This document shows positions 1 through 64,000 of a stretch of DNA of 64,000 nt, piece by piece. Source of the stretch: Herbaspirillum sp. YR522 (lineage in GTDB: Bacteria; Pseudomonadota; Gammaproteobacteria; Burkholderiales; Burkholderiaceae_D); the NCBI RefSeq assembly GCF_000282575.1, contig NZ_AKJA01000017.1, forward strand, positions 62,001 to 126,000, written 5' to 3'. The notes beneath the pieces were generated by a model. It worked only from the letters and a program-made list of their open reading frames with translations, did not search any database and was not told the DNA's origin. Each line of letters begins with the position of its first letter. Position 1 is the stretch's first letter. A program made the position numbers and the translations under genes.

Positions 1-846
1 GGCCGGGAAACCGGTGACCAGCGGGATGAGCGCATTGCGGAACACGTGCTTGTACAGTACCCGGTGTTCGGACAGGCCCTTGGCGCGCGCAGTCAACACG
101 TACTGCTTGCGGATCTCCTCGAGGAAGGTGTTCTTGGTCAGCATGGTGGTGACGGCAAAGGCGCCCGCCACCGAGGCCGTCACCGGCAACGTGATATGCC
201 ACAGGTAGTCGGTCACCCGGCCCAGCAGCGACAGGGTCTGCCAGTTGTCGGATGTCAAACCCCGCAATGGAAACCACTGCAGGAAACTGCCGCCGCCAAA
301 TACCACCAGCAGGAACACCCCCAGCACGAACCCGGGGATCGAATAGCCGACCAGCACCAGGGCACTGGTGAGCCCATCGAAGCGGCTGCCCTCGCGCACC
401 GCCTTGGCGATACCCAGCGGTATCGAGATCAGATAGGTCAGCAGGAAGGTCCACAGGCCGATGGTGATCGACACCGGCAGCTTGGACTTGACCAGCGACC
501 AGACATCGCCGTGATGATAGAAGCTACGGCCCAGGTCGAAACTCAGGAAACCCTTGAGCATGGTCCAGAAGCGCTCGGCCGGCGGCTTGTCGAAACCGTA
601 CAGCTTCTTGATCTCGGCCACCCGCGCCTCATCGATGCCCTGGCGCCCCCGGTAGCCGGCCGCGCCCGATGCGGCTCCGCCGCCGGAGGCCTCACCGGCG
701 CCGCCGCGCCCCTTCATCTCGATCATGGCCTGCTCGACCGGGCCACCCGGCACGAACTGGATCACCGCAAAGGTGATGGCGATGACGCCAAACAGCGTCG
801 GCACCATCAGCAGCACCCGCTTCAATATATAAGTCCAGATATTCAT
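1..846 (-). CDS. yejB: YejB-like peptide/microcin C ABC transporter permease (partial)
   Basis: Inner-membrane permease subunit of a peptide-importing ABC transporter of the YejABEF type, which takes up oligopeptides and microcin C in enterobacteria. The start is at 846 and reads MNIWTYILKRVLLMVPTLFG, the usual N-terminal membrane segment of DppB/OppB/YejB permeases. It is followed by VPGGPVEQ, a periplasmic loop, and four or more further hydrophobic segments. A Gly/Ala-rich insert lies near residues 45-65. The frame stays open to position 1, so 282 codons are visible and the C-terminus lies outside the window. It starts 31 bp after the stop of the solute-binding gene, which supports one operon. 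Family assignment is firm; the exact substrate is inferred. Confidence 0.88.
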   Translation of the reverse strand, partial: MNIWTYILKRVLLMVPTLFGVIAITFAVIQFVPGGPVEQAMIEMKGRGGAGEASGGGAASGAAGYRGRQGIDEARVAEIKKLYGFDKPPAERFWTMLKGFLSFDLGRSFYHHGDVWSLVKSKLPVSITIGLWTFLLTYLISIPLGIAKAVREGSRFDGLTSALVLVGYSIPGFVLGVFLLVVFGGGSFLQWFPLRGLTSDNWQTLSLLGRVTDYLWHITLPVTASVAGAFAVTTMLTKNTFLEEIRKQYVLTARAKGLSEHRVLYKHVFRNALIPLVTGFPA

Positions 847-877
847 GCTCGTCTCAGGCTAGCCGGGATTGGTGTAT

Positions 878-2698
878 TCATCGCGCCCTCTCTTCCCACC
901 AGGTGCCGATCACGTAGGGGTCGGCCTGGTAATACAGCGGCGCCTTGGCCGGGATGCCAAAGCGGTTCTGGTAGGCGATGCGATGGGTCGACGAGTACCA
1001 GTGCGGTACCACGATGTACTTGTGCAGCAGCACCCGGTCCAGCGCGCGGGCCGCCGCCGTCAGCCGGGGCCGGGAATCGGCCGCCACCAGCGCCTGCACC
1101 AGTTGGTCCACCACCGGGTCCTTCAAGCCCCAGGCGTTATTGGAGCCCTTCTCGTCGGCCGCCTTGGAGCCGAACATGTCGAACATCTCGTTGCCGGGGC
1201 TGCTGACGTCGGGAAACCGGATGCTGGTCATGTCGAAGTCGAATTCTTCCATGCGCTTGGCCACCAGCGCGTAGTCGGCCGTGCGCTGCGAGACATCGAT
1301 GCCAAGCGTGCGCAGGTTGCGGGCGAACACACTGACCACGCGCGACATCGCGCCCTGGTCGTCGAGGATCTCGAACGACAGCGGCTGGCCCTTCGCATTG
1401 CGCACCGCGCCGTCGCGGTAGACCCAGCCGGCCTCGGCCAGCAGCGTGCGCGCGCGCCGCAGGTTTTCGCGCAGCGAGCCGGGCGGATTGGTGTTGGGCG
1501 GCACCGGTGCCGGGCCGAACACGGCCGGATCGATCTTGCCGCCGCCGGCCTGGATCGACTTGAGCAGCGCCAGTTCGTCACCTTCGGGCACGCCGGTGGC
1601 GGCCAGCTGGCTATTGTTGAAGAACGAATAGATGCGGGTGTACTGGCTGTAGAACAGCTGCCGGTTCATCCACTCGTAGTCCAGCGCCAGCCCGATGGCC
1701 TGGCGCACCCGCACATCCTTGAATTGGTCGCGCCGCAGGTTCATCACGAATCCCTGCATGCCGGCGCCGTTGGAATGCCTGAATTCCTTCTTGATGATGC
1801 GGCCGTCGCGGAACTGCGGCCCGGTATAGCTGCGGGCCCAGTTCTTGGCGCTGTATTCCACCACCACATCGAATTCGCCCGCCTTGAACGCCTGCAGGCG
1901 CGCCACGTCGTCGGCATAGAAGCGATAGACGATGCGCTCGAAGTTGTACATGCCGCGCCGGCTGGGCACCTGCTGGCCCCAGTAGTCGGGATTGCGGCGA
2001 TAGGTGATGGCGCGCCCGAGGTCGTAATTGTCGATCAGGTAGGGGCCGCTGGAAATGGGCGGGGTCAGCTGGATCTGGTCGAACGGCGTGCCCTGTGCCC
2101 ACTTCTTCGAGAACACCGGCACGCTGCCGACGATCAGCGGCAACTCGTGGTTCTGGCTGGCAAATTCGAAGCGCACCGTGGCCGCGTCCACCACCACGCA
2201 GCGCTTGACGTCGGCAAAGACCGACTTGAAGGCCGGCGCGCCCTTGTCCATCAGGGTATCGAACGAGTATTTGACGTCGCCGGCCGTGACCTTGTCGCCG
2301 TTATTGAAGCGCGCCCGGGCATTGATATGGAAGTCGATCGACATGCGGTCCGGCGCCAGCCGGATGTCGTCGGCCAGCAGGCCATAGACCGTGGCCACCT
2401 CATCCGAGGCCTGGACCGTCAGGGTCTCGAACATCAACTCGGCCACGCCGGCGGCCGAGACGCCCTTGAGCGAGAACGGATTGAACTTGTCGAAACTGGT
2501 GCGGCGGTCGGGATTGGCCAGGTACAGCGTGCCACGCCGGGGCGCATCGGGATTGACGTAGTCGAAATGGGTGAAACCGGGCCCGTACTTGGGCGTGTCG
2601 TAGAGCGAGAACGCGTGCTCGGCGTGGGCCGCGAGGCTGGCTGCCAGCAGGCTGGCGCAGCACAGGGCGCGGCAAAGGGGCGGAAACGGGTTGACCAT
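878..2698 (-). CDS. yejA: YejA-like extracellular solute-binding protein, family 5
   Basis: Periplasmic substrate-binding protein that delivers peptides to the YejB/YejE/YejF transporter. The chosen start at 2698 gives [20 protein letters not shown] followed by [10 protein letters not shown], a clear Sec signal peptide with cleavage after AHA. A longer frame to 2812 adds 38 residues with no signal character. The mature protein has the family-5 layout: [15 protein letters not shown] early, the RRNPDYWG stretch mid-protein, and a C-terminal [10 protein letters not shown] region. At 606 residues it matches YejA proteins. It lies 31 bp upstream of yejB on the same strand and is transcribed divergently from fabI. 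Confidence 0.88.
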
Positions 2699-3033
2699 GC
2701 GGGCTATTGTTGGCGGCTCTTGCGGGCGGTTATGTCGGTGTCGGGCTGGCGGCACGCAAGTCTCGTGCCGACAGCATGTTGCATGGCAAGCATCGGAAGG
2801 CATTGTACCCAAGCCCCGCAGCTTGCTTCATGCGATTTTCATTGATCCAGATGCGCGCGCCACGTATCGGTTCCCGCCGACGGCTGTGCCAAAGGTTGCC
2901 GCTTGCATCGCAAGCCCCTACAATCCGGGTCTGTTACAGCATGGCGCCCCTTAGCCGGTGGCGCCGCTACCACCAACGTCGGCCGGGCGCGCGCAGCAAC
3001 TGCCGCCTTCCCGATGGACCAAACGGAGTCATC
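2699..3033. other. Divergent intergenic region yejA / fabI
   Basis: 335 bases between two divergent genes. It carries a good sigma-70-type promoter toward fabI (listed separately). No convincing small gene is visible. Short frames exist here but have no ribosome binding site. Confidence 0.6.
2896..2924 (+). promoter_or_regulatory. Candidate sigma-70 promoter of fabI
   Basis: TTGCCG at 2896-2901 and TACAAT at 2919-2924 are separated by exactly 17 bp, giving 4/6 and 5/6 matches to the -35 and -10 consensus. Transcription would start near 2931, leaving a leader of about 100 nt before the fabI ATG. Seen by eye only. Confidence 0.55.
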
Positions 3034-3816
3034 ATGGCATTTCTGCAAGGCAAGAAAATTCTGATCACCGGCCTGCTGTCGAATCGCTCGATCGCCTACG
3101 GCATCGCCACCGCATGCAAGCGCGAAGGCGCCGAGCTGGCCTTTACCTATGTCGGCGAGCGCTTCAAGGACCGCATCACCAAGTTTGCCGAAGAGTTCGA
3201 CAGCAAGCTGATCTTCGACTGCGACGTCGCCAGCGACGACCAGATCAACGCCTTGTTCGCCGACCTCGGCAAGTCCTGGACCCAACTCGATGGCCTGGTC
3301 CACGCCATCGGCTTTGCCCCCAGCGAGGCCATCGCCGGCGACTTCCTCGAAGGCTTCTCGCGCGAAGGCTTCAAGATCGCCCACGATATCTCGGCCTACA
3401 GCTTTCCGGCCATGGCCAAGGCCGCCGCGCCGATGCTCAGCGCCAATGCCGCCCTGCTGACGCTGACCTATCTCGGCTCCGAACGCGTGGTGCCGAACTA
3501 CAACACCATGGGCCTGGCCAAGGCATCGCTGGAAGCCTCGGTGCGCTACCTCGCCGAAGCCCTCGGCCCGCGCGGCGTACGCGTCAACGGCGTCTCGGCC
3601 GGCCCGATCAAGACCCTGGCCGCCAGCGGCATCAAGGGCTTTGGCAAGATCCTCGGCGCCGTCGCCGACACCGCGCCACTGCGCCGCAACGTGACCATCG
3701 ACGACGTCGGCAATGCATCCGCGTTCCTGCTGTCGGACCTGGCTTCGGGCATTACCGGTGAAATCACCTATGTCGACGGCGGATTTTCTCGCGTGGTGGG
3801 TGGCATCGCAGAATAA
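3034..3816 (+). CDS. fabI: Enoyl-[acyl-carrier-protein] reductase (NADH)
   Basis: Cytoplasmic enzyme that catalyses the last reduction of each fatty-acid elongation cycle, trans-2-enoyl-ACP to acyl-ACP with NADH; it is the target of triclosan-type inhibitors. The 260-residue product begins [20 protein letters not shown], with the FabI-specific nucleotide loop [11 protein letters not shown]. The catalytic Tyr-x6-Lys is seen in [14 protein letters not shown] near residues 156-163, and the C-terminus has [13 protein letters not shown]. An upstream extension of the frame has no start signal. Length equals that of typical FabI. It is monocistronic here, with its own promoter. Confidence 0.97.
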
Positions 3817-4190
3817 TGTGTAACATTAGCGCGTTGGCATGATGCCAAAGCCGATGTTTTACTGTATGATTCGGCTTGTGCGTTGCAATATGCAGCACAC
3901 AGGCGAATCAGCCGGGTTGCTCGTCCCTGACGAGAGTATCCAGCGGATTGCCCTAGCAGCTTCGCAAGCCTTACCTGTCATCCAGACAAGTTCTCAGTAA
4001 AAGCCCTCCCGCCCCTGGTGTCGCTCATTGACACCGTCCCGGCGCAAAGCTTTTGTGCCGAAATTTCTTTGTATTTTCATAGTCATTTCGTCGGTTGGCG
4101 TTGCTTTTTTCGTTCAGGCCATATCAGCCAGGCGTGCGCTTGCTCGCCCCTGGTGGTTGGGTCTGACGTTTCACATTCACGAAAGAGATT
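3817..4190. other. Intergenic region fabI-rhlE with probable long rhlE leader
   Basis: 374 bases without a gene. A short perfect inverted repeat TTGGCA-TGA-TGCCAA lies at 3834-3848, just after fabI; it has no T-run, so it is a weak terminator or a binding site. TATGAT at 3865-3870 is a possible -10 with no good -35. From about 3880 to 4190 the sequence is pyrimidine-rich and non-coding, consistent with a long 5' untranslated region for the helicase gene. Such leaders are common on cold-responsive RNA helicase genes, so this role is inferred. Confidence 0.4.
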
Positions 4191-5699
4191 ATGACTTTTG
4201 AAGCACTTGGCCTTAACCCTTCGATCATCAAAGCACTGACCGAAGCCGGCTATACCGTCCCGACCCCAGTCCAGGAAAAAGCCATCCCTGCCGCCATCGC
4301 CGGCCAGGATCTGCTGGTTTCGTCGCAGACCGGTTCGGGCAAGACCGCGGCATTCATGCTGCCTTCGCTGCACAAGCTGGCTGAACTGCCGCAAGCTGCC
4401 GAAGGCGCCGGCGCCGCCCGCACGCCCAACCAGGAACGCCAGGCCAGCCGCTCGCGCGGCGAGCGCCCGCGTTTCACCCCGGCCCAACCGAAGATGCTGG
4501 TGCTGACCCCGACGCGCGAACTGGCGTTGCAGGTCACCACCGCCACCGACAAGTACGGTTCGTACATGCGCCGCGTGCGCGTGGTGTCGATCCTGGGCGG
4601 CATGCCTTACCCGAAGCAGATGCAACTGCTGTCGAAGAACCCCGAAATCCTGGTGGCGACCCCTGGCCGCCTGATCGACCATATGGAATCGGGCAAGATC
4701 GATTTCTCGCAACTGCAGATCCTGGTGCTGGACGAAGCCGACCGCATGCTGGACATGGGCTTCATCGACGACATCGAGAAGATCGTCGCCGCCACTCCCG
4801 ATACGCGCCAGACCATGCTGTTCTCGGCTACGCTGGACGGCGTGGTCGGCAACATGGCCAAGCGCATCACCAACAATCCGGCCACGATCCAGATCGCCGG
4901 TTCGGCCACCCGCCACGAAAACATCATGCAGCGCGTGCACTTCGTGGACGACCTGTCGCACAAGAATCGCCTGCTGGACCACCTGCTGCGCGACGTGACG
5001 ATGGACCAGGCCGTGGTGTTTACCGCCACCAAGCGTGACGCCGACACCATCGCCGACCGTCTCAACATCGGTGGTTTCGCGGCCGCCGCATTGCATGGCG
5101 ACATGCACCAGGGCGCACGTAATCGCACCCTCAACAGCCTGCGCCGCGGCCAGGTTCGCGTGCTGGTGGCCACCGACGTCGCCGCGCGCGGTATCGACGT
5201 GCCGGGCATCACCCACGTGTTCAATTACGACCTGCCGAAGTTCGCCGAAGACTATGTGCACCGTATCGGCCGTACCGGCCGTGCCGGTCGCAAGGGCGTG
5301 GCGATCTCGCTGGTGAACCATGCAGAAGGCATGCATGTGAAGCGTATCGAGCGTTTCACCAAGCAGTCGATCCCGGTCGATGTGGTCGAAGGCCACGAAC
5401 CGAAGAAGACGGCATCGGCTTCGCGCAGCCCGCGCAAGCCAGGCAACTGGCGTCCGGGCGATGGCCGCAGCAACAATGCAGGCGGCGCTGGCGCCCGCTT
5501 TGGCAACCGCGAAGGTGGCGGTGGTCAACGCGAAGGTGGTTTCGGCGGCAATCGCGAAGGTGGTTTCGGTGGCAACCGTGACGGCCGCAGCTTCGGCGGC
5601 AAGCCGGCCGGTGCCGGTGGTCCGCGTCGCGAAGGAGGCGGCTACAAGGGCGCTGGTGCCCGTACCGACGGCCCACGTCGCTCCTACGGCGATCGTTGA
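4191..5699 (+). CDS. rhlE: DEAD-box ATP-dependent RNA helicase, RhlE type
   Basis: RNA-dependent ATPase/helicase acting in RNA remodelling (ribosome assembly, RNA decay, cold adaptation in relatives). The 502 residues show motifs in order: Q motif (GYTVPTPVQEKAI, 21-33), Walker A (SQTGSGKT, 45-52), PTRELA, the DEAD box (D181-E-A-D184), SAT, and HRIGRTGRAGRKG. An insert of about 35 residues rich in Gln, Arg and Ala sits between motifs I and Ia. The last 100 residues form a Gly/Arg-rich tail with repeated GGFGGNREGG units, typical for non-specific RNA binding. A strong terminator follows. RhlE is the closest subfamily by motif spelling and tail. Confidence 0.93.
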   Translation: MTFEALGLNPSIIKALTEAGYTVPTPVQEKAIPAAIAGQDLLVSSQTGSGKTAAFMLPSLHKLAELPQAAEGAGAARTPNQERQASRSRGERPRFTPAQPKMLVLTPTRELALQVTTATDKYGSYMRRVRVVSILGGMPYPKQMQLLSKNPEILVATPGRLIDHMESGKIDFSQLQILVLDEADRMLDMGFIDDIEKIVAATPDTRQTMLFSATLDGVVGNMAKRITNNPATIQIAGSATRHENIMQRVHFVDDLSHKNRLLDHLLRDVTMDQAVVFTATKRDADTIADRLNIGGFAAAALHGDMHQGARNRTLNSLRRGQVRVLVATDVAARGIDVPGITHVFNYDLPKFAEDYVHRIGRTGRAGRKGVAISLVNHAEGMHVKRIERFTKQSIPVDVVEGHEPKKTASASRSPRKPGNWRPGDGRSNNAGGAGARFGNREGGGGQREGGFGGNREGGFGGNRDGRSFGGKPAGAGGPRREGGGYKGAGARTDGPRRSYGDR

Positions 5700-5760
5700 T
5701 TGCCGTGATCGCCGGCGCGTGATCGCCGAGCTGTAGCAAGCTTGCTTGCCACGAGAAGAC

Positions 5761-5792
5761 ATACCCGATGAGTGATCATCGGGTATTTTTTT
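5761..5792 (+). terminator. Rho-independent terminator of rhlE
   Basis: Perfect 11-bp stem ATACCCGATGA (5761-5771) / TCATCGGGTAT (5776-5786) with a GTGA loop, followed by a T-run to 5792. Confidence 0.92.
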
Positions 5793-6005
5793 GGCGCGCG
5801 CCACGCGGATGGCCGGGCAACGACCTGGCACACCGGGCGACTGCGCACGGTGCCTCTGCCGCGCCGGATGCAACGGGGATTTTTCTAATAAATACACGCC
5901 GTTACCGAGCGCTCTTTCAAATTCCCGTGACTGAATATCGCGCCCGGTGCTTCTAGAGTGAAGCCACCACCGATCCCGGTGGCATCCATCTGCAAGGAGC
6001 ATCCC
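5793..6005 (+). promoter_or_regulatory. Upstream region of the peptide cassette
   Basis: This stretch lies between the rhlE terminator and the candidate precursor gene. It includes an AT-rich tract (about 5880-5900) in otherwise GC-rich DNA and must contain the cassette promoter, since the terminator isolates it from rhlE. I cannot name a convincing -35/-10 pair. A strong Shine-Dalgarno AAGGAG (5994-5999) sits 6 nt before the ATG at 6006. Confidence 0.45.
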
Positions 6006-6167
6006 ATGACATCCAGCAACCTGGACGCGATTGTCCAACCCGCCGCCGACCAACTGATCCAGCACGATATCGAGCGCGCCCGGCAGGAGGTCGAGATCCA
6101 GATCCATCACAGCCCGTGGAACATGAACCAACGCTTGAACATGATCGCCTACGAAGACCAGGCCTGA
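6006..6167 (+). CDS. Candidate RiPP precursor peptide (53 aa)
   Basis: Small gene with one of the best ribosome binding sites in the window (AAGGAG, 6-nt spacing). The 53-residue product starts MTSSNLDAIVQPAADQLIQH and has no signal peptide or membrane segment. The first 33 residues are acidic and likely helical, like a recognition leader. The last 20 (HHSPWNMNQRLNMIAYEDQA) are rich in Asn, His, Met, Trp and Tyr, as expected for a modified core. It is the first gene of an operon with an HExxH protein, an ABC exporter and a JmjC-type oxygenase, the classical setting of a ribosomally made, modified peptide. I do not recognise a named precursor family. The precursor role is inferred from size, position and partners. 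Confidence 0.65.
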   Translation: MTSSNLDAIVQPAADQLIQHDIERARQEVEIQIHHSPWNMNQRLNMIAYEDQA

Positions 6168-6218
6168 GTCGAACGGGGGCGCCTGCCGGGCGCCCCTTCC
6201 ATGGGAAGAGGCAAGCAA

Positions 6219-7145
6219 ATGATCCTGCAGACCAGCCATCTGGATTTGATGAATACCGTGCTGACCCTGGTAGAAGCCAGCCAACCCGACGCCGGAAGGA
6301 ATTGCCGCTCCCTGGAACAGGTCCGGGCCGGATACCGAAGCTTCCTGCAATCATTAAAGCAACGTCAGGTCGATATCGCATCGCGCGAGATATCGTTCAT
6401 TACCGAGCACGGTGCCACCGCAACCCTGCGCCACTATTTTGCCAATGATTCACTGCTTGACGACCGCCAGCAGGCCGAGGTCATCGGGCATGCCCAAGAC
6501 CACCGCACGGCGCAGAAGCTGGCGCGCCTGGATTGCGCGCTACATGAGGTCTCCCTGTATTCGCGCGACTACCTGGATTTTCTCCAGACCATCATCACCG
6601 ATATCTTCATCCTGCCGTCGGACAAGGCGCGCGCCGGCTCGACCTCGCAGGCGATCGGCCTGATCTGGATGAATCCCAGGCCGACCTATACCCTGCCCGA
6701 CATCATCGAGATGCTGGTGCATGAGTTCACGCACCACGCGATGTTCCTCGACGAGATGAAGTACAGGCATTATTCATATGAACGAGTACTCGACCGGTCC
6801 ACCTGGGCCCGCTCGGCGATCCTCAATATCGCCCGTCCGCTGGACAAGGTATTGCACAGCATCGTCGTGTCCACCGAGATACTGCTGTTTCGCAACAGCT
6901 TTCTTGGCCATCCGATGGCGCCCCGGGTCCATCCGCCCACCAACAAGCTGGCACTCCAGCTCAAGACTTCGCTGGTGCAAGCCGAGCAATCCGTACGCGC
7001 CCACCCCGACGTGCTGAGCGAACGGGGTAGATACGTTCTTGCCAATGCCCATCGTATTTTCCACAGCGCCATCGGCCCCTTGCTCATGTCCCGGCGTCAG
7101 CCTTTCATGCCTCCGATGCGCCCGCCGGCGCAAGCCGTGACGTGA
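6219..7145 (+). CDS. HExxH-motif protein, putative peptide-modification enzyme
   Basis: 308 residues, soluble, with no signal peptide. The core motif is MLVHEFTHHAMFLDEM, with H168-E169-x-x-H172 in a long helix. Upstream of it, IGLIWMNPRPTYTLPDIIEM resembles the strand-plus-helix that precedes HExxH in the HEXXH peptide-modification family (TIGR04267-type), whose members sit beside RiPP precursors. The motif could hold iron or zinc; which one, and whether it hydroxylates or cleaves, cannot be read from sequence. The start at 6219 is chosen because GGAAGAGG (6203-6210) is well spaced before it; an ATG at 6201 has no ribosome binding site. The stop overlaps the next start (GTGA), indicating translational coupling. 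Confidence 0.6.
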   Translation: MILQTSHLDLMNTVLTLVEASQPDAGRNCRSLEQVRAGYRSFLQSLKQRQVDIASREISFITEHGATATLRHYFANDSLLDDRQQAEVIGHAQDHRTAQKLARLDCALHEVSLYSRDYLDFLQTIITDIFILPSDKARAGSTSQAIGLIWMNPRPTYTLPDIIEMLVHEFTHHAMFLDEMKYRHYSYERVLDRSTWARSAILNIARPLDKVLHSIVVSTEILLFRNSFLGHPMAPRVHPPTNKLALQLKTSLVQAEQSVRAHPDVLSERGRYVLANAHRIFHSAIGPLLMSRRQPFMPPMRPPAQAVT

Positions 7146-8500
7146 ACCTGCGCCCACGCCAATGGGCGAGCATCCATGGCCATGCAAGCGCAGTCGCAAG
7201 CTTGCTGCTGGTGCTGCTCCACCAGGCCATCGTCGCCAGCTCGACCATTTTCCTGACCGCGATCATTGCGTCGTTCCAGGCCGGCAAACCCTTTCTTCCA
7301 GCGCTGGTCATGTTTCTCGCGACGATGACCTTGCCCTATCTTCCCGGCGCCATATCGTTCTACACCCTTCAAGTATGGGTCAACCGGGCGCACATGCGAT
7401 TTGTCATGGAAGCCGCGAGCGCAGGCGCCGGCAACGTCAACGCCTATCGAAACGGGGATTTGCGCGAACGCACCGAATCGATATTGGCGCGCAACTCGTA
7501 CCCGGTCATCAGGGACTATCTCGGCGCGGTGCATGAGCTGGCCAGCTTCGCCCTCAACAGCCTGCTCAGCGTGCTGGTGATCGGCTTGCTGCTGCCGGCC
7601 CAGCTGCTGCTGGGTTACCTGGCCAGCCTGCTCATGTGTGCCGTGATCATCGCCGCACTCACGCGGCCGATCGCCAGGCAATCGGCGCACAGCGAAGATT
7701 GCTATGTGCGGTTCTCGGCAACCTTGAGCAAGTGCTGGGACAACCTGATGCTCGGCAATCGGCACAACCGCAACGTCTGGGTCGCCCAGGTCGACGATGA
7801 CGGCCAGCGCTTCTATCGCGCGTCGAATCGGCTCGAACTGATCAAGCAGGTGGGCAATGTCGTGCTCGCGGCCGCATCGCTGGGACCGAGCGTATTGCTG
7901 ATCGTGATGCTGGCCTCCAGTGGACAGACCGCTGCCGCGTCGCTGGCGGCGGTCATTGTCAGCCTGACCCGGATATTCCTGATCCTGAACGCCCTCAGTA
8001 CGTTGGTCTATCGTGTGCTGGACCTGATTTCCTTGCATGCAAAGATGCGCGTCCTGTTCAGGTTGCAGGCATCGCTATCGGCTGCGGAGGATCCGCCGCG
8101 CGGCGCGATATCGTCAATCTCGATCAATGGCCAGGCCGTCGGCGACATGCAGCAGGCGCTGGACATCCTGGCCTCGCGCAGTGCCGGCAGGTTCACCATC
8201 ACCGGCCCCAACGGAGGCGGCAAGTCGACCGTACTGCTGCGGCTCAAGGAGCAACACCGGGACCGCGGCTTCCTGCTACCGGCCCAGCATGGCAACCTGA
8301 TGTGGAAATCGTGTCCCGACTCCTTTTCCACAGGCCAGCGAAGCGCCGCAATCCTGACCGAGGTGCTTGGTATTGCGCATATCAAGTGCCTGCTGCTGGA
8401 CGAATGGGACGCCAACATGGACGAGGCCAATACCAGACGCATCGACGCCCTGCTGGAGCACACGAGCAAAGAAAGAATCGTCATCGAGACACGTCACTGA
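7142..8500 (+). CDS. ABC exporter with unusually short ATPase domain
   Basis: 452 residues with a GTG start overlapping the previous stop by 4 bp. Residues about 15-300 contain hydrophobic blocks consistent with six membrane helices of a type I exporter, likely moving the modified peptide out of the cytoplasm. The C-terminal ATPase domain has Walker A GPNGGGKST (355-363), a Q-loop-like LLPAQH, a degenerate signature FSTGQRSA in place of LSGGQ, and Walker B CLLLDEWDANMD. It ends exactly at an H-loop-like His (VIETRH, stop). Only 98 residues separate Walker A from the end, against roughly 180 in ordinary exporters, so most of the helical subdomain is missing. The next gene follows 9 bp later with a good ribosome binding site, so the end looks natural. 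Confidence 0.7.
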   Translation: MNLRPRQWASIHGHASAVASLLLVLLHQAIVASSTIFLTAIIASFQAGKPFLPALVMFLATMTLPYLPGAISFYTLQVWVNRAHMRFVMEAASAGAGNVNAYRNGDLRERTESILARNSYPVIRDYLGAVHELASFALNSLLSVLVIGLLLPAQLLLGYLASLLMCAVIIAALTRPIARQSAHSEDCYVRFSATLSKCWDNLMLGNRHNRNVWVAQVDDDGQRFYRASNRLELIKQVGNVVLAAASLGPSVLLIVMLASSGQTAAASLAAVIVSLTRIFLILNALSTLVYRVLDLISLHAKMRVLFRLQASLSAAEDPPRGAISSISINGQAVGDMQQALDILASRSAGRFTITGPNGGGKSTVLLRLKEQHRDRGFLLPAQHGNLMWKSCPDSFSTGQRSAAILTEVLGIAHIKCLLLDEWDANMDEANTRRIDALLEHTSKERIVIETRH

Positions 8501-8509
8501 GGAAGCATC

Positions 8510-9691
8510 ATGAGCAACGATTTTGTCGATTGGCTGCTAAAGGGTGAGCAATTCCAGTCGTGCTATTCGACAGGAAGTTTCTGGCTCGGCAGGTATCCCG
8601 CCGCGGGCCTGCCCGCCATCTTCTCGTGGGATAGGCTCAACGACTGCCTGACTTGCAACCGCATTACCAATGACCGCCTGCGCCTGTCGACGGCGCAACA
8701 ATACGAACAGTTCAACAAACGCGTCTTCCGGGCGACCCGGGACGCATTTGGCCGACCTACCGACCATCTGCTGATACACGAACTACAGGCAGTGATGGGG
8801 AGCGGCGTGACTGCCGTCCTCGAAGCCGTCAACGAATTGACCCGCCCCCTGGCCGAGATGACGCAATGCCTTGCCTGCGCATTGGATGTCAGGTCCGCCG
8901 CCAACGCCTATATGTCATTCGGGCTGACATCGGGATTCGGCGTTCATCACGATGACCACGACGTGATCATCATCCAGATCGATGGCAGGAAGAAATGGCA
9001 ATTCTTTTCGTTGCCGGATGCAAATGAAAAGGCCACCGTGGCAGACCTTGAGGCACCAACCGAAAGCGACCGCGGCCAAAGCGTGATCATCCACACCGGT
9101 GACGTCATGTTCATTCCCAAGGGAACCTGGCATGACGTCACGGCCATGAACGAGCGCAGTCTTCATCTCACGATCAGCCTGGTCAATCCCACCCTGCTGG
9201 ATTTCGCGCAGTGGATGCTGAAAAAGCAAGGGCCGCTGTTCTCACGTGAGGATATTCGGCGCAATCCTGCATTTTGCGAGCGATCCCTTGCCTTGTTTCG
9301 TGACGCGTGGGAGAGCCTTTGCAACCCAAACGCCTTGCAGGATTTTCTCAGGCATTACCACGCTTCGCATACCGTCTCGCCGATCGAAGCGACTTTTCCT
9401 ACGCTGCATTGCGCGCAGGTCGACGACCGCTTCCGACGGACCACATCCGATGTCGTGCTCACGCAGGAAATCGACGGCGCAGGCAAGGTGACGATCTTTG
9501 CGTCGGGCCGGACGCATCGGCTGACCCAGGACGAATACGCGCTACTGCTGGCATTACCGTGCGGTTGGGGCGAACCCGGATCCGCCCTGCTGGTGGACGG
9601 CCGCCAATGGAGCGACATCGCGCCGGTCTTGACGAGCCTGATGGACAAGGGCCTGGTCGGCAAGAGGGTCGACGCCCGGGCAAGCTGCTGA
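8510..9691 (+). CDS. JmjC/cupin-like Fe(II)/2-oxoglutarate oxygenase
   Basis: 393 residues, cytoplasmic. The double-stranded beta-helix signature is clear: GFGVHHDDHDVIIIQIDGRK gives the HxD iron ligands (H146 or H147 with D148 or D149). GDVMFIPKGTWHDV follows, and the distal His is in HLTISLVNP (H219). Layout and length resemble bacterial ribosomal-oxygenase-type JmjC proteins (YcfD-like), including a C-terminal region of about 150 residues after the catalytic fold. Instead of a housekeeping location, it is the last gene of the peptide cassette, so hydroxylation of the small peptide is the likely role. Ribosome binding site GAGGAAG lies directly upstream (8499-8505). Fold is well supported; substrate is inferred. 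Confidence 0.72.
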   Translation: MSNDFVDWLLKGEQFQSCYSTGSFWLGRYPAAGLPAIFSWDRLNDCLTCNRITNDRLRLSTAQQYEQFNKRVFRATRDAFGRPTDHLLIHELQAVMGSGVTAVLEAVNELTRPLAEMTQCLACALDVRSAANAYMSFGLTSGFGVHHDDHDVIIIQIDGRKKWQFFSLPDANEKATVADLEAPTESDRGQSVIIHTGDVMFIPKGTWHDVTAMNERSLHLTISLVNPTLLDFAQWMLKKQGPLFSREDIRRNPAFCERSLALFRDAWESLCNPNALQDFLRHYHASHTVSPIEATFPTLHCAQVDDRFRRTTSDVVLTQEIDGAGKVTIFASGRTHRLTQDEYALLLALPCGWGEPGSALLVDGRQWSDIAPVLTSLMDKGLVGKRVDARASC

Positions 9692-9700
9692 CGTACCTGA

Positions 9701-9728
9701 GCCCAGGCGCGGTCGCGGCGCCCTGGGC
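9701..9728. terminator. GC-rich hairpin between convergent genes
   Basis: GCCCAGG (9701-9707) pairs with CCTGGGC (9722-9728), with further GC pairs inside. It sits between the convergent ends of the oxygenase gene and pqiC. No T-run follows on either strand, so it is at best a weak terminator. Confidence 0.35.
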
Positions 9729-9741
9729 CACACTCGTACCC

Positions 9742-10377
9742 TCAAGCCGGGCTGGACTGGCTGCATGTCTGCTGCCCCGCCGCCAGGTTGCGTACATCGG
9801 CGGCAATCGCCTGGGCACCCCGGTCGGCCACCCTCTGCGTCGCCGTCACCACATCGGCGACGGCACCGCCACTGACGGCTTCGGTGAGCGCCAGGCGGCA
9901 CACGAGCGTCTTGCGGTCGTCAGAGCGGGTGATGGTCCAGCCCAGTGCCGCCTGGACCTGGCCGTTGCGCACCGCGTCGAGATCGCGCAATTCGACCGCA
10001 ATGCGATAGCTCACACCGTCGGCCGGACGACCGCTGCGCGAGACATCGATGGCGCCCAGTCGGCGCGATACGCCGTTGGCAAGCGCATCGCGCAATTCGT
10101 TATTGAATGGCGACGACCAGCGTTCGGTTTCCAGCACGTCGACCCGCGTGGCGTCGTTGCGCACCACGATCTGCGGGCGCGCCAGGCGCTCGGGTACGGC
10201 CACCGGCAACACCTCGATGAACATCGGCGCAGTGGACATGCCGGCGCTCGCGGTGACTGCAGTGGGCGACGTCACCAGCGTATAGAACTGCGTCGGCGGT
10301 GTGCTGCCACAGGCCGTCAGCGCCAGGGTGGCCACGGCGAGGCTGACGATGGAGATCTTCTTGCGGGCTGGCATCAT
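9742..10377 (-). CDS. pqiC: PqiC-like outer-membrane lipoprotein
   Basis: Third component of the Pqi lipid-transport/envelope integrity system. The 211-residue product starts MMPARKKISIVSLAVATLAL and has the lipobox LTACGS, so it is a lipoprotein. FYTLVTSPTAV and the body match the ABC-type transport auxiliary lipoprotein (DUF330) family, which forms a ring joining PqiB needles to the outer membrane. Its ATG overlaps the pqiB stop by 4 bp. Confidence 0.88.
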   Translation of the reverse strand: MMPARKKISIVSLAVATLALTACGSTPPTQFYTLVTSPTAVTASAGMSTAPMFIEVLPVAVPERLARPQIVVRNDATRVDVLETERWSSPFNNELRDALANGVSRRLGAIDVSRSGRPADGVSYRIAVELRDLDAVRNGQVQAALGWTITRSDDRKTLVCRLALTEAVSGGAVADVVTATQRVADRGAQAIAADVRNLAAGQQTCSQSSPA

Positions 10378-11996
10378 GGCTCCTGTTTGCCCCGGATCAG
10401 CGATTCGGGATGCTGTTGCAGGTAATCGGTAAGGACGCGGATCGACGCCGCCGCCCGCGACAGTTCCTGCATGGTCTGGCGGATATCCTGCTGTAGCGGC
10501 GCATCATCGGACAAGGTCCGTTCGGCCGCATTCAAGGTCTTGCGCGCATCCTTCATGGCCGCCGACATTTCCGGGGCGATGTCGTTGTTGATACGCGAGA
10601 CCGTCTGCTCGGCCGTGGTCAGGGTCTGGTTGAGTTTCCTGACCGTGACTTGCAGGTCTTTTCCGATCTCGTCGAACGGCACCTTGGACAACTTGCCCGC
10701 AATCTCGGACAACTGGGTCTGCAATTCATCCAGGCTGCCAGGCACGGTCGGCAATTCGATCGGCGTCTTGCCGGTGTCGATCTGGACCGGCTTGGCCTTG
10801 GGGAAGAAATCGATCGCCACGTATAACTGGCCAGTGAGCAGGTTGCCGTTGCGCAGCTGCGCCCGCAGGCCGCGCTTGACCAGGAACTTCAAGCGCTCGG
10901 TCGGCGAATAACGCGGGTCGGCATTGTCCTGCGTAAAGCGCCGTCCCAGGCGATCGGGATAGAGCGTCACCAGCACCGGCATGCGGAAGGCCCCCTTGTC
11001 GCGGTCGTACTCGATGCCGATGTTCTTGACCTCGCCCAGCACCACGCCGCGGAAGTCGACCGTCGCCCCCGGCTGCAAGCCGCGCAGCGACTGGTCGAAA
11101 TACAGCAACACCGTGGCCGGCGGGCCGTCCGGATCCTTCATGGCCGCGCCTTCGTCCTCGGCCAGCTGATATTCGGCGCCCTCCTTGGCAGGCGTGTCGT
11201 GCGCATTCTCGTCGCGCTCGCGAAAGGCGATGCCGCCCAGCACCACGGTCGACAAGGCCTGGGTATGCAGCTTGAAACCACTGGCGTTGAGTTCGGCGTC
11301 GAAACCGCTGGCATGCCAGAAGCGCGTGCCCTGGGTCACGAACTTGTCGTAGGGCGCATTGACGAAGATGCGCATCGTCACGCCGCGGCCGTCGTCGTCC
11401 AGGTCGAACGCCATCACCTGGCCGACCTTGATGCGCCGGTAGTACACCGGGGTGCCGATGTCGAGCGAGCCGAGGTCGTCGGCGTGCAGCACGAACTGGC
11501 GTCCCGAGGCATCACGGGTGACGATGGGCGGTTGTTCCAGCCCCTCGAACTGCTTCTTGGTCTCTTCCGAGGTACCGGCGTCGACGCCGATATAGGCGCC
11601 CGAGAGCAAGGTACCCAGCCCCGAGATGCCCGAGGCGGCGATGCGCGGGCGCACCACCCAATAGCGGGTGTCGTCGGCATCGAAGCCGGACGCTTCCTTG
11701 GTCAGCTGGATCGATACCAGCACATGCGAACGGTCTTCGGCCAGCTTGATGCTCTGCACCTGGCCGATATCGACATCCTTGTACTTGACCTTGGTCTTGC
11801 CTGCCTCCAGCCCTTCGGCCGAACGGAAACTGACGGTCACCACCGGGCCGCGGTCGACCAGGATCTTGGCCACCAGCGTCAGCCCCACCACGGCGGCAAT
11901 GATGGGAATGAGCCAGACCAGCGATGGCAGCCAGTTGCGACGGTGCTCGCGCTTGGGCTGCAACAGGGCCGGTTTTTCGTCATGCGGATCGGTCAT
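10374..11996 (-). CDS. pqiB: PqiB, MCE-domain lipid transport protein
   Basis: 540 residues. A short cytoplasmic N-terminus is followed by one membrane helix (WLPSLVWLIPIIAAVVGLTL, about 22-41). Three MCE domains come next, each opening with the V-x-F-x-x-A-x-G-L/V pattern (VTVSFRSAEGLEAGKTKVKY for the first). A C-terminal helical part (LDELQTQLSEIAGKL onward) would form the needle tube. In E. coli PqiB forms a periplasm-spanning lipid conduit. It is fused by 4-bp overlaps to pqiA upstream and pqiC downstream, so stoichiometric translation is likely. Confidence 0.93.
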   Translation of the reverse strand: MTDPHDEKPALLQPKREHRRNWLPSLVWLIPIIAAVVGLTLVAKILVDRGPVVTVSFRSAEGLEAGKTKVKYKDVDIGQVQSIKLAEDRSHVLVSIQLTKEASGFDADDTRYWVVRPRIAASGISGLGTLLSGAYIGVDAGTSEETKKQFEGLEQPPIVTRDASGRQFVLHADDLGSLDIGTPVYYRRIKVGQVMAFDLDDDGRGVTMRIFVNAPYDKFVTQGTRFWHASGFDAELNASGFKLHTQALSTVVLGGIAFRERDENAHDTPAKEGAEYQLAEDEGAAMKDPDGPPATVLLYFDQSLRGLQPGATVDFRGVVLGEVKNIGIEYDRDKGAFRMPVLVTLYPDRLGRRFTQDNADPRYSPTERLKFLVKRGLRAQLRNGNLLTGQLYVAIDFFPKAKPVQIDTGKTPIELPTVPGSLDELQTQLSEIAGKLSKVPFDEIGKDLQVTVRKLNQTLTTAEQTVSRINNDIAPEMSAAMKDARKTLNAAERTLSDDAPLQQDIRQTMQELSRAAASIRVLTDYLQQHPESLIRGKQEP

Positions 11997-12709
11997 GCGG
12001 TTCCTTCGTTCTTATTGGTTGGTGCTACCTGGGGCAGCGCGCGCGGCTCGGCCGGCTGCGGCTCGGGATCGACATCGTCCCATATCAGGCGCGGGTCGAA
12101 CGCCAGCGATGCCAGCATCGTCAGCACCACCACCGCACCGAAGGCGGCGATGCCGATACCGGCGTGTACATCGGCAAAACCGTGGATCTTGACCAGGCCG
12201 CTCAACACCGACACCACGAACACGTCCAGCATCGACCAGCGACCGATGGTCTCGATCACCCGATACAGCTTGGCGCGCTGCAGGCGTTGCCAGCTGCTGC
12301 GGTTGCGGGCCGAGATGACCAGCACGATCAACGATACCAGCTTGAATAGCGGCACCAGGAAGCTGGCCACGAACACCACTGCGGCCAGCCCCCATTCGCC
12401 GGAAGTCCAGAAATAGATGACCCCGCTGAGGATGGTGTCGCGCTGCTCGTCGAACAGGGTACGGGTGATCATCACCGGCATCAGGTTGGCCGGTATGTAC
12501 ATGATGCAGGCGGCGATCAACAAGGCCCAGGTGCGGTTGAGACTGTCACGCTTGCGCCGGTGCAGCAACGCATCGCATACGCCGCAGTGGTCCTCGGCGC
12601 GCGCGCCCTGCCATACGGTGCCGCAGTGATGACAACCGGTCACGCCCAGGTCGGCCGCATCCTGGATCAGCGGGCCGCTGTCCTCGCCGGCGCTTTGGTA
12701 ACGGCTCAT
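11993..12709 (-). CDS. pqiA: PqiA-like membrane protein, C-terminal half protein
   Basis: 238 residues. It opens with a zinc-ribbon-like CHHCGTVWQ ... CGVC pair, then four hydrophobic segments typical of the PqiA fold (LIAACIMYIPANLMPVMITR near the first). E. coli PqiA is one chain of about 417 residues with two such halves; here the halves are separate genes. The ATG at 12709 overlaps the stop of the upstream half (12706-12708), and its own stop overlaps the pqiB start. Confidence 0.85.
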   Translation of the reverse strand: MSRYQSAGEDSGPLIQDAADLGVTGCHHCGTVWQGARAEDHCGVCDALLHRRKRDSLNRTWALLIAACIMYIPANLMPVMITRTLFDEQRDTILSGVIYFWTSGEWGLAAVVFVASFLVPLFKLVSLIVLVISARNRSSWQRLQRAKLYRVIETIGRWSMLDVFVVSVLSGLVKIHGFADVHAGIGIAAFGAVVVLTMLASLAFDPRLIWDDVDPEPQPAEPRALPQVAPTNKNEGTA

Positions 12710-13353
12710 GGCCCCGGCTCCCGCGCCTGGACCTGGCCGGCCAGCCCCTGCTTCTGCTCGCAGATATGCCAGATGTAGCGCGGATTGAACGACACCAGCA
12801 CCGTCAGCAGCACGGTCAGGGCGCCGAACGACCAGAGCGCCGGACCGGGAATGACCTCGGCCATGTTGGACAGCTTGATCAGTGCCACCAGGATGCCCAG
12901 CATGAACACCTCGATCATTCCCCACGGCCGGGCTGCCTGCATCAGTCGCAGCAACAGCACGAAACCGGGTGGACGCTGCAGCCGCGAGGATGGCAACAGC
13001 AGGTACAACAGCACCAGCATCTGGATCAGCGGAAACAGCAGGGTGGTGGCCATCACCAGCAGCGCCACTTCCGACATGCCATCGCGCGACAGCGCCAGCA
13101 CCGCGCCCAGCAGCGTGGTTTCGCTGGACAGCCCCTGCAGCTCGATGCTCACGATCGGGAACGCGTTGGCGATGACGAACAGGATCAGCGCGCCCACCGT
13201 CAGCGGCAGCAGGCGATCCAGGCGGCGACCGGTGTGGCGGTCGAGCTCGGCGTCGCAGCGCAGGCAACGCGCGACTTCACCGGCCCGCAACTGGGGGCGA
13301 TGATAGACGGCGTCGCATTCTTCGCAGACGATCAGGTCCGGGCGCTTGTACAT
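12706..13353 (-). CDS. pqiA: PqiA-like membrane protein, N-terminal half protein
   Basis: 215 residues and first gene of the pqi operon. It has a CEECDAVY ... CLRC zinc ribbon at the N-terminus, then four membrane segments (LLPLTVGALILFVIANAFPI first). It corresponds to the N-terminal half of E. coli PqiA. The downstream half starts in another frame through an ATGA overlap, a clean gene junction rather than a random frameshift. Likely an inner-membrane subunit working with PqiB and PqiC in lipid trafficking under envelope stress. Confidence 0.85.
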   Translation of the reverse strand: MYKRPDLIVCEECDAVYHRPQLRAGEVARCLRCDAELDRHTGRRLDRLLPLTVGALILFVIANAFPIVSIELQGLSSETTLLGAVLALSRDGMSEVALLVMATTLLFPLIQMLVLLYLLLPSSRLQRPPGFVLLLRLMQAARPWGMIEVFMLGILVALIKLSNMAEVIPGPALWSFGALTVLLTVLVSFNPRYIWHICEQKQGLAGQVQAREPGP

Positions 13354-13588
13354 GGATGGATGAAGCTACTTTTCTGGCTGTTGTCTGTTGTTATTGATGG
13401 GCGGCACGCAGTACGCTGCCCCGCTTGGAGCCTAAATAGCCGGGCGCGTTCCATGTCGGCCAACGTTGCCAGATCGACATGATCGCAAAGTTAATGACCA
13501 ACGGGTTATCAAAGGTCGATTCTAACAACATAGGATCGCATCGGCATGCGGGAGCGCCCCGTATTTACGCTTGTCAGGAAGATAGCGC

Positions 13589-13616
13589 TTGACAAGGCCA
13601 AGGGCAATCTTCTAAA
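13589..13616 (+). promoter_or_regulatory. Promoter of leuL-leuA
   Basis: A perfect -35 TTGACA (13589-13594), a 16-bp spacer and -10 TCTAAA (13611-13616). The start of transcription would fall at about 13622-13624, directly at the ATG of the leader peptide. Confidence 0.65.
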
Positions 13617-13624
13617 GTCGCCCA

Positions 13625-13717
13625 ATGACTTCCGCAGCAAACATCTCCCTGCTACCGACCAGCGCCAGCGCCCTGCTAGTGCCGCTATCGGCTTCGCTAC
13701 TACTAGCTTCGCGCTAA
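13625..13717 (+). CDS. leuL: leuA leader peptide (leucine-rich, 30 aa)
   Basis: Thirty codons, ATG to TAA, encoding a peptide with nine leucines, six of them the rare codon CTA, including CTA-CTA-CTA near the end (LLLAS). CTA is rare in the flanking genes. Leucine-codon-rich leaders ahead of leuA control transcription attenuation in many proteobacteria: ribosome stalling at Leu codons reports leucine shortage. The promoter is so close that the mRNA may begin at or just before the ATG, making the leader leaderless. A 12-bp-stem hairpin follows 220 nt downstream. Coding assignment rests on codon pattern and position; there is no Shine-Dalgarno. Confidence 0.75.
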   Translation: MTSAANISLLPTSASALLVPLSASLLLASR

Positions 13718-13936
13718 ATCCCTGGCCAATGCGGCCACCGTCGACACCGCGGGGCACGCGCGGCACGACAGAGCAAAAACAGATCCGCAGTACCTGGACC
13801 CATTCAAGCAGCAACGACCGCCTTTCGTTGCAGCACGACCGAAGCGACGCGATCATGCATTCCAAGTCACACACATTCTGCGCAGCCTTGTTCCGCAAAC
13901 GCCTGCGCCGGGAGCCGCCCCCTCTGGCTCTATGAC

Positions 13937-13975
13937 GGGCTGCCTGGCCACGTGCAAGTGGCAGCCAGGCAGCCC
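13937..13975 (+). promoter_or_regulatory. Strong hairpin in the leuA leader
   Basis: GGGCTGCCTGGC (13937-13948) pairs perfectly with GCCAGGCAGCCC (13964-13975), and CCAC/GTGG can extend pairing in the loop. It lies between leuL and leuA where an attenuator would be. No T-run follows, so it is not a textbook intrinsic terminator; it may act with Rho or be an anti-terminator partner. Confidence 0.5.
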
Positions 13976-14041
13976 GATGGCCACATCAGACTGTGCAGAC
14001 GCATTTATCGCCAATTACCGACAAGACTAACGAGGTTTATC

Positions 14042-15745
14042 ATGATGTTGAGCAATCCCGCCGCCAAGTACCGCGCCTTCCCCGCCATCGACCTGCCTGA
14101 CCGCACCTGGCCATCCAAGGTCATCGATACCCCGCCGATCTGGATGAGCACCGACCTGCGCGATGGCAACCAGGCCCTGATCGAACCGATGAACGCCGAG
14201 CGCAAGCTGCGCTTCTTCGAATTGCTGGTCAAGACCGGCCTCAAGGAAATCGAAGTGGGTTTCCCGTCGGCATCGCAGACCGATTTCGACTTCGTGCGCA
14301 AGCTCATCGAAGAAAACCGCATTCCCGACGACGTCACGATCATCGTGCTGACGCAGTCGCGTGAAGAATTGATCCGCCGCACCATCGAATCGCTGGCCGG
14401 CGCCAAGCAGGCCATCGTCCACCTGTATAACTCGGTGGCACCGGCGTTTCGCAAGATCGTCTTCAACATGTCGCGCGACGAGATCAAGAACATCGCCGTC
14501 ACCGGCACCCGCCTGGTCAAGGAACTGACCGATTCCCGCCCCGAGACGCAATGGCGCTTCGAGTATTCGCCCGAATCCTTCAGCACCACCGAACTCGATT
14601 TCTCCAAGGACATCTGCGACGCCGTCTGCGAAACCTGGGGCGCCACGCCCGAGCGCAAGATCATCCTCAACCTGCCCTCGACGGTCGAATGCGCCACACC
14701 CAACGTCTATGCCGACCAGATCGAATGGATGTGTCGCAACCTCAAATACCGCAGCAGCAGCATCATCTCGGTGCACCCGCACAATGACCGCGGCACGGCG
14801 GTGGCCTCGGCCGAACTGGCCGTGATGGCCGGCGCCGATCGCGTCGAAGGCTGCCTGTTCGGCAACGGCGAGCGTACCGGCAACGTCGACCTGGTCACGC
14901 TGGCATTGAACCTGTACACCCAGGGCGTGAACCCCGGCCTCGACTTTTCCGACATCGACGTGGTGCGCCAGGTGGTGGAAGAGTGCAACCAGATCCCGGT
15001 CCACCCGCGCCACCCGTACGTGGGCGACCTGGTCTTCACCGCGTTCTCGGGTTCGCACCAGGATGCCATCAAGAAAGGCTTTGCCAAGCAACAGCCCGAT
15101 GCGCTGTGGGAAGTGCCCTACCTGCCGATCGACCCGGCCGACCTGGGCCGCAGCTATGACGCCGTCATTCGCGTCAACAGCCAGTCCGGCAAGGGCGGAA
15201 TGGCCTATCTGCTGGAACAGGAATACGGCCTGGCCCTGCCCCGCCGCCTGCAGATCGAGTTCTCGCGCGCCATCCAGCGCCAGGCCGATGCCACCGGCAA
15301 GGAAATCAACGCCAGCGATATCTACGGCGTGTTCAAGAGCGAATACCTGGAGCGCGAAACGCCCTACGTCTATCGCGCCCACCGCATGTCCGAAGACACG
15401 GCCCGCGCCGAGTCGATCAACATCGAAGTCGATATCGTGCGCGAGGGCAAGCCGGTCACCGTGCGCGGCACCGGCAATGGCCCCATCGATGCCTTCGTGC
15501 ATGCGCTGGGCCTCGACATCAAGCTGATGGACTTCCACGAGCACGCCATCGGCGCCGGTGCCGATGCCCGCGCGGCCAGCTACATCGAGCTGCGCCTCAA
15601 CGAGGCACCCACCGGATTCGGCGTGGGGATCGACGCCAACATCGTGACGGCTTCGTTCAAGGCCGTACTGAGCGCCATCAATCGCCAGATCGCCCTCGAC
15701 CAGAGCGCCAACCAGGCCCGCTCGAGCAGCGAACGCGCCGCCTGA
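14042..15745 (+). CDS. leuA: 2-isopropylmalate synthase
   Basis: First committed enzyme of leucine biosynthesis: condenses acetyl-CoA with 2-oxoisovalerate. The 567-residue product has the catalytic entry [12 protein letters not shown], metal-binding HPHNDRGTA, and a C-terminal regulatory domain ending near [14 protein letters not shown] that binds leucine for feedback inhibition. It belongs to the longer LeuA class (about 560 residues). GAGG (14032-14035) supports the ATG at 14042; a second ATG follows at 14045. It lies behind a leucine leader peptide, so attenuation is likely. It ends at a bidirectional terminator. Confidence 0.96.
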
Positions 15746-15783
15746 AAAAGGAATGCTGCCGGCGATCCCGGCATGCAAGCCTC

Positions 15784-15815
15784 AAAAAAATGCCGACCTA
15801 CAGGTCGGCATTTTT
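15784..15815. terminator. Bidirectional terminator leuA / egtB
   Basis: TGCCGACCT (15791-15799), loop AC, AGGTCGGCA (15802-15810), with an A-run before (15784-15790) and a T-run after. It serves the two convergent transcription units. Confidence 0.9.
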
Positions 15816-15837
15816 CTTGCACGCTCGCCGGCACGAG

Positions 15838-17121
15838 TTATTCCGATCGCGCCAGCCGCAGCCCGGTGCATTGCCAGCGTGCCGTGGCCGGAAAGAAATT
15901 GCGATAACTCAACCGGGCGTGGTTCAACGGCGTGGCCATCGAGGATCCGCGCAAGACATACTGGTTCACCATGAATTTGCCGTTGTATTCGCCCACCGCA
16001 CCGGGTGCGGCGGCGAAGCCCGGATAAGGCGCGTAACTGCTGGAGGTCCATTGCCAGGCCACCCCGAAGAACTCGCACGCCGGTCCCCGCACCCGTGGGG
16101 CGGCGTGCTCCCACTCTGCCTCGGTGGGCAAGCGGGCGCCGGCCCAGCGGGCATAGGCATCGGCTTCGTAGTACGACAGGTGCAGCACGGCGCGTTGCGG
16201 GTCCAGTCGCTGCAGGCCGTATTCGCTGAACTCATGCCATTGGCCTTGCTCGTCGCATTGCCAGTACAACGGGTGCGCTATCCGTTCACGGCAACGCCAG
16301 TCCCAACCCTCGGACAACCATAGCGACACGTCGCGGTAACCGCCTGCCTGCACGAAGGCCAGGTATTCGCCGTTGTTGACCAGGCGCGAGGCACAGGAAT
16401 ACGCCTCGACGAACTGGCGATGGCGCGGCAACTCGTTGTCAAAGCAAAAGCCTTCGCCGCCATGCCCGATCTCGACCACGCCGGCATCGAAACGATGCCA
16501 TGCCAGCGGCAGTGCGCAGGACTCGCCTTGCAAGTCATCCAGCGGTGCCTGGTAGGCGGGCTTGAGCGGATTGATGAACAACAGGTGCAGGATATCGGTC
16601 AGCATCAGCTCCTGGTGTTGTTGTTCATGCTGCAAGCCCAGCTCCAGCAATTGCACCAGCTCGGGTGCCGGCGCCGAGCCGGCGGATTGCAGCAAGCGCA
16701 GCATGCGCTGGTCCACATCGGCGCGATAGGCCTGCACCTCCTCGAGCGAAGGCCGCGTCAGCAATCCACGTTGGGACCGTGCAAAGCGCTGGCCGACACC
16801 TTCGTAATACGAATTGAAGAGCATCCTGAACTGCGGATGGAAGGCGCAGAAATGCGGCTCGAAGCGTTCCAGCAGGAAGGTCTCGAAGAACCACGTGGTA
16901 TGCGCCAGGTGCCATTTGACCGGGCTGGCGTCGGGCATCGACTGGGCGCCGCAATCCTCGGCCGACAACGGTTCTGCAATGACCTGCGATTGCCGGCGCA
17001 CACGCCGGTAGCGATCGCTCCACTGGTCGCGCGGCCGATGATCGAGTTCATGCACGGCGGCATCGATGACGGCATCGATGGTGGCGTCCAGCGCCTGCTC
17101 CTTGAAGATGGCTTGAGGCAT
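15838..17121 (-). CDS. egtB: Ergothioneine biosynthesis sulfoxide synthase EgtB
   Basis: Non-haem iron enzyme that joins a thiol donor (cysteine or gamma-glutamylcysteine) to trimethylhistidine (hercynine) with O2. The 427-residue product has an N-terminal DinB-like domain with iron ligands in KWHLAHTTWFFE (H71) and HEQQHQE (H165, H169), followed by a formylglycine-enzyme/sulfatase-modifying fold ending GLRLARSE. It is 12 bp downstream of egtD on the same strand, so hercynine maker and user are one operon. A separate C-S lyase gene is not visible here. Confidence 0.93.
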   Translation of the reverse strand: MPQAIFKEQALDATIDAVIDAAVHELDHRPRDQWSDRYRRVRRQSQVIAEPLSAEDCGAQSMPDASPVKWHLAHTTWFFETFLLERFEPHFCAFHPQFRMLFNSYYEGVGQRFARSQRGLLTRPSLEEVQAYRADVDQRMLRLLQSAGSAPAPELVQLLELGLQHEQQHQELMLTDILHLLFINPLKPAYQAPLDDLQGESCALPLAWHRFDAGVVEIGHGGEGFCFDNELPRHRQFVEAYSCASRLVNNGEYLAFVQAGGYRDVSLWLSEGWDWRCRERIAHPLYWQCDEQGQWHEFSEYGLQRLDPQRAVLHLSYYEADAYARWAGARLPTEAEWEHAAPRVRGPACEFFGVAWQWTSSSYAPYPGFAAAPGAVGEYNGKFMVNQYVLRGSSMATPLNHARLSYRNFFPATARWQCTGLRLARSE

Positions 17122-17133
17122 GGCGGTGGGCGC

Positions 17134-18108
17134 TCAGCGTGCTCGGGCGTGACAGACGGCAAACCAGCGCTGCGGATCGAACCACATGCGGCAGTCACCG
17201 AAACCGGCGCGCTGGAGCAGGTCGACGATGCCCTCGGGCGAGAACTTATGGCTGTTCTCGGTGTGGATGCGCTCGCCCTGGCGGAACATCCGATGCCCGC
17301 CGTCCCAGCGCACCAGCACATCGTGCCGTGCCTCCAGGTGCATCTCGACGCGTTGCCCGGCAACATTGTAGAAGCCCAGGTGTTGCCAGTGGCGAGCGTT
17401 GAAGTCGGCGCCCAGCAAGCGATTCACATGGTTGAGCAGGTTCAGGTTGAAGGCCGCCGTCACGCCCAGCGCATCGTCATAGGCGGCATCGAGCACGGCC
17501 GAAGGCTTGACCAGGTCCAGACCCAGCAATACCCCTCCGGCCTCGCCCAGCTGCAACGCCTGGCGCATGCGCCGCAGGAATTGCAGTGCCTGGTCGGGAT
17601 CGAAATTGCCCAGCGACGACCCGGGGTAGAAAAACAGGCGGCGCTCGCGCGACACCGTCGCCGGCAGATTGAGCGTACTGGAAAAGTCCTGGGCAATGGC
17701 ATCGATGGCAATGTCGGGAAACTTCTGCCGCAGGTTGGCCACGGCGTCGTGCAGGAAGTCGGCCGAGATGTCGACCGGCACGTATTGCCGCGGCTGCAGC
17801 AACGGGAACAGGCGCGCCGCCTTGGCGCAATTGCCCGCGCCCAGGTCGATCAGTGTCACGCCCTGCCCGACGGTCGCCGCGATGCTGGCCGCATGGGTCT
17901 CGAAGATACCGGCCTCGGTGCGGGTTGGATAATATTCGGGCAGTTCGCAGATCGCCTCGAAGAGCTTGCTGCCTAGCGCATCGTACAGGTACTTGGGCGA
18001 GACTGCGGCCTGCGGCGCCATCAGGCCCGCTTCGAGTTCATCACGAATGGCGGATTCGGAAGGAGCCTGCCAGGTCTGCGGCAGTGCGTGGGCGAGTTGG
18101 GGGGCCAA
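17134..18108 (-). CDS. egtD: L-histidine N(alpha)-methyltransferase EgtD
   Basis: SAM-dependent enzyme that trimethylates histidine to hercynine. The motifs LYDALGSKLFEAICELPEYY and DLGAGNCAKA (SAM site) and the C-terminal HTENSHKFS are characteristic. I choose a TTG start at 18108: AAGGAG lies 6 nt upstream, and the resulting 324 residues match EgtD of other bacteria. An ATG at 18156 adds 16 Cys/Arg-rich residues and has no ribosome binding site. It is first in the egtD-egtB operon. Confidence 0.92.
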   Translation of the reverse strand: MAPQLAHALPQTWQAPSESAIRDELEAGLMAPQAAVSPKYLYDALGSKLFEAICELPEYYPTRTEAGIFETHAASIAATVGQGVTLIDLGAGNCAKAARLFPLLQPRQYVPVDISADFLHDAVANLRQKFPDIAIDAIAQDFSSTLNLPATVSRERRLFFYPGSSLGNFDPDQALQFLRRMRQALQLGEAGGVLLGLDLVKPSAVLDAAYDDALGVTAAFNLNLLNHVNRLLGADFNARHWQHLGFYNVAGQRVEMHLEARHDVLVRWDGGHRMFRQGERIHTENSHKFSPEGIVDLLQRAGFGDCRMWFDPQRWFAVCHARAR

Positions 18109-18337
18109 TCTGGTCTCCTTGCATGGGTTGCAACGTGAGCATTGCCGATTCGACAAGCATTGCAGCGCGGATGCAAGACTGCGCTACACTCTGCGCCAGT
18201 CCGGTTGCGCATGCCACATGCGCAACTTGCATATACTTATCCTGTTATCGACTTTGGCGCACCGTGGTGGTTCAACGCGACGCCGAGTTTTTTAAGCCAG
18301 GCTCATCCGTGGGCCGGCTCAATCCGTGCCCGCCAAC

Positions 18338-20158
18338 ATGTCCTCCACGCCAAGCTCATCCGACGCCAGCCCAGTCCTTGCCCCTTCTTCCCCTGCCCGC
18401 CAAAGCACCTTGGCCGCACTACGCGGGCTGTGGCCGTTCCTGCTACCGTATGGCCGCCAGTTCGCGCTGGCGGCGCTGGCCCTGCTGGTGGCGGCCGGCG
18501 CCACGTTGGCCGTGCCGTACGCCTTCAAGCAGATGATCGACCTGGGTTTCGGTGCCGCCGGCAGTCGCAGCAGCAGTCACATCAACCTGTACTTCCTGGC
18601 CCTGTTCGGCGTGGCCTGCGTGCTGGGGGTGGCCACCGCGCTGCGCTTCTACATGGTGTCCTGGCTGGGCGAGCGGGTCACGGCCGACCTGCGCCGCGCG
18701 GTCTATGCGCATGTGGTCACGCAAAGCCCGGCGTTCTTCGAGACCACCCGCACCGGAGAGGTACTGTCGCGCCTGACCACCGACACCACGCTGATCCAGA
18801 CGCTGGTGGGCACCAGCATCTCGATGGCCCTGCGCAATGCGCTGCTGTTCCTGGGGGCGCTGTGCATGCTGTTCATCACCAGTGTGAAGCTGACCTCGAT
18901 CATCATCGTGCTGCTGGCGGCGGTGGTATTGCCCATCGTCATCTACGGCCGCCGCGTGCGCCGCCTGTCCCGTGATTCGCAGGACCGGGTGGCCGATGCA
19001 TCGGCCATGGCTGGCGAGATCCTCAACGCCATGCCCACCGTGCAGGCCTTTACCCACGAGGACATCGAGGCCCAACGCTTCGGCAGCTCGGTCGAACGCG
19101 CCTTCGAGACGGCCATGCAACGCATTCGCGCCCGCTCGGTGCTGACCGTGGTGGCGATCCTGCTGGTATTCGGCTCCATCGTGTTCGTGCTGTGGCTGGG
19201 TGCGCACGCGGTCATGCAGGGGCGCATGAGCGGCGGCGAGCTGGGCCAGTTCATCCTCTATGCATCGCTGGCCGCAGGCTCGCTGGGGGCATTATCGGAA
19301 GTGATGGGCGATACCCAACGCGCCGCCGGTGCCGCCGAGCGCCTGCTGGAACTGCTGGCGGCGCGTTCGCCGGTGCAATCGGTGCTGCTGCCGGAAAAGC
19401 TGCCGCCGCGTACGGCCAACGGCGCCGCGCTGGCCATCGACCGGGCCAGCTTTCATTACCCGTCGCGCATCGGCAGCAATTCGCTCACCGACTTCTCGCT
19501 GCAGGTGCGCCCGGGCGAGACGGTGGCGGTGGTCGGCCCGTCCGGTGCCGGCAAGACCACGCTGTTCCAGTTGCTGCTGCGCTTCTATGACCCGCAGCAT
19601 GGCGCGATCCGTCTCGACGGCGTGGACATCCGCTACCTGAGCCTGCATGACCTGCGTGAAGCCATCGGCATCGTGCCGCAGGATACGGTGATCTTCTCGG
19701 CCAATGCCATGGAAAACATCCGCTTCGGCCGCCCCGATGCCAGCGATGCAGAAGTGATGGCCGCTGCGCGCATGGCCGCCGCCCATGAATTCATCGAGCG
19801 CCTGCCCGGCGGCTACGACTGCTTCCTGGGAGAACGCGGAGTGCGCCTGTCAGGCGGCCAGCGGCAACGCATCTCGATTGCCCGCGCGCTGCTCAAGAAT
19901 CCACCGTTGCTGTTGCTCGACGAAGCCACCAGCGCGCTCGATGCCGAGTCCGAACGGCTGGTGCAGGCAGCGCTGGAAGCGGCCATGGTCGGTCGTACCA
20001 CGCTGGTCATCGCGCATCGCCTGGCCACCGTGCAGCGGGCCGATCGCATCATCGTGCTGGAACACGGCCAGATCGTCGAGAGCGGCACCCATGCCGAACT
20101 GGTGGCGCGCAATGGGCTCTATGCCAGCCTGGCGGCACTGCAGTTCAATACCCAATGA
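18338..20158 (+). CDS. ABC exporter, permease and ATPase fused (MsbA/LmrA-like)
   Basis: About 606 residues. Six membrane helices lie in the first 320 residues, then a full ATPase domain with Walker A GPSGAGKTT, Q-loop GIVPQDTVIF, signature LSGGQRQR, Walker B LLLLDEATSALD and H-loop IAHRLATV. It belongs to the ABCB-like type I exporters; the cargo (lipid, drug or peptide) cannot be told. The Ser/Pro-rich first 30 residues (SSTPSSSDASPVLAPSSPAR) are a non-conserved tail. The start may be this ATG or a GTG at 18326; neither has a clear ribosome binding site. Confidence 0.88.
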   Translation: MSSTPSSSDASPVLAPSSPARQSTLAALRGLWPFLLPYGRQFALAALALLVAAGATLAVPYAFKQMIDLGFGAAGSRSSSHINLYFLALFGVACVLGVATALRFYMVSWLGERVTADLRRAVYAHVVTQSPAFFETTRTGEVLSRLTTDTTLIQTLVGTSISMALRNALLFLGALCMLFITSVKLTSIIIVLLAAVVLPIVIYGRRVRRLSRDSQDRVADASAMAGEILNAMPTVQAFTHEDIEAQRFGSSVERAFETAMQRIRARSVLTVVAILLVFGSIVFVLWLGAHAVMQGRMSGGELGQFILYASLAAGSLGALSEVMGDTQRAAGAAERLLELLAARSPVQSVLLPEKLPPRTANGAALAIDRASFHYPSRIGSNSLTDFSLQVRPGETVAVVGPSGAGKTTLFQLLLRFYDPQHGAIRLDGVDIRYLSLHDLREAIGIVPQDTVIFSANAMENIRFGRPDASDAEVMAAARMAAAHEFIERLPGGYDCFLGERGVRLSGGQRQRISIARALLKNPPLLLLDEATSALDAESERLVQAALEAAMVGRTTLVIAHRLATVQRADRIIVLEHGQIVESGTHAELVARNGLYASLAALQFNTQ

Positions 20159-20242
20159 GAGTGCCGGCGCATTGTTTCAAAATCCAATAGACTGCTGCTT
20201 CGCATCAAACAACAACAAGCCAGCCAACCATTGGAGCAAACC

Positions 20243-21361
20243 ATGACCAGCCACCTGTTCTCGCCGCTGACCCTGCGCGGCCTCACCCTGCCCAACCGCA
20301 TCGCCGTCTCGCCCATGTGCCAGTACTCGGCCGAGGACGGGCTTGCCAACGACTGGCACCTGGTCCACCTGGGCAGTCGCGCCGTGGGCGGGGCCGGCCT
20401 GGTGATCGTGGAAGCCACCGCGGTAGTGGCCGAAGGACGGATCACCGCCGCCGACCTCGGCATCTGGAAGGACGAACACATCGCGCCGTTGCAACGCATC
20501 ACCCGCTTCATCGAGCAGCAGGGTTCGGTGCCGGGCATCCAGTTGGCGCATGCCGGACGCAAGGCCAGTGCCAAGCGGCCCTGGGACGGCACGCCCGGCA
20601 GCGTCCCGGTGGCCGAAGGCGGATGGTTGCCCAGCGCACCCTCGGCACTGGCGTTCGATGAGGGCTATACCGAGCCGCTGGCGCTCGAGGCGGCGCAGAT
20701 CGGTCAACTCATCGATGCCTTCGTCAGTGCCACGCAACGGGCACATGCGGCCGGCTTCAAGGTGATCGAGTTGCACGGCGCACACGGTTACCTGGGCCAC
20801 GAATTCCTGTCGCCGCTGAGCAATCACCGCACCGATCAATATGGCGGCAGCTTCGAGAACCGGATCCGCTTCCTGCTTGAGCTGACCACCGCAGTCCGCG
20901 CGGCCTGGCCGCAAGAGCTGCCCCTGCTGGTGCGCCTGTCGGCCACCGACTGGGCCGAAGGCGGATGGACTGTCGACGACACCGTGGCGCTGGCGGCGCG
21001 CCTACGCCAGGCCGGGGTCGACCTGGTCGATGTGTCCAGTGGCGGCAACCTGCCCAGCGCGCCGATTCCGGTGGGCCCGGGCTACCAGACCGGCTTTGCC
21101 GCCCGGGTCAAGGCGCAAGCCGGCATCGCCAGCGGTGCCGTGGGCATGATCACCGACGCCATCCAGGCCGAGCACATCCTGCGTACCGGCCAGGCCGACC
21201 TGGTGCTGTTGGCGCGCGAACTGTTGCGCGACCCGTACTGGCCGTTGCATGCGGCCAAGGAGCTGCGCGACGATGTCGCCTGGCCGCCGCAATACGTGCG
21301 CGCGGCATCGAGCAAGACCCCGCTTCGCGCGGATGTCGACTACGGCGAACGCGCCCGCTGA
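20243..21361 (+). CDS. Old Yellow Enzyme family NADH:flavin oxidoreductase (YqjM/NamA-like)
   Basis: FMN enzyme reducing activated C=C bonds of enones, nitro compounds and similar electrophiles with NAD(P)H. The 372-residue TIM-barrel protein starts MTSHLFSPLTLRGLTLPNRI. The active-site SPMCQYSAEDG has the Cys typical of the YqjM subgroup. HGAHGYLGHEFLSPLSN carries phosphate/FMN contacts. The start at 20243 is set by GGAG 6 nt upstream. A strong bidirectional terminator follows. Physiological substrate unknown. Confidence 0.92.
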   Translation: MTSHLFSPLTLRGLTLPNRIAVSPMCQYSAEDGLANDWHLVHLGSRAVGGAGLVIVEATAVVAEGRITAADLGIWKDEHIAPLQRITRFIEQQGSVPGIQLAHAGRKASAKRPWDGTPGSVPVAEGGWLPSAPSALAFDEGYTEPLALEAAQIGQLIDAFVSATQRAHAAGFKVIELHGAHGYLGHEFLSPLSNHRTDQYGGSFENRIRFLLELTTAVRAAWPQELPLLVRLSATDWAEGGWTVDDTVALAARLRQAGVDLVDVSSGGNLPSAPIPVGPGYQTGFAARVKAQAGIASGAVGMITDAIQAEHILRTGQADLVLLARELLRDPYWPLHAAKELRDDVAWPPQYVRAASSKTPLRADVDYGERAR

Positions 21362-21376
21362 ACCCAGCCGTCGCCC

Positions 21377-21418
21377 AAAAAAAATTGGCCGCCCTTTGCA
21401 GGAGCGGCCAATTTTTTT
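21377..21418. terminator. Bidirectional terminator OYE / dedA
   Basis: A-run, TTGGCCGC (21385-21392), 11-nt loop, GCGGCCAA (21404-21411), T-run. It lies between convergent genes and can work in both directions. Confidence 0.92.
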
Positions 21419-21430
21419 ATGCCAGTGCGC

Positions 21431-22072
21431 TCAGTTGGCGCGGCGACGTGCGCGGAAATACTCGATCACGCCCGGCAGTACCGACAGGATCACGATGGCC
21501 ACGATCAGCAGGCTCAGGTTCTTCTTGACGATGGGCAGGTTGCCGAAGAAATAACCGGCGTACGAAAAACTGGCGACCCAGGCGATCCCGCCGACCACGT
21601 TGTAGAGGAAGAACTTGGGATAGGTCATCGCCCCCACGCCGGCGACGAACGGCGCGAAGGTCCGCACGATGGGGGCAAAGCGGGCGATGATGATGGTCTT
21701 GCCGCCATGCTTTTCATAGAAGGCGTGGGTCTTGTCCAGGTACTCCTTCTTGAACACGCGCGAGTTGGGGTTCTCGAACACCTTGGCCCCCAGCAGCTTG
21801 CCGATCTGGTAATTGGTGCTGTCGCCGAGGATGGCCGCCACGATCAGCGTGAGCACCATCAGGTTGATGTCGTAGGCGCCGGTGGCGGCGATGGCGCCGG
21901 TCACGAACAGCAGCGAATCGCCCGGCAGGATCGGCATGACCACCAGTCCGGTCTCGCAGAAGATGATCAGGAACAGGATCAGGAACAACCAGGGGCCATA
22001 GGCCACTGCGAGCTCCGACAGGTGGCGGTCGATATGCAGGATGAAATCGACCAGAAAGAGAATGATGTCCAT
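21431..22072 (-). CDS. DedA family inner-membrane protein
   Basis: 213 residues with several hydrophobic segments. [20 protein letters not shown] and [19 protein letters not shown] carry the conserved DedA acidic and Arg residues. Members such as YqjA/YghB are proton-coupled lipid (undecaprenyl phosphate or phospholipid) flippases or scramblases needed for membrane homeostasis. The C-terminus RARRRAN is basic and cytoplasmic. Confidence 0.9.
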
Positions 22073-22256
22073 GGTGCTCGCGTGGTTGATAAAAATGGCA
22101 TTGTATCAACAGCCCGACGCAAACCCCGCGCTGCCGCATCGCAGCGGTCCCGCTGACCTAAACTTACTCGTCTTTACCAGCTGCGCACTCCATGTTGCGA
22201 CGCCATGTCCGATATCAAAAACATGCGGGCGCGGGCCCGTCTAAATGGAGATGACC

Positions 22257-22532
22257 ATGGTGAAGATGATGGAAAAATTGCTCGATATGCTGCCCCTGGC
22301 CGCAGCCGGCGGTGCGCTGGTGGCGCTGGCCTGCGTATTCTCGGCGAGCCTGCGCGAGACGCTGCGCCAGGCCGATCTGGACCTGCTGGCCGGTGCCGTG
22401 GCGCTGTTGCCGCTGGTGGCCGCGCTGTTGGCGTTTTCGCTGGGCGCGCACCCGCGCCGCCAGCAACGGCGCGAAGCCATCCACCGCAGCGCCCGGCTGC
22501 ACGCCACCTACGATATCGACCCGCGCGGCTGA
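22257..22532 (+). CDS. Small membrane protein of unknown function
   Basis: 91 residues: MVKMMEKLLDMLPLAAAGGA, two hydrophobic segments (about 12-30 and 45-63) and a basic tail HPRRQQRREAIHRSARL. The start at 22257 is chosen because GGAG (22247-22250) lies 6 nt upstream; an ATG at 22245 is also in frame. I do not recognise a family. Codon use and hydrophobicity pattern look genuine. Confidence 0.6.
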   Translation: MVKMMEKLLDMLPLAAAGGALVALACVFSASLRETLRQADLDLLAGAVALLPLVAALLAFSLGAHPRRQQRREAIHRSARLHATYDIDPRG

Positions 22533-22565
22533 ATCGCTACCCGACTCGATGCATCAGTGCCGGGT

Positions 22566-23276
22566 TCAGTCGGGCAAGCCGTCGCCCGCCAGGATCATGT
22601 CGGCGGCGCTGAGCAGGTCACCGGCCAGGCCTTCACGCGCCAGGGCCGCCGAATGCTGCTGCAGGCCCTTGAGCAAGACACCGTGATGCAACAGCGCCGG
22701 TGCTTCCGACAGCCGGCGCGAGCCGGCGCGCAGATCGAGATTGATCACCGGGCCGACCTGCAGCCACAGCCCCTCGATCAAGGTGACCAGGGTGGGCATG
22801 CCCGAGCCCTGGTAGGCCGCGAAGTGCAGTTGCTTGTTCTGGCGGATGATCACGTCCACATTGGGCGTCTTGCGATGCATCTCGACGCACAGGCTATCGT
22901 GCAGCGAGGCCACCATGGCCAGGCCCCGCTCGTCAATATGCAGTGCCGCATGCTCGACCGCAAGGCCTTCGAGCGCCAGCCGGATCTTGAGCAATTCACG
23001 AAATTTACCCTTGGTCATCAACGGCACCCGCATGGCGCGATTGGGCAGGATCTCCAGCGCCCCTTCGGCCGCCAGTTGCCGCACCGCCTCTCGCACCGGC
23101 ATGGGACTGGTGCCGAGCGCATCGGCCAGCCCCTTCAAGGTCAGCTTCTGGCCGGGCCGCACCTGGCCGGCCTGGATCAGTTCGCACAGGTCGCGATAGA
23201 CCCGCTCGGATAAGGTGGCGTGCTCGATCTTGCGCACTTGCGACAGGTCGGCGAGCAGGCTCTGGGGCATGGACAT
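22566..23276 (-). CDS. GntR family regulator, FCD (FadR) class
   Basis: 236 residues. The N-terminal winged helix (LSERVYRDLCELIQAGQVRP ... LADALGTSPMPVREAVRQL) is typical GntR. The all-helical C-terminal FCD domain has the metal/acid-binding His pattern (KQLHFAAYQGSG). It is divergent from the downstream transport/catabolic operon, and its likely role is to sense that operon's acid substrate. An imperfect palindrome between the two genes is the probable operator. Confidence 0.88.
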   Translation of the reverse strand: MSMPQSLLADLSQVRKIEHATLSERVYRDLCELIQAGQVRPGQKLTLKGLADALGTSPMPVREAVRQLAAEGALEILPNRAMRVPLMTKGKFRELLKIRLALEGLAVEHAALHIDERGLAMVASLHDSLCVEMHRKTPNVDVIIRQNKQLHFAAYQGSGMPTLVTLIEGLWLQVGPVINLDLRAGSRRLSEAPALLHHGVLLKGLQQHSAALAREGLAGDLLSAADMILAGDGLPD

Positions 23277-23352
23277 AGGTGAAAATTTTCGTGGATTATA
23301 TTCGCCGACCGGTGATGCCTAGCCGCTTGACGTCATCAATTCTATCCAATAC

Positions 23353-23371
23353 ATTTGATCACATGTCAAAT
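23353..23371. promoter_or_regulatory. Candidate GntR operator
   Basis: ATTTGA-7 nt-TCAAAT, a 6-bp inverted repeat in the AT-rich middle of the divergent intergenic region. Its size fits FCD-GntR sites, though the half-sites are not the standard TGGT/ACCA. Binding by the neighbouring regulator is inferred. Confidence 0.45.
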
Positions 23372-23528
23372 AAATGGCATCCGCGATGATAAAGACACGC
23401 ATCGCGCGCAAAAGATCAGAGACATTCCGGGCATCGCCCATCCCGCACGGCCGCACATCCATAGCCCGACAAAAACAGCAGTTTCCACGAGACACCGGCG
23501 AACGCCGGACAATTAGGAGGATTGCATC

Positions 23529-24791
23529 ATGGAGCATGACAACGGCAAGCCCGATTCATCGCAGCGTCGCACCGTGCTCAAGGCCGGCGTAGCCGCCGCC
23601 TCGGCATCGGTGCTCGGCTTTCCCGCCATCGTGCGGGCGCAGTCCGACAAGATCATCATCGGCCACCTGACCCCGCGCACCGGTTTTCTCGGTCCCATGG
23701 GCGAATACGCCGTCATGAGCATCAACCTGGCGGTGGAAGAACAGAACAAGGCAGGCGGCCTGCTGGGACGCCAGCTCACGCTGATCTCGGAAGACTCGGT
23801 CAATCCGCCCACCGCGTCGAGCAAGGCGCAACGCCTGCTCGAACGCGACGGCGCCGCGGTGCTGATCGGCGAGATCTCGTCGGCCTCGGCGCTGGGTATC
23901 GCGCAAGTGGCCCAGCGCAACAAGAAACTGTTCATGAACACCGGTTGCAACTCGGACGAGTTGCGCGGCAAGAGCTGCAATCGTTTTGCGTTCCACATCG
24001 AGGCCGCCAACTCGACCTATGTGAAGGCCTGTGGCCGGGTCCTGCTGCAAGACGGCCTGATCAAGGGCAAGAAGCTCTACGCGCTGACCGCCGACTACGC
24101 CTTCGGCCACGATCTGCTGCGCACCGCCAAGGTATTCGTCTCGGCCAACGGCGGCACCATCACCCACGACGAACTGGTGCCCACCGACGCCACCGATTTC
24201 AGTCCTTACCTGCTCAAGATCCGCCAGGCCAAGCCTGACCTGGTGATTTCCAACCTGGCCGGCAACCAGATCACCAACTTCATCAAGCAATACGCCGAAT
24301 TCGGCCTGCCGTTTCCGATGTCGGGCTTCGGCTTCGATACCGTGGCCGCCTGGGGCGCCGGTGCCGACAACTTCGCCGGCACCTGGCCCACTACCTGGCA
24401 TCACGACGTCAACTCGCCCTCGGCCAAGGCATTCGTCGCCGCCTTCGTCAAGAAGTACGGCAAGCCGCCAGAGAACCAGGCCTGGGGTGAATACGTGGCG
24501 TTCCGCTCGATGGTGCAAGCCATCACCGAGACCAGGTCGCTCGACACCATGAAACTGATCGACTACTTCGAGAAAGGCGCCGAGATCGACGTCCTGAAGG
24601 GCCGCAAGGGAAGCTACCGCGCCTGGGACCACCAATTGCTGCAGGAGATGTACACCATCTCACCCAAGGCCAAGGGCAAGTCCAAGGACCAGTGGGACTT
24701 CCTGCAACTGGGTGCATCGGTGCCGGGGGCCGCCGAATCGCTGGAGGTGCTGGCGCCGACGATGCAAGAGAACGCCTGCAAGTTCACCTGA
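23529..24791 (+). CDS. Branched-chain amino acid-type ABC substrate-binding protein
   Basis: Periplasmic binding protein, 420 residues. SSQRRTVLKAGVAAAS has a twin-arginine-like start with hydrophobic stretch and cleavage near VRAQSDK, so it may use the Tat route. The body (IIIGHLTPRTGFLGPMGEYA, then DDEL/YAFGHD-type lobes) is the LivJ/Peripla_BP_6 fold. These proteins bind amino acids, amides, urea or aromatic acids. AGGAGG lies 10 nt upstream. It is first gene of the operon with transporter, dehydrogenases and a cleavage enzyme, which suggests a beta-hydroxy or beta-keto acid ligand. Confidence 0.88.
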   Translation: MEHDNGKPDSSQRRTVLKAGVAAASASVLGFPAIVRAQSDKIIIGHLTPRTGFLGPMGEYAVMSINLAVEEQNKAGGLLGRQLTLISEDSVNPPTASSKAQRLLERDGAAVLIGEISSASALGIAQVAQRNKKLFMNTGCNSDELRGKSCNRFAFHIEAANSTYVKACGRVLLQDGLIKGKKLYALTADYAFGHDLLRTAKVFVSANGGTITHDELVPTDATDFSPYLLKIRQAKPDLVISNLAGNQITNFIKQYAEFGLPFPMSGFGFDTVAAWGAGADNFAGTWPTTWHHDVNSPSAKAFVAAFVKKYGKPPENQAWGEYVAFRSMVQAITETRSLDTMKLIDYFEKGAEIDVLKGRKGSYRAWDHQLLQEMYTISPKAKGKSKDQWDFLQLGASVPGAAESLEVLAPTMQENACKFT

Positions 24792-24996
24792 CGCGGCCCG
24801 GCCGCAGTCGTCCTTGCCGATGCCGGGACGCCCCGACCGATCCCTATCCTCGTTGAGCTGCGCGGCGCCATCCGTCTCGCTGGCCCGTTCCGGGCCGGGA
24901 TGCCGGCATGGTGGCCATCCCCTGCGCCGTCGTCCCGACCGCGTCCGGCCCGGTCGACGGCAGCTTTCGCGTGGCATCACCCCTGGCGGAGTTTCA

Positions 24997-25872
24997 ATGC
25001 AACTTGTCTTCCTGCTGGAACAAATACTCAACGGCCTACTGGTCGGTGGCTATTACCTGCTCATCGCGCTGGGCCTGTCGCTCATCTTCAGCCTGGGCGG
25101 CATCGTCAATCTGGCGCACGGTGCGTTCTATGCCATCGGCGCCTATCTCGCCGTCGAGATTACCAAGCACCTGGGTTTCAGCGGTGCGCTGCTGCTGTCG
25201 CCGATGCTGGTGGCGCTGTTGGGCATCCTGTTCGAACGCTTCCTGCTGCGTCGTTTCTACTCGGCCGACCCGATCCTGGGACTGCTGCTGACCTTCGGCC
25301 TGGCGATGGTGGCCGAGCAGGTGATCCGCATCGTCTGGGGCGCCTCGCCGCTGCCGGCCTCGATCCCGTCGGCCTTCAAGGGCCAGGTCGTCCTGGGCGA
25401 CTTCATGTACTCCAAGTACCGCCTGCTGATGCTGGCCACGGTGCTGCTGGCGCTGACGCTGATCTGGCTGCTGCTCAACAAGACCGCGTTCGGGCGCGTG
25501 GTGCGCGCCGGCGTGCAAAAGCCCGACATGGTGGCCGTGCTGGGCATCAAGCTGCAGCCCTACATGACGGCCATCGTGATGCTGGGCGTGGGGCTGGCGG
25601 CGCTGGCCGGGGTGCTGTTCGCACCGATCTCGGGGGTACATCCGGCCATGGGTGCCGAAATCATGACGGCCGCCTTCGTGGTGGTGGTCATCGGCGGGTT
25701 GGGCAGTTTCTGGGGCGTGGTGCTGGCGGCGGTGCTGGTGGGTGTGGTGCGCGGCGTGACGATCCAGTTCTACGCCCCCGCCGGCGAAGCCTCGATGTAC
25801 CTGCTGATGTTGCTGGTGTTGATCTTCCGTCCGCGCGGCCTGCTCGGCGAGCGCATCGAACGCTTTGAATGA
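24997..25872 (+). CDS. livH: LivH-like ABC permease
   Basis: 291 residues beginning MQLVFLLEQILNGLLVGGYY, the standard LivH N-terminus, followed by SLIFSLGGIVNLAHGAFYAI and at least seven more hydrophobic segments. The start is set by a GGAG 5-6 nt upstream. Forms the inner-membrane pore with the LivM part of the next protein. Its stop overlaps an in-frame ATG of the fusion gene at 25869. Confidence 0.92.
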   Translation: MQLVFLLEQILNGLLVGGYYLLIALGLSLIFSLGGIVNLAHGAFYAIGAYLAVEITKHLGFSGALLLSPMLVALLGILFERFLLRRFYSADPILGLLLTFGLAMVAEQVIRIVWGASPLPASIPSAFKGQVVLGDFMYSKYRLLMLATVLLALTLIWLLLNKTAFGRVVRAGVQKPDMVAVLGIKLQPYMTAIVMLGVGLAALAGVLFAPISGVHPAMGAEIMTAAFVVVVIGGLGSFWGVVLAAVLVGVVRGVTIQFYAPAGEASMYLLMLLVLIFRPRGLLGERIERFE

Positions 25873-25880
25873 GGCAGCGC

Positions 25881-28403
25881 ATGAACCGCAAACATCAACC
25901 CTTATGGATCGCCGCGCTAGGCCTGGCGATTACCCCGTTCGCGCTGCAACTGCTGGGACTGACGCTGACCTCGGCCACCGATGTGGTGATCTATGCCGTC
26001 GCCGCGCTGGGCCTGAACCTGCTGGTCGGCTACACCGGCCTGACCTCGTTCGGGCACGGCGCCTGGTTCGGGGTGGGCGCCTATGCCGCCGCGCTGTCGC
26101 AGAAATACTGGTTCCCGGGCCAGATCGTCCTGCCGCTGCTGTTTGCCATCGCCTTCATCGCCGTGACGTCGCTGGTGGTGGGCTTTTTGATCCTGCGCCG
26201 GCGCGGCGTGTACTTTTCGCTGCTCACGCTGGCGTTGTCGGCGCTGACCTTCGCCGTGGCCTATCGCTGGACCGACTTCACCGGCGGTGAATCGGGACTG
26301 GGCGGCGTGACGCGAGGACCGGTAGCCGGTATCGATCTCGACGCTGCCCTGCCCTACCTGGTGTTCGTCAGCGTCATCGCCTGGCTGGTGGTGTTCGTGC
26401 TGCACCGGGTGATCCGTTCGCCCTTCGGCCACACCATCGTGGCCATCCGGGAGAACGAACAGCGAGCCCGCTTCCAGGGTTACAGCACCATCGTCTACAA
26501 GCTGCAGATGTTCTGCATCTCGGCCACCGTCACCGGCCTGGCCGGCGCGCTGCTGGCCTTCCATCACCGCTTCGCCTCGGCCGAGCCGACCTCGGTGGCG
26601 TTCTCGGGAGAATTGCTGGCCATGGTGGTGATCGGCGGCATGCGCAGTTTCCTGGGGCCGGCGCTGGGCGCGCTGTTCTACATCCTGTTTCGCGAATGCC
26701 TGTCGATCTGGACCGAGAACTGGCTGCTATGGTTCGGCCTGGCATTCGTGGCCTTCATCCTGTTCTCGCCCACCGGCCTGGTCGGCATCTGGCACCAGAT
26801 CGGCCGGCGCCTGCGCCCGACGGCCGAGACGGGGGCTGCCATGAGCGCGCGCGAGATCGTCGATGGCCTGCCGCTGCCGGCTTTCCTGCAGCCGCCGCCA
26901 CGACAGGGAACGGTGCTCGAAGCACGCGATATCGAGATCCGCTTCGGCGGCATCCAGGCCGTCAAGAACGCGCAGATCGCCTTGCACGCAGGCCAGATCC
27001 ATGCCCTGATCGGACCCAACGGCGCCGGCAAGACCACCACCTTCAACTTGATCTCGGGCATGTTCGCGCCGCAGGGTGGCAGCGTCAAACTGAATGGAGA
27101 AGACATCGCCGGCCTGCCGCCCAGCCTGATCTGCCAGCGCGGGCTGGCCCGCTCGTTCCAGATCACCAACCTGTTCAAGGGCCTGTCGATCTACGAAAAC
27201 CTGCGCCTGTCGCTGCAGGCGCGTCATCCGGCGCGCTGGAACATGTGGCGCGACATCGACAGCTATCCCGAGATCCATGCCGAGACGGCCGAGCTGATGC
27301 GCTTCCTGGGCTTGAAGGGGATCGACGGGATCGAAGGCGGCGCACTGTCGTACGGCGGGCAGCGCCTGGTGGACCTCGGTATTGCGCTGGGTTCCAAGCC
27401 GCATGTGCTGCTGTTGGACGAACCGCTGGCCGGCCTGGCCGCGGCCGAGCGCGAACGGGTGTCACGCCTGGTCAAGATCATCGCCGCCAATATCCCGGTG
27501 CTCATCGTCGAGCACGACATCGATCGTGTGCTGGGTTTCTCGCACCAGGTGACGGTGATGAACCAGGGCAGCGTATTGATGACCGGCACCCCCGCCCAGG
27601 CCCGCGCCGACACCCGTGTGCAGGAGATCTATACCGGCCATGGCACGCCACCGGTGACCGGTCGCGTCGCCGGCGACACCGGCCAACGCCCTCAGCTACT
27701 GGCGTTCGAGCAGGTCAACGCCTTCTACGGCAAGAGCCACATCCTCAACGACGCCTCGCTGGAGGTGCGCCAGGGCGAGATCGTGGCACTGCTGGGGCGC
27801 AACGGCGCCGGCAAGTCGACCCTGCTCAAGGCGCTCACCGGGTTGCTCAGGCCGGCCTCGGGCACGATCCGCTACAACGGCCGGGATATCGCCGGCATGG
27901 CCGCGCCCGACATCGCCCGCCTGGGCATTGGCTATGTGCCGCAAGGGCGCGGGCTGTTCGCCGGCATGACGGTGGCCGAGAACCTGGCGCTGGGACGGCT
28001 GGCGCGCAAGACCGATGGTAGCGAAGGCACCGTGTGGAGCGAAGAGAAGATCCTGCAGCTGTTCCCGCGTCTCAAGCAGCGCCTGCATACCCATGCCGAC
28101 TTCCTGTCGGGCGGGGAGCAGCAGATGGTGGCGGTAGCGCGCGCGCTGTCGGGCAATGTGCGCCTGCTGTTGCTCGACGAGCCCTTCGAAGGGCTGGCAC
28201 CGGCCGTGGTGCAGGAACTGTTCTCGGTGTTCGACCAGCTGCGACGCGAGATCTCCATCGTCATCGTCGAACACAACCTCGACCTGGTGCTGGCGCTGGC
28301 CGACCGCGTCTTCGCACTGGAACGCGGCGCCGTATTCCATACCGGGCCGGCCGCCCCGCTGCTCACCGACCTCACCTACCGCAAGCAGATTCTCTGGCTT
28401 TGA
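25881..28403 (+). CDS. LivM-LivG-LivF triple-fusion ABC transporter protein
   Basis: One chain of 840 residues holding three normally separate subunits. About 1-310 is a LivM permease (LNLLVGYTGLTSFGHGAWFG). About 350-590 is a LivG ATPase (Walker A GPNGAGKTT from 378, signature LSYGGQRL, Walker B VLLLDEPLAGL). About 610-840 is a LivF ATPase (Walker A GRNGAGKST from 639, signature LSGGEQQM, LLLLDEPFEGL). The linker near residue 340 (PPPRQGTVLEA) is Pro-rich. LivM-LivG fusions are common; a full M-G-F fusion is less so. GAGG 6 nt before ATG 25881 sets the start; ATG 25869 is an alternative overlapping livH. Confidence 0.9.
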   Translation: MNRKHQPLWIAALGLAITPFALQLLGLTLTSATDVVIYAVAALGLNLLVGYTGLTSFGHGAWFGVGAYAAALSQKYWFPGQIVLPLLFAIAFIAVTSLVVGFLILRRRGVYFSLLTLALSALTFAVAYRWTDFTGGESGLGGVTRGPVAGIDLDAALPYLVFVSVIAWLVVFVLHRVIRSPFGHTIVAIRENEQRARFQGYSTIVYKLQMFCISATVTGLAGALLAFHHRFASAEPTSVAFSGELLAMVVIGGMRSFLGPALGALFYILFRECLSIWTENWLLWFGLAFVAFILFSPTGLVGIWHQIGRRLRPTAETGAAMSAREIVDGLPLPAFLQPPPRQGTVLEARDIEIRFGGIQAVKNAQIALHAGQIHALIGPNGAGKTTTFNLISGMFAPQGGSVKLNGEDIAGLPPSLICQRGLARSFQITNLFKGLSIYENLRLSLQARHPARWNMWRDIDSYPEIHAETAELMRFLGLKGIDGIEGGALSYGGQRLVDLGIALGSKPHVLLLDEPLAGLAAAERERVSRLVKIIAANIPVLIVEHDIDRVLGFSHQVTVMNQGSVLMTGTPAQARADTRVQEIYTGHGTPPVTGRVAGDTGQRPQLLAFEQVNAFYGKSHILNDASLEVRQGEIVALLGRNGAGKSTLLKALTGLLRPASGTIRYNGRDIAGMAAPDIARLGIGYVPQGRGLFAGMTVAENLALGRLARKTDGSEGTVWSEEKILQLFPRLKQRLHTHADFLSGGEQQMVAVARALSGNVRLLLLDEPFEGLAPAVVQELFSVFDQLRREISIVIVEHNLDLVLALADRVFALERGAVFHTGPAAPLLTDLTYRKQILWL

Positions 28404-28434
28404 TCACCCACTTCCCAACAAGGACTCCGCCATC

Positions 28435-29220
28435 ATGGACTTAAACCTCAAGGACAAGAAAGTCATCGTCACCGCCGGCGCCCAGGGCATCGGCCTGGCC
28501 ATTACCGCCGCCTTCGTCGAGGCCGGCGCCCAGGTTCACATCTGCGACGTCAGCGACGACTTCCTGGCCAGCGCCCGGGCCCGGTTCAACCAGGCGCCGG
28601 TCAGCTACAGCCACACCGATGTCACCGACGAAAAACAGGTCGATGCCATGTTTGCCGAGCTGGCCACCCGCTGGGGCGGCAAGCTCGACGTGCTGGTCAA
28701 CAATGCCGGCATCGCCGGCCCCACCGCGCCGGTCGAGGACGTCGACCTGCCCTCCTGGGACCAGACCATTGCCGTCAACCTGACCGGGCCCTTCCTGTGT
28801 ACCCGCCGTGCCGTGCCGTGGCTCAAGGCCAATGGTGGTGGCTCGGTGGTCAACATCTCATCGGTGGCCGGGCGCCTGGGCTTTGCGCTGCGCACCCCCT
28901 ACTCGGCGTCCAAGTACGGCATCATCGGCCTGACCGAGAGCTGGGCCATCGAACTGGGCCCGGCCAACATCCGCGTCAATGCGGTATTGCCGGGGGTGGT
29001 GGCGGGCGCGCGTCAGGAGCGGGTGATCGCGGCCAAGGCCGAGTCGTATGGAGTCGATCACGAAGAGATGCGCGAGCGCGTGCTGTCGAAGGTGTCGATG
29101 CGCAAGATGGTCAGCGCCGAGGACATCGCCAACCAGATCATCTTCATCTGCTCGCCGGCGGGCGCTGCCATCAGCGGGCGCAGCCTGTCGGTGTGCGGCA
29201 ATGTCGAAACCCTGAGCTGA
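28435..29220 (+). CDS. Short-chain dehydrogenase/reductase (SDR)
   Basis: NAD(P)-dependent oxidoreductase, 261 residues. Cofactor site TAGAQGIGLAI, NNAG in VNNAGIAGP, catalytic Ser in SSVAGRLG, and YSASKYG (Tyr-x3-Lys) are complete. It lies between the transporter and a second dehydrogenase in a catabolic operon, so it probably oxidises a hydroxyl of the imported acid. The substrate cannot be read. AAGGA upstream, ATG at 28435. Confidence 0.9.
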   Translation: MDLNLKDKKVIVTAGAQGIGLAITAAFVEAGAQVHICDVSDDFLASARARFNQAPVSYSHTDVTDEKQVDAMFAELATRWGGKLDVLVNNAGIAGPTAPVEDVDLPSWDQTIAVNLTGPFLCTRRAVPWLKANGGGSVVNISSVAGRLGFALRTPYSASKYGIIGLTESWAIELGPANIRVNAVLPGVVAGARQERVIAAKAESYGVDHEEMRERVLSKVSMRKMVSAEDIANQIIFICSPAGAAISGRSLSVCGNVETLS

Positions 29221-29233
29221 ACCGGAGCCCGCC

Positions 29234-30172
29234 ATGAGCGAAAAGATCGCAGTCATCGGCGCCGGCCTGATCGGGCGCGCCTGGGCCATCGTGTTCGCCC
29301 GCGCCGGATTTACGGTAGCCATCTGGGACGCCGTGCCACAGGCACTGCACGCCTGCCGGCAGCAATTGCGCGACAACGTGGCCGACCTCGCCGACCACGG
29401 GCTCCTCAGCGAAACGGTCGATGCCGTACTGGCGCGCATCACGCCGGCGGCCAGCCTGGCCGACGCCGTGGCCGGGGCGGTGCTGGTGCAGGAGAACGTC
29501 AAGGAGACGGTGGAGGTCAAGCGCGAGATCTTCCGGGAGATGGACCGCCTGGCCGCGCCCGACACCATCCTCACCAGTTCGACCTCGTGGATCCCGACCT
29601 CCGAGTTCTCGCAACACCTGGCCGGCCGCGACCGCATCCTGGTGGCCCATCCGGTCAATCCGCCCTACCTGGTGCCGCTGGTCGAACTGGCGCCGGCGCC
29701 CTGGACCTCGACGGCGACCGTCGAGCGCGCGCGCGACATCTATACCCGCGCCGGCCAGTCGCCGGTATTGCTGAAAAAGGAAATCACCGGCTTCCTGCTC
29801 AATCGCATCCAGGGCGCGGTCCTCAACGAGGCGCTCAACCTGTTCGAAAACGGCTACGCGTCGTCGGAAGACCTGGATAAGGTGCTCAAGGACGGCCTGG
29901 GCCTGCGCTGGTCCTTCATGGGACCGTTCGAGACCATCGACCTCAATGCCCCCGAGGGCGTGCTGGACTATGCCAGTCGCTATGGCCACACCTATCGCGA
30001 TGTCGCCACCACCCAGCTGCCCAACGCCTGGAACAGCGCCACCCTGGCCGCCATCGCACGGGAAAGACGCGATGTGCTGGATGCTGGCAAACTGGGCGAA
30101 CGCGCGCGCTGGCGAGACAACCGGCTGATGGGGCTGGTGGCGCACAAGAAGAAGCAGACCGGGCAGGCCTGA
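29234..30172 (+). CDS. 3-hydroxyacyl-CoA dehydrogenase-like enzyme (lambda-crystallin/carnitine dehydrogenase type)
   Basis: 312 residues. The Rossmann loop VIGAGLIGRAWA, STSWIPTSEF, and the catalytic His region AHPVNPPYLVPLVE followed by NRIQGAVLNEAL define the HADH fold. The short single-domain layout (no CoA-enzyme fusion) matches L-gulonate 3-dehydrogenase and L-carnitine dehydrogenase more than fatty-acid enzymes. Next to a beta-keto acid cleavage enzyme, it would supply that enzyme's 3-keto substrate, as carnitine dehydrogenase does in carnitine degradation. Carnitine itself is only one candidate; no thioesterase of that pathway is present. Confidence 0.82.
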   Translation: MSEKIAVIGAGLIGRAWAIVFARAGFTVAIWDAVPQALHACRQQLRDNVADLADHGLLSETVDAVLARITPAASLADAVAGAVLVQENVKETVEVKREIFREMDRLAAPDTILTSSTSWIPTSEFSQHLAGRDRILVAHPVNPPYLVPLVELAPAPWTSTATVERARDIYTRAGQSPVLLKKEITGFLLNRIQGAVLNEALNLFENGYASSEDLDKVLKDGLGLRWSFMGPFETIDLNAPEGVLDYASRYGHTYRDVATTQLPNAWNSATLAAIARERRDVLDAGKLGERARWRDNRLMGLVAHKKKQTGQA

Positions 30173-30250
30173 TGCAGCTCGGTCGATGGCGCCGCGGATC
30201 TTGTTTGCGTTCCGATTGGGTATATCCGCAGGACCGTATCGAAGGCCCTG

Positions 30251-30306
30251 CGGTCCGGCGATCCGGCGATCCGGCGATCCGGCGGTCCGGCGGTCCGGCG
30301 GACCGA
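30251..30306. repeat. 8-bp tandem repeat (CCGGCGAT / CCGGCGGT)
   Basis: About six to seven consecutive 8-bp units of the form TCCGGCGA or TCCGGCGG in the 242-bp gap between the dehydrogenase and the cleavage enzyme genes. Third-position variants group (three GAT units, then GGT units), as expected from slippage. Short frames across it read as Arg-Ser-Gly-Pro repeats and are not genes. Confidence 0.85.
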
Positions 30307-30414
30307 GGCAGCTACCCGGTCGAAACGGTTTTCCGCGCCACACCACCATTGAACCCCTAACGTCCCGAGGCTGACGGGACGACCTCAATAACATCGATAC
30401 AGGAGAACACCAGC

Positions 30415-31347
30415 ATGGCCAGATCCCGCAAAGTCATCATTACGTGCGCCGTCACCGGCGCCATCCACACCCCGTCCATGTCGCCCTACCTGCCGGTGAC
30501 CCCGGACGAGATCCGCGATGCCGCCCTGGGCGCGGCCGAAGCCGGTGCGGCCATCGTCCACCTGCACGCGCGCGACCCGGTCAACGGCAAGCCGACCCAG
30601 GACGTAGCCGAATTCCGCAAGTTCCTGCCGGCCATCAAGGAGAAGTCCGACGTGGTCATCAACCTGACCACCGGCGGCGCCCCCACCATGGGCGTGGAAG
30701 AACGGCTGCAGCCGGCACTGCAGCTCAAGCCCGAGGTGGCGTCGTTGAACATGGGCTCGATGAACTTCGGCCTGTACGAGATGCTGCAACGCTTCAAGGA
30801 CTTCAAGCATGACTGGGAAGAGCCCTACCTGGCCGGATCGGACGACCGCATCTTCCGCAACACCTTCCGCGACATCGCCTACATCCTCGAATCGTGCAGC
30901 GCCAATCAGACCCGTTTCGAGATCGAGTGCTACGACATCGGCCACCTGTACACGGCGGCGCACTTCATCGACCGCGGGCTGATCAAGCCGCCGTTCCTGA
31001 TCCAGTCGGTGTTCGGGCTGCGCGGCGGCATCGGCAACGATGTCGAGGACGTGATGCACATGAAGCGCACCGCCGACCGCCTGTTCGGCCAGGACTACTA
31101 TTGGTCGGTGCTGGGTGCCGGGCGCCAGCAGATCCCGATCGCCACCATGTCGGCCGCCATCGGCGGGCATACCCGGGTCGGGCTGGAGGATTCGCTGTGG
31201 GATGGGCCGGGCCAACTGGCCAAGAGCAACGCCGACCAGGTGCGCCGCATTCGCACCGTGATCGAGGCCTTGTCGCTGGAAGTGGCCACGCCCGACGATG
31301 CACGGCAGATGCTCAAGCTGAAGGGGGGCTCGAACGTGGCGTTCTAG
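30415..31347 (+). CDS. Beta-keto acid cleavage enzyme (BKACE, DUF849)
   Basis: Zinc enzyme of 310 residues that condenses a beta-keto acid with acetyl-CoA and cleaves it to acetoacetate plus a new CoA ester. Zn ligands are in VHLHARDPVNGKPTQD (H49, H51), and the TIM-barrel strand ends LTTGG, LNMGSMNFG, RVGLEDSLWDG are typical. AGGAG precedes the ATG. It ends the operon that starts with the solute-binding protein. BKACE specificity varies (3-keto-5-aminohexanoate, dehydrocarnitine, aliphatic or aromatic keto acids), and I cannot assign it here. A terminator follows. Confidence 0.9.
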   Translation: MARSRKVIITCAVTGAIHTPSMSPYLPVTPDEIRDAALGAAEAGAAIVHLHARDPVNGKPTQDVAEFRKFLPAIKEKSDVVINLTTGGAPTMGVEERLQPALQLKPEVASLNMGSMNFGLYEMLQRFKDFKHDWEEPYLAGSDDRIFRNTFRDIAYILESCSANQTRFEIECYDIGHLYTAAHFIDRGLIKPPFLIQSVFGLRGGIGNDVEDVMHMKRTADRLFGQDYYWSVLGAGRQQIPIATMSAAIGGHTRVGLEDSLWDGPGQLAKSNADQVRRIRTVIEALSLEVATPDDARQMLKLKGGSNVAF

Positions 31348-31436
31348 GCCGCACGCCCGCGGTATGCATCCCCAGAAGCCGGCCGATGCCCAGGCGGCAC
31401 GGTCAGGCGCACGCAGCAAGAACTCCGCCCAGCCAG

Positions 31437-31464
31437 GAAAAAAGGAGGCCTCGGCCTCCTTTTC
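31437..31464. terminator. Bidirectional terminator BKACE / thyA
   Basis: AAAAGGAGGCC-TC-GGCCTCCTTTT, a near-perfect stem with a 2-nt loop, flanked by an A-run and ending in a T-run. It is shared by the convergent genes. Confidence 0.88.
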
Positions 31465-31479
31465 GCGAAGCATCAACGT

Positions 31480-32313
31480 TCAAACGGCAATAGGCGCCTT
31501 GATCGACGGGTGCGGGTCATACCCGACAATCTCGAAGTCCTCGAACTTGTAGTCGTAGATGGACTCCGGCTTGCGCTTGATGACCAACTGCGGCAGCGCG
31601 CGCGTCTCGCGCGCCAGCTGCTCCTGGATCTGCGACATGTGGTTCGAGTACGCATGCAGGTCGCCGATGCTCACGACGATTTCGTGCGGCACCAGGTCGC
31701 ACTGCTGCGCCAGCATGTGAGTCAGCAACGCCAGCGACGCGATGTTGTACGGCAGTCCCAGGAAGCTGTCGGAGCTGCGAATGTACAACTGGGATGACAG
31801 CTTGCCATTGGCTACGTAGAACTGGTACAGCAGGTGGCACGGCGGAAGTGCCATGCGGCCTTGCCTGGCGTTGTCCTGGGGCTTTTGGCGCTCGTCGGGA
31901 AGGAATTCCGGGTTCCAGCCATGGAACAGGATGCGGCGGCTGTTCGGATTGTTCTTCAGCGCGTCGACGACGTAGTCGATCTGGTTGATGGTACCGCCAT
32001 CCTTGGTCGGCCAGGCGGTCCATTGCTTGCCGTAGACGGGGCCGAGCTCGCCGTCCTCGGTCGCCCACTCGTTCCAGATGGTGACGCCGTTCTCGTTCAA
32101 CCACTTGATGTTGGTATCGCCCTTCAAGAACCAGATCAGCTCATTGGCAATACTCTTGAAGTGCAACTTCTTGGTGGTCAGCAGCGGGAAGCCCTTCTCA
32201 AGGTTATGGCGAATCTGGCGGCCGAAGACGGAAGTGGTGCCGGTACCGGTGCGGTCGCCCTTCTGGGCGCCGTTCTCCAGGATATCGGTAAGGAGCTCGA
32301 GATATTGCTTCAC
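31480..32313 (-). CDS. thyA: Thymidylate synthase
   Basis: Methylates dUMP to dTMP using methylenetetrahydrofolate. The start is a GTG at 32313 ([20 protein letters not shown]), fitting the known ThyA N-terminus; further upstream the frame has no conserved residues. The catalytic Cys is in [11 protein letters not shown], with [19 protein letters not shown] and a terminal SIKAPIAV. At 277 residues it is slightly longer than the 264 of E. coli because of a mid-protein stretch ([15 protein letters not shown]). Works with folA (41659) and dcd (52546) in thymidylate supply, although they are not linked in one operon. Confidence 0.95.
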
Positions 32314-32440
32314 GGAAAATTTCTTTCGAATTCGAATACCGAGAGTATAAAGCCTGGCGCCAGGGCGCGCTTCGGGCATCTGTTGGCCGGTCACGCGCCA
32401 GTTCGCCCCTTGCGTCCCGGATTTGCCTGGATGAATATCG

Positions 32441-33820
32441 TCAGCCCAAGTTGGCTTGCAGCGCACGCAGTGCGTTCTCCTGCTCACCACAAAGCGCCCT
32501 GAAGTCGGCGCTGATGCGTGCGTCACCAGCCGCCTCCTGCCAGAATCCCGACGCGCACGCAAACGCCTCTTGCCATGCCTGGCGCTGCGCTGGTGGCGGC
32601 AAGGCGGCGACCATGGACGGTCGCGGCAATTCGCCACCGGGCAGCGGTGCGTACGCCATCGGCAACATGTCGTAGACCGGCGCCAATCGGAACGTCCCCG
32701 GCGCCGGATGAAAACTCAGGTTACCCAGGTGCATGTCGGTATTGGCGATCAACTTGCCAAACCACCAGATGCGCAGTGCCGCATCCGCATCCTCCGGCGA
32801 GAGCAACTTCAATTGCGCCATGCGACGCAGCGGGTCGCGCCAATCGTCCGGTGCTGCGCCCAACAGATGGGCGTTGACCGATTCCAGGCTCACCAGTGGG
32901 CGCCGGCCAAGACGGCCGACACGGTCGAACCGTTCGGACTCCAGGAAGGTGCGCCCGCCGGCCTGCACGATGCGGGTGTGCGCACTGCGCACGCCATGCA
33001 ATCGGGCCACGTGGCGGCCCGCCAGGTGTTCGCACACCAGCAGGTCGGCCCAGCGCTGGGTAGCGCCGGCCATCACCTCGCCCGAAAACTTGACGATCAC
33101 CTGGCCGGTGGCCGCGCCGGCCAGTTCGCGCACCGCTGTAAATTTGGGAAATTCGCCCGCCGCGCTGCCACCGGACATGCCGAGCGCGGCCACATCGCGG
33201 GCGCGCAACAGGTATTGCTGCTCGAGGTCGGCCACGGTAATCGCCGGCGCCACCTGCGTGTGCTCTTCTTGCCAACGCTGCAGCGCCAGGTCGCCGACGA
33301 TCAGGTTGCCGGGCGCATCCCAGCCGGCGCGTGAAAGAATGACCAGGATGTCGTCGTCGTTCCAGTGGCGCGGATCGGAAGAGACGTCGAGCAAGGCATG
33401 ATATCGACGGGCAAAGCTGCGACCGAGAAAACCTTGCGGGCGCACGTCGTAGATCGGATACGGCAAGCCATGCCACCAGCCATCGCGGCTCTCGGCGTCC
33501 ACCGGCCATTGCAAGGGCGCCATCGGATACAAACTGCCCGCAGGGTACACCGGGCTCAGGTCGGCGCTGGCGCTGACCTGCCCTGCTTCATCCACGCAAT
33601 AGACCGGATAGGACACCAATTGCCCGCGCAACGCACGCTGCAATGCATAACGGGTACGCGAGGCGGCGCCAGCAGTACAGACATCGTCACGCTCGGCCAG
33701 CCACCGCAAGACCGTACGGCGGGTGACGCCCAGTTGCTGCTCCAGTTCGCCCACGCCGATTGGACCTCGGCGCAAGGCTTGCAGTAACCGGCGGATTGAT
33801 TCGGGATCGCGAGCAAGCAT
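32441..33820 (-). CDS. yjjJ: HipA-family kinase, YjjJ type, with N-terminal winged helix
   Basis: 459 residues. An N-terminal helix-turn-helix ([20 protein letters not shown], about 21-40) is followed by the HipA kinase fold: phosphate loop [13 protein letters not shown] in VIVKFSGEV, catalytic segment [11 protein letters not shown] and metal segment YDMLPMAY. E. coli YjjJ has the same order and size and can act as a growth-inhibiting kinase. No hipB antitoxin gene is adjacent; the fused DNA-binding domain may repress its own promoter. The AT-rich upstream region with direct repeats supports that. Target is unknown. Confidence 0.85.
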
Positions 33821-33859
33821 GGCTCAAGCAGGTTTCAGGCCTGCATTCTGGCGTGATTA

Positions 33860-33940
33860 ATGTCGCGATTTTATGCGAATTTACCTTTTAAAACCAGTAA
33901 CTTATAAATTAAGAAGCATTTATTATGTCGTGATTTAATG
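33860..33940. promoter_or_regulatory. AT-rich yjjJ promoter with two direct repeats
   Basis: ATGTCGCGATTTTATG (33860-33875) and ATGTCGTGATTTAATG (33925-33940) match at 14 of 16 positions and are 65 bp apart, about six helical turns. A third partial copy, CGTGATTAATG, lies at 33852-33862. The DNA is markedly AT-rich for this genome. The repeats lie just upstream of the HipA/YjjJ gene, so they may be its autoregulatory sites. Confidence 0.5.
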
Positions 33941-34001
33941 ACATATTTATCGATACCATCCCGCCGCGCAGCGATGCCTCAGCTGGCCGGGCGGCAACAC
34001 C

Positions 34002-34124
34002 CTAGAATCCGAAGAACGCGCCATGCCAGTTGACCGTATGCGTCACATGGTGCACCACCGGCTCGGCCGTGGCGTAGAGGGTAACCAGCAAAGTCATGGG
34101 GGCGACCAGCAGCAATGTACGCAT
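34002..34124 (-). CDS. Small secreted or membrane peptide (40 aa)
   Basis: Short gene with a strong GAGGAG ribosome binding site 6 nt before the ATG. The product starts MRTLLLVAPMTLLVTLYATA, a signal-peptide-like segment. The remaining 20 residues, EPVVHHVTHTVNWHGAFFGF, are rich in His and aromatic residues with no Cys or Lys. Cleavage after ATA would release a His-rich 20-mer that could bind metal or sit at the membrane. I do not recognise it. It lies 134 bp downstream of the outer-membrane factor gene on the same strand. Confidence 0.55.
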   Translation of the reverse strand: MRTLLLVAPMTLLVTLYATAEPVVHHVTHTVNWHGAFFGF

Positions 34125-34258
34125 GTCTTTCTCCTCGAAGCGGGCGCCTCGGGATCGATGCGCCTCTGATGAGAAGCCATGATGCCCGGCACTCCCTTCA
34201 GGGATGTTTCAGCCTGGCGTGGTCGGGTTACAGTTGAAATGGATGGCCGGTACCGGCA
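34125..34258. other. Gap between outer-membrane factor and small peptide gene
   Basis: 134 bases downstream of the outer-membrane factor stop. It holds the GAGGAG ribosome binding site of the 40-residue peptide and no other gene that I can support. Confidence 0.5.
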
Positions 34259-35719
34259 TCAGGGTGCCAGCGTCGAGCTGCTGGCCGAATTGTCCTGCCA
34301 GCCGCCGCCCAGCGCCTTGTACAGCGACACCGTGGCCTGCAGGCGTTGCAGCTTGATCTGGCCCAGCTGGTTCTGCGCTTCCGACAATGCGCGTTGCGTG
34401 TCGAGCACCACCATCAAGTCCTCGGCACCGGCCCGGTAGCGGATCTCGGACAACTCGAACGCAAAGCGCGCCTGGTCGACTTCACCGGTCTTGAGGCGGT
34501 AACGCTCCTCCAGGCTGCGAATGGCGCCCAGGGCTTTTTCCACCTCGGACAGCGAATTGATGACGCGCTGGCGGTACACCTGCACCAGCTCTTCCTTCTG
34601 GGCGATGGCCAGGTCGCGCTGGTTCTGCAGGCGCCCGCCATCGAAGATCGGTGCGATCAGGCCGGCACCGATGCTGGCAAACAGGTTGGGACCATCGAAC
34701 AGCGACAGCAAGGCGCTGCTCTGGGCGCCGGTCGAACCGGTCAGGGTGATACTGGGAAACAGCGCCGCCCGGGCCACCGCCACATTGGCACTGGCCGCTT
34801 CCAGGTTGGCCTCGGCGCGGCGGATGTCGGGTCGGCGGGTGAGCAGCTCGGAGGGCAGGCCGGCCGAGATGCGTGGCATCTGGATGCGCATCAGGCCTTT
34901 TTCCTGCACGGTGAAGTTCTGCGGTGGGCGACCCAGCAAGATCGCCAGCGCGGTCTGCGCATCCTGCTCCTGCTGTTGCAGGTCGGGTATCAGGGCCCGC
35001 TGGTTGGCCAGCGCCGAGCGCTGCCGCGCCAGGTCCAGCGGCGAAGCGGAACCGGCCCGGCTTTGCGCCTCCACCAGCTTGAGCACGCGCTCGGCGGTGC
35101 TGACGTTCTGGCGCGCGATCTCGAGCCGGTCGCGCAACGACAGGACCTGCAGGTAGGTCGACACCACGCCCGAGGTGACCGTCAGCGCCACCGTTTCGCG
35201 ATCGTAGCGATTGGCGCGCAACGACGCTTCGGCCGCATCGCGGCCAGCGCGGTTCTTGCCCCAGAAGTCGATCTCGTAACTGACATCCAGCGTGGCACCG
35301 GCAGTATTGCTGGGGCTGCCACCGGAGATCGGCAGATTGCGCGCGGCATTTATATTGACGCCTGCCGCCGGCAACAGGGGCGCGCCGGCCAGGCGCGCCT
35401 GGGCTTCGGCCTGGCGCACCCGCGAAAACGCTGCGGCGATCTCGAAATTGTTTTGTTGACTCTCGTCGACCAGCATCGACAGCTCGTTGCTGCCGAACTG
35501 CTTCCACCAGTCCGAATCGGGCCACAACTGCTCGGCTTGCGCCGGACCGGTGCCGGCGGCGCCGATGTTGCTGCGACTCCAGTTGTCGGGCACGTCCATC
35601 TGCGGCGCCGCGTCCTTGTCGACCTGGCGCGTGGCGCAACCGCCCAGCGCCACGATGAGCGCCAGGGCAATGGTCTTGAAGGCAAGTGATGGCGCGGGTG
35701 ACAGGCGGCGCTGGGTCAT
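34259..35719 (-). CDS. Outer-membrane efflux factor (OprM/NodT family lipoprotein)
   Basis: TolC-like outer-membrane channel for a tripartite export pump, 486 residues. MTQRRLSPAPSLAFKTIALA then LIVALGGCATR gives a lipobox with Cys. The family signatures DVSYEIDFWGKNR and LLTRRPDIRRAEANL, and the repeated alpha-barrel/beta-barrel halves (LFDGPNLFASIGAGL) are present. It sits 79 bp after the adaptor gene in the same direction. No inner-membrane pump gene is adjacent. Confidence 0.92.
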   Translation of the reverse strand: MTQRRLSPAPSLAFKTIALALIVALGGCATRQVDKDAAPQMDVPDNWSRSNIGAAGTGPAQAEQLWPDSDWWKQFGSNELSMLVDESQQNNFEIAAAFSRVRQAEAQARLAGAPLLPAAGVNINAARNLPISGGSPSNTAGATLDVSYEIDFWGKNRAGRDAAEASLRANRYDRETVALTVTSGVVSTYLQVLSLRDRLEIARQNVSTAERVLKLVEAQSRAGSASPLDLARQRSALANQRALIPDLQQQEQDAQTALAILLGRPPQNFTVQEKGLMRIQMPRISAGLPSELLTRRPDIRRAEANLEAASANVAVARAALFPSITLTGSTGAQSSALLSLFDGPNLFASIGAGLIAPIFDGGRLQNQRDLAIAQKEELVQVYRQRVINSLSEVEKALGAIRSLEERYRLKTGEVDQARFAFELSEIRYRAGAEDLMVVLDTQRALSEAQNQLGQIKLQRLQATVSLYKALGGGWQDNSASSSTLAP

Positions 35720-35798
35720 AGGTGAAATCTGATCAAAGGCATAACAGGTCGCGCCCACCCCGGGGCCGATCCAGGCATTGTATAGGACAGCCGCCGCG

Positions 35799-37016
35799 CT
35801 AGCGCGGTGCCGTCGATGGCGATGGCGATGGCGATGCAGCGTTCGAAGGTGCGACGGCATTGGCCGGCAGCAGCACCTGTTCACCCTCTTTCAGCCCCGA
35901 CAGCACCTGGGCATGTTCGCCGTCGCGAATGCCGATCTTGATGCGACGGGTCTCCAGCTTGCCGTCGGGCAGTACCACCTTGACCGGCTGGGTGCCATCC
36001 ATGCCGGGCTTGGTCACCAGCGACTGTGGAATCGTCAGCGCCTGGTCGACCCGCGCCAGCACGAAATAGACATCGGCGCTCATGCCACTCATCAGCTCGC
36101 GGCTGGGATTGGCGACATCGAACAGCACCGTATAGAAGGCCTTCTTGCCCTGGCGGCCCGAGTCGTCGGTGGGCAACAGCATGATCTGGCGCAGCTTGCC
36201 GCTCCAGCGCTTGCCGGGAAAACCGGGCGTGGTGAAATAGGCGGTCATGCCCTTTTGCAGGCGGGTCACGTCTTCTTCGGCCACCGGCACCTGCACCGTC
36301 ATGCGCGACAGGTCGGCAATGCGCATGAGCACTTCCTGGTTGCCACCCACCATCTGGCCCACCCGTGCGTTGAGCGTGACGATGGTGCCGCCCACCGGGG
36401 CGTCGATGCGGGTCTGCTTCTGGATCGCCTCGTCTTCGCGGATGCTCGCCTCGGTCTGCTGGATCTGGGCGTTGGTGGCGTCGACCTTGGCGGCGGCGGC
36501 ATACATGTTCATGCGCGACGATTCGTAGGCCTCTTCGCGGGTGGCGTTCTCGGCCTTCAACTGGGTCTGGCGCTGGAACTGCAGCTGGGCAAAGTCGAGC
36601 TGGGCGTTTTGCCCGGCCAGCTCGGCCTTGAGCCGTGCCAGTTGCGCCCGGTTGCTTTCGACGCGCCCGTTCTGGACCGCCGGCGACACCGTCACCAATG
36701 CCTTCCCGGCCTTGACCGTTTCACCGATGGCGACATCGACGTCGGCAATCTGGCCGGCCACCTTGGAACCGATATCGACATAGTTCTGCACCACCACGTT
36801 GCCGGTGGCGTTGACCACCTGCTCGAGATCGGCGCGACCGACGCTGGCCGTCTCCAGCTTGACCGGCACCGGGGCCGCCATTGGCGGTGGCGTGCGCTGG
36901 CGCCACAGCAACGCGGCACCGGCCACCAGCAGCGCCACCACCACGGTGCCGGCCACCAGCGTCAGGCGCGACGGCGCGGCATCCGGTGTCGACGATGGTG
37001 CTTGCTGCTCGCTCAT
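35799..37016 (-). CDS. MacA-like periplasmic adaptor (HlyD/MFP family)
   Basis: 405 residues. One N-terminal membrane anchor (LTLVAGTVVVALLVAGAALL), a biotinyl-lipoyl half-motif (GNVVVQNYVDIGSKVAGQIA), a long alpha-helical hairpin (about 110-190) and a beta-barrel (FTTPGFPGKRWSGKLRQI). The hairpin and PTDDSGRQGKKAFYTV resemble MacA, the adaptor that partners the ABC protein MacB, more than AcrA. The C-terminus is Pro/Ser/Ala-rich. The start at 37016 is supported by AGGA 5 nt upstream. MacB itself is not in the window. Confidence 0.88.
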   Translation of the reverse strand: MSEQQAPSSTPDAAPSRLTLVAGTVVVALLVAGAALLWRQRTPPPMAAPVPVKLETASVGRADLEQVVNATGNVVVQNYVDIGSKVAGQIADVDVAIGETVKAGKALVTVSPAVQNGRVESNRAQLARLKAELAGQNAQLDFAQLQFQRQTQLKAENATREEAYESSRMNMYAAAAKVDATNAQIQQTEASIREDEAIQKQTRIDAPVGGTIVTLNARVGQMVGGNQEVLMRIADLSRMTVQVPVAEEDVTRLQKGMTAYFTTPGFPGKRWSGKLRQIMLLPTDDSGRQGKKAFYTVLFDVANPSRELMSGMSADVYFVLARVDQALTIPQSLVTKPGMDGTQPVKVVLPDGKLETRRIKIGIRDGEHAQVLSGLKEGEQVLLPANAVAPSNAASPSPSPSTAPR

Positions 37017-37113
37017 GGTGTCCTGCCTGTCTTGCATCCTGGATTACCTCAAATGATGACGGCCGCAGTTCAGCCGGCCGCCATGCCGCCCTGCCGTGCC
37101 GTCGTCGGTCGCC

Positions 37114-39735
37114 TCAAGCCGCCAGCGCGGCAGCGCCGGGCGCAGCGCCCAAGGCGGCACGCCATTGCGGGTGGACCTCGGGCGCGCCGCTCCAGACGGC
37201 CTGGTGCAATTGCGACAACAGGCCGGGCTCATCGAGCAGGCTCATCTTCTGCTTCTCGTCGAGCGCGTCAGGACCTTCCCTGAGTGCGCGACGCACCAGC
37301 TTGTCACGCAGGTGCAGGGTCAGCTGCGGTACCTGCGGGTGGGCATGGGCGGTGGCGCAGACCAGTGCATTGACGGCCGGATCGACCACCGCCTCGATAA
37401 AGCCCGGCAACGCCGGCGTGGCTTGATGATGGCGGATGGTTTCGCGCAATTCGAACGGTGGGTCGGTTTCTTCAGGAATCTTGAAGAAACCCATGCCGCG
37501 GAAGGCGCGCCCGAATCCTACCCGCGAGGACAGCACCGACACTGGTATCGAGATGGCCAGCGAGCCCGCGATCGGCAGCAACCACCAGATGAACGAGGGA
37601 TTGAGCCAGTACACCAGCGCGCCCCAGGCCACGCCCACCACCGAATGCATGCCGTGGCGACGCACCGCCTCGCCCCAGCCGGTTTCGTTGTCGGCCCGTG
37701 GCGGCGACTTCCAGCCGGCGTTCCAGCCCAGGAAGGCGCCCAGCACGAAGCGCGTATGAAACAGCATGCGCACCGGCGCCAGCACCATCGAGAACAGCAG
37801 CTCGACGATCATGCTGGCCGTCAGCGCCAGCGCGCCGCCGAAGCCGCGCGCGCCCTTTACCGCAAACAGCAACACCGCCAGCACCTTCGGCAGGAACAGG
37901 ATGGTGGCAGTGGCCGAGACCAGCGCCAGCGCCTTTTCGGGATGCCATTCGGGCCAGATCGGGAACATCTGGCGCGGTTCGACGAAGTACTGCGGATCGA
38001 TCAACGTATGCGCCGCCAGCAGCAGCGTCGACAACACCAGGAACAGTGCCCACAAGGGGGCCGATACGTAGGCCATGACCCCGGTGACGAACACTGCGCG
38101 GTGCACCACATGCATGCCGCGCGCCAGGAACAGCCTGAAGTTCATCAGGTTGCCCTGGCACCAGCGGCGATCACGGCTCAGTTCGTCGAGCAGGTTGGGC
38201 GGCATTTCCTCGTAGCTGCCGTCGAGGTCGTAGGCGATCCACACCGACCAGCCGGCGCGACGCATCAGCGAGGCCTCGACGAAATCGTGCGACATGATCG
38301 GCCCCGACAGGTTGCCGCGACCGGGCAACGGCGCCAGCGCACAGTGCTTCATGAAGGGCGCCAGGCGGATGATGGCGTTGTGGCCCCAGAAGTGCGACTC
38401 GCCCAGTTGCCAGTAATGCAGGCCGGCCGTAAACAAGGGACCATAGACGCGGGTCGAGAATTGCTGGATACGGGCATACAACGTGTCGCGGCCAGCCGCG
38501 CGCGGGGCGGTCTGGATGATGCCCGCGCCGGGATGCTCTTCCATCAGGCGCGTGAGCTTGGTAAGGCATTCGCCGGTCATCACGCTGTCGGCGTCCAGCA
38601 CCACCATGTAGCGGTAGTTGCTGCCCCAGCGACGGCAGAAGTCGTCCAGGTTGCCGCTTTTGCGCTTGACCCGACGCCGACGGTGGCGATAGAAGATGCG
38701 GCCGAAGCCGCCGGTTTCGCGGCACAGCGTGGTCCAGGCCTGGACTTCGGCGGCGCAGATGTCGGCTTCGTAGCTGTCGGACAGGATGAAGAAGTCGAAA
38801 TGCTGCAACTGCCCGGTGCGCTCCAGCGATTCGTAGGTGGCGCGCAGGCCGGCCAGCACCCGCGCCACATCCTCGTTGCAGATCGGCATGACGATGGCGG
38901 TCCGGGCCTGCGGCGAGATCTCGCGGCTGCCCGATTTCTCGTGCGAGATCAGGTATTCGTCGTCACCCCGCATCAGCACCAGAAAGCCGGTCATGGCGGT
39001 CCAGAAACCGGCCGACACCCACAAGAACAGCAGCGCGAACAGGCCCAGCACCAGCATCTCGAGCGGCTTGGTACCGTGATACGGCAGCACATCGCTCATG
39101 AAATAGGTCGCCATGGACGTCTGCAGCACCATCAGCACCAGCAAGGTGATACGACGTACATTGCCGCTGCGCTGCCAGTAGCCCTTCGGATCCGGGGCGT
39201 CGGAATTGCCCAGGTGATCCTCGACGTAATGCGGCTCGTCGGCCAGCACCGGTTCGGCCGCCGCCGCGTGCGTCTTGTGCCGGCGCCAGCGGCGCGGCCG
39301 GCGTTCGAGACGGCGGTTTTCTTCGTCGACCCAGCGCGCCAACGGATTGAGGTCGCCCCACGGGCGCGGCACCATCGAGCGACGCGCCAGCGGCGGGCCC
39401 ACTTCGATGTGCGGGTGGCCGCGCTCCTGGCCGATCGGCGGCGCCTGGTGCGATGCACTGGCCGCACCGGCAAACAGCAATTGCAGCCGGGCCGCCACCG
39501 ATGCCCGGGCGGCGCTGTCGCTGGTGGATGGATCGGAAAGCGAGGAGTCGCCCTGGCCGGCCGCGGCCAGCACGCGATGCAGGTCGGCCACCGGATCGCC
39601 CGAGCCCTGCTCGCCCACGCGCTCGATCAGCTCAAGACGCTGCCCAGGCGACAGCGGCAGGCGGTCGAGGTAATCCTCGAGCGCCTGCGAGGCCGCCGAT
39701 GTCTGCCTTAGTTGGGGGGTAATATGTAGCTCCAC
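37114..39735 (-). CDS. opgH: Glucans biosynthesis glucosyltransferase H
   Basis: Inner-membrane glycosyltransferase that polymerises UDP-glucose into the beta-1,2 backbone of osmoregulated periplasmic glucans and passes it to the periplasm. The 873-residue product has GT2 motifs: VMPICNED, the DAD of VVLDADSVM, a central [12 protein letters not shown], and the QxxRW-type RRWCQGNL. Hydrophobic blocks lie before and after the GT core. The start overlaps the opgG stop by 28 bp, so the genes are translationally tied. Confidence 0.95.
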
Positions 39736-41318
39736 GTTTCTGACAAGGTTGTGCCGCCGTTGCCGTTACGCAGGAACCCGCGCAACTCGACCGGCTTGTT
39801 ATCTTCGACCCGACGCAGCTTGACCTCGATGCGCCAGCCACCGGTGACTTCGTTCTTGCGGGTGGTGACGCTGGCAATCTTGCCATTGGCGTCGGCCTCG
39901 ACCACACCCTCGACGCGGGCATTGGCGGCCAGCTTCTTGAGCGAACTGCCGTCGAAATCGACCGCCAGCGCCAAGCCGTCGTCCTGCTTGCCTTCCTGGC
40001 GTGGCCGGTAGCCATGGCCGTACAGGGTCTGCGTGACCCAGGCCAGTGGGGGCCTCTTCTCGCCATCCTTCTGCCACAGCATGCGGTACTCGACGTTGAG
40101 CGGCTGGCCCGGCTTGGGCAGCGTATTGGGAATCCAGTAGGCCACGATGTTGTCGTTGGTCTCGTCGGGCGTGGGGATCTGTACCAGCTCCACCCGACCC
40201 GAACCCCATTTGCCCTTGGGTTCGATCCAGGCACTGGGGCGCGCCTGGTAGTTGTAGTCGAGATCCTGGTAGTTGCCGAATTCCCGGTCGCGCTGCATCA
40301 GGCCGAAGCCCAACGGGTTGTCGAACGAGAACGACGTCACCAGCAGGCGCTTGGGATTGACCAGCGGGCGCCACAACCACTCGCCGGTGCCCGATTGCAT
40401 CGACAGCCCGTCCGAGTCATGCACCTCGGGCCGGAAGTCGTCGGCCGGACCAGGCTGGTTCTCGCCGAACAGGAACATGCTCGTCAACGGCGCAATGCCC
40501 AGCTTGGTGACGTTGCTGCGCAGGTAGATCTGGGCCTTGACGTCGATGGCGGTGTCCGAACCGGGCTTGAGCACGAAACGATAGGCGCCGGTGGCGCGCG
40601 GCGAATCGAGCAGCGCGTAGACCACCAGCTCGCGGCTCTCGGCGGCGGGCCGTTCCAGCCAGAACTCGGTGAAGCGCGGGAATTCCTCGCCCGAATAGAG
40701 CGCCGTGTCGATCGCCAGGCCCCGTCCGGACAGGCCATAGCCCTGGCCCTTACCCATGGCGCGGAAGTAGCTGGCGCCATGGAAGGTCAGCACATCATCC
40801 TTGACCTTGGGGTTGTTGACCGGAAAACGGATGCGGAAACCGGCAAAGCCGATGTTGCGCAGGGTACGGGGATCCACGCCGCGCACGTGGCTGTAATCGA
40901 ACAACGCCGGATTGAAGCCGATCTCGCGCACGCTGTTGCCGATCACCTCGTTGATCTTGACCGGATCGTTGAAGCCACCGCCAAGATGGATGAAGGTCAA
41001 TTCGAACGGCAGCTTCTGGGCCCGCCAGTACGACTTGTCCACGCGATAGCTCAGCTGGTTGGCCTGCTCGTAGCTCAGTTCGCGCACCGCCTTGGGCGCC
41101 TCTTCGGACGGCTTCTTGTACGACTTGCCGGCCAGCGCCTTGGCGCGCGCGGCCACCGTGTTGAAGTCGAAGGCGAACGCCGCAGGCTGCACCAGCAGCA
41201 GCCCGACCAGGGCGAGCGGGCCGGCAAGGCGGCGCCACCAGCTGCGGCATACCGGCTGCCATGGCAGCGCAGCCGGTCGGGGGACGATGGGGGACCACAT
41301 TATTTTATTGTCTGACAT
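39708..41318 (-). CDS. opgG: Glucan biosynthesis protein G
   Basis: Periplasmic protein needed for branching or assembly of osmoregulated periplasmic glucans. After a long basic N-terminus (start at 41318, [12 protein letters not shown]), [20 protein letters not shown] is a Sec signal. The mature part starts [18 protein letters not shown], then [20 protein letters not shown] and [20 protein letters not shown], all OpgG/OpgD hallmarks. About 536 residues. It is the upstream partner of opgH. In-frame starts at 41408 and 41300 are also possible; no strong ribosome binding site distinguishes them. Confidence 0.93.
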
Positions 41319-41658
41319 GCAATTTTCTGATTGTTGAGCTTTCGACAGCGCCATCCGCGGCGCACACTGCTCGCGTTCTTCGCGGGGGACAAATATGACG
41401 GCGATCACGGTGCAGCCGGAAAAGCAGGCGCTAGTTTAACCAAATGTTGCATGAATTGTTCGCCGCAATGCGCGGATTCGGCGTTGCGACCAGTTCAGGG
41501 GGACCGCGGTGGACTGGCAGGCAATCGAACTAATTCGATGTCACAGTCCAACGTATAAGGGCAGCGTTCGCATGGAAAGTTCCGTGCCGCAGCATCTCCT
41601 GTAACATGTCGGCTTTCGTTGGCCCCTCCCGGCCGACGCGTTCGACGAAAGAATCCGC
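41319..41658. other. Divergent intergenic region opgG / folA
   Basis: 340 bases between divergent genes. TATAAG at 41554-41559 is a possible -10 for folA without a good -35. I see no other gene, terminator or repeat. Confidence 0.4.
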
Positions 41659-42162
41659 ATGTCTTCGCTTAGCTCCGCCACGGATGGGCTCACCATCATC
41701 GTGGCCACCGACCGCAACAACGGTATCGGCATCAACAACACCCTGCCCTGGCGGCTGCCCGAAGACCTGGCGCATTTCAAGCGCACCACCTCGGGGCATG
41801 CCATCCTGATGGGTCGCAAGACCTTCGAATCGATCGGGCGCCCCCTGCCCAACCGCCGCAACATCGTCATCACGCGCAATGCCGCATGGCAACACGAAGG
41901 GGTCGAAGTCGCCACTTCGCTGCAGGCTGCCGCGCAGCTCGGCGCCGGTGCCCCGGCCTTCATCATCGGTGGCGCGCAAGTCTACGCCGAAGCCCTGCCG
42001 CTGGTGCGCCGGCTGATCGTCACTCGCATCGACCACAGCTTCGATTGCGATGCCTTCTTCCCGGCGCTGGCGCCGCACGAATGGCGCGAAACCGACCGCC
42101 AGCAGCACCACAGCGACAGCGGCGGATTCGACTATGCGTTTGTGACATACGAAAGACCTTGA
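41659..42162 (+). CDS. folA: Dihydrofolate reductase
   Basis: Reduces dihydrofolate to tetrahydrofolate with NADPH; target of trimethoprim. The 167-residue product has IIVATDRNNGIGINNTLPWR (substrate/Met20 loop), the GRKTFESIGRPLPNR NADPH-binding part, and IIGGAQVY. A Ser/Thr-rich extension of about nine residues precedes the core. It recycles the folate oxidised by thyA. Confidence 0.96.
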   Translation: MSSLSSATDGLTIIVATDRNNGIGINNTLPWRLPEDLAHFKRTTSGHAILMGRKTFESIGRPLPNRRNIVITRNAAWQHEGVEVATSLQAAAQLGAGAPAFIIGGAQVYAEALPLVRRLIVTRIDHSFDCDAFFPALAPHEWRETDRQQHHSDSGGFDYAFVTYERP

Positions 42163-42220
42163 GGCCAGCCTGCATGGGCCCTGTTGTTTTTTCCGGTTTT
42201 TCTTTAATATGCGCACCTCT

Positions 42221-42240
42221 TTTTCGCATATCTGCGAAAA
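42221..42240. promoter_or_regulatory. Perfect palindromic hairpin upstream of the decarboxylase
   Basis: TTTTCGCA-TATC-TGCGAAAA, an 8-bp perfect inverted repeat in a pyrimidine-rich gap of 177 bases between folA and the decarboxylase gene. It may be a regulatory binding site or a weak terminator of folA. Confidence 0.4.
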
Positions 42241-42339
42241 TCCGCTTTCTTTTTACCTGCCCAGGCGCAGTTCCTCTTGACCCCTGAGCGCTCCCGGCCC
42301 GCCCCATGGCGCATGGGCGCTCGAGCCCTGGAGAAATCC

Positions 42340-44607
42340 ATGAAATTCCGCTTCCCCATCGTCATCATCGACGAAGATTTCCGTTCCGAGAACACATCCG
42401 GACTGGGCATTCGCGCCCTGGCCGATGCCATCCAGGCCGAGGGCCGGGAAGTCCTGGGCGTGACCAGCTATGGCGACCTGGCGCAGTTTGCGCAACAGCA
42501 GTCGCGCGCCTCGGCTTTCATCCTGTCGATCGACGACGAAGAGTTCGGCGCCGGTTCTTCCGAAGAAACCGACTTCGCGCTCAAGGCGCTGCGGGCCTTC
42601 GTGGGCGAGATTCGCCACAAGAACGCCGACATCCCGATCTACCTGTACGGCGAGACCCGCACTTCGCGCCATATCCCCAACGACATCCTGCGCGAGCTGC
42701 ATGGTTTCATCCACATGTTCGAGGACACCCCCGAATTCGTGGCGCGTCACATCATCCGTGAATCCAAGTCCTACCTCGACGGCCTGGCGCCGCCGTTCTT
42801 CCGCGCGCTGGTCGACTATGCCCAGGACGGTTCCTACTCCTGGCACTGCCCGGGGCACTCGGGTGGCGTGGCCTTCCTGAAGTCGCCGATCGGCCAGATG
42901 TTCCACCAGTTCTTCGGCGAGAACATGCTGCGCGCCGACGTCTGCAACGCCGTCGAGGAACTCGGCCAGTTGCTCGACCACACCGGTCCGGTGGCCAATT
43001 CCGAGCGCAATGCGGCGCGCATCTTCAACGCCGACCATTGCTACTTCGTCACCAACGGCACCTCGACCTCCAACAAGATGGTGTGGCATTCGACGGTGGC
43101 CCCGGGCGACATCGTGGTGGTCGACCGCAACTGTCACAAGTCGATCCTGCACTCGATCATCATGACCGGCGCCATTCCGGTGTTTTTGATGCCGACCCGC
43201 AACCACCTGGGCATCATCGGGCCGATCCCGCTCGAGGAGTTCACGCTGGAAAGCATCCAGAAGAAGATCGAAGCCAATCCGTTTGCCCGCGAGGCGGTCA
43301 ACAAGAAGCCGCGTATCCTGACCATCACCCAGTCGACCTACGACGGCGTGGTGTACAACGTCGAGACCCTGCGCGAGATGCTCGACGGCGAGATCGATAC
43401 CCTGCACTTCGATGAAGCCTGGCTGCCGCACGCCACCTTCCACGACTTCTACAAGGACATGCACGCCATCGGCCGCGACCGCCCGCGCGCCAAGAAGTCG
43501 ATGATCTTCTCGACCCAGTCGACCCACAAGCTGCTGGCAGGCCTGTCGCAGGCCTCGCAGATCCTGGTGCGTGAATCCGAAACGGTGCAACTTGACCAGG
43601 ATGCCTTCAACGAGGCGTTCCTGATGCACACCTCGACCTCGCCGCAGTACTCGATCATCGCCTCCTGTGACGTCGCCGCGGCCATGATGGAAGCCCCGGG
43701 CGGCACCGCGCTGGTCGAAGAAAGCATCCTCGAGGCGCTCGACTTCCGCCGCGCCATGAAGAAGATCGACCAGGAATTCGGACCCAGCGACTGGTGGTTC
43801 CAGGTCTGGGGACCGAACCAGTTTGCCGAGGACGGCATCGGCGAGCGCGAAGACTGGATCATCAAGGCCGAGGACGACTGGCACGGCTTCGGCAACCTGG
43901 CGCCGGGCTTCAACATGCTCGACCCGATCAAGGCCACCATCGTCAACCCGGGCCTGTCGCTGGATGGCCAGTTCGGCCAAGCCGGCATCCCGGCCTCGAT
44001 CGTGACCAAGTACCTGGCCGAGCACGGCGTGATCGTCGAGAAGTGCGGCCTGTATTCGTTCTTCATCATGTTTACCATCGGCATCACCAAGGGCCGCTGG
44101 AACACGCTGGTGACGGCGCTGCAGCAGTTCAAGGACGACTACGACAAGAACCAGCCGATCTGGCGCATCCTGCCCGAGTTCGCGGCGGCCAACCAGGGCC
44201 GCAATGCGCGCTACGAGCGCCTGGGCCTGCGCGACCTGTGCCAGCAGATCCACGAGACCTATCGGGCCTACGACGTGGCACGCCTGACCACCGAGATGTA
44301 CCTGTCGGACATGCAACCGGCCATGAAACCGTCGGACGCGTTCTCGAAGATGGCACACCGCGAAATCGACCGGGTGCCGCTGGACGAACTCGAAGGCCGC
44401 GTGACATCGATCCTGCTGACGCCCTACCCACCCGGTATTCCACTGCTGATCCCGGGCGAGCGCTTCAACAAGACCATCGTCGACTACCTCAAGTTCGCGC
44501 GCGATTTCAATGAGAAATTTCCGGGCTTCGAAACCGACGTGCATGGCCTGGTCAAGCGCGAGGTCGATGGCCGTCGCGATTACTTCGTCGACTGCGTCAA
44601 GCAATAG
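42340..44607 (+). CDS. Orn/Lys/Arg decarboxylase (AdiA-like arginine decarboxylase probable)
   Basis: PLP enzyme, fold type I, 755 residues, decarboxylating a basic amino acid and consuming a proton. The N-terminal wing is flavodoxin-like (FPIVIIDEDFRSENTSGLGI). The PLP lysine is K397 in STQSTHKLLAGLSQ, with HFDEAWLPHATF upstream. The length matches biodegradative arginine decarboxylase AdiA (about 755) better than LdcC/SpeC (about 711-715), which favours arginine, but substrate is not proven. GGAG 6-8 nt upstream sets the start at 42340; an in-frame ATG at 42277 has none. No adiC-like antiporter is next to it. A strong terminator follows. Confidence 0.85.
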   Translation: MKFRFPIVIIDEDFRSENTSGLGIRALADAIQAEGREVLGVTSYGDLAQFAQQQSRASAFILSIDDEEFGAGSSEETDFALKALRAFVGEIRHKNADIPIYLYGETRTSRHIPNDILRELHGFIHMFEDTPEFVARHIIRESKSYLDGLAPPFFRALVDYAQDGSYSWHCPGHSGGVAFLKSPIGQMFHQFFGENMLRADVCNAVEELGQLLDHTGPVANSERNAARIFNADHCYFVTNGTSTSNKMVWHSTVAPGDIVVVDRNCHKSILHSIIMTGAIPVFLMPTRNHLGIIGPIPLEEFTLESIQKKIEANPFAREAVNKKPRILTITQSTYDGVVYNVETLREMLDGEIDTLHFDEAWLPHATFHDFYKDMHAIGRDRPRAKKSMIFSTQSTHKLLAGLSQASQILVRESETVQLDQDAFNEAFLMHTSTSPQYSIIASCDVAAAMMEAPGGTALVEESILEALDFRRAMKKIDQEFGPSDWWFQVWGPNQFAEDGIGEREDWIIKAEDDWHGFGNLAPGFNMLDPIKATIVNPGLSLDGQFGQAGIPASIVTKYLAEHGVIVEKCGLYSFFIMFTIGITKGRWNTLVTALQQFKDDYDKNQPIWRILPEFAAANQGRNARYERLGLRDLCQQIHETYRAYDVARLTTEMYLSDMQPAMKPSDAFSKMAHREIDRVPLDELEGRVTSILLTPYPPGIPLLIPGERFNKTIVDYLKFARDFNEKFPGFETDVHGLVKREVDGRRDYFVDCVKQ

Positions 44608-44632
44608 GCCTGGTCACACTGGCCACGACAAG

Positions 44633-44666
44633 AGCCGATGCCGCAATAGCGGTGTCGGCTTTTTTC
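44633..44666 (+). terminator. Terminator of the decarboxylase gene
   Basis: AGCCGA-TG-CCGC, loop AATA, GCGG-TG-TCGGCT followed by a T-run. Confidence 0.88.
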
Positions 44667-44709
44667 CTGGCGACAGCGGATCGGCGAAGCCTTGCCATGC
44701 CACGTCCGC

Positions 44710-45318
44710 CTACCTGTGCGCGGCCGCCACGGGAACCAGCAGGAGGGCACGGGCGATGGTGCCGCTCCTGTCGGCCACGATACCCAGACGCCCCCAGGAC
44801 TGCTCGCAGGAAAACAGGATGTCGTCCGGCCCGCCTTCCTGATAGGCCGGCGACGCCTGCATCTTGCTCAATTGCCGTGGCATGCGGGACATATCCAGCG
44901 CTTCGCCGGCCAGGCCCAGATACAGCTGCTGCAGTTCGCCATCGCGCGCACGGCAATGCATCCGCGCCGTCGGGATCGCGCAATCGCCGATCATGAATGG
45001 CCACGCGTGCCGTACCCTGACCTCGGCATCTGGCACGGCCGGCGCATCGTACCAACCGCTACCGACCAGCCCGGCCAGGCACTCTTGACCGGCATCGCCT
45101 TGCATGGCTCCACACAAGGCCTGCAGCAGGTAATCCAGCGACGACTCCTGGCGCACACGATGCGGCACGCTGATCGCGGCCACTGGTGGTCGCTCCGCCA
45201 GCCGACGCAGTAGATCGGCGCTGCCGGCATGGTGCCGGCGCTGGGCGCCCTGCGCCGTCAGTAAGGCCGGGGTACGCTCGGGTACTGGCTGCGATAAAGG
45301 GGGCGAAGGGCTTTTCAT
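44710..45318 (-). CDS. Hypothetical protein, partner of the HExxH protein
   Basis: 202 residues, no signal peptide, no membrane helix. Pro/Ser-rich start (MKSPSPPLSQPVPERTPALL), an Arg-rich segment to about residue 60, then a compact body with DYLLQALCGAMQGDAGQECL and a Trp/Cys-containing C-terminal half (ILFSCEQSWGRLGIVADRSG). The ATG overlaps the stop of the 933-residue upstream gene by 4 bp, so they are made together. It could be a chaperone, immunity factor or second enzyme; I do not recognise a family. Confidence 0.6.
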   Translation of the reverse strand: MKSPSPPLSQPVPERTPALLTAQGAQRRHHAGSADLLRRLAERPPVAAISVPHRVRQESSLDYLLQALCGAMQGDAGQECLAGLVGSGWYDAPAVPDAEVRVRHAWPFMIGDCAIPTARMHCRARDGELQQLYLGLAGEALDMSRMPRQLSKMQASPAYQEGGPDDILFSCEQSWGRLGIVADRSGTIARALLLVPVAAAHR

Positions 45319-48116
45319 GACGTGGACGCCGCCATGGGCGAGGCACTGCCAGCACCTTGCCGCTGCGTACCGATGGCATGCTTGATGCTGAAGACCTGGC
45401 CGGTACCGTCCAGGACCATGGCGACCTGGTGCGGCACGCCATCCATCTCGAAGCGGTAGATGGCCTGTTCGGCGGCCGTACCGATCGCCTCCAACTCCGG
45501 CTCGCAGTGCATCAGCGCCCTGTCGACAACGTTGGCGAAGACCCTGAAATCCTGTCCGATGCTTTGTTGGTGCAAGGTCGAAGAGGTAACGAACAATTGC
45601 GACGGGCGCCGGCCCATCTCACCCTGCGGCCGCGGCGGCAAGGCCTTGATGCGGTAGATGTTTCCGAGGCTGGGCGCTTCCTGGCTGCCGTCGACGCCGG
45701 TTACCGTGAGGCCGGCCTGCTCCCGCGCCAGTCGGCCGATCCGGACCGCCTTGGTGTCGTCGCCGTGATACTCCCGATAGAATGCCCGCCAATTGGACTC
45801 GTAGGTGACGTGATCGGGCGCACTGGCTGGACTCTGGCGAGCATAGATATCGCCCATGGCGAGCTGTGCGGCCAGGCGCGCGTCGCGGCGTTGCGGCTCG
45901 CTGCCAGCCTGCGCAAGCGCGTGTTGCAACCGCTGATAGATTTCCATGGCCTGGGCCGAGAACGAAAACCGTGAAAGAAAGTCCAGATACTCTTCGCGTC
46001 CGGCACCCGGCGCCAGGTCTTCCAGCGCTTCGTACTCGCTGAGCAGCGAATTGCCTTCGTTGGCAGCGCTGCTGGCCACATAGGCGTCTTCGCTTCCCAT
46101 TGCCAGCTCGCCGTCGTAGCGAGCATGCGCCATCTCGTGCACCAGCAGCTTGAACAGGCCTACACCCGATTCCTGGGTGGCGTCGCCCAGCACGATGCGC
46201 CGCTGGACCGTGTCGCAATAGATGCCCTGGCCGTAGCTGCCCATGCCGATCTGCCAACCCTGGCTTTGCAGCTTGCGGGCATGTGCCTCCTGCACCGGAC
46301 AGGCGTGCAGCAGGTGCTCGAACGCCGACAGCATGCGGGCCTCGACCACGATGCCGTCTTCCAGGCGCGCCAACACAGCCAGGGTTTCACCGTTTATCCG
46401 GGTGCGATACTGGAAAAAACCGGGATATTCGATGCTGGGCATGATCATGTTGTCCGGCTTGACCACCTTCTCCAGCACGCTGCTGGCCGGCATCCCGAAC
46501 CTCGCGCCACCAGCCACCAGCGCTTTCCAGTGCTCGCTGTCCATGCGCTCGGCGATGTCGGCGGCGACACCGCCAGTGGTGGCCGCAACAGGTGTCGTCT
46601 CGCGCGGCCTGATCTGCAGGCCGTTCACGTAGGCTTTGCCTGGCGCACGGCGCAGCACCGCCGACATCGGTTGATGGCGATAGGTGAACTGGTATTCGGT
46701 CTGCGTCACACCTGGAACAGCCGCGTCGGGCGGCAGCTCGGTGGCGCGCCCTGCCAGCGTGGCGGTATGGACCACATCGAGCAGGTACTGGGCATCGATG
46801 CCATGCGTGGCGCAAGCCCGGATCGCCTTTTCCTGGTCGAGCGGGTCGCAATGCGCCAGGTCGAACCAGTGCGCTTGGCCTTTGGCATCCTTGACAAAGT
46901 GCCCCTGCATGTCCGACCCCGCCTGGACCGACGTGATCTCGCCCGGTCGTTCGCCTAGCGTGAGATACAGTTGTACCGCCTGGTCACGTTCCCGATCGTG
47001 GTAGGTCAAGACCAAATGCCTGTCATCCAAACGGTAAGGCCGGCCAGCGGCCAAGGCCTGCTCGATAAAGGCGGCGATCTGCGACTCGGCAATGCCAAGT
47101 CGCGCAAACCCGCCCACGCCGCGATGGATCATGCCGGACAATTGCTTGCGCTGCAGCCAGTAGCTGTCACCGGACTGGTCGGTGCCAAAGGCGGCCAGGC
47201 TGGACGCCGCGTGGGCCACGCCGGTGCGGTTGAAGCAATGCTCGACACGCGCGATATCGTCCGAGGCCACCTCCGGATGCAGGCCAAACGCTTGGTACTG
47301 GCGCTGCATGTCGTCGGCCAGGCGTTCCCGCCGCTGTCCGCCGACACGCATGCCGAGCTGTCCGCTCAAGGCGAATTGCTCATGCACCTGCATGGCCATT
47401 TGCGCTGCCGATGGCATGACGCCGCCGTTGGTCGAGCGCAGCATCTGATAGGCCTCGCGCATCGGCCGGTCCACCGTCAGCGGCAAAGACTGTCCGGACA
47501 CGTCGCGGGCTTGCTCGAGTGCGATGGCATTCAAGGCCCCGGCCGCCTCTTTCTCGAGAAAGCCCAGCGAAAACGCTCGCTCCGAAGCCAATGACAGCGG
47601 CGCCTGGTGCAACGCCGCGCCGCAATGCCGGGCCAGTATCGACACGAACATCGCCGGCTGGTGCAGCGCCAGATCGGGATGGAGGGCAATCTGCCGGTGC
47701 CCGCGCAGGTCGCTCTCGCGCAGGACCTGTTGGTCGCCAATGGTCCAGCCTTGCGCCTGCAGGTCCCGCAATTGACGGCACAGCTCCGGATGGGCGGCGA
47801 GCAGTTGCCGTGCCTGTGCGCCGAAACCGAGCATCGGGTCCGCCGGCGGTGGCGTCGGCTGGCCCCCAAGGCGGGTCCGATGCACCCATTGCCGGCCCAT
47901 CATGGCGACATTCCGGCGCGGCTTGTCCAGCGTGACATACCTGAGCAGCCTGGAACGCATGGAGCCATCGCTAACCCGCTGCCTGGCGCCACGTTCCCCG
48001 GCCTGCTCCCCCGCGATGCTGGCGGATGGCGTCGCTTGCGCCGAAGCGCCCTGCTCCATGCGCCGAACCCCTTGGAATGGGATGAAGTTACGCAAGCCGC
48101 CAAATGAAACACCCAT
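45315..48116 (-). CDS. Large HExxH putative metallopeptidase with duplicated domain
   Basis: 933 residues, without a Sec signal peptide or membrane helix. Near the C-terminal third, LLVHEMAHARYDGELA contains H660-E-x-x-H664, and ANEGNSLLSEYEALED 22-37 residues later offers Glu candidates for a third metal ligand (gluzincin-like). A stretch around residues 110-215 is visibly related (LQAQGWTIG vs LQSQGWQIG; ILARHCGAALHQAPLSLASE vs KLLVHEMAHARYDGELAMGS) but has lost HExxH. So it is a duplication with one dead copy. The start at 48116 is set by GGGGGAG 5-6 nt upstream; the frame extends to 48365. Secreted effector or toxin is an attractive guess, not shown. Confidence 0.65.
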   Translation of the reverse strand: MGVSFGGLRNFIPFQGVRRMEQGASAQATPSASIAGEQAGERGARQRVSDGSMRSRLLRYVTLDKPRRNVAMMGRQWVHRTRLGGQPTPPPADPMLGFGAQARQLLAAHPELCRQLRDLQAQGWTIGDQQVLRESDLRGHRQIALHPDLALHQPAMFVSILARHCGAALHQAPLSLASERAFSLGFLEKEAAGALNAIALEQARDVSGQSLPLTVDRPMREAYQMLRSTNGGVMPSAAQMAMQVHEQFALSGQLGMRVGGQRRERLADDMQRQYQAFGLHPEVASDDIARVEHCFNRTGVAHAASSLAAFGTDQSGDSYWLQRKQLSGMIHRGVGGFARLGIAESQIAAFIEQALAAGRPYRLDDRHLVLTYHDRERDQAVQLYLTLGERPGEITSVQAGSDMQGHFVKDAKGQAHWFDLAHCDPLDQEKAIRACATHGIDAQYLLDVVHTATLAGRATELPPDAAVPGVTQTEYQFTYRHQPMSAVLRRAPGKAYVNGLQIRPRETTPVAATTGGVAADIAERMDSEHWKALVAGGARFGMPASSVLEKVVKPDNMIMPSIEYPGFFQYRTRINGETLAVLARLEDGIVVEARMLSAFEHLLHACPVQEAHARKLQSQGWQIGMGSYGQGIYCDTVQRRIVLGDATQESGVGLFKLLVHEMAHARYDGELAMGSEDAYVASSAANEGNSLLSEYEALEDLAPGAGREEYLDFLSRFSFSAQAMEIYQRLQHALAQAGSEPQRRDARLAAQLAMGDIYARQSPASAPDHVTYESNWRAFYREYHGDDTKAVRIGRLAREQAGLTVTGVDGSQEAPSLGNIYRIKALPPRPQGEMGRRPSQLFVTSSTLHQQSIGQDFRVFANVVDRALMHCEPELEAIGTAAEQAIYRFEMDGVPHQVAMVLDGTGQVFSIKHAIGTQRQGAGSASPMAASTS

Positions 48117-48244
48117 CCCTGCTCCCCCGAAAAACGCCGCGCATGCCACATGAATGCCCCCGCACTTTCCAAGTGCGACGGAAATAGGTGCTTCTCGAGA
48201 GCGGACGGTTCCACCGGGCACTAACCCGCACCTGTCCCAGGCAA

Positions 48245-48260
48245 GTTCGCAATTGCGAAC
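48245..48260. promoter_or_regulatory. Perfect 16-bp palindrome in divergent region
   Basis: GTTCGCAA-TTGCGAAC without spacer, in the 263-bp gap between the divergent HExxH gene and the S9 peptidase gene. This is a typical dimeric-regulator operator. The regulator is unknown and not encoded next to it. Confidence 0.5.
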
Positions 48261-48379
48261 CGTAGACCGAATGGCGTTCGATTGACGGGGACGGTGGTCC
48301 GCTGCAAAATCGCCGCTGCCGCATGCCGGAAATGCCAGTCGCCAATCTCCGCACAATTCCAACAATCACGAGAACTTCA

Positions 48380-50368
48380 ATGAGAGCCGACCCGAAACTC
48401 CTGATTTACTGCGCCCTGGTGCTGCTGCCCCTGACAACGAGCGCCGCCGCAGCCGGCGATGTGCCACCGGTTGCCGCCTTCGCCGGCCTGCCGCAAGTGC
48501 AGCAGATCGCCCTCTCGCCAGACGGCCGGTCGCTGGCCTACATCCAGAACGTCGAGGGCGCCAGCTACCTGGTCACCCAGCTCCCCGGCGCAAGCGGGCC
48601 CAAGACCATCCTGAAGGCGGACAACCAGAAATACCGCTTCTACCATTTCCAATGGGTCAATGACCGGCGCTTGCTGGCCAGCGTGCTGTACCCGGACTAT
48701 CGCGGCGGCAGCGAGACCAACGAGACCCGCATGCTCGCCATCGACAGCGACGGCAGCCACTTGCAAGGCAACCTGTTGCAGTCGGCCTATCGCTTCAGCG
48801 ACTACAAGCATGTCCCGCAGTACCAGCACGGGGTGCTCGGCAGATCGCCGGATGGTCCCGACAGCCTGCTGGTCGCGCTCGATATCGAGCGCGCCACCCT
48901 GCCCGACGTCTACAGCCTCGACGTGCGCACCACCAAGCTGCGGCGCGTCGCGGGCAACTTCGGCGACATCCATTCGTGGCAGGCCGATCGGCAGGGCCAG
49001 GTCCGCGTCGCCAGCGGCTGGCGCGGCAAGGCCATGAAAGTGCTGGTGCGCGCGCCGGGCCAGACGCAATGGCTGCCACTCAGCACCTACACTGTCGATG
49101 ACTACGAGCAGGTCAGGCAGAACGCCATCGAGCCGATCGGGTTCGCCGACGATCCGCGCTACCTGTACGCCTATGCCGACCACCAGGGTCGCAGCGCCAT
49201 CTTCAGGATCGATACCGCCGACCCCGCCCTGGCGCGCACGCTGGTCTACGCCGACCCCAAATTCGATATCCATGGCAGCCTGATCTATTCGAAATGGCTC
49301 AAGCAATACGTGGGCGTGCACTATGCCGGCGAATACGGCACACAGGTGTTCTGGAACGAGCAGGCGCGCTCGTTGCAAGACCAGCTTGACCGTGCGTTGC
49401 CGGGCAAGACCAGCAGGATCGTCAGCAGCAGCGACGATGGCATGCGACTGCTGGTGTCGGCCTCGCAGATCAACCAGCCCTCCTCCATCTACTGGCTCGA
49501 CCGCCAGACCGGCAGCATGAGCAAGCTGCTCGACACCCGTCCGGCACTGGCCGGCACCACCATGCCGGCGCCGCGCGCGATCAAGTTCCGCAGTCGCGAT
49601 GGCACCGAGTTGAACGGCTACTTCACCCCGCCCTGGAACGCCAATGCCGGTCGTGCCCCGCTGGTGGTGCTGCCGCATGGCGGACTGGTGTCGCGCGACG
49701 TGGCGAGCTTCGACGCCTATACGCAGTTCCTCGCCAGCCGCGGCTGGGGCGTGTTGCAGGTCAATTTCCGGGGTTCGGCCGGCTACGGCGCCGAATTCGA
49801 GCAGGCCGGCTTCAAGCGCTGGGGCCTGGAGATGCAGGACGACATTACCGACGGCGTGCAGTGGACCATCGCACAGGGCCTCGCCGACGCTTCGCGCATC
49901 TGTATCGTCGGTGCCAGCTATGGCGGCTGTGCAGCGTTGATGGGCGTGGTCAAGACGCCCGAGCTGTACCGCTGCGCCATCAGCCTCAACGGCGTGACCG
50001 ACCTGCGCGACATGCTGGCGGCCGAGCAACGCTTCATCAACTACGAGATCGCTGCCGAACGCGTGATCGGTGAATGGTGGAAAGACCGCGAGCGGCTGCG
50101 CCAGACCTCACCGGTCAAGCGGGGTGCCGAAATCCGCACCCCGTTGCTGCTGATCCACGGCAAGCAGGACCGGTCGGTGCCGGTGGAGCAGTCGCGCGAC
50201 ATGGCCGAGGCCTTGAAGGATGCCGGCCACCGGCACTACACCTACCTCGAGCTGCCGCTGGCCGACCATGTGCTGTCACGCGAGCAAGACCGCATCGCCA
50301 CCTTCACTGCCATGGAAGACTTTCTCAAGCGCTACCTGGACGCCATCCCTCAGAACGAACCGAGGTAG
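48380..50368 (+). CDS. S9 family prolyl oligopeptidase-like serine peptidase
   Basis: 662 residues. The N-terminal MRADPKLLIYCALVLLPLTT then SAAAAGD is a signal peptide, so it is periplasmic or secreted. A beta-propeller-like region (repeated SLAYIQN-, SLDVRTTKLRRV-type blades) is followed by an alpha/beta-hydrolase domain with nucleophile S513 in GASYGG, Asp in HGKQDRSVP and His in LADHVLS. These enzymes trim short peptides, often after Pro or Ala. The frame runs further upstream to 48323, but the signal peptide places the start at 48380. Its 3' end overlaps the convergent chromate-transporter gene by 19 bp. Confidence 0.9.
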   Translation: MRADPKLLIYCALVLLPLTTSAAAAGDVPPVAAFAGLPQVQQIALSPDGRSLAYIQNVEGASYLVTQLPGASGPKTILKADNQKYRFYHFQWVNDRRLLASVLYPDYRGGSETNETRMLAIDSDGSHLQGNLLQSAYRFSDYKHVPQYQHGVLGRSPDGPDSLLVALDIERATLPDVYSLDVRTTKLRRVAGNFGDIHSWQADRQGQVRVASGWRGKAMKVLVRAPGQTQWLPLSTYTVDDYEQVRQNAIEPIGFADDPRYLYAYADHQGRSAIFRIDTADPALARTLVYADPKFDIHGSLIYSKWLKQYVGVHYAGEYGTQVFWNEQARSLQDQLDRALPGKTSRIVSSSDDGMRLLVSASQINQPSSIYWLDRQTGSMSKLLDTRPALAGTTMPAPRAIKFRSRDGTELNGYFTPPWNANAGRAPLVVLPHGGLVSRDVASFDAYTQFLASRGWGVLQVNFRGSAGYGAEFEQAGFKRWGLEMQDDITDGVQWTIAQGLADASRICIVGASYGGCAALMGVVKTPELYRCAISLNGVTDLRDMLAAEQRFINYEIAAERVIGEWWKDRERLRQTSPVKRGAEIRTPLLLIHGKQDRSVPVEQSRDMAEALKDAGHRHYTYLELPLADHVLSREQDRIATFTAMEDFLKRYLDAIPQNEPR

Positions 50369-50880
50369 AAAAAACCGGCCAGGGCGCCGCCGAACAGCAG
50401 CCATAGAGGATGGATTCTGGTCTTGAGCGCGATCACTGCGGTGGCGACCGTGATCACGGCCAGGAATCCATGCGTGATCGACGCCTGTGCGATGAGCAAC
50501 GCACTGGCCGCCACCAGGCCGGCGGTGACCGGCAGCAGGCCGGCCTGGACATGACGCCGCCAGGGCTTGTCCTTGAAACGTTCCCACACATGCAGCATGA
50601 CGATGGTGATCAGCGACGACGGGCCGAACTTGGCCAGCGTGGTCACCAGCATGCCCCAGAACCCGGCCACGTGCCAGCCCACCAGCGTGACCACCATCAG
50701 GTTGGGGCCGGGTGCGGCCTGGCCCAGGGCGAACAGGGCGCTGAAGTCCTCGGCGCTCATCCACTGGTGGACCTCCACCACCTGGCGCTGCATCTCAGGC
50801 AGGATGGTGTTGCCGCCACCGAAGGCCAGCACCGACAGCTGGGTGAAGATGATGGCCAGGGCGATCAGGGTCTGCGTCAT
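50350..50880 (-). CDS. chrA: Short-chain chromate transporter (CHR) family protein, second half
   Basis: 176 residues, one CHR domain: MTQTLIALAIIFTQLSVLAF, then GGGNTILPEMQRQVV and QAAPGPNLMVVTLVGWHVAG. Several membrane segments. It pairs with the preceding short CHR protein; two half-size genes replace one long ChrA. Such pairs export chromate in some bacteria, while others have no proven substrate. The ATG overlaps the upstream stop by 4 bp. Confidence 0.88.
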   Translation of the reverse strand: MTQTLIALAIIFTQLSVLAFGGGNTILPEMQRQVVEVHQWMSAEDFSALFALGQAAPGPNLMVVTLVGWHVAGFWGMLVTTLAKFGPSSLITIVMLHVWERFKDKPWRRHVQAGLLPVTAGLVAASALLIAQASITHGFLAVITVATAVIALKTRIHPLWLLFGGALAGFFYLGSF

Positions 50881-51491
50881 TTGCCCACCTTGTCCTTGGC
50901 CGAGAAACGCTCGCCGTAGCGCGCGGTCAGCAGCACGCTGATCGGCGTCATCACCAGCATCACCCACACCAGCGGGATGCGCAACAGGGCAATGGCGACA
51001 AAGCAGAAGACGGCCAGCCCCGCCAGCACCACGTTGCGCCGCAACGGCAAGGCGATCTTGACCGCCATCTGTATCAGCAGGCCGGCGGCGGCCGCCGCCA
51101 ATCCCGCAAACAGGTGGCGCACATTGGGGTCGTGCTGGAAATGCTGGTAGATCACGCCCAGCAGCACCACCACCGCCGAGGGTACGGCGATCAATCCGAA
51201 AATGGCGGCCAGGGCGCCGCGCACGCCGCGAAACTTCATGCCCAGGGCGACCGACAGGTTGATGATGTTGCCGCCCGGCAGGAACTGGCACAGGCCCAGC
51301 AACTGCACGAACTCTTCTTCGCCGAGCCAGCGCCGGCGCTCCACCACCATGCGATGCGCCAGCGGCAGCGCGCCACCGAATGCGGTCATGCCCAGCATCA
51401 GGAAACCGGTAAACAATTCCCTGGAGGTGGGTGGATGGAACGTGGCGCCGGTCGCCTGGCGATCGGCGGGAGAGGGTTGCAAGGGTGTCAT
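50877..51491 (-). CDS. chrA: Short-chain chromate transporter (CHR) family protein, first half
   Basis: 204 residues. After a hydrophilic start, LFTGFLMLGMTAFGGALPLA and LGLCQFLPGGNIINLSVALG carry the CHR FGG and PGG motifs; more hydrophobic segments follow. It is divergent from a LysR regulator 100 bp away, which probably controls the pair. Confidence 0.88.
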   Translation of the reverse strand: MTPLQPSPADRQATGATFHPPTSRELFTGFLMLGMTAFGGALPLAHRMVVERRRWLGEEEFVQLLGLCQFLPGGNIINLSVALGMKFRGVRGALAAIFGLIAVPSAVVVLLGVIYQHFQHDPNVRHLFAGLAAAAAGLLIQMAVKIALPLRRNVVLAGLAVFCFVAIALLRIPLVWVMLVMTPISVLLTARYGERFSAKDKVGK

Positions 51492-51591
51492 TCGGGTCTC
51501 GTTGCGGTAGTGCGATGGGATGAACGAAGGCTACTCCCGCGTCGATATTTTGTCTAATATATGTCAGATTGCTTACCCATACTTTACCGAT
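51492..51591. promoter_or_regulatory. Divergent promoter region chr / lysR
   Basis: 100 bp shared control region. AT-rich TCTAATATATGTCAGA (51553-51568) has short TCT/AGA arms and a T-N-A spacing loosely like a LysR box. I do not see a firm -35/-10 pair. Confidence 0.3.
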
Positions 51592-52527
51592 ATGCCACCT
51601 GCCATCGATCTGCGCCTGCTGCGCTACTTCCTCGCCGTGGCCGAAGAGGGCCACCTGACCCGCGCGGCCCAGCGCATCGGCATCCAGCAGCCGCCGTTGT
51701 CGCAACAGATCCGCCTGCTCGAAAAGGAGTTGGGCGTGACCCTGTTCAACCGCCTGCCGCGCGGCATGGAGCTGACCGAAAGCGGCACGGCGCTGCTGGC
51801 CGATGCCCGTCTCATCCTGGCGCAGGTCGATAGCACCGTGGCCAGCGTACGCCGCATCGCGCAGGGCAAGATGGGGCGCATCGCGGTGGGATTTACCGAG
51901 TCGGCCTCGCTGCATCCGTTCGTGCCGTCGGTGATTCGCGCCTTTCGCGCCGCCGCGCCCGACGTCGCCCTGACGGTGGAAGAAACCAATACCAACGAGC
52001 TGGTCGAGGCGGTGCGCAAGCGCCAGCTGGACCTGGCCTTCGTGCGCTCGCCGGTGGGCGACGCCTCCGGCATCGTGATGGAAACGGTACTGGAAGAAGA
52101 CATGGTGGCTGCGCTCCCCAGCGCCCACGCCTTGGCCGGCGGCGCCCGCAGCAAGAGCATCGCCCTGGCGGCATTGGCCGATGAATCCTTCATCATGACG
52201 CGCCGTCCCAGCGGGCCGGGGTTATACGACACCCTGATCGCGGCCTGCCGCGCGGCCGGCTTCAGCCCCCGCGTCACGCAGGAGGCGCGCAAGAACCTGT
52301 CGACGCTGTCGCTGGTGGCGGCCGGGCTGGGGGTGGCGGTGGTGCCGGCATCGATGATGCACGTCAATGCCGAAGGCGTGCGCTACCTCAGGATCAATGA
52401 CGCGCCGGGCCTCAAGGCGCCGCTGCACCTGGCCTACCGCGATGGCGAGCACGGCGGCGCGCTGGGCCTGATGATCGATGAAGCCCGCCGACTGAGCGCA
52501 AAAAAGCCTCGTCGAAACGAGGCTTGA
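51592..52527 (+). CDS. LysR family transcriptional regulator
   Basis: 311 residues. The winged helix-turn-helix DLRLLRYFLAVAEEGHLTRA ... QPPLSQQIRLLEKELGVTLF is complete, followed by a two-lobed effector domain (GRIAVGFTESASLHPFVPSV). The start at 51592 gives the usual short N-terminus; an upstream ATG at 51520 adds 24 unlikely residues. It resembles BenM/CatM-type regulators in the first lobe. Divergence from the chr pair suggests it controls them. Its 3' end also contains the dcd terminator. Confidence 0.88.
   Translation: MPPAIDLRLLRYFLAVAEEGHLTRAAQRIGIQQPPLSQQIRLLEKELGVTLFNRLPRGMELTESGTALLADARLILAQVDSTVASVRRIAQGKMGRIAVGFTESASLHPFVPSVIRAFRAAAPDVALTVEETNTNELVEAVRKRQLDLAFVRSPVGDASGIVMETVLEEDMVAALPSAHALAGGARSKSIALAALADESFIMTRRPSGPGLYDTLIAACRAAGFSPRVTQEARKNLSTLSLVAAGLGVAVVPASMMHVNAEGVRYLRINDAPGLKAPLHLAYRDGEHGGALGLMIDEARRLSAKKPRRNEA
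52500..52524 (-). terminator. dcd terminator located inside the 3' end of lysR
   Basis: GCCTCGT (52506-52512), loop CGAA, ACGAGGC (52517-52523). On the minus strand the stem is followed by six T (52500-52505 complement), a standard terminator for dcd. On the plus strand it codes for the last residues of the LysR protein. Confidence 0.85.
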
Positions 52528-52545
52528 TGGCGGGGCACGGGACGA

Positions 52546-53115
52546 TCAGGTCTTGGGCAAGGTCACGCCATGCTGGCCCTGGTATTTGCCGCCGCGGTCC
52601 TTGTACGACACTTCACATACCTCGTCGCTCTCGAAGAACAGCACCTGGGCGCAACCCTCGCCGGCGTAGATCTTGGCCGGCAGCGGCGTGGTGTTGGAGA
52701 ATTCGAGCGTCACGTAGCCTTCCCATTCGGGTTCGAACGGCGTGACGTTGACGATGATGCCGCAGCGCGCATAGGTCGACTTGCCCAGGCAGATGGTCAG
52801 CACGCTGCGCGGAATGCGGAAGTACTCTACCGTGCGTGCCAGTGCAAACGAGTTGGGCGGGATGATGCAGACATCGCCCTGGAAGTCGACGAACGACTTC
52901 TCGTCGAAGTTCTTGGGGTCGACGATGGTCGAATTGATGTTGGTGAAGATCTTGAATTCGTTGGCGCAACGAATATCGTAGCCGTACGACGAGGTGCCGT
53001 AGGACACGATCTTGCTGCCCTCGGCGGTGGCGCGGACCTGGCCCGGCTCGTACGGCTCGATCATGGCGTGTTCCTGGGCCATGCGGCGAATCCACTTGTC
53101 TGACTTGATGGACAT
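52546..53115 (-). CDS. dcd: dCTP deaminase
   Basis: Converts dCTP to dUTP, feeding dUMP to thymidylate synthase. The 189-residue product has [13 protein letters not shown], the catalytic region [13 protein letters not shown] ... [11 protein letters not shown] and [18 protein letters not shown], all diagnostic. Normal length. Monocistronic, with a terminator inside the convergent lysR end. Confidence 0.96.
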
Positions 53116-53249
53116 GATATTTCGACAATTTCAAAAGATGCGCAATTTTACGCCAAAACGGCGCCGCCAAACCCGGTTTGACGTGCCATGCGGCCATTTG
53201 CCGGCCGCAGCGCCCGTATCGATGGGCAATCTGCAGCAAGACGGCGCGC

Positions 53250-56200
53250 CTAGCGCTGCATGCTCTCCCATACCTTCTGCAGCCGCTTGACCGATACCGG
53301 CATGGGCGTGCGCAATTCCTGGGCATACAGCGACACCCGCAGCTCCTCCAGCAGCCAGCGGAATTCGGTCATCCTGGCGTCGGCGCGCCCTGCCCGCTCC
53401 TTCAGGCCACGCTGGTACGGCAAGGCCACCTGGTTCCATTCGGCCAGCAGCCGGGTGTCGCGCGCGGGATCGGCACGCAACTTGTCGAGCCGCACGTTGA
53501 TCGCCTTGAGGTAGCGCGGATAGTGACTGAGGTTGGCGTAGTCGGTCTCGGCCACGAAGCGCTTGCCCACCAGTTGCGCCAGCTGTGCCTGCATGTCGGC
53601 CGCAGCCGCCGCATGCGCCTTGATGCCCTGCAGCTTCTTGGGCAGGGAATGATATTCGGCCAGCACCTGGGCGCACAGCCGCGCGATCTCGTTGACCAGC
53701 AGGCCCAGGCGCGCCTTGCCCTCGTCGCGGCGCTGGTTGAATTCACCCGAGTTGCGCGGCAGCGGGTCTTGCAGGAAGGCGCGTTCCAGGCCGGCATTGA
53801 GAATCTGTTCGCGCAGCTCTTCCTGCGAACCGAGCCCCATGAATTGCATGCCCATCTGTTGCAGGCCGGGGATATTCTTCTCGAGATATTTCAGTTGCTC
53901 TTTCATCTGCAACGCAAACAGCCGCCGCAAACCGGCAATGTGAAACCGCGCCGCCTCGGCCGGATCGTCGAACACCTCGAGGTCGCAATGGGTCTTGCGA
54001 TCCACCAGCGCCGGAAAGCCGATCAGGGTCTGCGCCTGCTTGCCCGTGCCACGGGTGATTTCGAGCAGCTCCGGCAGTTCGCCGAAGCTCCAGGTGGCCA
54101 GGTTGGCGTACTGGCTGGCGGGCGCAGGCGCTGCGCCCGGCGTGGCCTTGGCGGTGGCCGCCGGCGCTGCCGCCGGGGAGGCCTGGCCAGGCGCCCGGGG
54201 GACATCGTCGCGCGGCGCGATGGCCACCTGCTCGGCCAGCTTCTGGAACTGCTGGCGTGCCTGGCCGCCGAACTCGGCCTGCAACGCCGCCAGGTTTCGC
54301 CCCATCTCCAGTTGTCGCCCATGCTCGTCGATGATCTTGAAGTTCATCGCATGGTGCGCCGGCAGGGTTTCCTGCTTGAAGTCGCTGGCCTTGACCAGGA
54401 TCGTGATCTGGTCGCGGATGTCGGCGATGATGGCGTCGACCAGGTTGCCGCGTCCGAATATCTTGCGCTCGTCCATGCGCTCGCAAAAACCTGCCGCATA
54501 GTCCGGCAAGGGTACGCAATGGCGGCGCAGCTTCTGCGGCAGCGACTTCAGCAGCAGATGCACTTTTTCCTTCAGCATGCCCGGCACCAGCCATTCGCAG
54601 CGATCCGCCGAGACCTGGTTGAGCGCGTACAGCGGTACGCTGAGGGTAACGCCGTCACGTGGCGCACCCGGCTCGAAATGATAGGACAGGGCCATCGCGA
54701 TACCGGCCACGTTCATGGTCTTGGGGAACAGCTCCGTGGTCACGCCGGCAGCCTCGTGCCGCATCAGGTCGTCACGATTGAGATACAGCAGCTTGGGGTC
54801 GGTCGCGGCAGCCTGCTTGTACCACTGCTCGAAATCGACGCCGTTGCAGATGCCGGCCGGCACCAGCTTGTCATAGAAGGCGATGATCAGCTCGTCGTCC
54901 ACCAGCACGTCGAGGCGGCGTGACTTGTGTTCGAGATTCTCGATCTCGCGCACCAGCTTCTGGTTGTGCGCGAAGAATGGCGCCCGGGTCTCGAAGTCGC
55001 CGCCGGCGAGGGCTTCGCGAATGAAGATGTCGCGCGCTTCGCCCGGGTTGATCTTGCCGTACTGGATGCGCCGCTGGCTGTACACCACCAGCCCATAGAG
55101 GGTGGCGCGCTCGGATGCGCTGACCTGGGCGGTACGCTTTTCCCAGCGTGGCTCGCCCCATGATTTCTTGAGCAGGTGGGCGCCCACTTTTTCCAGCCAT
55201 TCGGGCTGGATATTGGCCACGCAGCGCGCATACAGGCGCGCCGTATCGACCAGCTCGGCGGCCATTACCCAGCGCCCCGGTTTCTTGGTGAGGTGGGCGC
55301 CCGGCCAGATGTTGAAGCGGATACCGCGCGCGCCAAGGTATTGGGCCTCATCCTCGGCCTTGAAGCCGACGTTGCCCAACAGGCCGGTCAACAACGCCAG
55401 GTGCAACTGGTCATAGGTGGCGGGCGCCTCGTTGAGCCGCCAGCCCTGCTCCTTGACGATGGTCAGCAGCTGCGAGTGCACGTCGCGCCATTCGCGCAAC
55501 CGCAGCTGTGACAGGAAGTTCTCGCGGCAGTGATCCTGCAACTGGCGGTTCGACTTCTTGTGCGCGATGGCGTCTTCGAACCACTTCCATATCTTGAGGT
55601 AACTGCTGAATTCGGATTTTTCGTCGGCGAACTTCTTGTGCGCCTGGTCGGCGGCATTCTGCACATCCATCGGCCGGTCGCGCGGATCCTGTACCGACAA
55701 TGCCGCTGCGATGATCAATAGTTCGGTCAGGCAGGCGTTGTCGCGTCCGGCCAGGATCATGCGGGCCACGCGCGGATCCAGCGGCAGGCGCGCCAGTTGC
55801 TTGCCCAGCGGCGTGAGGCGGTTGACGCCCTCGTGCTCCTCGACCGCGCCCAGTTCCTGCAGCAGCTGGTAGCCATCGGCGATGGCCCGCCCCGGCGGCG
55901 GCTCGATGAACGGGAAGCTCTCGACATCGGTCAGGTGCAGCGACTTCATGCGCAGGATCACCGCCGCCAGCGACGAGCGCAGGATCTCGGGGTCGGTGAA
56001 CTTGGGCCGCTGCAGGAAATCCTGCTCGTCGTAGAGACGGATGCATACCCCCGCGGCCACCCGCCCGCAACGCCCGGCGCGCTGGTTGGCGGCCGACTGG
56101 GCCACCGCTTCGATCTGCAACTGCTCGACCTTGTTGCGGTAGCTGTAGCGCTTGACCCGCGCCAGGCCGGCATCGACCACGTAGCGGATACCGGGCACCG

Positions 56201-57245
56201 TCAACGAGGTCTCGGCGACGTTGGTCGAGAGCACGATGCGGCGCGCATTGCTGGTCTTGAACACGCGTTCCTGGTCGGCCGCCGACAGGCGCGCAAACAG
56301 CGGCAGGATCTCGACATGCGGCGGATGATGCTTGCGCAGCGCCTCGGCGGCGTCGCGAATCTCGCGCTCGCCCGGCAAGAACACCAGCACGTCGCCGGAG
56401 CCGATGCGGGCCAGTTCGTCGACGGCATCGACCACCGCATCCATCAGGTCGCGCTGTTCGCGGTCCTTCTGGGCCTGCGCGGCACGACCTTCGGCGCGGG
56501 CGCGGGCGCTGGCCACCTCGGGCGCGAGGCCGCTGCGGTCGGCATTGTCGATGGGTCGATAGCGGATCTCGACCGGGTACATCCGCCCCGAGACTTCGAT
56601 CACCGGGGCCGGCACCAGCTCGCCCTTGACCTCGCGCCCGAAATGGCGCGCAAAACGGTCGGCGTCGATGGTGGCCGAGGTGATGATCAGCTTCAGGTCG
56701 GGACGTCGCGGCAGCAGCTGCTTGAGGTAGCCCAGCAAGAAATCGATATTGAGGCTGCGTTCATGCGCCTCGTCGATGATGATGGTGTCGTACTGGCGCA
56801 GCAACGGGTCGGTCTGGGTCTCGGCCAGCAGGATACCGTCGGTCATCAACTTGATCCATGCGCCACGGGACAGGGTATCGTTGAAGCGCACCTTGTAACC
56901 CACCAGTTCCCCCGGCGGCGAGCCCAGTTCCTGCGCGATGCGCTTGGCAGTCGACGACGCCGCAATGCGGCGCGGCTGGGTGTGGCCGATCAGCCCCTTG
57001 GCGCCGCGCCCCAGCTCCAGGCAGATCTTGGGCAGCTGGGTGGTCTTGCCGGAGCCGGTCTCGCCACTGACGATGATGACCTGGTGCTTGCGCAGCGCCT
57101 CGGCGATTTCGTGACGACGGCCGGAGACCGGCAATTCTTCGGGAAACGTGACCGGCGGCAGCGGATTTCGCAGCGCCGGTGCGGGTTCGGAGGCGGGCCT
57201 GGACTTGCCGGGGGCGGACGGGGATGGATTGTTGGACACTGACAT
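53250..57245 (-). CDS. hrpA: ATP-dependent RNA helicase HrpA
   Basis: DEAH-box RNA helicase, 1331 residues, full length for HrpA. Walker A SGETGSGKTTQ (60-70), DEAH D158-H161, SAT in IITSATIDADRF, then RAGRCGR, OB-fold and the long C-terminal HrpA-specific domain (DUF3418 region). In E. coli it rescues stalled ribosomes and acts in mRNA processing. A Pro/Ala-rich stretch near residue 1010-1040 (PGQASPAAAPAATAKATPGA) is an unusual low-complexity insert. Confidence 0.96.
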   Translation of the reverse strand: MSVSNNPSPSAPGKSRPASEPAPALRNPLPPVTFPEELPVSGRRHEIAEALRKHQVIIVSGETGSGKTTQLPKICLELGRGAKGLIGHTQPRRIAASSTAKRIAQELGSPPGELVGYKVRFNDTLSRGAWIKLMTDGILLAETQTDPLLRQYDTIIIDEAHERSLNIDFLLGYLKQLLPRRPDLKLIITSATIDADRFARHFGREVKGELVPAPVIEVSGRMYPVEIRYRPIDNADRSGLAPEVASARARAEGRAAQAQKDREQRDLMDAVVDAVDELARIGSGDVLVFLPGEREIRDAAEALRKHHPPHVEILPLFARLSAADQERVFKTSNARRIVLSTNVAETSLTVPGIRYVVDAGLARVKRYSYRNKVEQLQIEAVAQSAANQRAGRCGRVAAGVCIRLYDEQDFLQRPKFTDPEILRSSLAAVILRMKSLHLTDVESFPFIEPPPGRAIADGYQLLQELGAVEEHEGVNRLTPLGKQLARLPLDPRVARMILAGRDNACLTELLIIAAALSVQDPRDRPMDVQNAADQAHKKFADEKSEFSSYLKIWKWFEDAIAHKKSNRQLQDHCRENFLSQLRLREWRDVHSQLLTIVKEQGWRLNEAPATYDQLHLALLTGLLGNVGFKAEDEAQYLGARGIRFNIWPGAHLTKKPGRWVMAAELVDTARLYARCVANIQPEWLEKVGAHLLKKSWGEPRWEKRTAQVSASERATLYGLVVYSQRRIQYGKINPGEARDIFIREALAGGDFETRAPFFAHNQKLVREIENLEHKSRRLDVLVDDELIIAFYDKLVPAGICNGVDFEQWYKQAAATDPKLLYLNRDDLMRHEAAGVTTELFPKTMNVAGIAMALSYHFEPGAPRDGVTLSVPLYALNQVSADRCEWLVPGMLKEKVHLLLKSLPQKLRRHCVPLPDYAAGFCERMDERKIFGRGNLVDAIIADIRDQITILVKASDFKQETLPAHHAMNFKIIDEHGRQLEMGRNLAALQAEFGGQARQQFQKLAEQVAIAPRDDVPRAPGQASPAAAPAATAKATPGAAPAPASQYANLATWSFGELPELLEITRGTGKQAQTLIGFPALVDRKTHCDLEVFDDPAEAARFHIAGLRRLFALQMKEQLKYLEKNIPGLQQMGMQFMGLGSQEELREQILNAGLERAFLQDPLPRNSGEFNQRRDEGKARLGLLVNEIARLCAQVLAEYHSLPKKLQGIKAHAAAAADMQAQLAQLVGKRFVAETDYANLSHYPRYLKAINVRLDKLRADPARDTRLLAEWNQVALPYQRGLKERAGRADARMTEFRWLLEELRVSLYAQELRTPMPVSVKRLQKVWESMQR

Positions 57246-57308
57246 GAGGCCGTCATTATACCTGCGACGGCTTCCACCAGTGGGGCTGCAGGCGCGTACC
57301 GGCGCGCC

Positions 57309-59666
57309 TCAGAAGGCGTAGCGCATGCTCACTTGCAGGCTGCGCGGCGGCGCGCTGTGGCGCCGCTGGTCGGGACCGACCGCCGTTTCCACTTCGCCGA
57401 TGTCGGACCAGCGCTCGTAGGTCGCGTTGAACAGGTTCTCGATGTTCATGCTCAGCGTCATGCCAGCCATCGGGTTGACATGCGCGCCCAAGCCCACCAC
57501 CGTGAACGGATCGGTCGTCAGGCGCTGGTTGCCGGTCGACGGCGCGTTTACCCGACCGCGGGTCTTGCCCCAGGAATGCTCGACGTTGACATAGGCGCCC
57601 CAGCGCTGCTGGCGATACCGGGCGCCGCCGATGATGCGCATCGGCTGCACCGAGTTGAGTGGCCGCCAGGTTCCATTGCCCATGGTCACGGAGCCATTCT
57701 GGGCCGCCCCCACGGCCTCTGGCACCAGCAGATCGCCACGCGTGACGGCCCAAGCCGCATTGAGCCGCCAGGCCGGCGCCACCTGCCACTCGGCACGCGC
57801 TTCAAGGCCCCGCACATGTGCCTTGGCGTAGTTGACGTTCTGCATCTGGTTGATGCCGTCGACATAGCCGCGGCCCTGCAATCCGATGAAATCGGTGTAG
57901 CGGCTGTCGAAGCCGGCCAGCGCATAGGCAAACCCGCCCAGCTTGCCCCGCACCCCCAGTTCCTTGCCGGCGACGCGCTCCGGCCGCAGGCCGGGGTTGC
58001 CGATCAATTGGTAGCGCAATGTCGCGTTCTTGAAATTGGCATTGACCTGGCTCGGCTCGGGGGCACGGAACCCTTGGGCATAGCTGAAGTAAGGCACGAA
58101 GGCCGGGGTGACTTCCCACAGGACGCCCAGCCGCGGGGTCCAGGCCGACGCGGCCAGGCTGGACAGCTTGCCGCCATTGGCCTGGAAGTCGGCCTGGTCC
58201 GCCGCCGACAGCGAGCCCGCGTCGGGCGCGATGCGATAGCGGTCATGGCGCACTCCGGCGCTGATGCGCAAGCCGCCGATCACCATTTCGTCCTGCAGGA
58301 ACAAGCTGCCCAGCGTATAGCTGCTGTCAGGCGTCGGGCGGTAGGGAAACGGCTTGAGGAAAGCCGGCACCGTACCGTCGACGACCGCCGAGGCTTGCAG
58401 GCGACTGGCTTCGACGCCGTAGCCCAGCCGATGCTCGACCATGCCGGTGCGCACCAGGCCTTGGGCCGCCACTGCCAGCCCGGTGGTGTTTTCGAGGTAC
58501 TTGTTGTCGCGCGTGCGGCGGGCCAGCCCGGCGCCGTCCGGACCGGTACCCTGGAAGGCCCCGAAAAACTTGAACATGAGGCCCTCGAACATGTTGGTCG
58601 GCCCGAACACCTCTTCGCTGGTGAACTGCCGGACACTGGCTTGTTGCCGGTACAGGTGGGTATGTGCGCGGGTCAGCCAGCCTTCGCTTGCGCCGTCGTA
58701 GAAATGCTCCAGCGACCTGCGCTGGCGGCGGATCGTATCGTGGGCCAGCAGCGCCTTGGGCGCACGAAAGTTGGCCCAGGGCGACACCGCGTTGAGCACA
58801 TCGGTGTCGAGCTGGTTGTTGAATTGATCGAACGTGGCCAGCACCCGATGCGCTGGATCGATGCGCAAGCCCAGGCGGGCCAGCGTGTAGCGGCTGTCGA
58901 CATTCATCGGATTGGGCGCGGTACGCCGCATATCGGGTTGGCGGCCGTTTTCCTGCGACCAGGTCTCGTGGCCGCTGCGCCGGCTGTGCATGAACATGCC
59001 CTGCCAGCGCCCCTGGTCGAAGCCGATCCCGGCCGAGTGGTTGAACGAGTTTTCCTGCTGCGCATAACCGCTGTGCACAAAGCCACCCACCGTGCGGCCG
59101 GCCTTGACCAGGTCGCCCACCTGCAGTGCGCTGGCGCTGACCACGCCGGCGATGCTGTCGGCGCCGTACTGGATCGAGTTGGGTCCGCGCAGGATCTCGA
59201 TCTTGCCGAAGCTGTCGACGTCCCAATAGTCGCCGCGGCCGGTCTGGAATGCGGGCCCGAAGCTGAACCCGTTGGGCAGGCGGATGCCATCCTGCACGAT
59301 CAGCACCCGATTGCCCTCGATGCCCCGGATATTGATCGCCTCGTTGCGGGCCCGGCCGACGCTGGATCGGGTGGCCGTGAACTCCGACGGCCGGGTGCGC
59401 ACCACCACGTCGGGCTCGTCGGCCAGCACATCCTTGATGCTGCGCGCGCCGCGTTCGAGGATTTCCTGGCGGGTGATCACGCTCATCGAGGCGGGAATGT
59501 CGTCCTTCCATTTCTGGACCGGCTCGTTGTCGGGAAGCGGTTCTTCGTCGCCGGTTTTGTCTTCCTGTACCAGGATATGGGGCAGCGGTGGCTCGCTACG
59601 GGCGGCGACTGCGCCATGGGTGCAGATCAGCATGGTGGCCAGCGCCACAGGTGTCAGTTTCAGCAT
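57309..59666 (-). CDS. TonB-dependent receptor, haemoglobin/transferrin receptor family
   Basis: Outer-membrane gated channel, 785 residues. The signal MLKLTPVALATMLICTHGAV is followed by a plug domain (DVVVRTRPSEFTATRSSVGR, NIRGIEGNRVLIVQDGIRLP) and a beta-barrel ending RSLQVSMRYAF with terminal Phe. The SYAQGFRAPEPSQ and IGNPGLRPE stretches match the FRAP and NPNL boxes of haem receptors such as HemR. The conserved His usually found between the boxes is not present, so haem use is uncertain. A Fur-like box 174 bp upstream points to iron control. Confidence 0.88.
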   Translation of the reverse strand: MLKLTPVALATMLICTHGAVAARSEPPLPHILVQEDKTGDEEPLPDNEPVQKWKDDIPASMSVITRQEILERGARSIKDVLADEPDVVVRTRPSEFTATRSSVGRARNEAINIRGIEGNRVLIVQDGIRLPNGFSFGPAFQTGRGDYWDVDSFGKIEILRGPNSIQYGADSIAGVVSASALQVGDLVKAGRTVGGFVHSGYAQQENSFNHSAGIGFDQGRWQGMFMHSRRSGHETWSQENGRQPDMRRTAPNPMNVDSRYTLARLGLRIDPAHRVLATFDQFNNQLDTDVLNAVSPWANFRAPKALLAHDTIRRQRRSLEHFYDGASEGWLTRAHTHLYRQQASVRQFTSEEVFGPTNMFEGLMFKFFGAFQGTGPDGAGLARRTRDNKYLENTTGLAVAAQGLVRTGMVEHRLGYGVEASRLQASAVVDGTVPAFLKPFPYRPTPDSSYTLGSLFLQDEMVIGGLRISAGVRHDRYRIAPDAGSLSAADQADFQANGGKLSSLAASAWTPRLGVLWEVTPAFVPYFSYAQGFRAPEPSQVNANFKNATLRYQLIGNPGLRPERVAGKELGVRGKLGGFAYALAGFDSRYTDFIGLQGRGYVDGINQMQNVNYAKAHVRGLEARAEWQVAPAWRLNAAWAVTRGDLLVPEAVGAAQNGSVTMGNGTWRPLNSVQPMRIIGGARYRQQRWGAYVNVEHSWGKTRGRVNAPSTGNQRLTTDPFTVVGLGAHVNPMAGMTLSMNIENLFNATYERWSDIGEVETAVGPDQRRHSAPPRSLQVSMRYAF

Positions 59667-59839
59667 TGCGTGGTCTTCTCGGAGTGGATGAGTGCGGGCT
59701 GACGCGTGGCTGGCTGGACACGATGAAAAAATGAGTACGTAAGGCATCGACAGGCCCAAATACCCATCAGATATGGCTAATTGAAGTACTTGGTATGCGA
59801 CAGGGATGGCAGCGATGTCGCCTAAAGCAGAAGTATTGA

Positions 59840-59854
59840 TGAGAACGATTCTCA
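59840..59854. promoter_or_regulatory. Fur-box-like palindrome
   Basis: TGAGAA-CGA-TTCTCA, a perfect 6-bp inverted repeat matching the common core of ferric-uptake-regulator sites (GAGAAT-x-ATTCTC type). It lies upstream of the TonB receptor gene, in AT-richer sequence. Confidence 0.62.
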
Positions 59855-59948
59855 GGTATGCAGAAGAAAAACGATTAATTCGGGTTTTGCAATCGCGTCA
59901 CGATGTCGACGCGCCGCCCCGGAACGCGCCAGGTCGGCCGGCGCGGCG

Positions 59949-59977
59949 CTGAAATCGCTGCGGACTCGCTCTATAAT
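59949..59977 (+). promoter_or_regulatory. argA promoter
   Basis: A perfect -10 TATAAT (59972-59977) with CTGAAA (59949-59954, 4/6 to consensus) 17 bp upstream. The start of transcription would be about 59984-59985, at the ATG of argA. Confidence 0.6.
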
Positions 59978-59984
59978 GCGCGTC

Positions 59985-61298
59985 ATGGAAAATCAGACCC
60001 AATTCGTCCACTGGCTGCGCTCGGTCGCGCCGTATGTCCACGCCTTTCGCGGCAAGACCTTCGTGGTCGCCTTCCCCGGGGAGCTGGTCACCGCCGGCGA
60101 CCTGCAGGTGCTGGCGCAGGATCTGTCGCTGTTGCACGCCCTGGGCATTCGCATCGTGGTGGTGCACGGTTCACGTCCGCAGGTGGCCGAACAACTGGCG
60201 CTGCGCAATGTCGAGGCGCGCTTCCACAATGGCCTGCGCGTCACCGACAGCGCGGCCCTGGAGTGCGCCAAGGAAGCCTCGGGCGAGTTGCGCCTGGATA
60301 TCGAGGCCGCCTTTAGCCAGGGCCTGCCCAATACCCCGATGGCGCATGCCGCCATCCGCGTCATCTCGGGCAATTTCGTCACGGCCCGGCCGATGGGCGT
60401 ATTCGATGGGGTCGACCTGCAACTCACCGGTGTGGTGCGCAAGATCGCCGCCGATGTGATCCAGCCGATCATGAACGCCGGCGGCATCGTGCTGCTGTCG
60501 CCGCTGGGTTTCTCGCCCACCGGCGAAGCCTTCAACCTGACCATGGAAGACGTGGCCGTGTCGGCGGCCATTGCCCTGCGCGCCGAAAAGCTGATCTTCC
60601 TGTCGGAAACGCCGCTGATGAAGGACGCCGGCGGCAGCGATATCCGCGAACTGTCGTCGCACCAGGCCGAAGCAGTGCTGTCGGCCGGTTTCCTGCCGGC
60701 CGACGCGGCGTTCTACCTGGCCAGCGTGGTCAAGGCCTGTAACGCCGGCGTGTCGCGCGCCCACATCGTGCCCTTTGCCACCGACGGCTCGGCCCTGCTG
60801 GAGCTGTTTACCCACGATGGCGTGGGCACCATGGTCACCTACGAAAACCTGGAAAGCCTGCGCCAGGCCACCATCGAGGACGTGGGCGGCATCCTCAAGC
60901 TGATCGAGCCGCTCGAGGCCGATGGCACGCTGGTCAAGCGCGGCCGCGAGCTGATCGAGCGCGAGATCCATTATTTCTCGGTCATCGAGCACGACAACGT
61001 GATCTTCGGCTGCGCTGCGCTGTACCCTTTCCCGCAGGAAAAAATGGGCGAGATGGCTTGCCTGACCGTCAACCCCGAAGTCCAGGGCCAGGGCGATGGC
61101 GACCGTATCCTCAAGCACATCGAGACGCGCGCGCGCGAAGCGGGGCTGACCAGGCTGTTCGTGCTCACTACCCGCACGTCGCACTGGTTCCTGCGCCGCG
61201 GCTTTACCTTGGCCAGCGTCAACGACCTGCCGCAAGACCGCCAGAAGATCTACAACTGGCAGCGCAAGTCGCAGATCCTGATCAAGAATTTGTACTAG
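59985..61298 (+). CDS. argA: Amino-acid N-acetyltransferase (N-acetylglutamate synthase)
   Basis: First step of arginine synthesis: acetyl-CoA + glutamate to N-acetylglutamate. The 437-residue product has an amino-acid-kinase domain (HALGIRIVVVHGSRPQVAEQ, then RVISGNFVTARPMGV) and a C-terminal GNAT domain (AALYPFPQEKMGEMACLTVN), the classic ArgA two-domain layout ending QILIKNLY. I choose ATG 59985 (MENQTQFVHWLR) over 59976, because the -10 TATAAT overlaps 59972-59977. No ribosome binding site is visible; the mRNA may be leaderless. Confidence 0.95.
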   Translation: MENQTQFVHWLRSVAPYVHAFRGKTFVVAFPGELVTAGDLQVLAQDLSLLHALGIRIVVVHGSRPQVAEQLALRNVEARFHNGLRVTDSAALECAKEASGELRLDIEAAFSQGLPNTPMAHAAIRVISGNFVTARPMGVFDGVDLQLTGVVRKIAADVIQPIMNAGGIVLLSPLGFSPTGEAFNLTMEDVAVSAAIALRAEKLIFLSETPLMKDAGGSDIRELSSHQAEAVLSAGFLPADAAFYLASVVKACNAGVSRAHIVPFATDGSALLELFTHDGVGTMVTYENLESLRQATIEDVGGILKLIEPLEADGTLVKRGRELIEREIHYFSVIEHDNVIFGCAALYPFPQEKMGEMACLTVNPEVQGQGDGDRILKHIETRAREAGLTRLFVLTTRTSHWFLRRGFTLASVNDLPQDRQKIYNWQRKSQILIKNLY

Positions 61299-61409
61299 GA
61301 CGCACCGATCAACCCATCTGTCAGGACGTGAGCCGGCTCAACCGCTGACACGCGCAGCAATTGCAGCCACGTCCGGCGCTTATCACCGCTATTTGAACAA
61401 GGAATCGAC

Positions 61410-61685
61410 ATGGCACGCACCGTCCACTGCATCAAACTGAACAAGGAAGCCGAGGGACTCGACTTCCCACCGTACCCGGGCGAACTGGGCAAGCGCATCT
61501 ATGAGAGCGTGTCCAAGGAAGCCTGGGCCGCCTGGCTCAAGCACCAGACCATGCTGGTCAACGAAAACCGCCTGATGCTGGCCGACGCCCGCGCCCGCAA
61601 GTACCTGGCGGCGCAGATGGAAAAGCATTTCTTCGGCGAAGGCGCCGACGCCGCCCAAGGCTACGTGCCACCGCCGGCCGACTGA
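61410..61685 (+). CDS. yggX: Probable Fe(2+)-trafficking protein YggX
   Basis: 91-residue cytoplasmic protein protecting Fe-S clusters from oxidation. [20 protein letters not shown] with the conserved Cys7, [20 protein letters not shown] and EKHFFGEG are invariant family features. It lies 111 bp after argA. A strong terminator follows. Confidence 0.96.
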
Positions 61686-61706
61686 ATTCGACCGGCTGTC
61701 GATAAG

Positions 61707-61740
61707 CGCCGCCACAGCTTGCCTGTGGCGGCGTTTTTTT
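61707..61740 (+). terminator. Terminator of yggX
   Basis: CGCCGCCACAG (61707-61717), loop CTTGC, CTGTGGCGGCG (61723-61733), T-run to 61740. Perfect 11-bp stem. Confidence 0.94.
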
Positions 61741-61793
61741 GCGCCCCTGCACTACAATGGATGCTCCACCGTCGTCCTCAGCAGGAGATACCG

Positions 61794-64000
61794 TTGTCCT
61801 TCACCGTTCCGCGCTCGTCCATCCTTGCCGCCGCACTATGCGCCGCGCTATCCCTGTCCAGCCTGGCCGCCCTTGCTGCCAGCGCCGCCGACGCCAGCAC
61901 CACCCGAACGGCAGCGCCCAAGGCCCCACGCAACGCCGCCCCCGGCACACTGCCGGCTGGCGTGACCCAGGGGCCATCGGCTGAAGGCATCACCGAATAC
62001 CGGTTTGCCAACGGCTTGAAGCTGCTGATGTTCCCGGACGACTCCAAGCCCACCGTCACGGTCAACATCACCTACCTGGTCGGATCGCGCCACGAGAACT
62101 ACGGCGAGACCGGCATGGCGCACCTGCTGGAACACCTGATGTTCAAGGGCACCCCCAGCTATGCGGCCATCCCGCAGGAGTTCAGCAAGCGCGGCATGAA
62201 CTTCAACGGCACCACCTGGCTCGACCGCACCAACTACTACGAGACCTTCCAGGCCGGCGAGGACAACCTGCGTTGGGCCATCGCCATGGAAGCCGACCGG
62301 ATGATCAATTCGAACATCGCCCGCAAGGACCTCGATACCGAGATGACGGTGGTGCGCAACGAATTCGAAAGCGGCGAGACCTCGCCCAACAGCGTCATGC
62401 TCAAGCGCATGCAGAGCATCGCCTACGACTGGCACAGCTACGGGCGTGCCACCATCGGCAATCGCAGCGACATCGAGAACGTCGGCATCGACAACCTGCG
62501 GGCCTTCTATCGCACCTACTACCAACCCGACAATGCGGTCTTGCTGGTCGCCGGCAAGTTCGAGCCGGCGCAGGTGCTGCAATGGGTCAACCAGAGCTTC
62601 GGCCGCATCGCCAGGCCCAAGCGCAGCCTGCCCCAGTTCTGGACGGTGGAGCCCACGCAGGACGGCGAGCGCCAGTTCGTGATCCGTCGCAAGGGCGATA
62701 TCCAGCTGGTGGCGGTGGCCTATAAGATGCCGTCCAGCCTGCATTCCGACACCAATGCGCTGGCGTTCGCCGGCGCCATCCTGGCCGACACCCCCAATGG
62801 CCGCCTGCACAAGTCCCTGGTCGAGAGCGGCCGCGCCAGCGGCGTGTATCACATGCAGCTCAACGGCTTGGCGCCGGGGTTGCAGATCATCGCCGCGGTG
62901 GTCAAGCCGGGGGTGGATATCAACCCCGTCAAGGATGAGTTGATCGCCGCCATCGAATCGTTTTCCACCAGCCCGCCGACCGATGCCGAGATGGACCGCC
63001 TGCGGCGCGAGAGCGCCAACGTATTCGAGCAGATGCAGAACAACCCGCAGCAGATGGCCGTGACCCTGTCGAGCGCCATCGCCCTGGGCGACTGGCGCCT
63101 GCTGATGCTCGATCGCGACGCCGAGCAGCAGGTCACCAGCGCCCAGGTAGCGGCGGCGGCGGCCAAGTACCTGCGCCGCGACAACCGCACCGTCGGCCTC
63201 TACCTGCCCGAGGAAAACCTGCAACGCACCGAGGTCCCGGGCGCGCCCACGGTCGATTCGCTGCTGCAGCAGTACAAGCCCCGCGCAGCCGTGGCCGCTG
63301 GCGAAGCATTCGAACCGGCACCGGGCAACATCGAGCAGCGCACCACCCTGGTGGCGCCCGGTCAAGCCCCGCACACGGCGCTGAAACTGGCCTTGCTGCC
63401 CAAGAAATCGCGGGGTGCCACGGTGGCGGTACGACTGAACCTGGAGTTCGGCGACCAGCAGACCCTGTTTGGACAGAAGACGGTGGCCCAGATGACGGCC
63501 ACCATGCTCATGCGCGGCACCGCCCGACTCGACCGCCGCCAGCTGGCCGACGAATTCACGCGGCTGAAGATCAGCGGCGGCATCTATGGCTTCCAGACCA
63601 CGCGCGACAACCTGATCCCGGCCATCCAGCTGGTGTCGGAGGTATTGCGCCATCCGCGCCTGGATGCCGCAGAGTTCGAGCAACTCAAGAGTGAGACCCT
63701 GGTCGGCCTGGAGGCATCGCGCAACGAACCCGAATCGCGGGCATCCGAAGCGCTGGCCTTGCATTTCAATCGCTATCCGGCCGGCGACTGGCGGGCCGCG
63801 CAGACGCTCGACGAGCGCATCGCCGCCACGCGTGCGGTCACGCTGGACCAGGTCAGGGATTTCCATCGCCGCTTCTACGGCGCTTCCAACGGCGAACTGG
63901 CGGTAGTGGGCGACTTCGACCCGGTGGCCACCCGCCAGGCCATCGATGACGCCTTCGGCGGCTGGAACAGCGACGCGCCCTATGCCCGCGTGCTGCCGGC
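61794..64000 (+). CDS. M16 family zinc metallopeptidase (partial)
   Basis: Periplasmic insulinase/PqqL-type protease, open at the right window edge; about 735 codons visible. The start is a TTG with AGGAGA five nt upstream; the first residues (SFTVPRSSILAAALCAAL onward) are a signal peptide ending near ASAADA. The inverted zinc motif HLLEH (H110, E113, H114) with NEFESGE about 80 residues later is intact, so the first M16 domain is active. A second M16 domain (VAVRLNLEFGDQQTLFGQKT) begins near residue 540. M16 proteins of about 900 residues degrade short peptides. Confidence 0.88.
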   Translation, partial: MSFTVPRSSILAAALCAALSLSSLAALAASAADASTTRTAAPKAPRNAAPGTLPAGVTQGPSAEGITEYRFANGLKLLMFPDDSKPTVTVNITYLVGSRHENYGETGMAHLLEHLMFKGTPSYAAIPQEFSKRGMNFNGTTWLDRTNYYETFQAGEDNLRWAIAMEADRMINSNIARKDLDTEMTVVRNEFESGETSPNSVMLKRMQSIAYDWHSYGRATIGNRSDIENVGIDNLRAFYRTYYQPDNAVLLVAGKFEPAQVLQWVNQSFGRIARPKRSLPQFWTVEPTQDGERQFVIRRKGDIQLVAVAYKMPSSLHSDTNALAFAGAILADTPNGRLHKSLVESGRASGVYHMQLNGLAPGLQIIAAVVKPGVDINPVKDELIAAIESFSTSPPTDAEMDRLRRESANVFEQMQNNPQQMAVTLSSAIALGDWRLLMLDRDAEQQVTSAQVAAAAAKYLRRDNRTVGLYLPEENLQRTEVPGAPTVDSLLQQYKPRAAVAAGEAFEPAPGNIEQRTTLVAPGQAPHTALKLALLPKKSRGATVAVRLNLEFGDQQTLFGQKTVAQMTATMLMRGTARLDRRQLADEFTRLKISGGIYGFQTTRDNLIPAIQLVSEVLRHPRLDAAEFEQLKSETLVGLEASRNEPESRASEALALHFNRYPAGDWRAAQTLDERIAATRAVTLDQVRDFHRRFYGASNGELAVVGDFDPVATRQAIDDAFGGWNSDAPYARVLP

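What the first reader, a model, noticed from the sequence alone, without database searches (positions are those of the whole stretch)
6006..9691. Four-gene candidate RiPP system: precursor, HExxH enzyme, compact ABC exporter, JmjC oxygenase
Seen: a 53-codon gene with an excellent ribosome binding site, then a soluble HExxH protein, an ABC exporter and a JmjC/cupin oxygenase, joined by a 4-bp overlap and short gaps, and isolated from rhlE by a strong terminator. Known: HEXXH peptide-modification proteins (TIGR04267-type) and Fe/2-oxoglutarate oxygenases occur with RiPP precursors. Inference: two metal enzymes act in turn on the small peptide, which is then exported. I do not recognise this exact combination (HExxH plus JmjC, no radical SAM, no YcaO, no lanthionine synthetase). 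By eye the cassette is less GC-rich than its neighbours, suggesting acquisition.
Basis: partly seen in the sequence, partly recalled or inferred. Interest (0 to 1): 0.92.

Follow-up and report, generated by a model that had tools for sequence, protein, structure and literature searches.

The report
Two-oxygenase peptide-modification gene cassette
A bacterium carries a small self-contained gene cassette, also found in distant relatives, that very probably makes a short peptide, decorates it with two different iron-dependent oxygen-inserting enzymes and exports it; this minimal recipe does not seem to have been described before.

Summary
At 6006-9691, in a genome of the Herbaspirillum group, lie a 53-codon gene, an aKG-HExxH protein (TIGR04267, 89.1 bits, cut-off 40), a compact ABC exporter and a JmjC_2 oxygenase. 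The same order recurs in six other loci. The small gene is real: its tail (W-NMNQxLNMIAYEDQ) is nearly invariant while the leader diverges, and it occurs in exactly the 3 of 34 genus genomes that have the HExxH gene. A hairpin of unrelated sequence separates precursor and enzyme genes in 14 of 14 loci (above shuffles in 13; the window's own is not). Six further loci have precursor, HExxH and exporter without JmjC; their precursors keep PLRMI(A/S)Y-D but lack WNMNQ; in one, HExxH and exporter are fused. In the window the cassette sits between rhlE and pqiC, adjacent in 9 of 9 other genus loci checked: an acquired unit. Best reading: a RiPP pathway using only oxygenases, HExxH acting on the shared tail, JmjC on the added WNMNQ part, then export. 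No reaction or product was tested. HExxH plus JmjC has precedent in biphenomycin clusters, which also use MNIO, radical SAM and arginase. New variant of a known kind.

The parts
5761..5786 (+). terminator of rhlE, left neighbour of the cassette (not part of the cassette itself)
   Evidence: stem of 11 pairs followed by T run; similar hairpin follows rhlE in the relative G207, window 5747-5827 aligned
5828..9771 (+). approximate extent of the inserted segment between rhlE and pqiC
   Evidence: in 9 of 9 other genus loci examined rhlE and pqiC are neighbours; blastn homology stops at about 5703 (5827 with the terminator, nearest relative only) and resumes at 9772 in most of them
5994..5999 (+). 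ribosome binding site AAGGAG of the precursor gene
   Evidence: read from the sequence
6006..6167 (+). precursor peptide gene, 53 codons (leader about 1-37)
   Evidence: A1/A8 alignments; codon differences; found in exactly the 3 of 34 genus genomes with the HExxH gene
6117..6161 (+). putative core, residues 38-52 WNMNQRLNMIAYEDQ
   Evidence: near-invariant in 7 loci: only P43R (window) and D51G (L015) differ
6175..6197 (+). hairpin between precursor and HExxH genes (10 pairs, 3-base loop), probable attenuator or mRNA-stabilising element
   Evidence: present in 14 of 14 loci with unrelated sequences, z -1.9 or lower in 13; in the window itself z is only -0.9 because the stretch is GC-rich
6219..7145 (+). 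aKG-HExxH type peptide beta-hydroxylase, 308 aa; HEFTH motif at 6720-6734
7142..8500 (+). compact ABC exporter half-transporter, 452 aa; Walker A at residue 355, STGQ at 396, DEWDAN at 420; no peptidase domain
   Evidence: fused to the HExxH protein in L024
8510..9691 (+). JmjC_2 Fe(II)/2-oxoglutarate oxygenase of ribosomal-oxygenase type, 393 aa; H146-x-D148 and H208, K161

Best explanation
A RiPP pathway whose only modifying enzymes are two Fe(II)/2-oxoglutarate oxygenases of unrelated folds. The 53-residue precursor is made in excess (own strong ribosome binding site, hairpin before the next gene). Its variable N-terminal half acts as a leader. The aKG-HExxH enzyme hydroxylates one or more residues of the part of the core shared with JmjC-less relatives (PLxMI[A/S]Y[D/E/N]D), and the JmjC enzyme hydroxylates a residue in the part that only JmjC-bearing loci have (WNMNQ, and Asn45 where the others have Arg). 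The small ABC exporter moves the product out of the cell; leader removal is left to a protease encoded elsewhere, as none is in the cassette. The unit is transferred horizontally as a whole. SHOWN: gene identities, conserved order, selection on the core, co-occurrence, insertion into the rhlE-pqiC gap. INFERRED: that the peptide is modified at all, which residues, the order of the steps, export, and the role of the product.
For: TIGR04267 and JmjC_2 membership and matching folds. Precursor-HExxH-ABC-JmjC in the same order in 7 of 7 loci of this class, over Herbaspirillum, Noviherbaspirillum, Burkholderia, Cupriavidus and a Duganella MAG. Core conserved, leader not. Precursor found in the same 3 of 34 genus genomes as the HExxH gene. 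Hairpin in 14 of 14 loci. No other gene shared by more than 3 of 11 loci compared, save the precursor itself. HExxH-ABC natural fusion in L024. Six PLRMI loci without JmjC also lack WNMNQ; in 3 of these genomes searched whole, only weak JmjC_2 matches occur elsewhere. In L015, HExxH is YExxH, the core reads EGQ and the JmjC frame is broken near the contig end. Published members of the HExxH family act on RiPP precursors (passages).
Against: No activity or product data. No protease and no recognisable immunity gene in the cassette. The link between JmjC and the WNMNQ core may reflect one event: JmjC-bearing rows lie on one side of a branch in both trees (support 90/93 for HExxH, 65/72 for ABC). 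The window's own hairpin is no stronger than shuffles. More distant HExxH relatives (24-33% identity) in other bacteria lack this exporter and motif (4 of 4 such loci compared: L010, L028, L044, L056), so the association holds only within the close clade. The ABC protein is below Pfam's ABC_tran cut-off (17.3 of 25). One HExxH-ABC locus (L055) has a precursor with a quite different tail.
Confidence: 0.8

Rival explanations
1. The HExxH protein is a true zinc peptidase that cuts the leader (or matures the exporter's cargo), and the JmjC enzyme alone decorates the peptide.
For: HExxH is the zincin motif; Pfam's only, sub-threshold, hit is a putative metallopeptidase family (PF20573, 14.1 bits, cut-off 27); the cassette has no other protease; PflC of the same family hydrolyses truncated substrate (Discussion of PMC12636437).
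Against: The protein scores 89.1 bits with the peptide beta-hydroxylase model and its model matches the two solved oxygenases of that family far above anything else. The JmjC-less loci keep HExxH and the tail motif, so it is the constant modifying enzyme.
Confidence: 0.1
2. The HExxH enzyme cleaves the backbone oxidatively near the tail (like PflC/PosC at ARMD), giving a C-terminal amide, rather than only hydroxylating side chains.
For: PflC and PosC do both (abstract and Discussion); JmjC-less precursors carry 3 to 15 further residues after the motif, which could be cut off.
Against: In the JmjC-bearing class the precursor ends one residue after the conserved EDQ, leaving little to remove. 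Ala48 of MIAY is the only invariant small residue in the core and lies five residues from the end.
Confidence: 0.2
3. The small gene encodes a short regulatory or partner protein of the enzymes or exporter (not a substrate).
For: Its end is constant across genera, unusual for many bacteriocins; no leader-cutting peptidase is present.
Against: The constant part is a short C-terminal stretch that varies in step with the presence of JmjC; both enzymes belong to families that act on peptides or proteins; a separate hairpin-bounded first gene is the usual layout for a precursor (the last point is recalled, not from a call).
Confidence: 0.1

Closest known systems
Biphenomycin clusters (bip, bpm, pbs)
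   Same: aKG-HExxH enzyme (BipH/BpmH) and JmjC hydroxylase (BipG/BpmG; Orn gamma-hydroxylase) act on one RiPP precursor (passages of PMC12707348 and PMC12257519)
   Different: Those clusters also use an MNIO with partner, B12-radical SAM, arginase and TldD and modify an FRF core; none of these is in the cassette, and the core here is WNMNQxLNMIAYEDQ
pfl/pos clusters of Pseudomonas (PflC, PosC)
   Same: aKG-HExxH enzyme with small precursor and transporters, no protease in the cluster (PMC12636437: abstract, passages, Discussion)
   Different: MNIO-nitroreductase fusion and GNAT instead of JmjC; nitrile-hydratase-like leader; poly-Gln-ARMD tail
Nitrilobacillin pes cluster (PesO)
   Same: aKG-HExxH enzyme; there too a core residue co-occurs with the HExxH gene, the same logic as used here (passages of PMC13060819)
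   Different: MNIO, asparagine-synthetase-like nitrile synthase, M16 peptidases; no JmjC
Ribosomal oxygenases (NO66, MINA53, YcfD; JmjC_2)
   Same: Same family by profile and fold, including HxD...H and a C-terminal helical/winged region in the model
   Different: Encoded with a peptide gene; the same genome has another, weakly matching JmjC_2 gene elsewhere (G000:C89), probably the housekeeping one
ChlB HExxH domain (8s5f) and SjiH (22ob)
   Same: Nearest solved folds of the HExxH protein
   Different: 12-14% identity; [quoted passage not shown]

Membership tests
aKG-HExxH peptide hydroxylases (TIGR04267) | score above the curated cut-off | tested here: met
   89.1 bits, cut-off 40; 8 of 8 members of A5 match at E<=0.001
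aKG-HExxH peptide hydroxylases (TIGR04267) | HExxH motif | tested here: met
   present in the window and in 13 of 14 loci in all; L015 (MAG) has YExxH
aKG-HExxH peptide hydroxylases (TIGR04267) | characteristic fold | tested here: met
aKG-HExxH peptide hydroxylases (TIGR04267) | 2-oxoglutarate- and iron-dependent oxidation of a peptide | not testable with these tools
   needs enzyme assays; third metal ligand not mapped
RiPP biosynthetic cluster | short conserved precursor gene next to modifying enzyme genes | tested here: met
   14 of 14 close loci have a short frame upstream of HExxH, the one in L055 being my choice among frames
RiPP biosynthetic cluster | leader and core evolve differently | tested here: met
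   codon counts, 7 loci
RiPP biosynthetic cluster | post-translational modification of the product | not testable with these tools
   no mass spectrometry
RiPP biosynthetic cluster | leader removal by a peptidase | tested here: inconclusive
   no peptidase gene in the cassette and no other gene shared by more than 3 of 11 loci apart from the cassette genes; a host protease cannot be excluded
Biphenomycin-type cluster | HExxH plus JmjC enzymes | tested here: met
Biphenomycin-type cluster | MNIO, B12-radical SAM, arginase and TldD genes; FRF-type core | tested here: not met
   rhlE and pqiC/pqiB flank the four genes directly; core has no FRF
JmjC_2 / ribosomal oxygenases | PF08007 above cut-off and HxD...H metal residues | tested here: met
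   78.3 bits, cut-off 22; H146, D148, H208 invariant in 6 of 6
JmjC_2 / ribosomal oxygenases | acts on a ribosomal protein | not testable with these tools
   context argues for the peptide instead
Type I ABC exporters | ABC_tran score above the Pfam cut-off | tested here: not met
   17.3 bits, cut-off 25
Type I ABC exporters | Walker A, signature and Walker B, hydrophobic N-terminal half | tested here: met
   G-x-N-G-x-GK(S/T), STG(Q/E) and DEWDAN in the 10 rows compared; hydropathy of the window protein
Peptidase-containing ABC transporters (PCAT) | N-terminal C39 peptidase domain | tested here: not met
   452 aa begin directly with the membrane part; no peptidase hit in Pfam or NCBIfam, the weak NF045998 match covers positions 155-513 of that model only

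The most novel reading that the evidence does not exclude
An unrecorded RiPP class in which hydroxylation is the only chemistry: a three-gene ancestor (precursor, aKG-HExxH, compact exporter, physically coupled and even fused as one polypeptide) was extended once by recruiting a ribosomal-oxygenase-type JmjC enzyme together with a new substrate segment (WNMNQ). The product is chemically constant across genera, as expected of a metal ligand or signal (hydroxylated Asp/Asn/Glu residues are good metal ligands) rather than of a bacteriocin in an arms race.
Probability: 0.3. Interest if true: 0.75.

Novelty: new variant of a known kind. Interest (0 to 1): 0.62.

Why it matters
If right, this is one of the smallest natural settings in which an aKG-HExxH enzyme works: no radical SAM, MNIO, YcaO or lanthionine synthetase. 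Paired loci with and without JmjC differ in a defined piece of the precursor, which makes the substrate of each enzyme directly testable and gives a clean case of a pathway gaining an enzyme and its target site together. The HExxH-exporter fusion suggests modification coupled to export. A JmjC_2 enzyme of ribosomal-oxygenase type working on a secreted peptide would add to the few known (BipG, PbsQ).

Tried and rejected
Rejected: chance frame for the 53-codon gene (conserved in six other loci). Rejected: hypervariable core (the tail is the constant part). Rejected: anti-phage defence system (PADLOC gave only two weak partial hits of the ABC protein, mad3 and SspC, none for the other three). Rejected: phage or viral carriage, as far as searched (one scan of viral contigs gave no relative; the phage collection was not searched). 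Rejected: C39 peptidase exporter.

Led nowhere: the single-sequence scan of genome contigs found no relative, the alignment scan found seven. Profile search of A5 against PDB sequences gave nothing at E<=1; only folds showed the family. Class-wide and phylum-wide sampling gave no further close member: 1 of 369 genomes (own) and 2 of 398 (own and one weak). No terminal repeats of the inserted segment were obvious among the repeats listed (20 of 21 direct families shown), and I did not test for a target-site duplication further. Paper searches for the tail motifs, for SjiH, for Herbaspirillum with HExxH and RiPP, and for yxbC with RiPP gave nothing useful; these cover open-licence PubMed Central texts only, and for I saw 20 of 101 and 20 of 47 papers listed. 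My first hairpin test of L009 used a 13-base gap from a wrong start; with the start given by homology the gap is 58 bases and holds a hairpin. The L009 row was cut a few bases off frame limits (extra residues before the start, tail cut), so I read its tail instead. Absence of JmjC in L055 cannot be judged downstream: only 285 bases follow the exporter before the contig ends.
Full report
What is there. The window holds rhlE (4191-5699, +), the four-gene cassette (6006-9691, +), then pqiC-like (9742-10377, -) and pqiB-like (10374-11996, -) genes. The cassette genes are a 53-codon gene, an HExxH protein that starts at 6219, an ABC protein with a GTG start overlapping it by 4 bases, and a JmjC protein. 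The HExxH protein matches TIGR04267, aKG-HExxH-type peptide beta-hydroxylase, at 89.1 bits (cut-off 40). The JmjC protein matches JmjC_2 at 78.3 bits (cut-off 22). The ABC protein has only weak family matches, below Pfam's cut-off. The precursor matches no Pfam or NCBIfam family, nor do five relatives in NCBIfam.

Who else has it. The window lies in a genome of the group of Herbaspirillum sp. CF444 (the genome G281, same genus, shares that strain's contig length of 92785 bases). Counts of genomes with an HExxH match, own genome included: 5 of 294 in the family sample, one of them weak; 3 of 34 in the genus; 3 of 399 in the order sample, one of them weak; 1 of 369 in the class sample; 2 of 398 in the phylum sample, one weak; 6 of 175 in the genus of L017 (Acinetobacter), one weak; 1 of 5 in the genus of G112. 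A scan of named genome contigs gave seven loci, and plasmids gave two near-identical Acinetobacter plasmids plus five distant records. After removal of duplicates there are 14 close loci.

Class with JmjC: window, L011 Herbaspirillum, L012 Burkholderia, L013 Noviherbaspirillum, L014 and L016 Cupriavidus, L015 Duganella MAG. In 7 of 7 the order is precursor, HExxH, ABC, JmjC. L015 looks decayed or badly assembled: YExxH, EGQ in place of EDQ, JmjC frame broken close to the contig end.

Class without JmjC: L009 (G112; HExxH in two frames), L017, L024 (G616), L027 (Acinetobacter plasmid), L053 and L054 (genus of L017). All six have a short gene ending in PLRMI(A/S)Y(D/E/N)DM plus a short tail, then HExxH, then ABC. 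tblastn with six JmjC proteins finds none in these six loci, and in the three of these genomes that I searched whole (G112, G616, G1401) only weak JmjC_2 matches occur. In L024 HExxH and ABC form one open frame of 754 codons. L055 has HExxH and ABC with a different precursor tail (VYASFGQQMVAM, my choice of frame), and its contig ends 285 bases after the exporter.

Selection on the peptide. Over the seven JmjC-class loci, codons 38-52 show 121 synonymous and 12 non-synonymous pairwise differences, the latter all from P43R in the window and D51G in L015; codons 2-34 show 150 and 422. The precursor profile finds exactly the three genus genomes that have the HExxH gene, of 34.

Hairpin. The gap between precursor stop and HExxH start folds into a hairpin in 14 of 14 loci although the sequences are unrelated; against dinucleotide shuffles z is -1.9 or lower in 13, and -0.9 in the window itself, whose gap is GC-rich. 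Such an element between a precursor and its enzymes is what one expects if the precursor must be in excess (established knowledge, recalled).

Acquisition. In 9 of 9 other genus loci that I fetched (of the 30 other genomes with a pqiB match) rhlE and pqiC are neighbours with a short gap, including G281, which has the cassette elsewhere. In the nearest relative the rhlE terminator is similar to the window's, so the insertion probably starts after about 5827; homology resumes at 9772 in most comparisons. GC is 0.602 against 0.646. Across 11 loci no gene other than those of the cassette is shared by more than three. The unit that moves is therefore these genes and no more.

How it most likely works. 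Leader-guided hydroxylation of the tail by the HExxH enzyme, hydroxylation of the WNMNQ part by the JmjC enzyme, export by the ABC protein. The assignment rests on the match between enzyme set and core: WNMNQ with JmjC in 7 of 7, absent without JmjC in 6 of 6 PLRMI loci. As the JmjC-bearing rows form one side of a branch in both trees (support 90/93 and 65/72), this may be a single event, so the 7-to-6 split must not be read as 13 independent trials. The same kind of co-occurrence argument was used for PesO, where a Pro occurs only with the HExxH gene (passage of PMC13060819), and there it was borne out by mass spectrometry. Which residue is hit I cannot say; published HExxH enzymes hydroxylate His, Asp, Phe, Gln and Pro (passage), so Asp51, the Glu and Gln residues and Pro43 (Arg in the window) are candidates, and FIH-like Asn hydroxylation is a reasonable guess for JmjC (recalled analogy).

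What it is compared with. HExxH with JmjC exists in biphenomycin clusters (passages of PMC12707348 and PMC12257519), with much other machinery that is absent here. The pfl/pos and pes clusters use an MNIO beside the HExxH enzyme. I found no paper on a RiPP cluster whose modifying enzymes are HExxH alone or HExxH plus JmjC (searches; open-licence PubMed Central only, and subscription papers such as the ChlB study were not seen). Hence: new variant of a known kind.

Noticed in passing
L024:6413-8677 (G616:C9): Natural fusion of the HExxH enzyme and the ABC exporter in one 754-codon frame, next to a short gene ending PLRMIAYDDMMKED; an integrase-like frame lies downstream at 9958-10782 (name by eye).
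   Followed up: partly
window 7142-8500 and relatives: ABC exporter with a much shortened ATPase part (41 residues from Walker A to STGQ) and an unusual invariant DEWDAN box; it falls below Pfam's ABC_tran cut-off.
   Followed up: partly
L055:5595-8118 (G1483:C129): HExxH plus the same exporter with a different precursor tail (VYASFGQQMVAM): possibly a third product class. A hairpin follows the short gene here too.
   Followed up: partly
L014:11359-14704 (Cupriavidus sp. IDO): Asparagine-synthase-like gene and full-length ABC exporter about 850 bases downstream of the cassette, resembling part of a lasso-peptide cluster.
   Followed up: partly
L042:8559-10920 (Streptomyces sp. NBC_00690 plasmid): 46-codon gene, a distant HExxH relative annotated hypothetical, and a radical SAM gene in a row: another candidate RiPP cluster.
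   Followed up: no
L029:4017-5273 (Psychrobacter plasmid pA11BP3): Distant relative (24% identity) of the compact exporter on a 9.8-kb mobilizable plasmid; no HExxH gene is annotated on it and the HExxH protein search did not list this record.
   Followed up: no
L015:7001-9868 (Duganella MAG): HExxH reads YExxH, the core reads EGQ and the JmjC frame is broken near the contig end: joint decay or assembly errors.
   Followed up: no
L028:6974-7852 (Staphylococcus warneri plasmid): TIGR04267-like gene on staphylococcal plasmids beside an MFS transporter gene, without the compact exporter.
   Followed up: no
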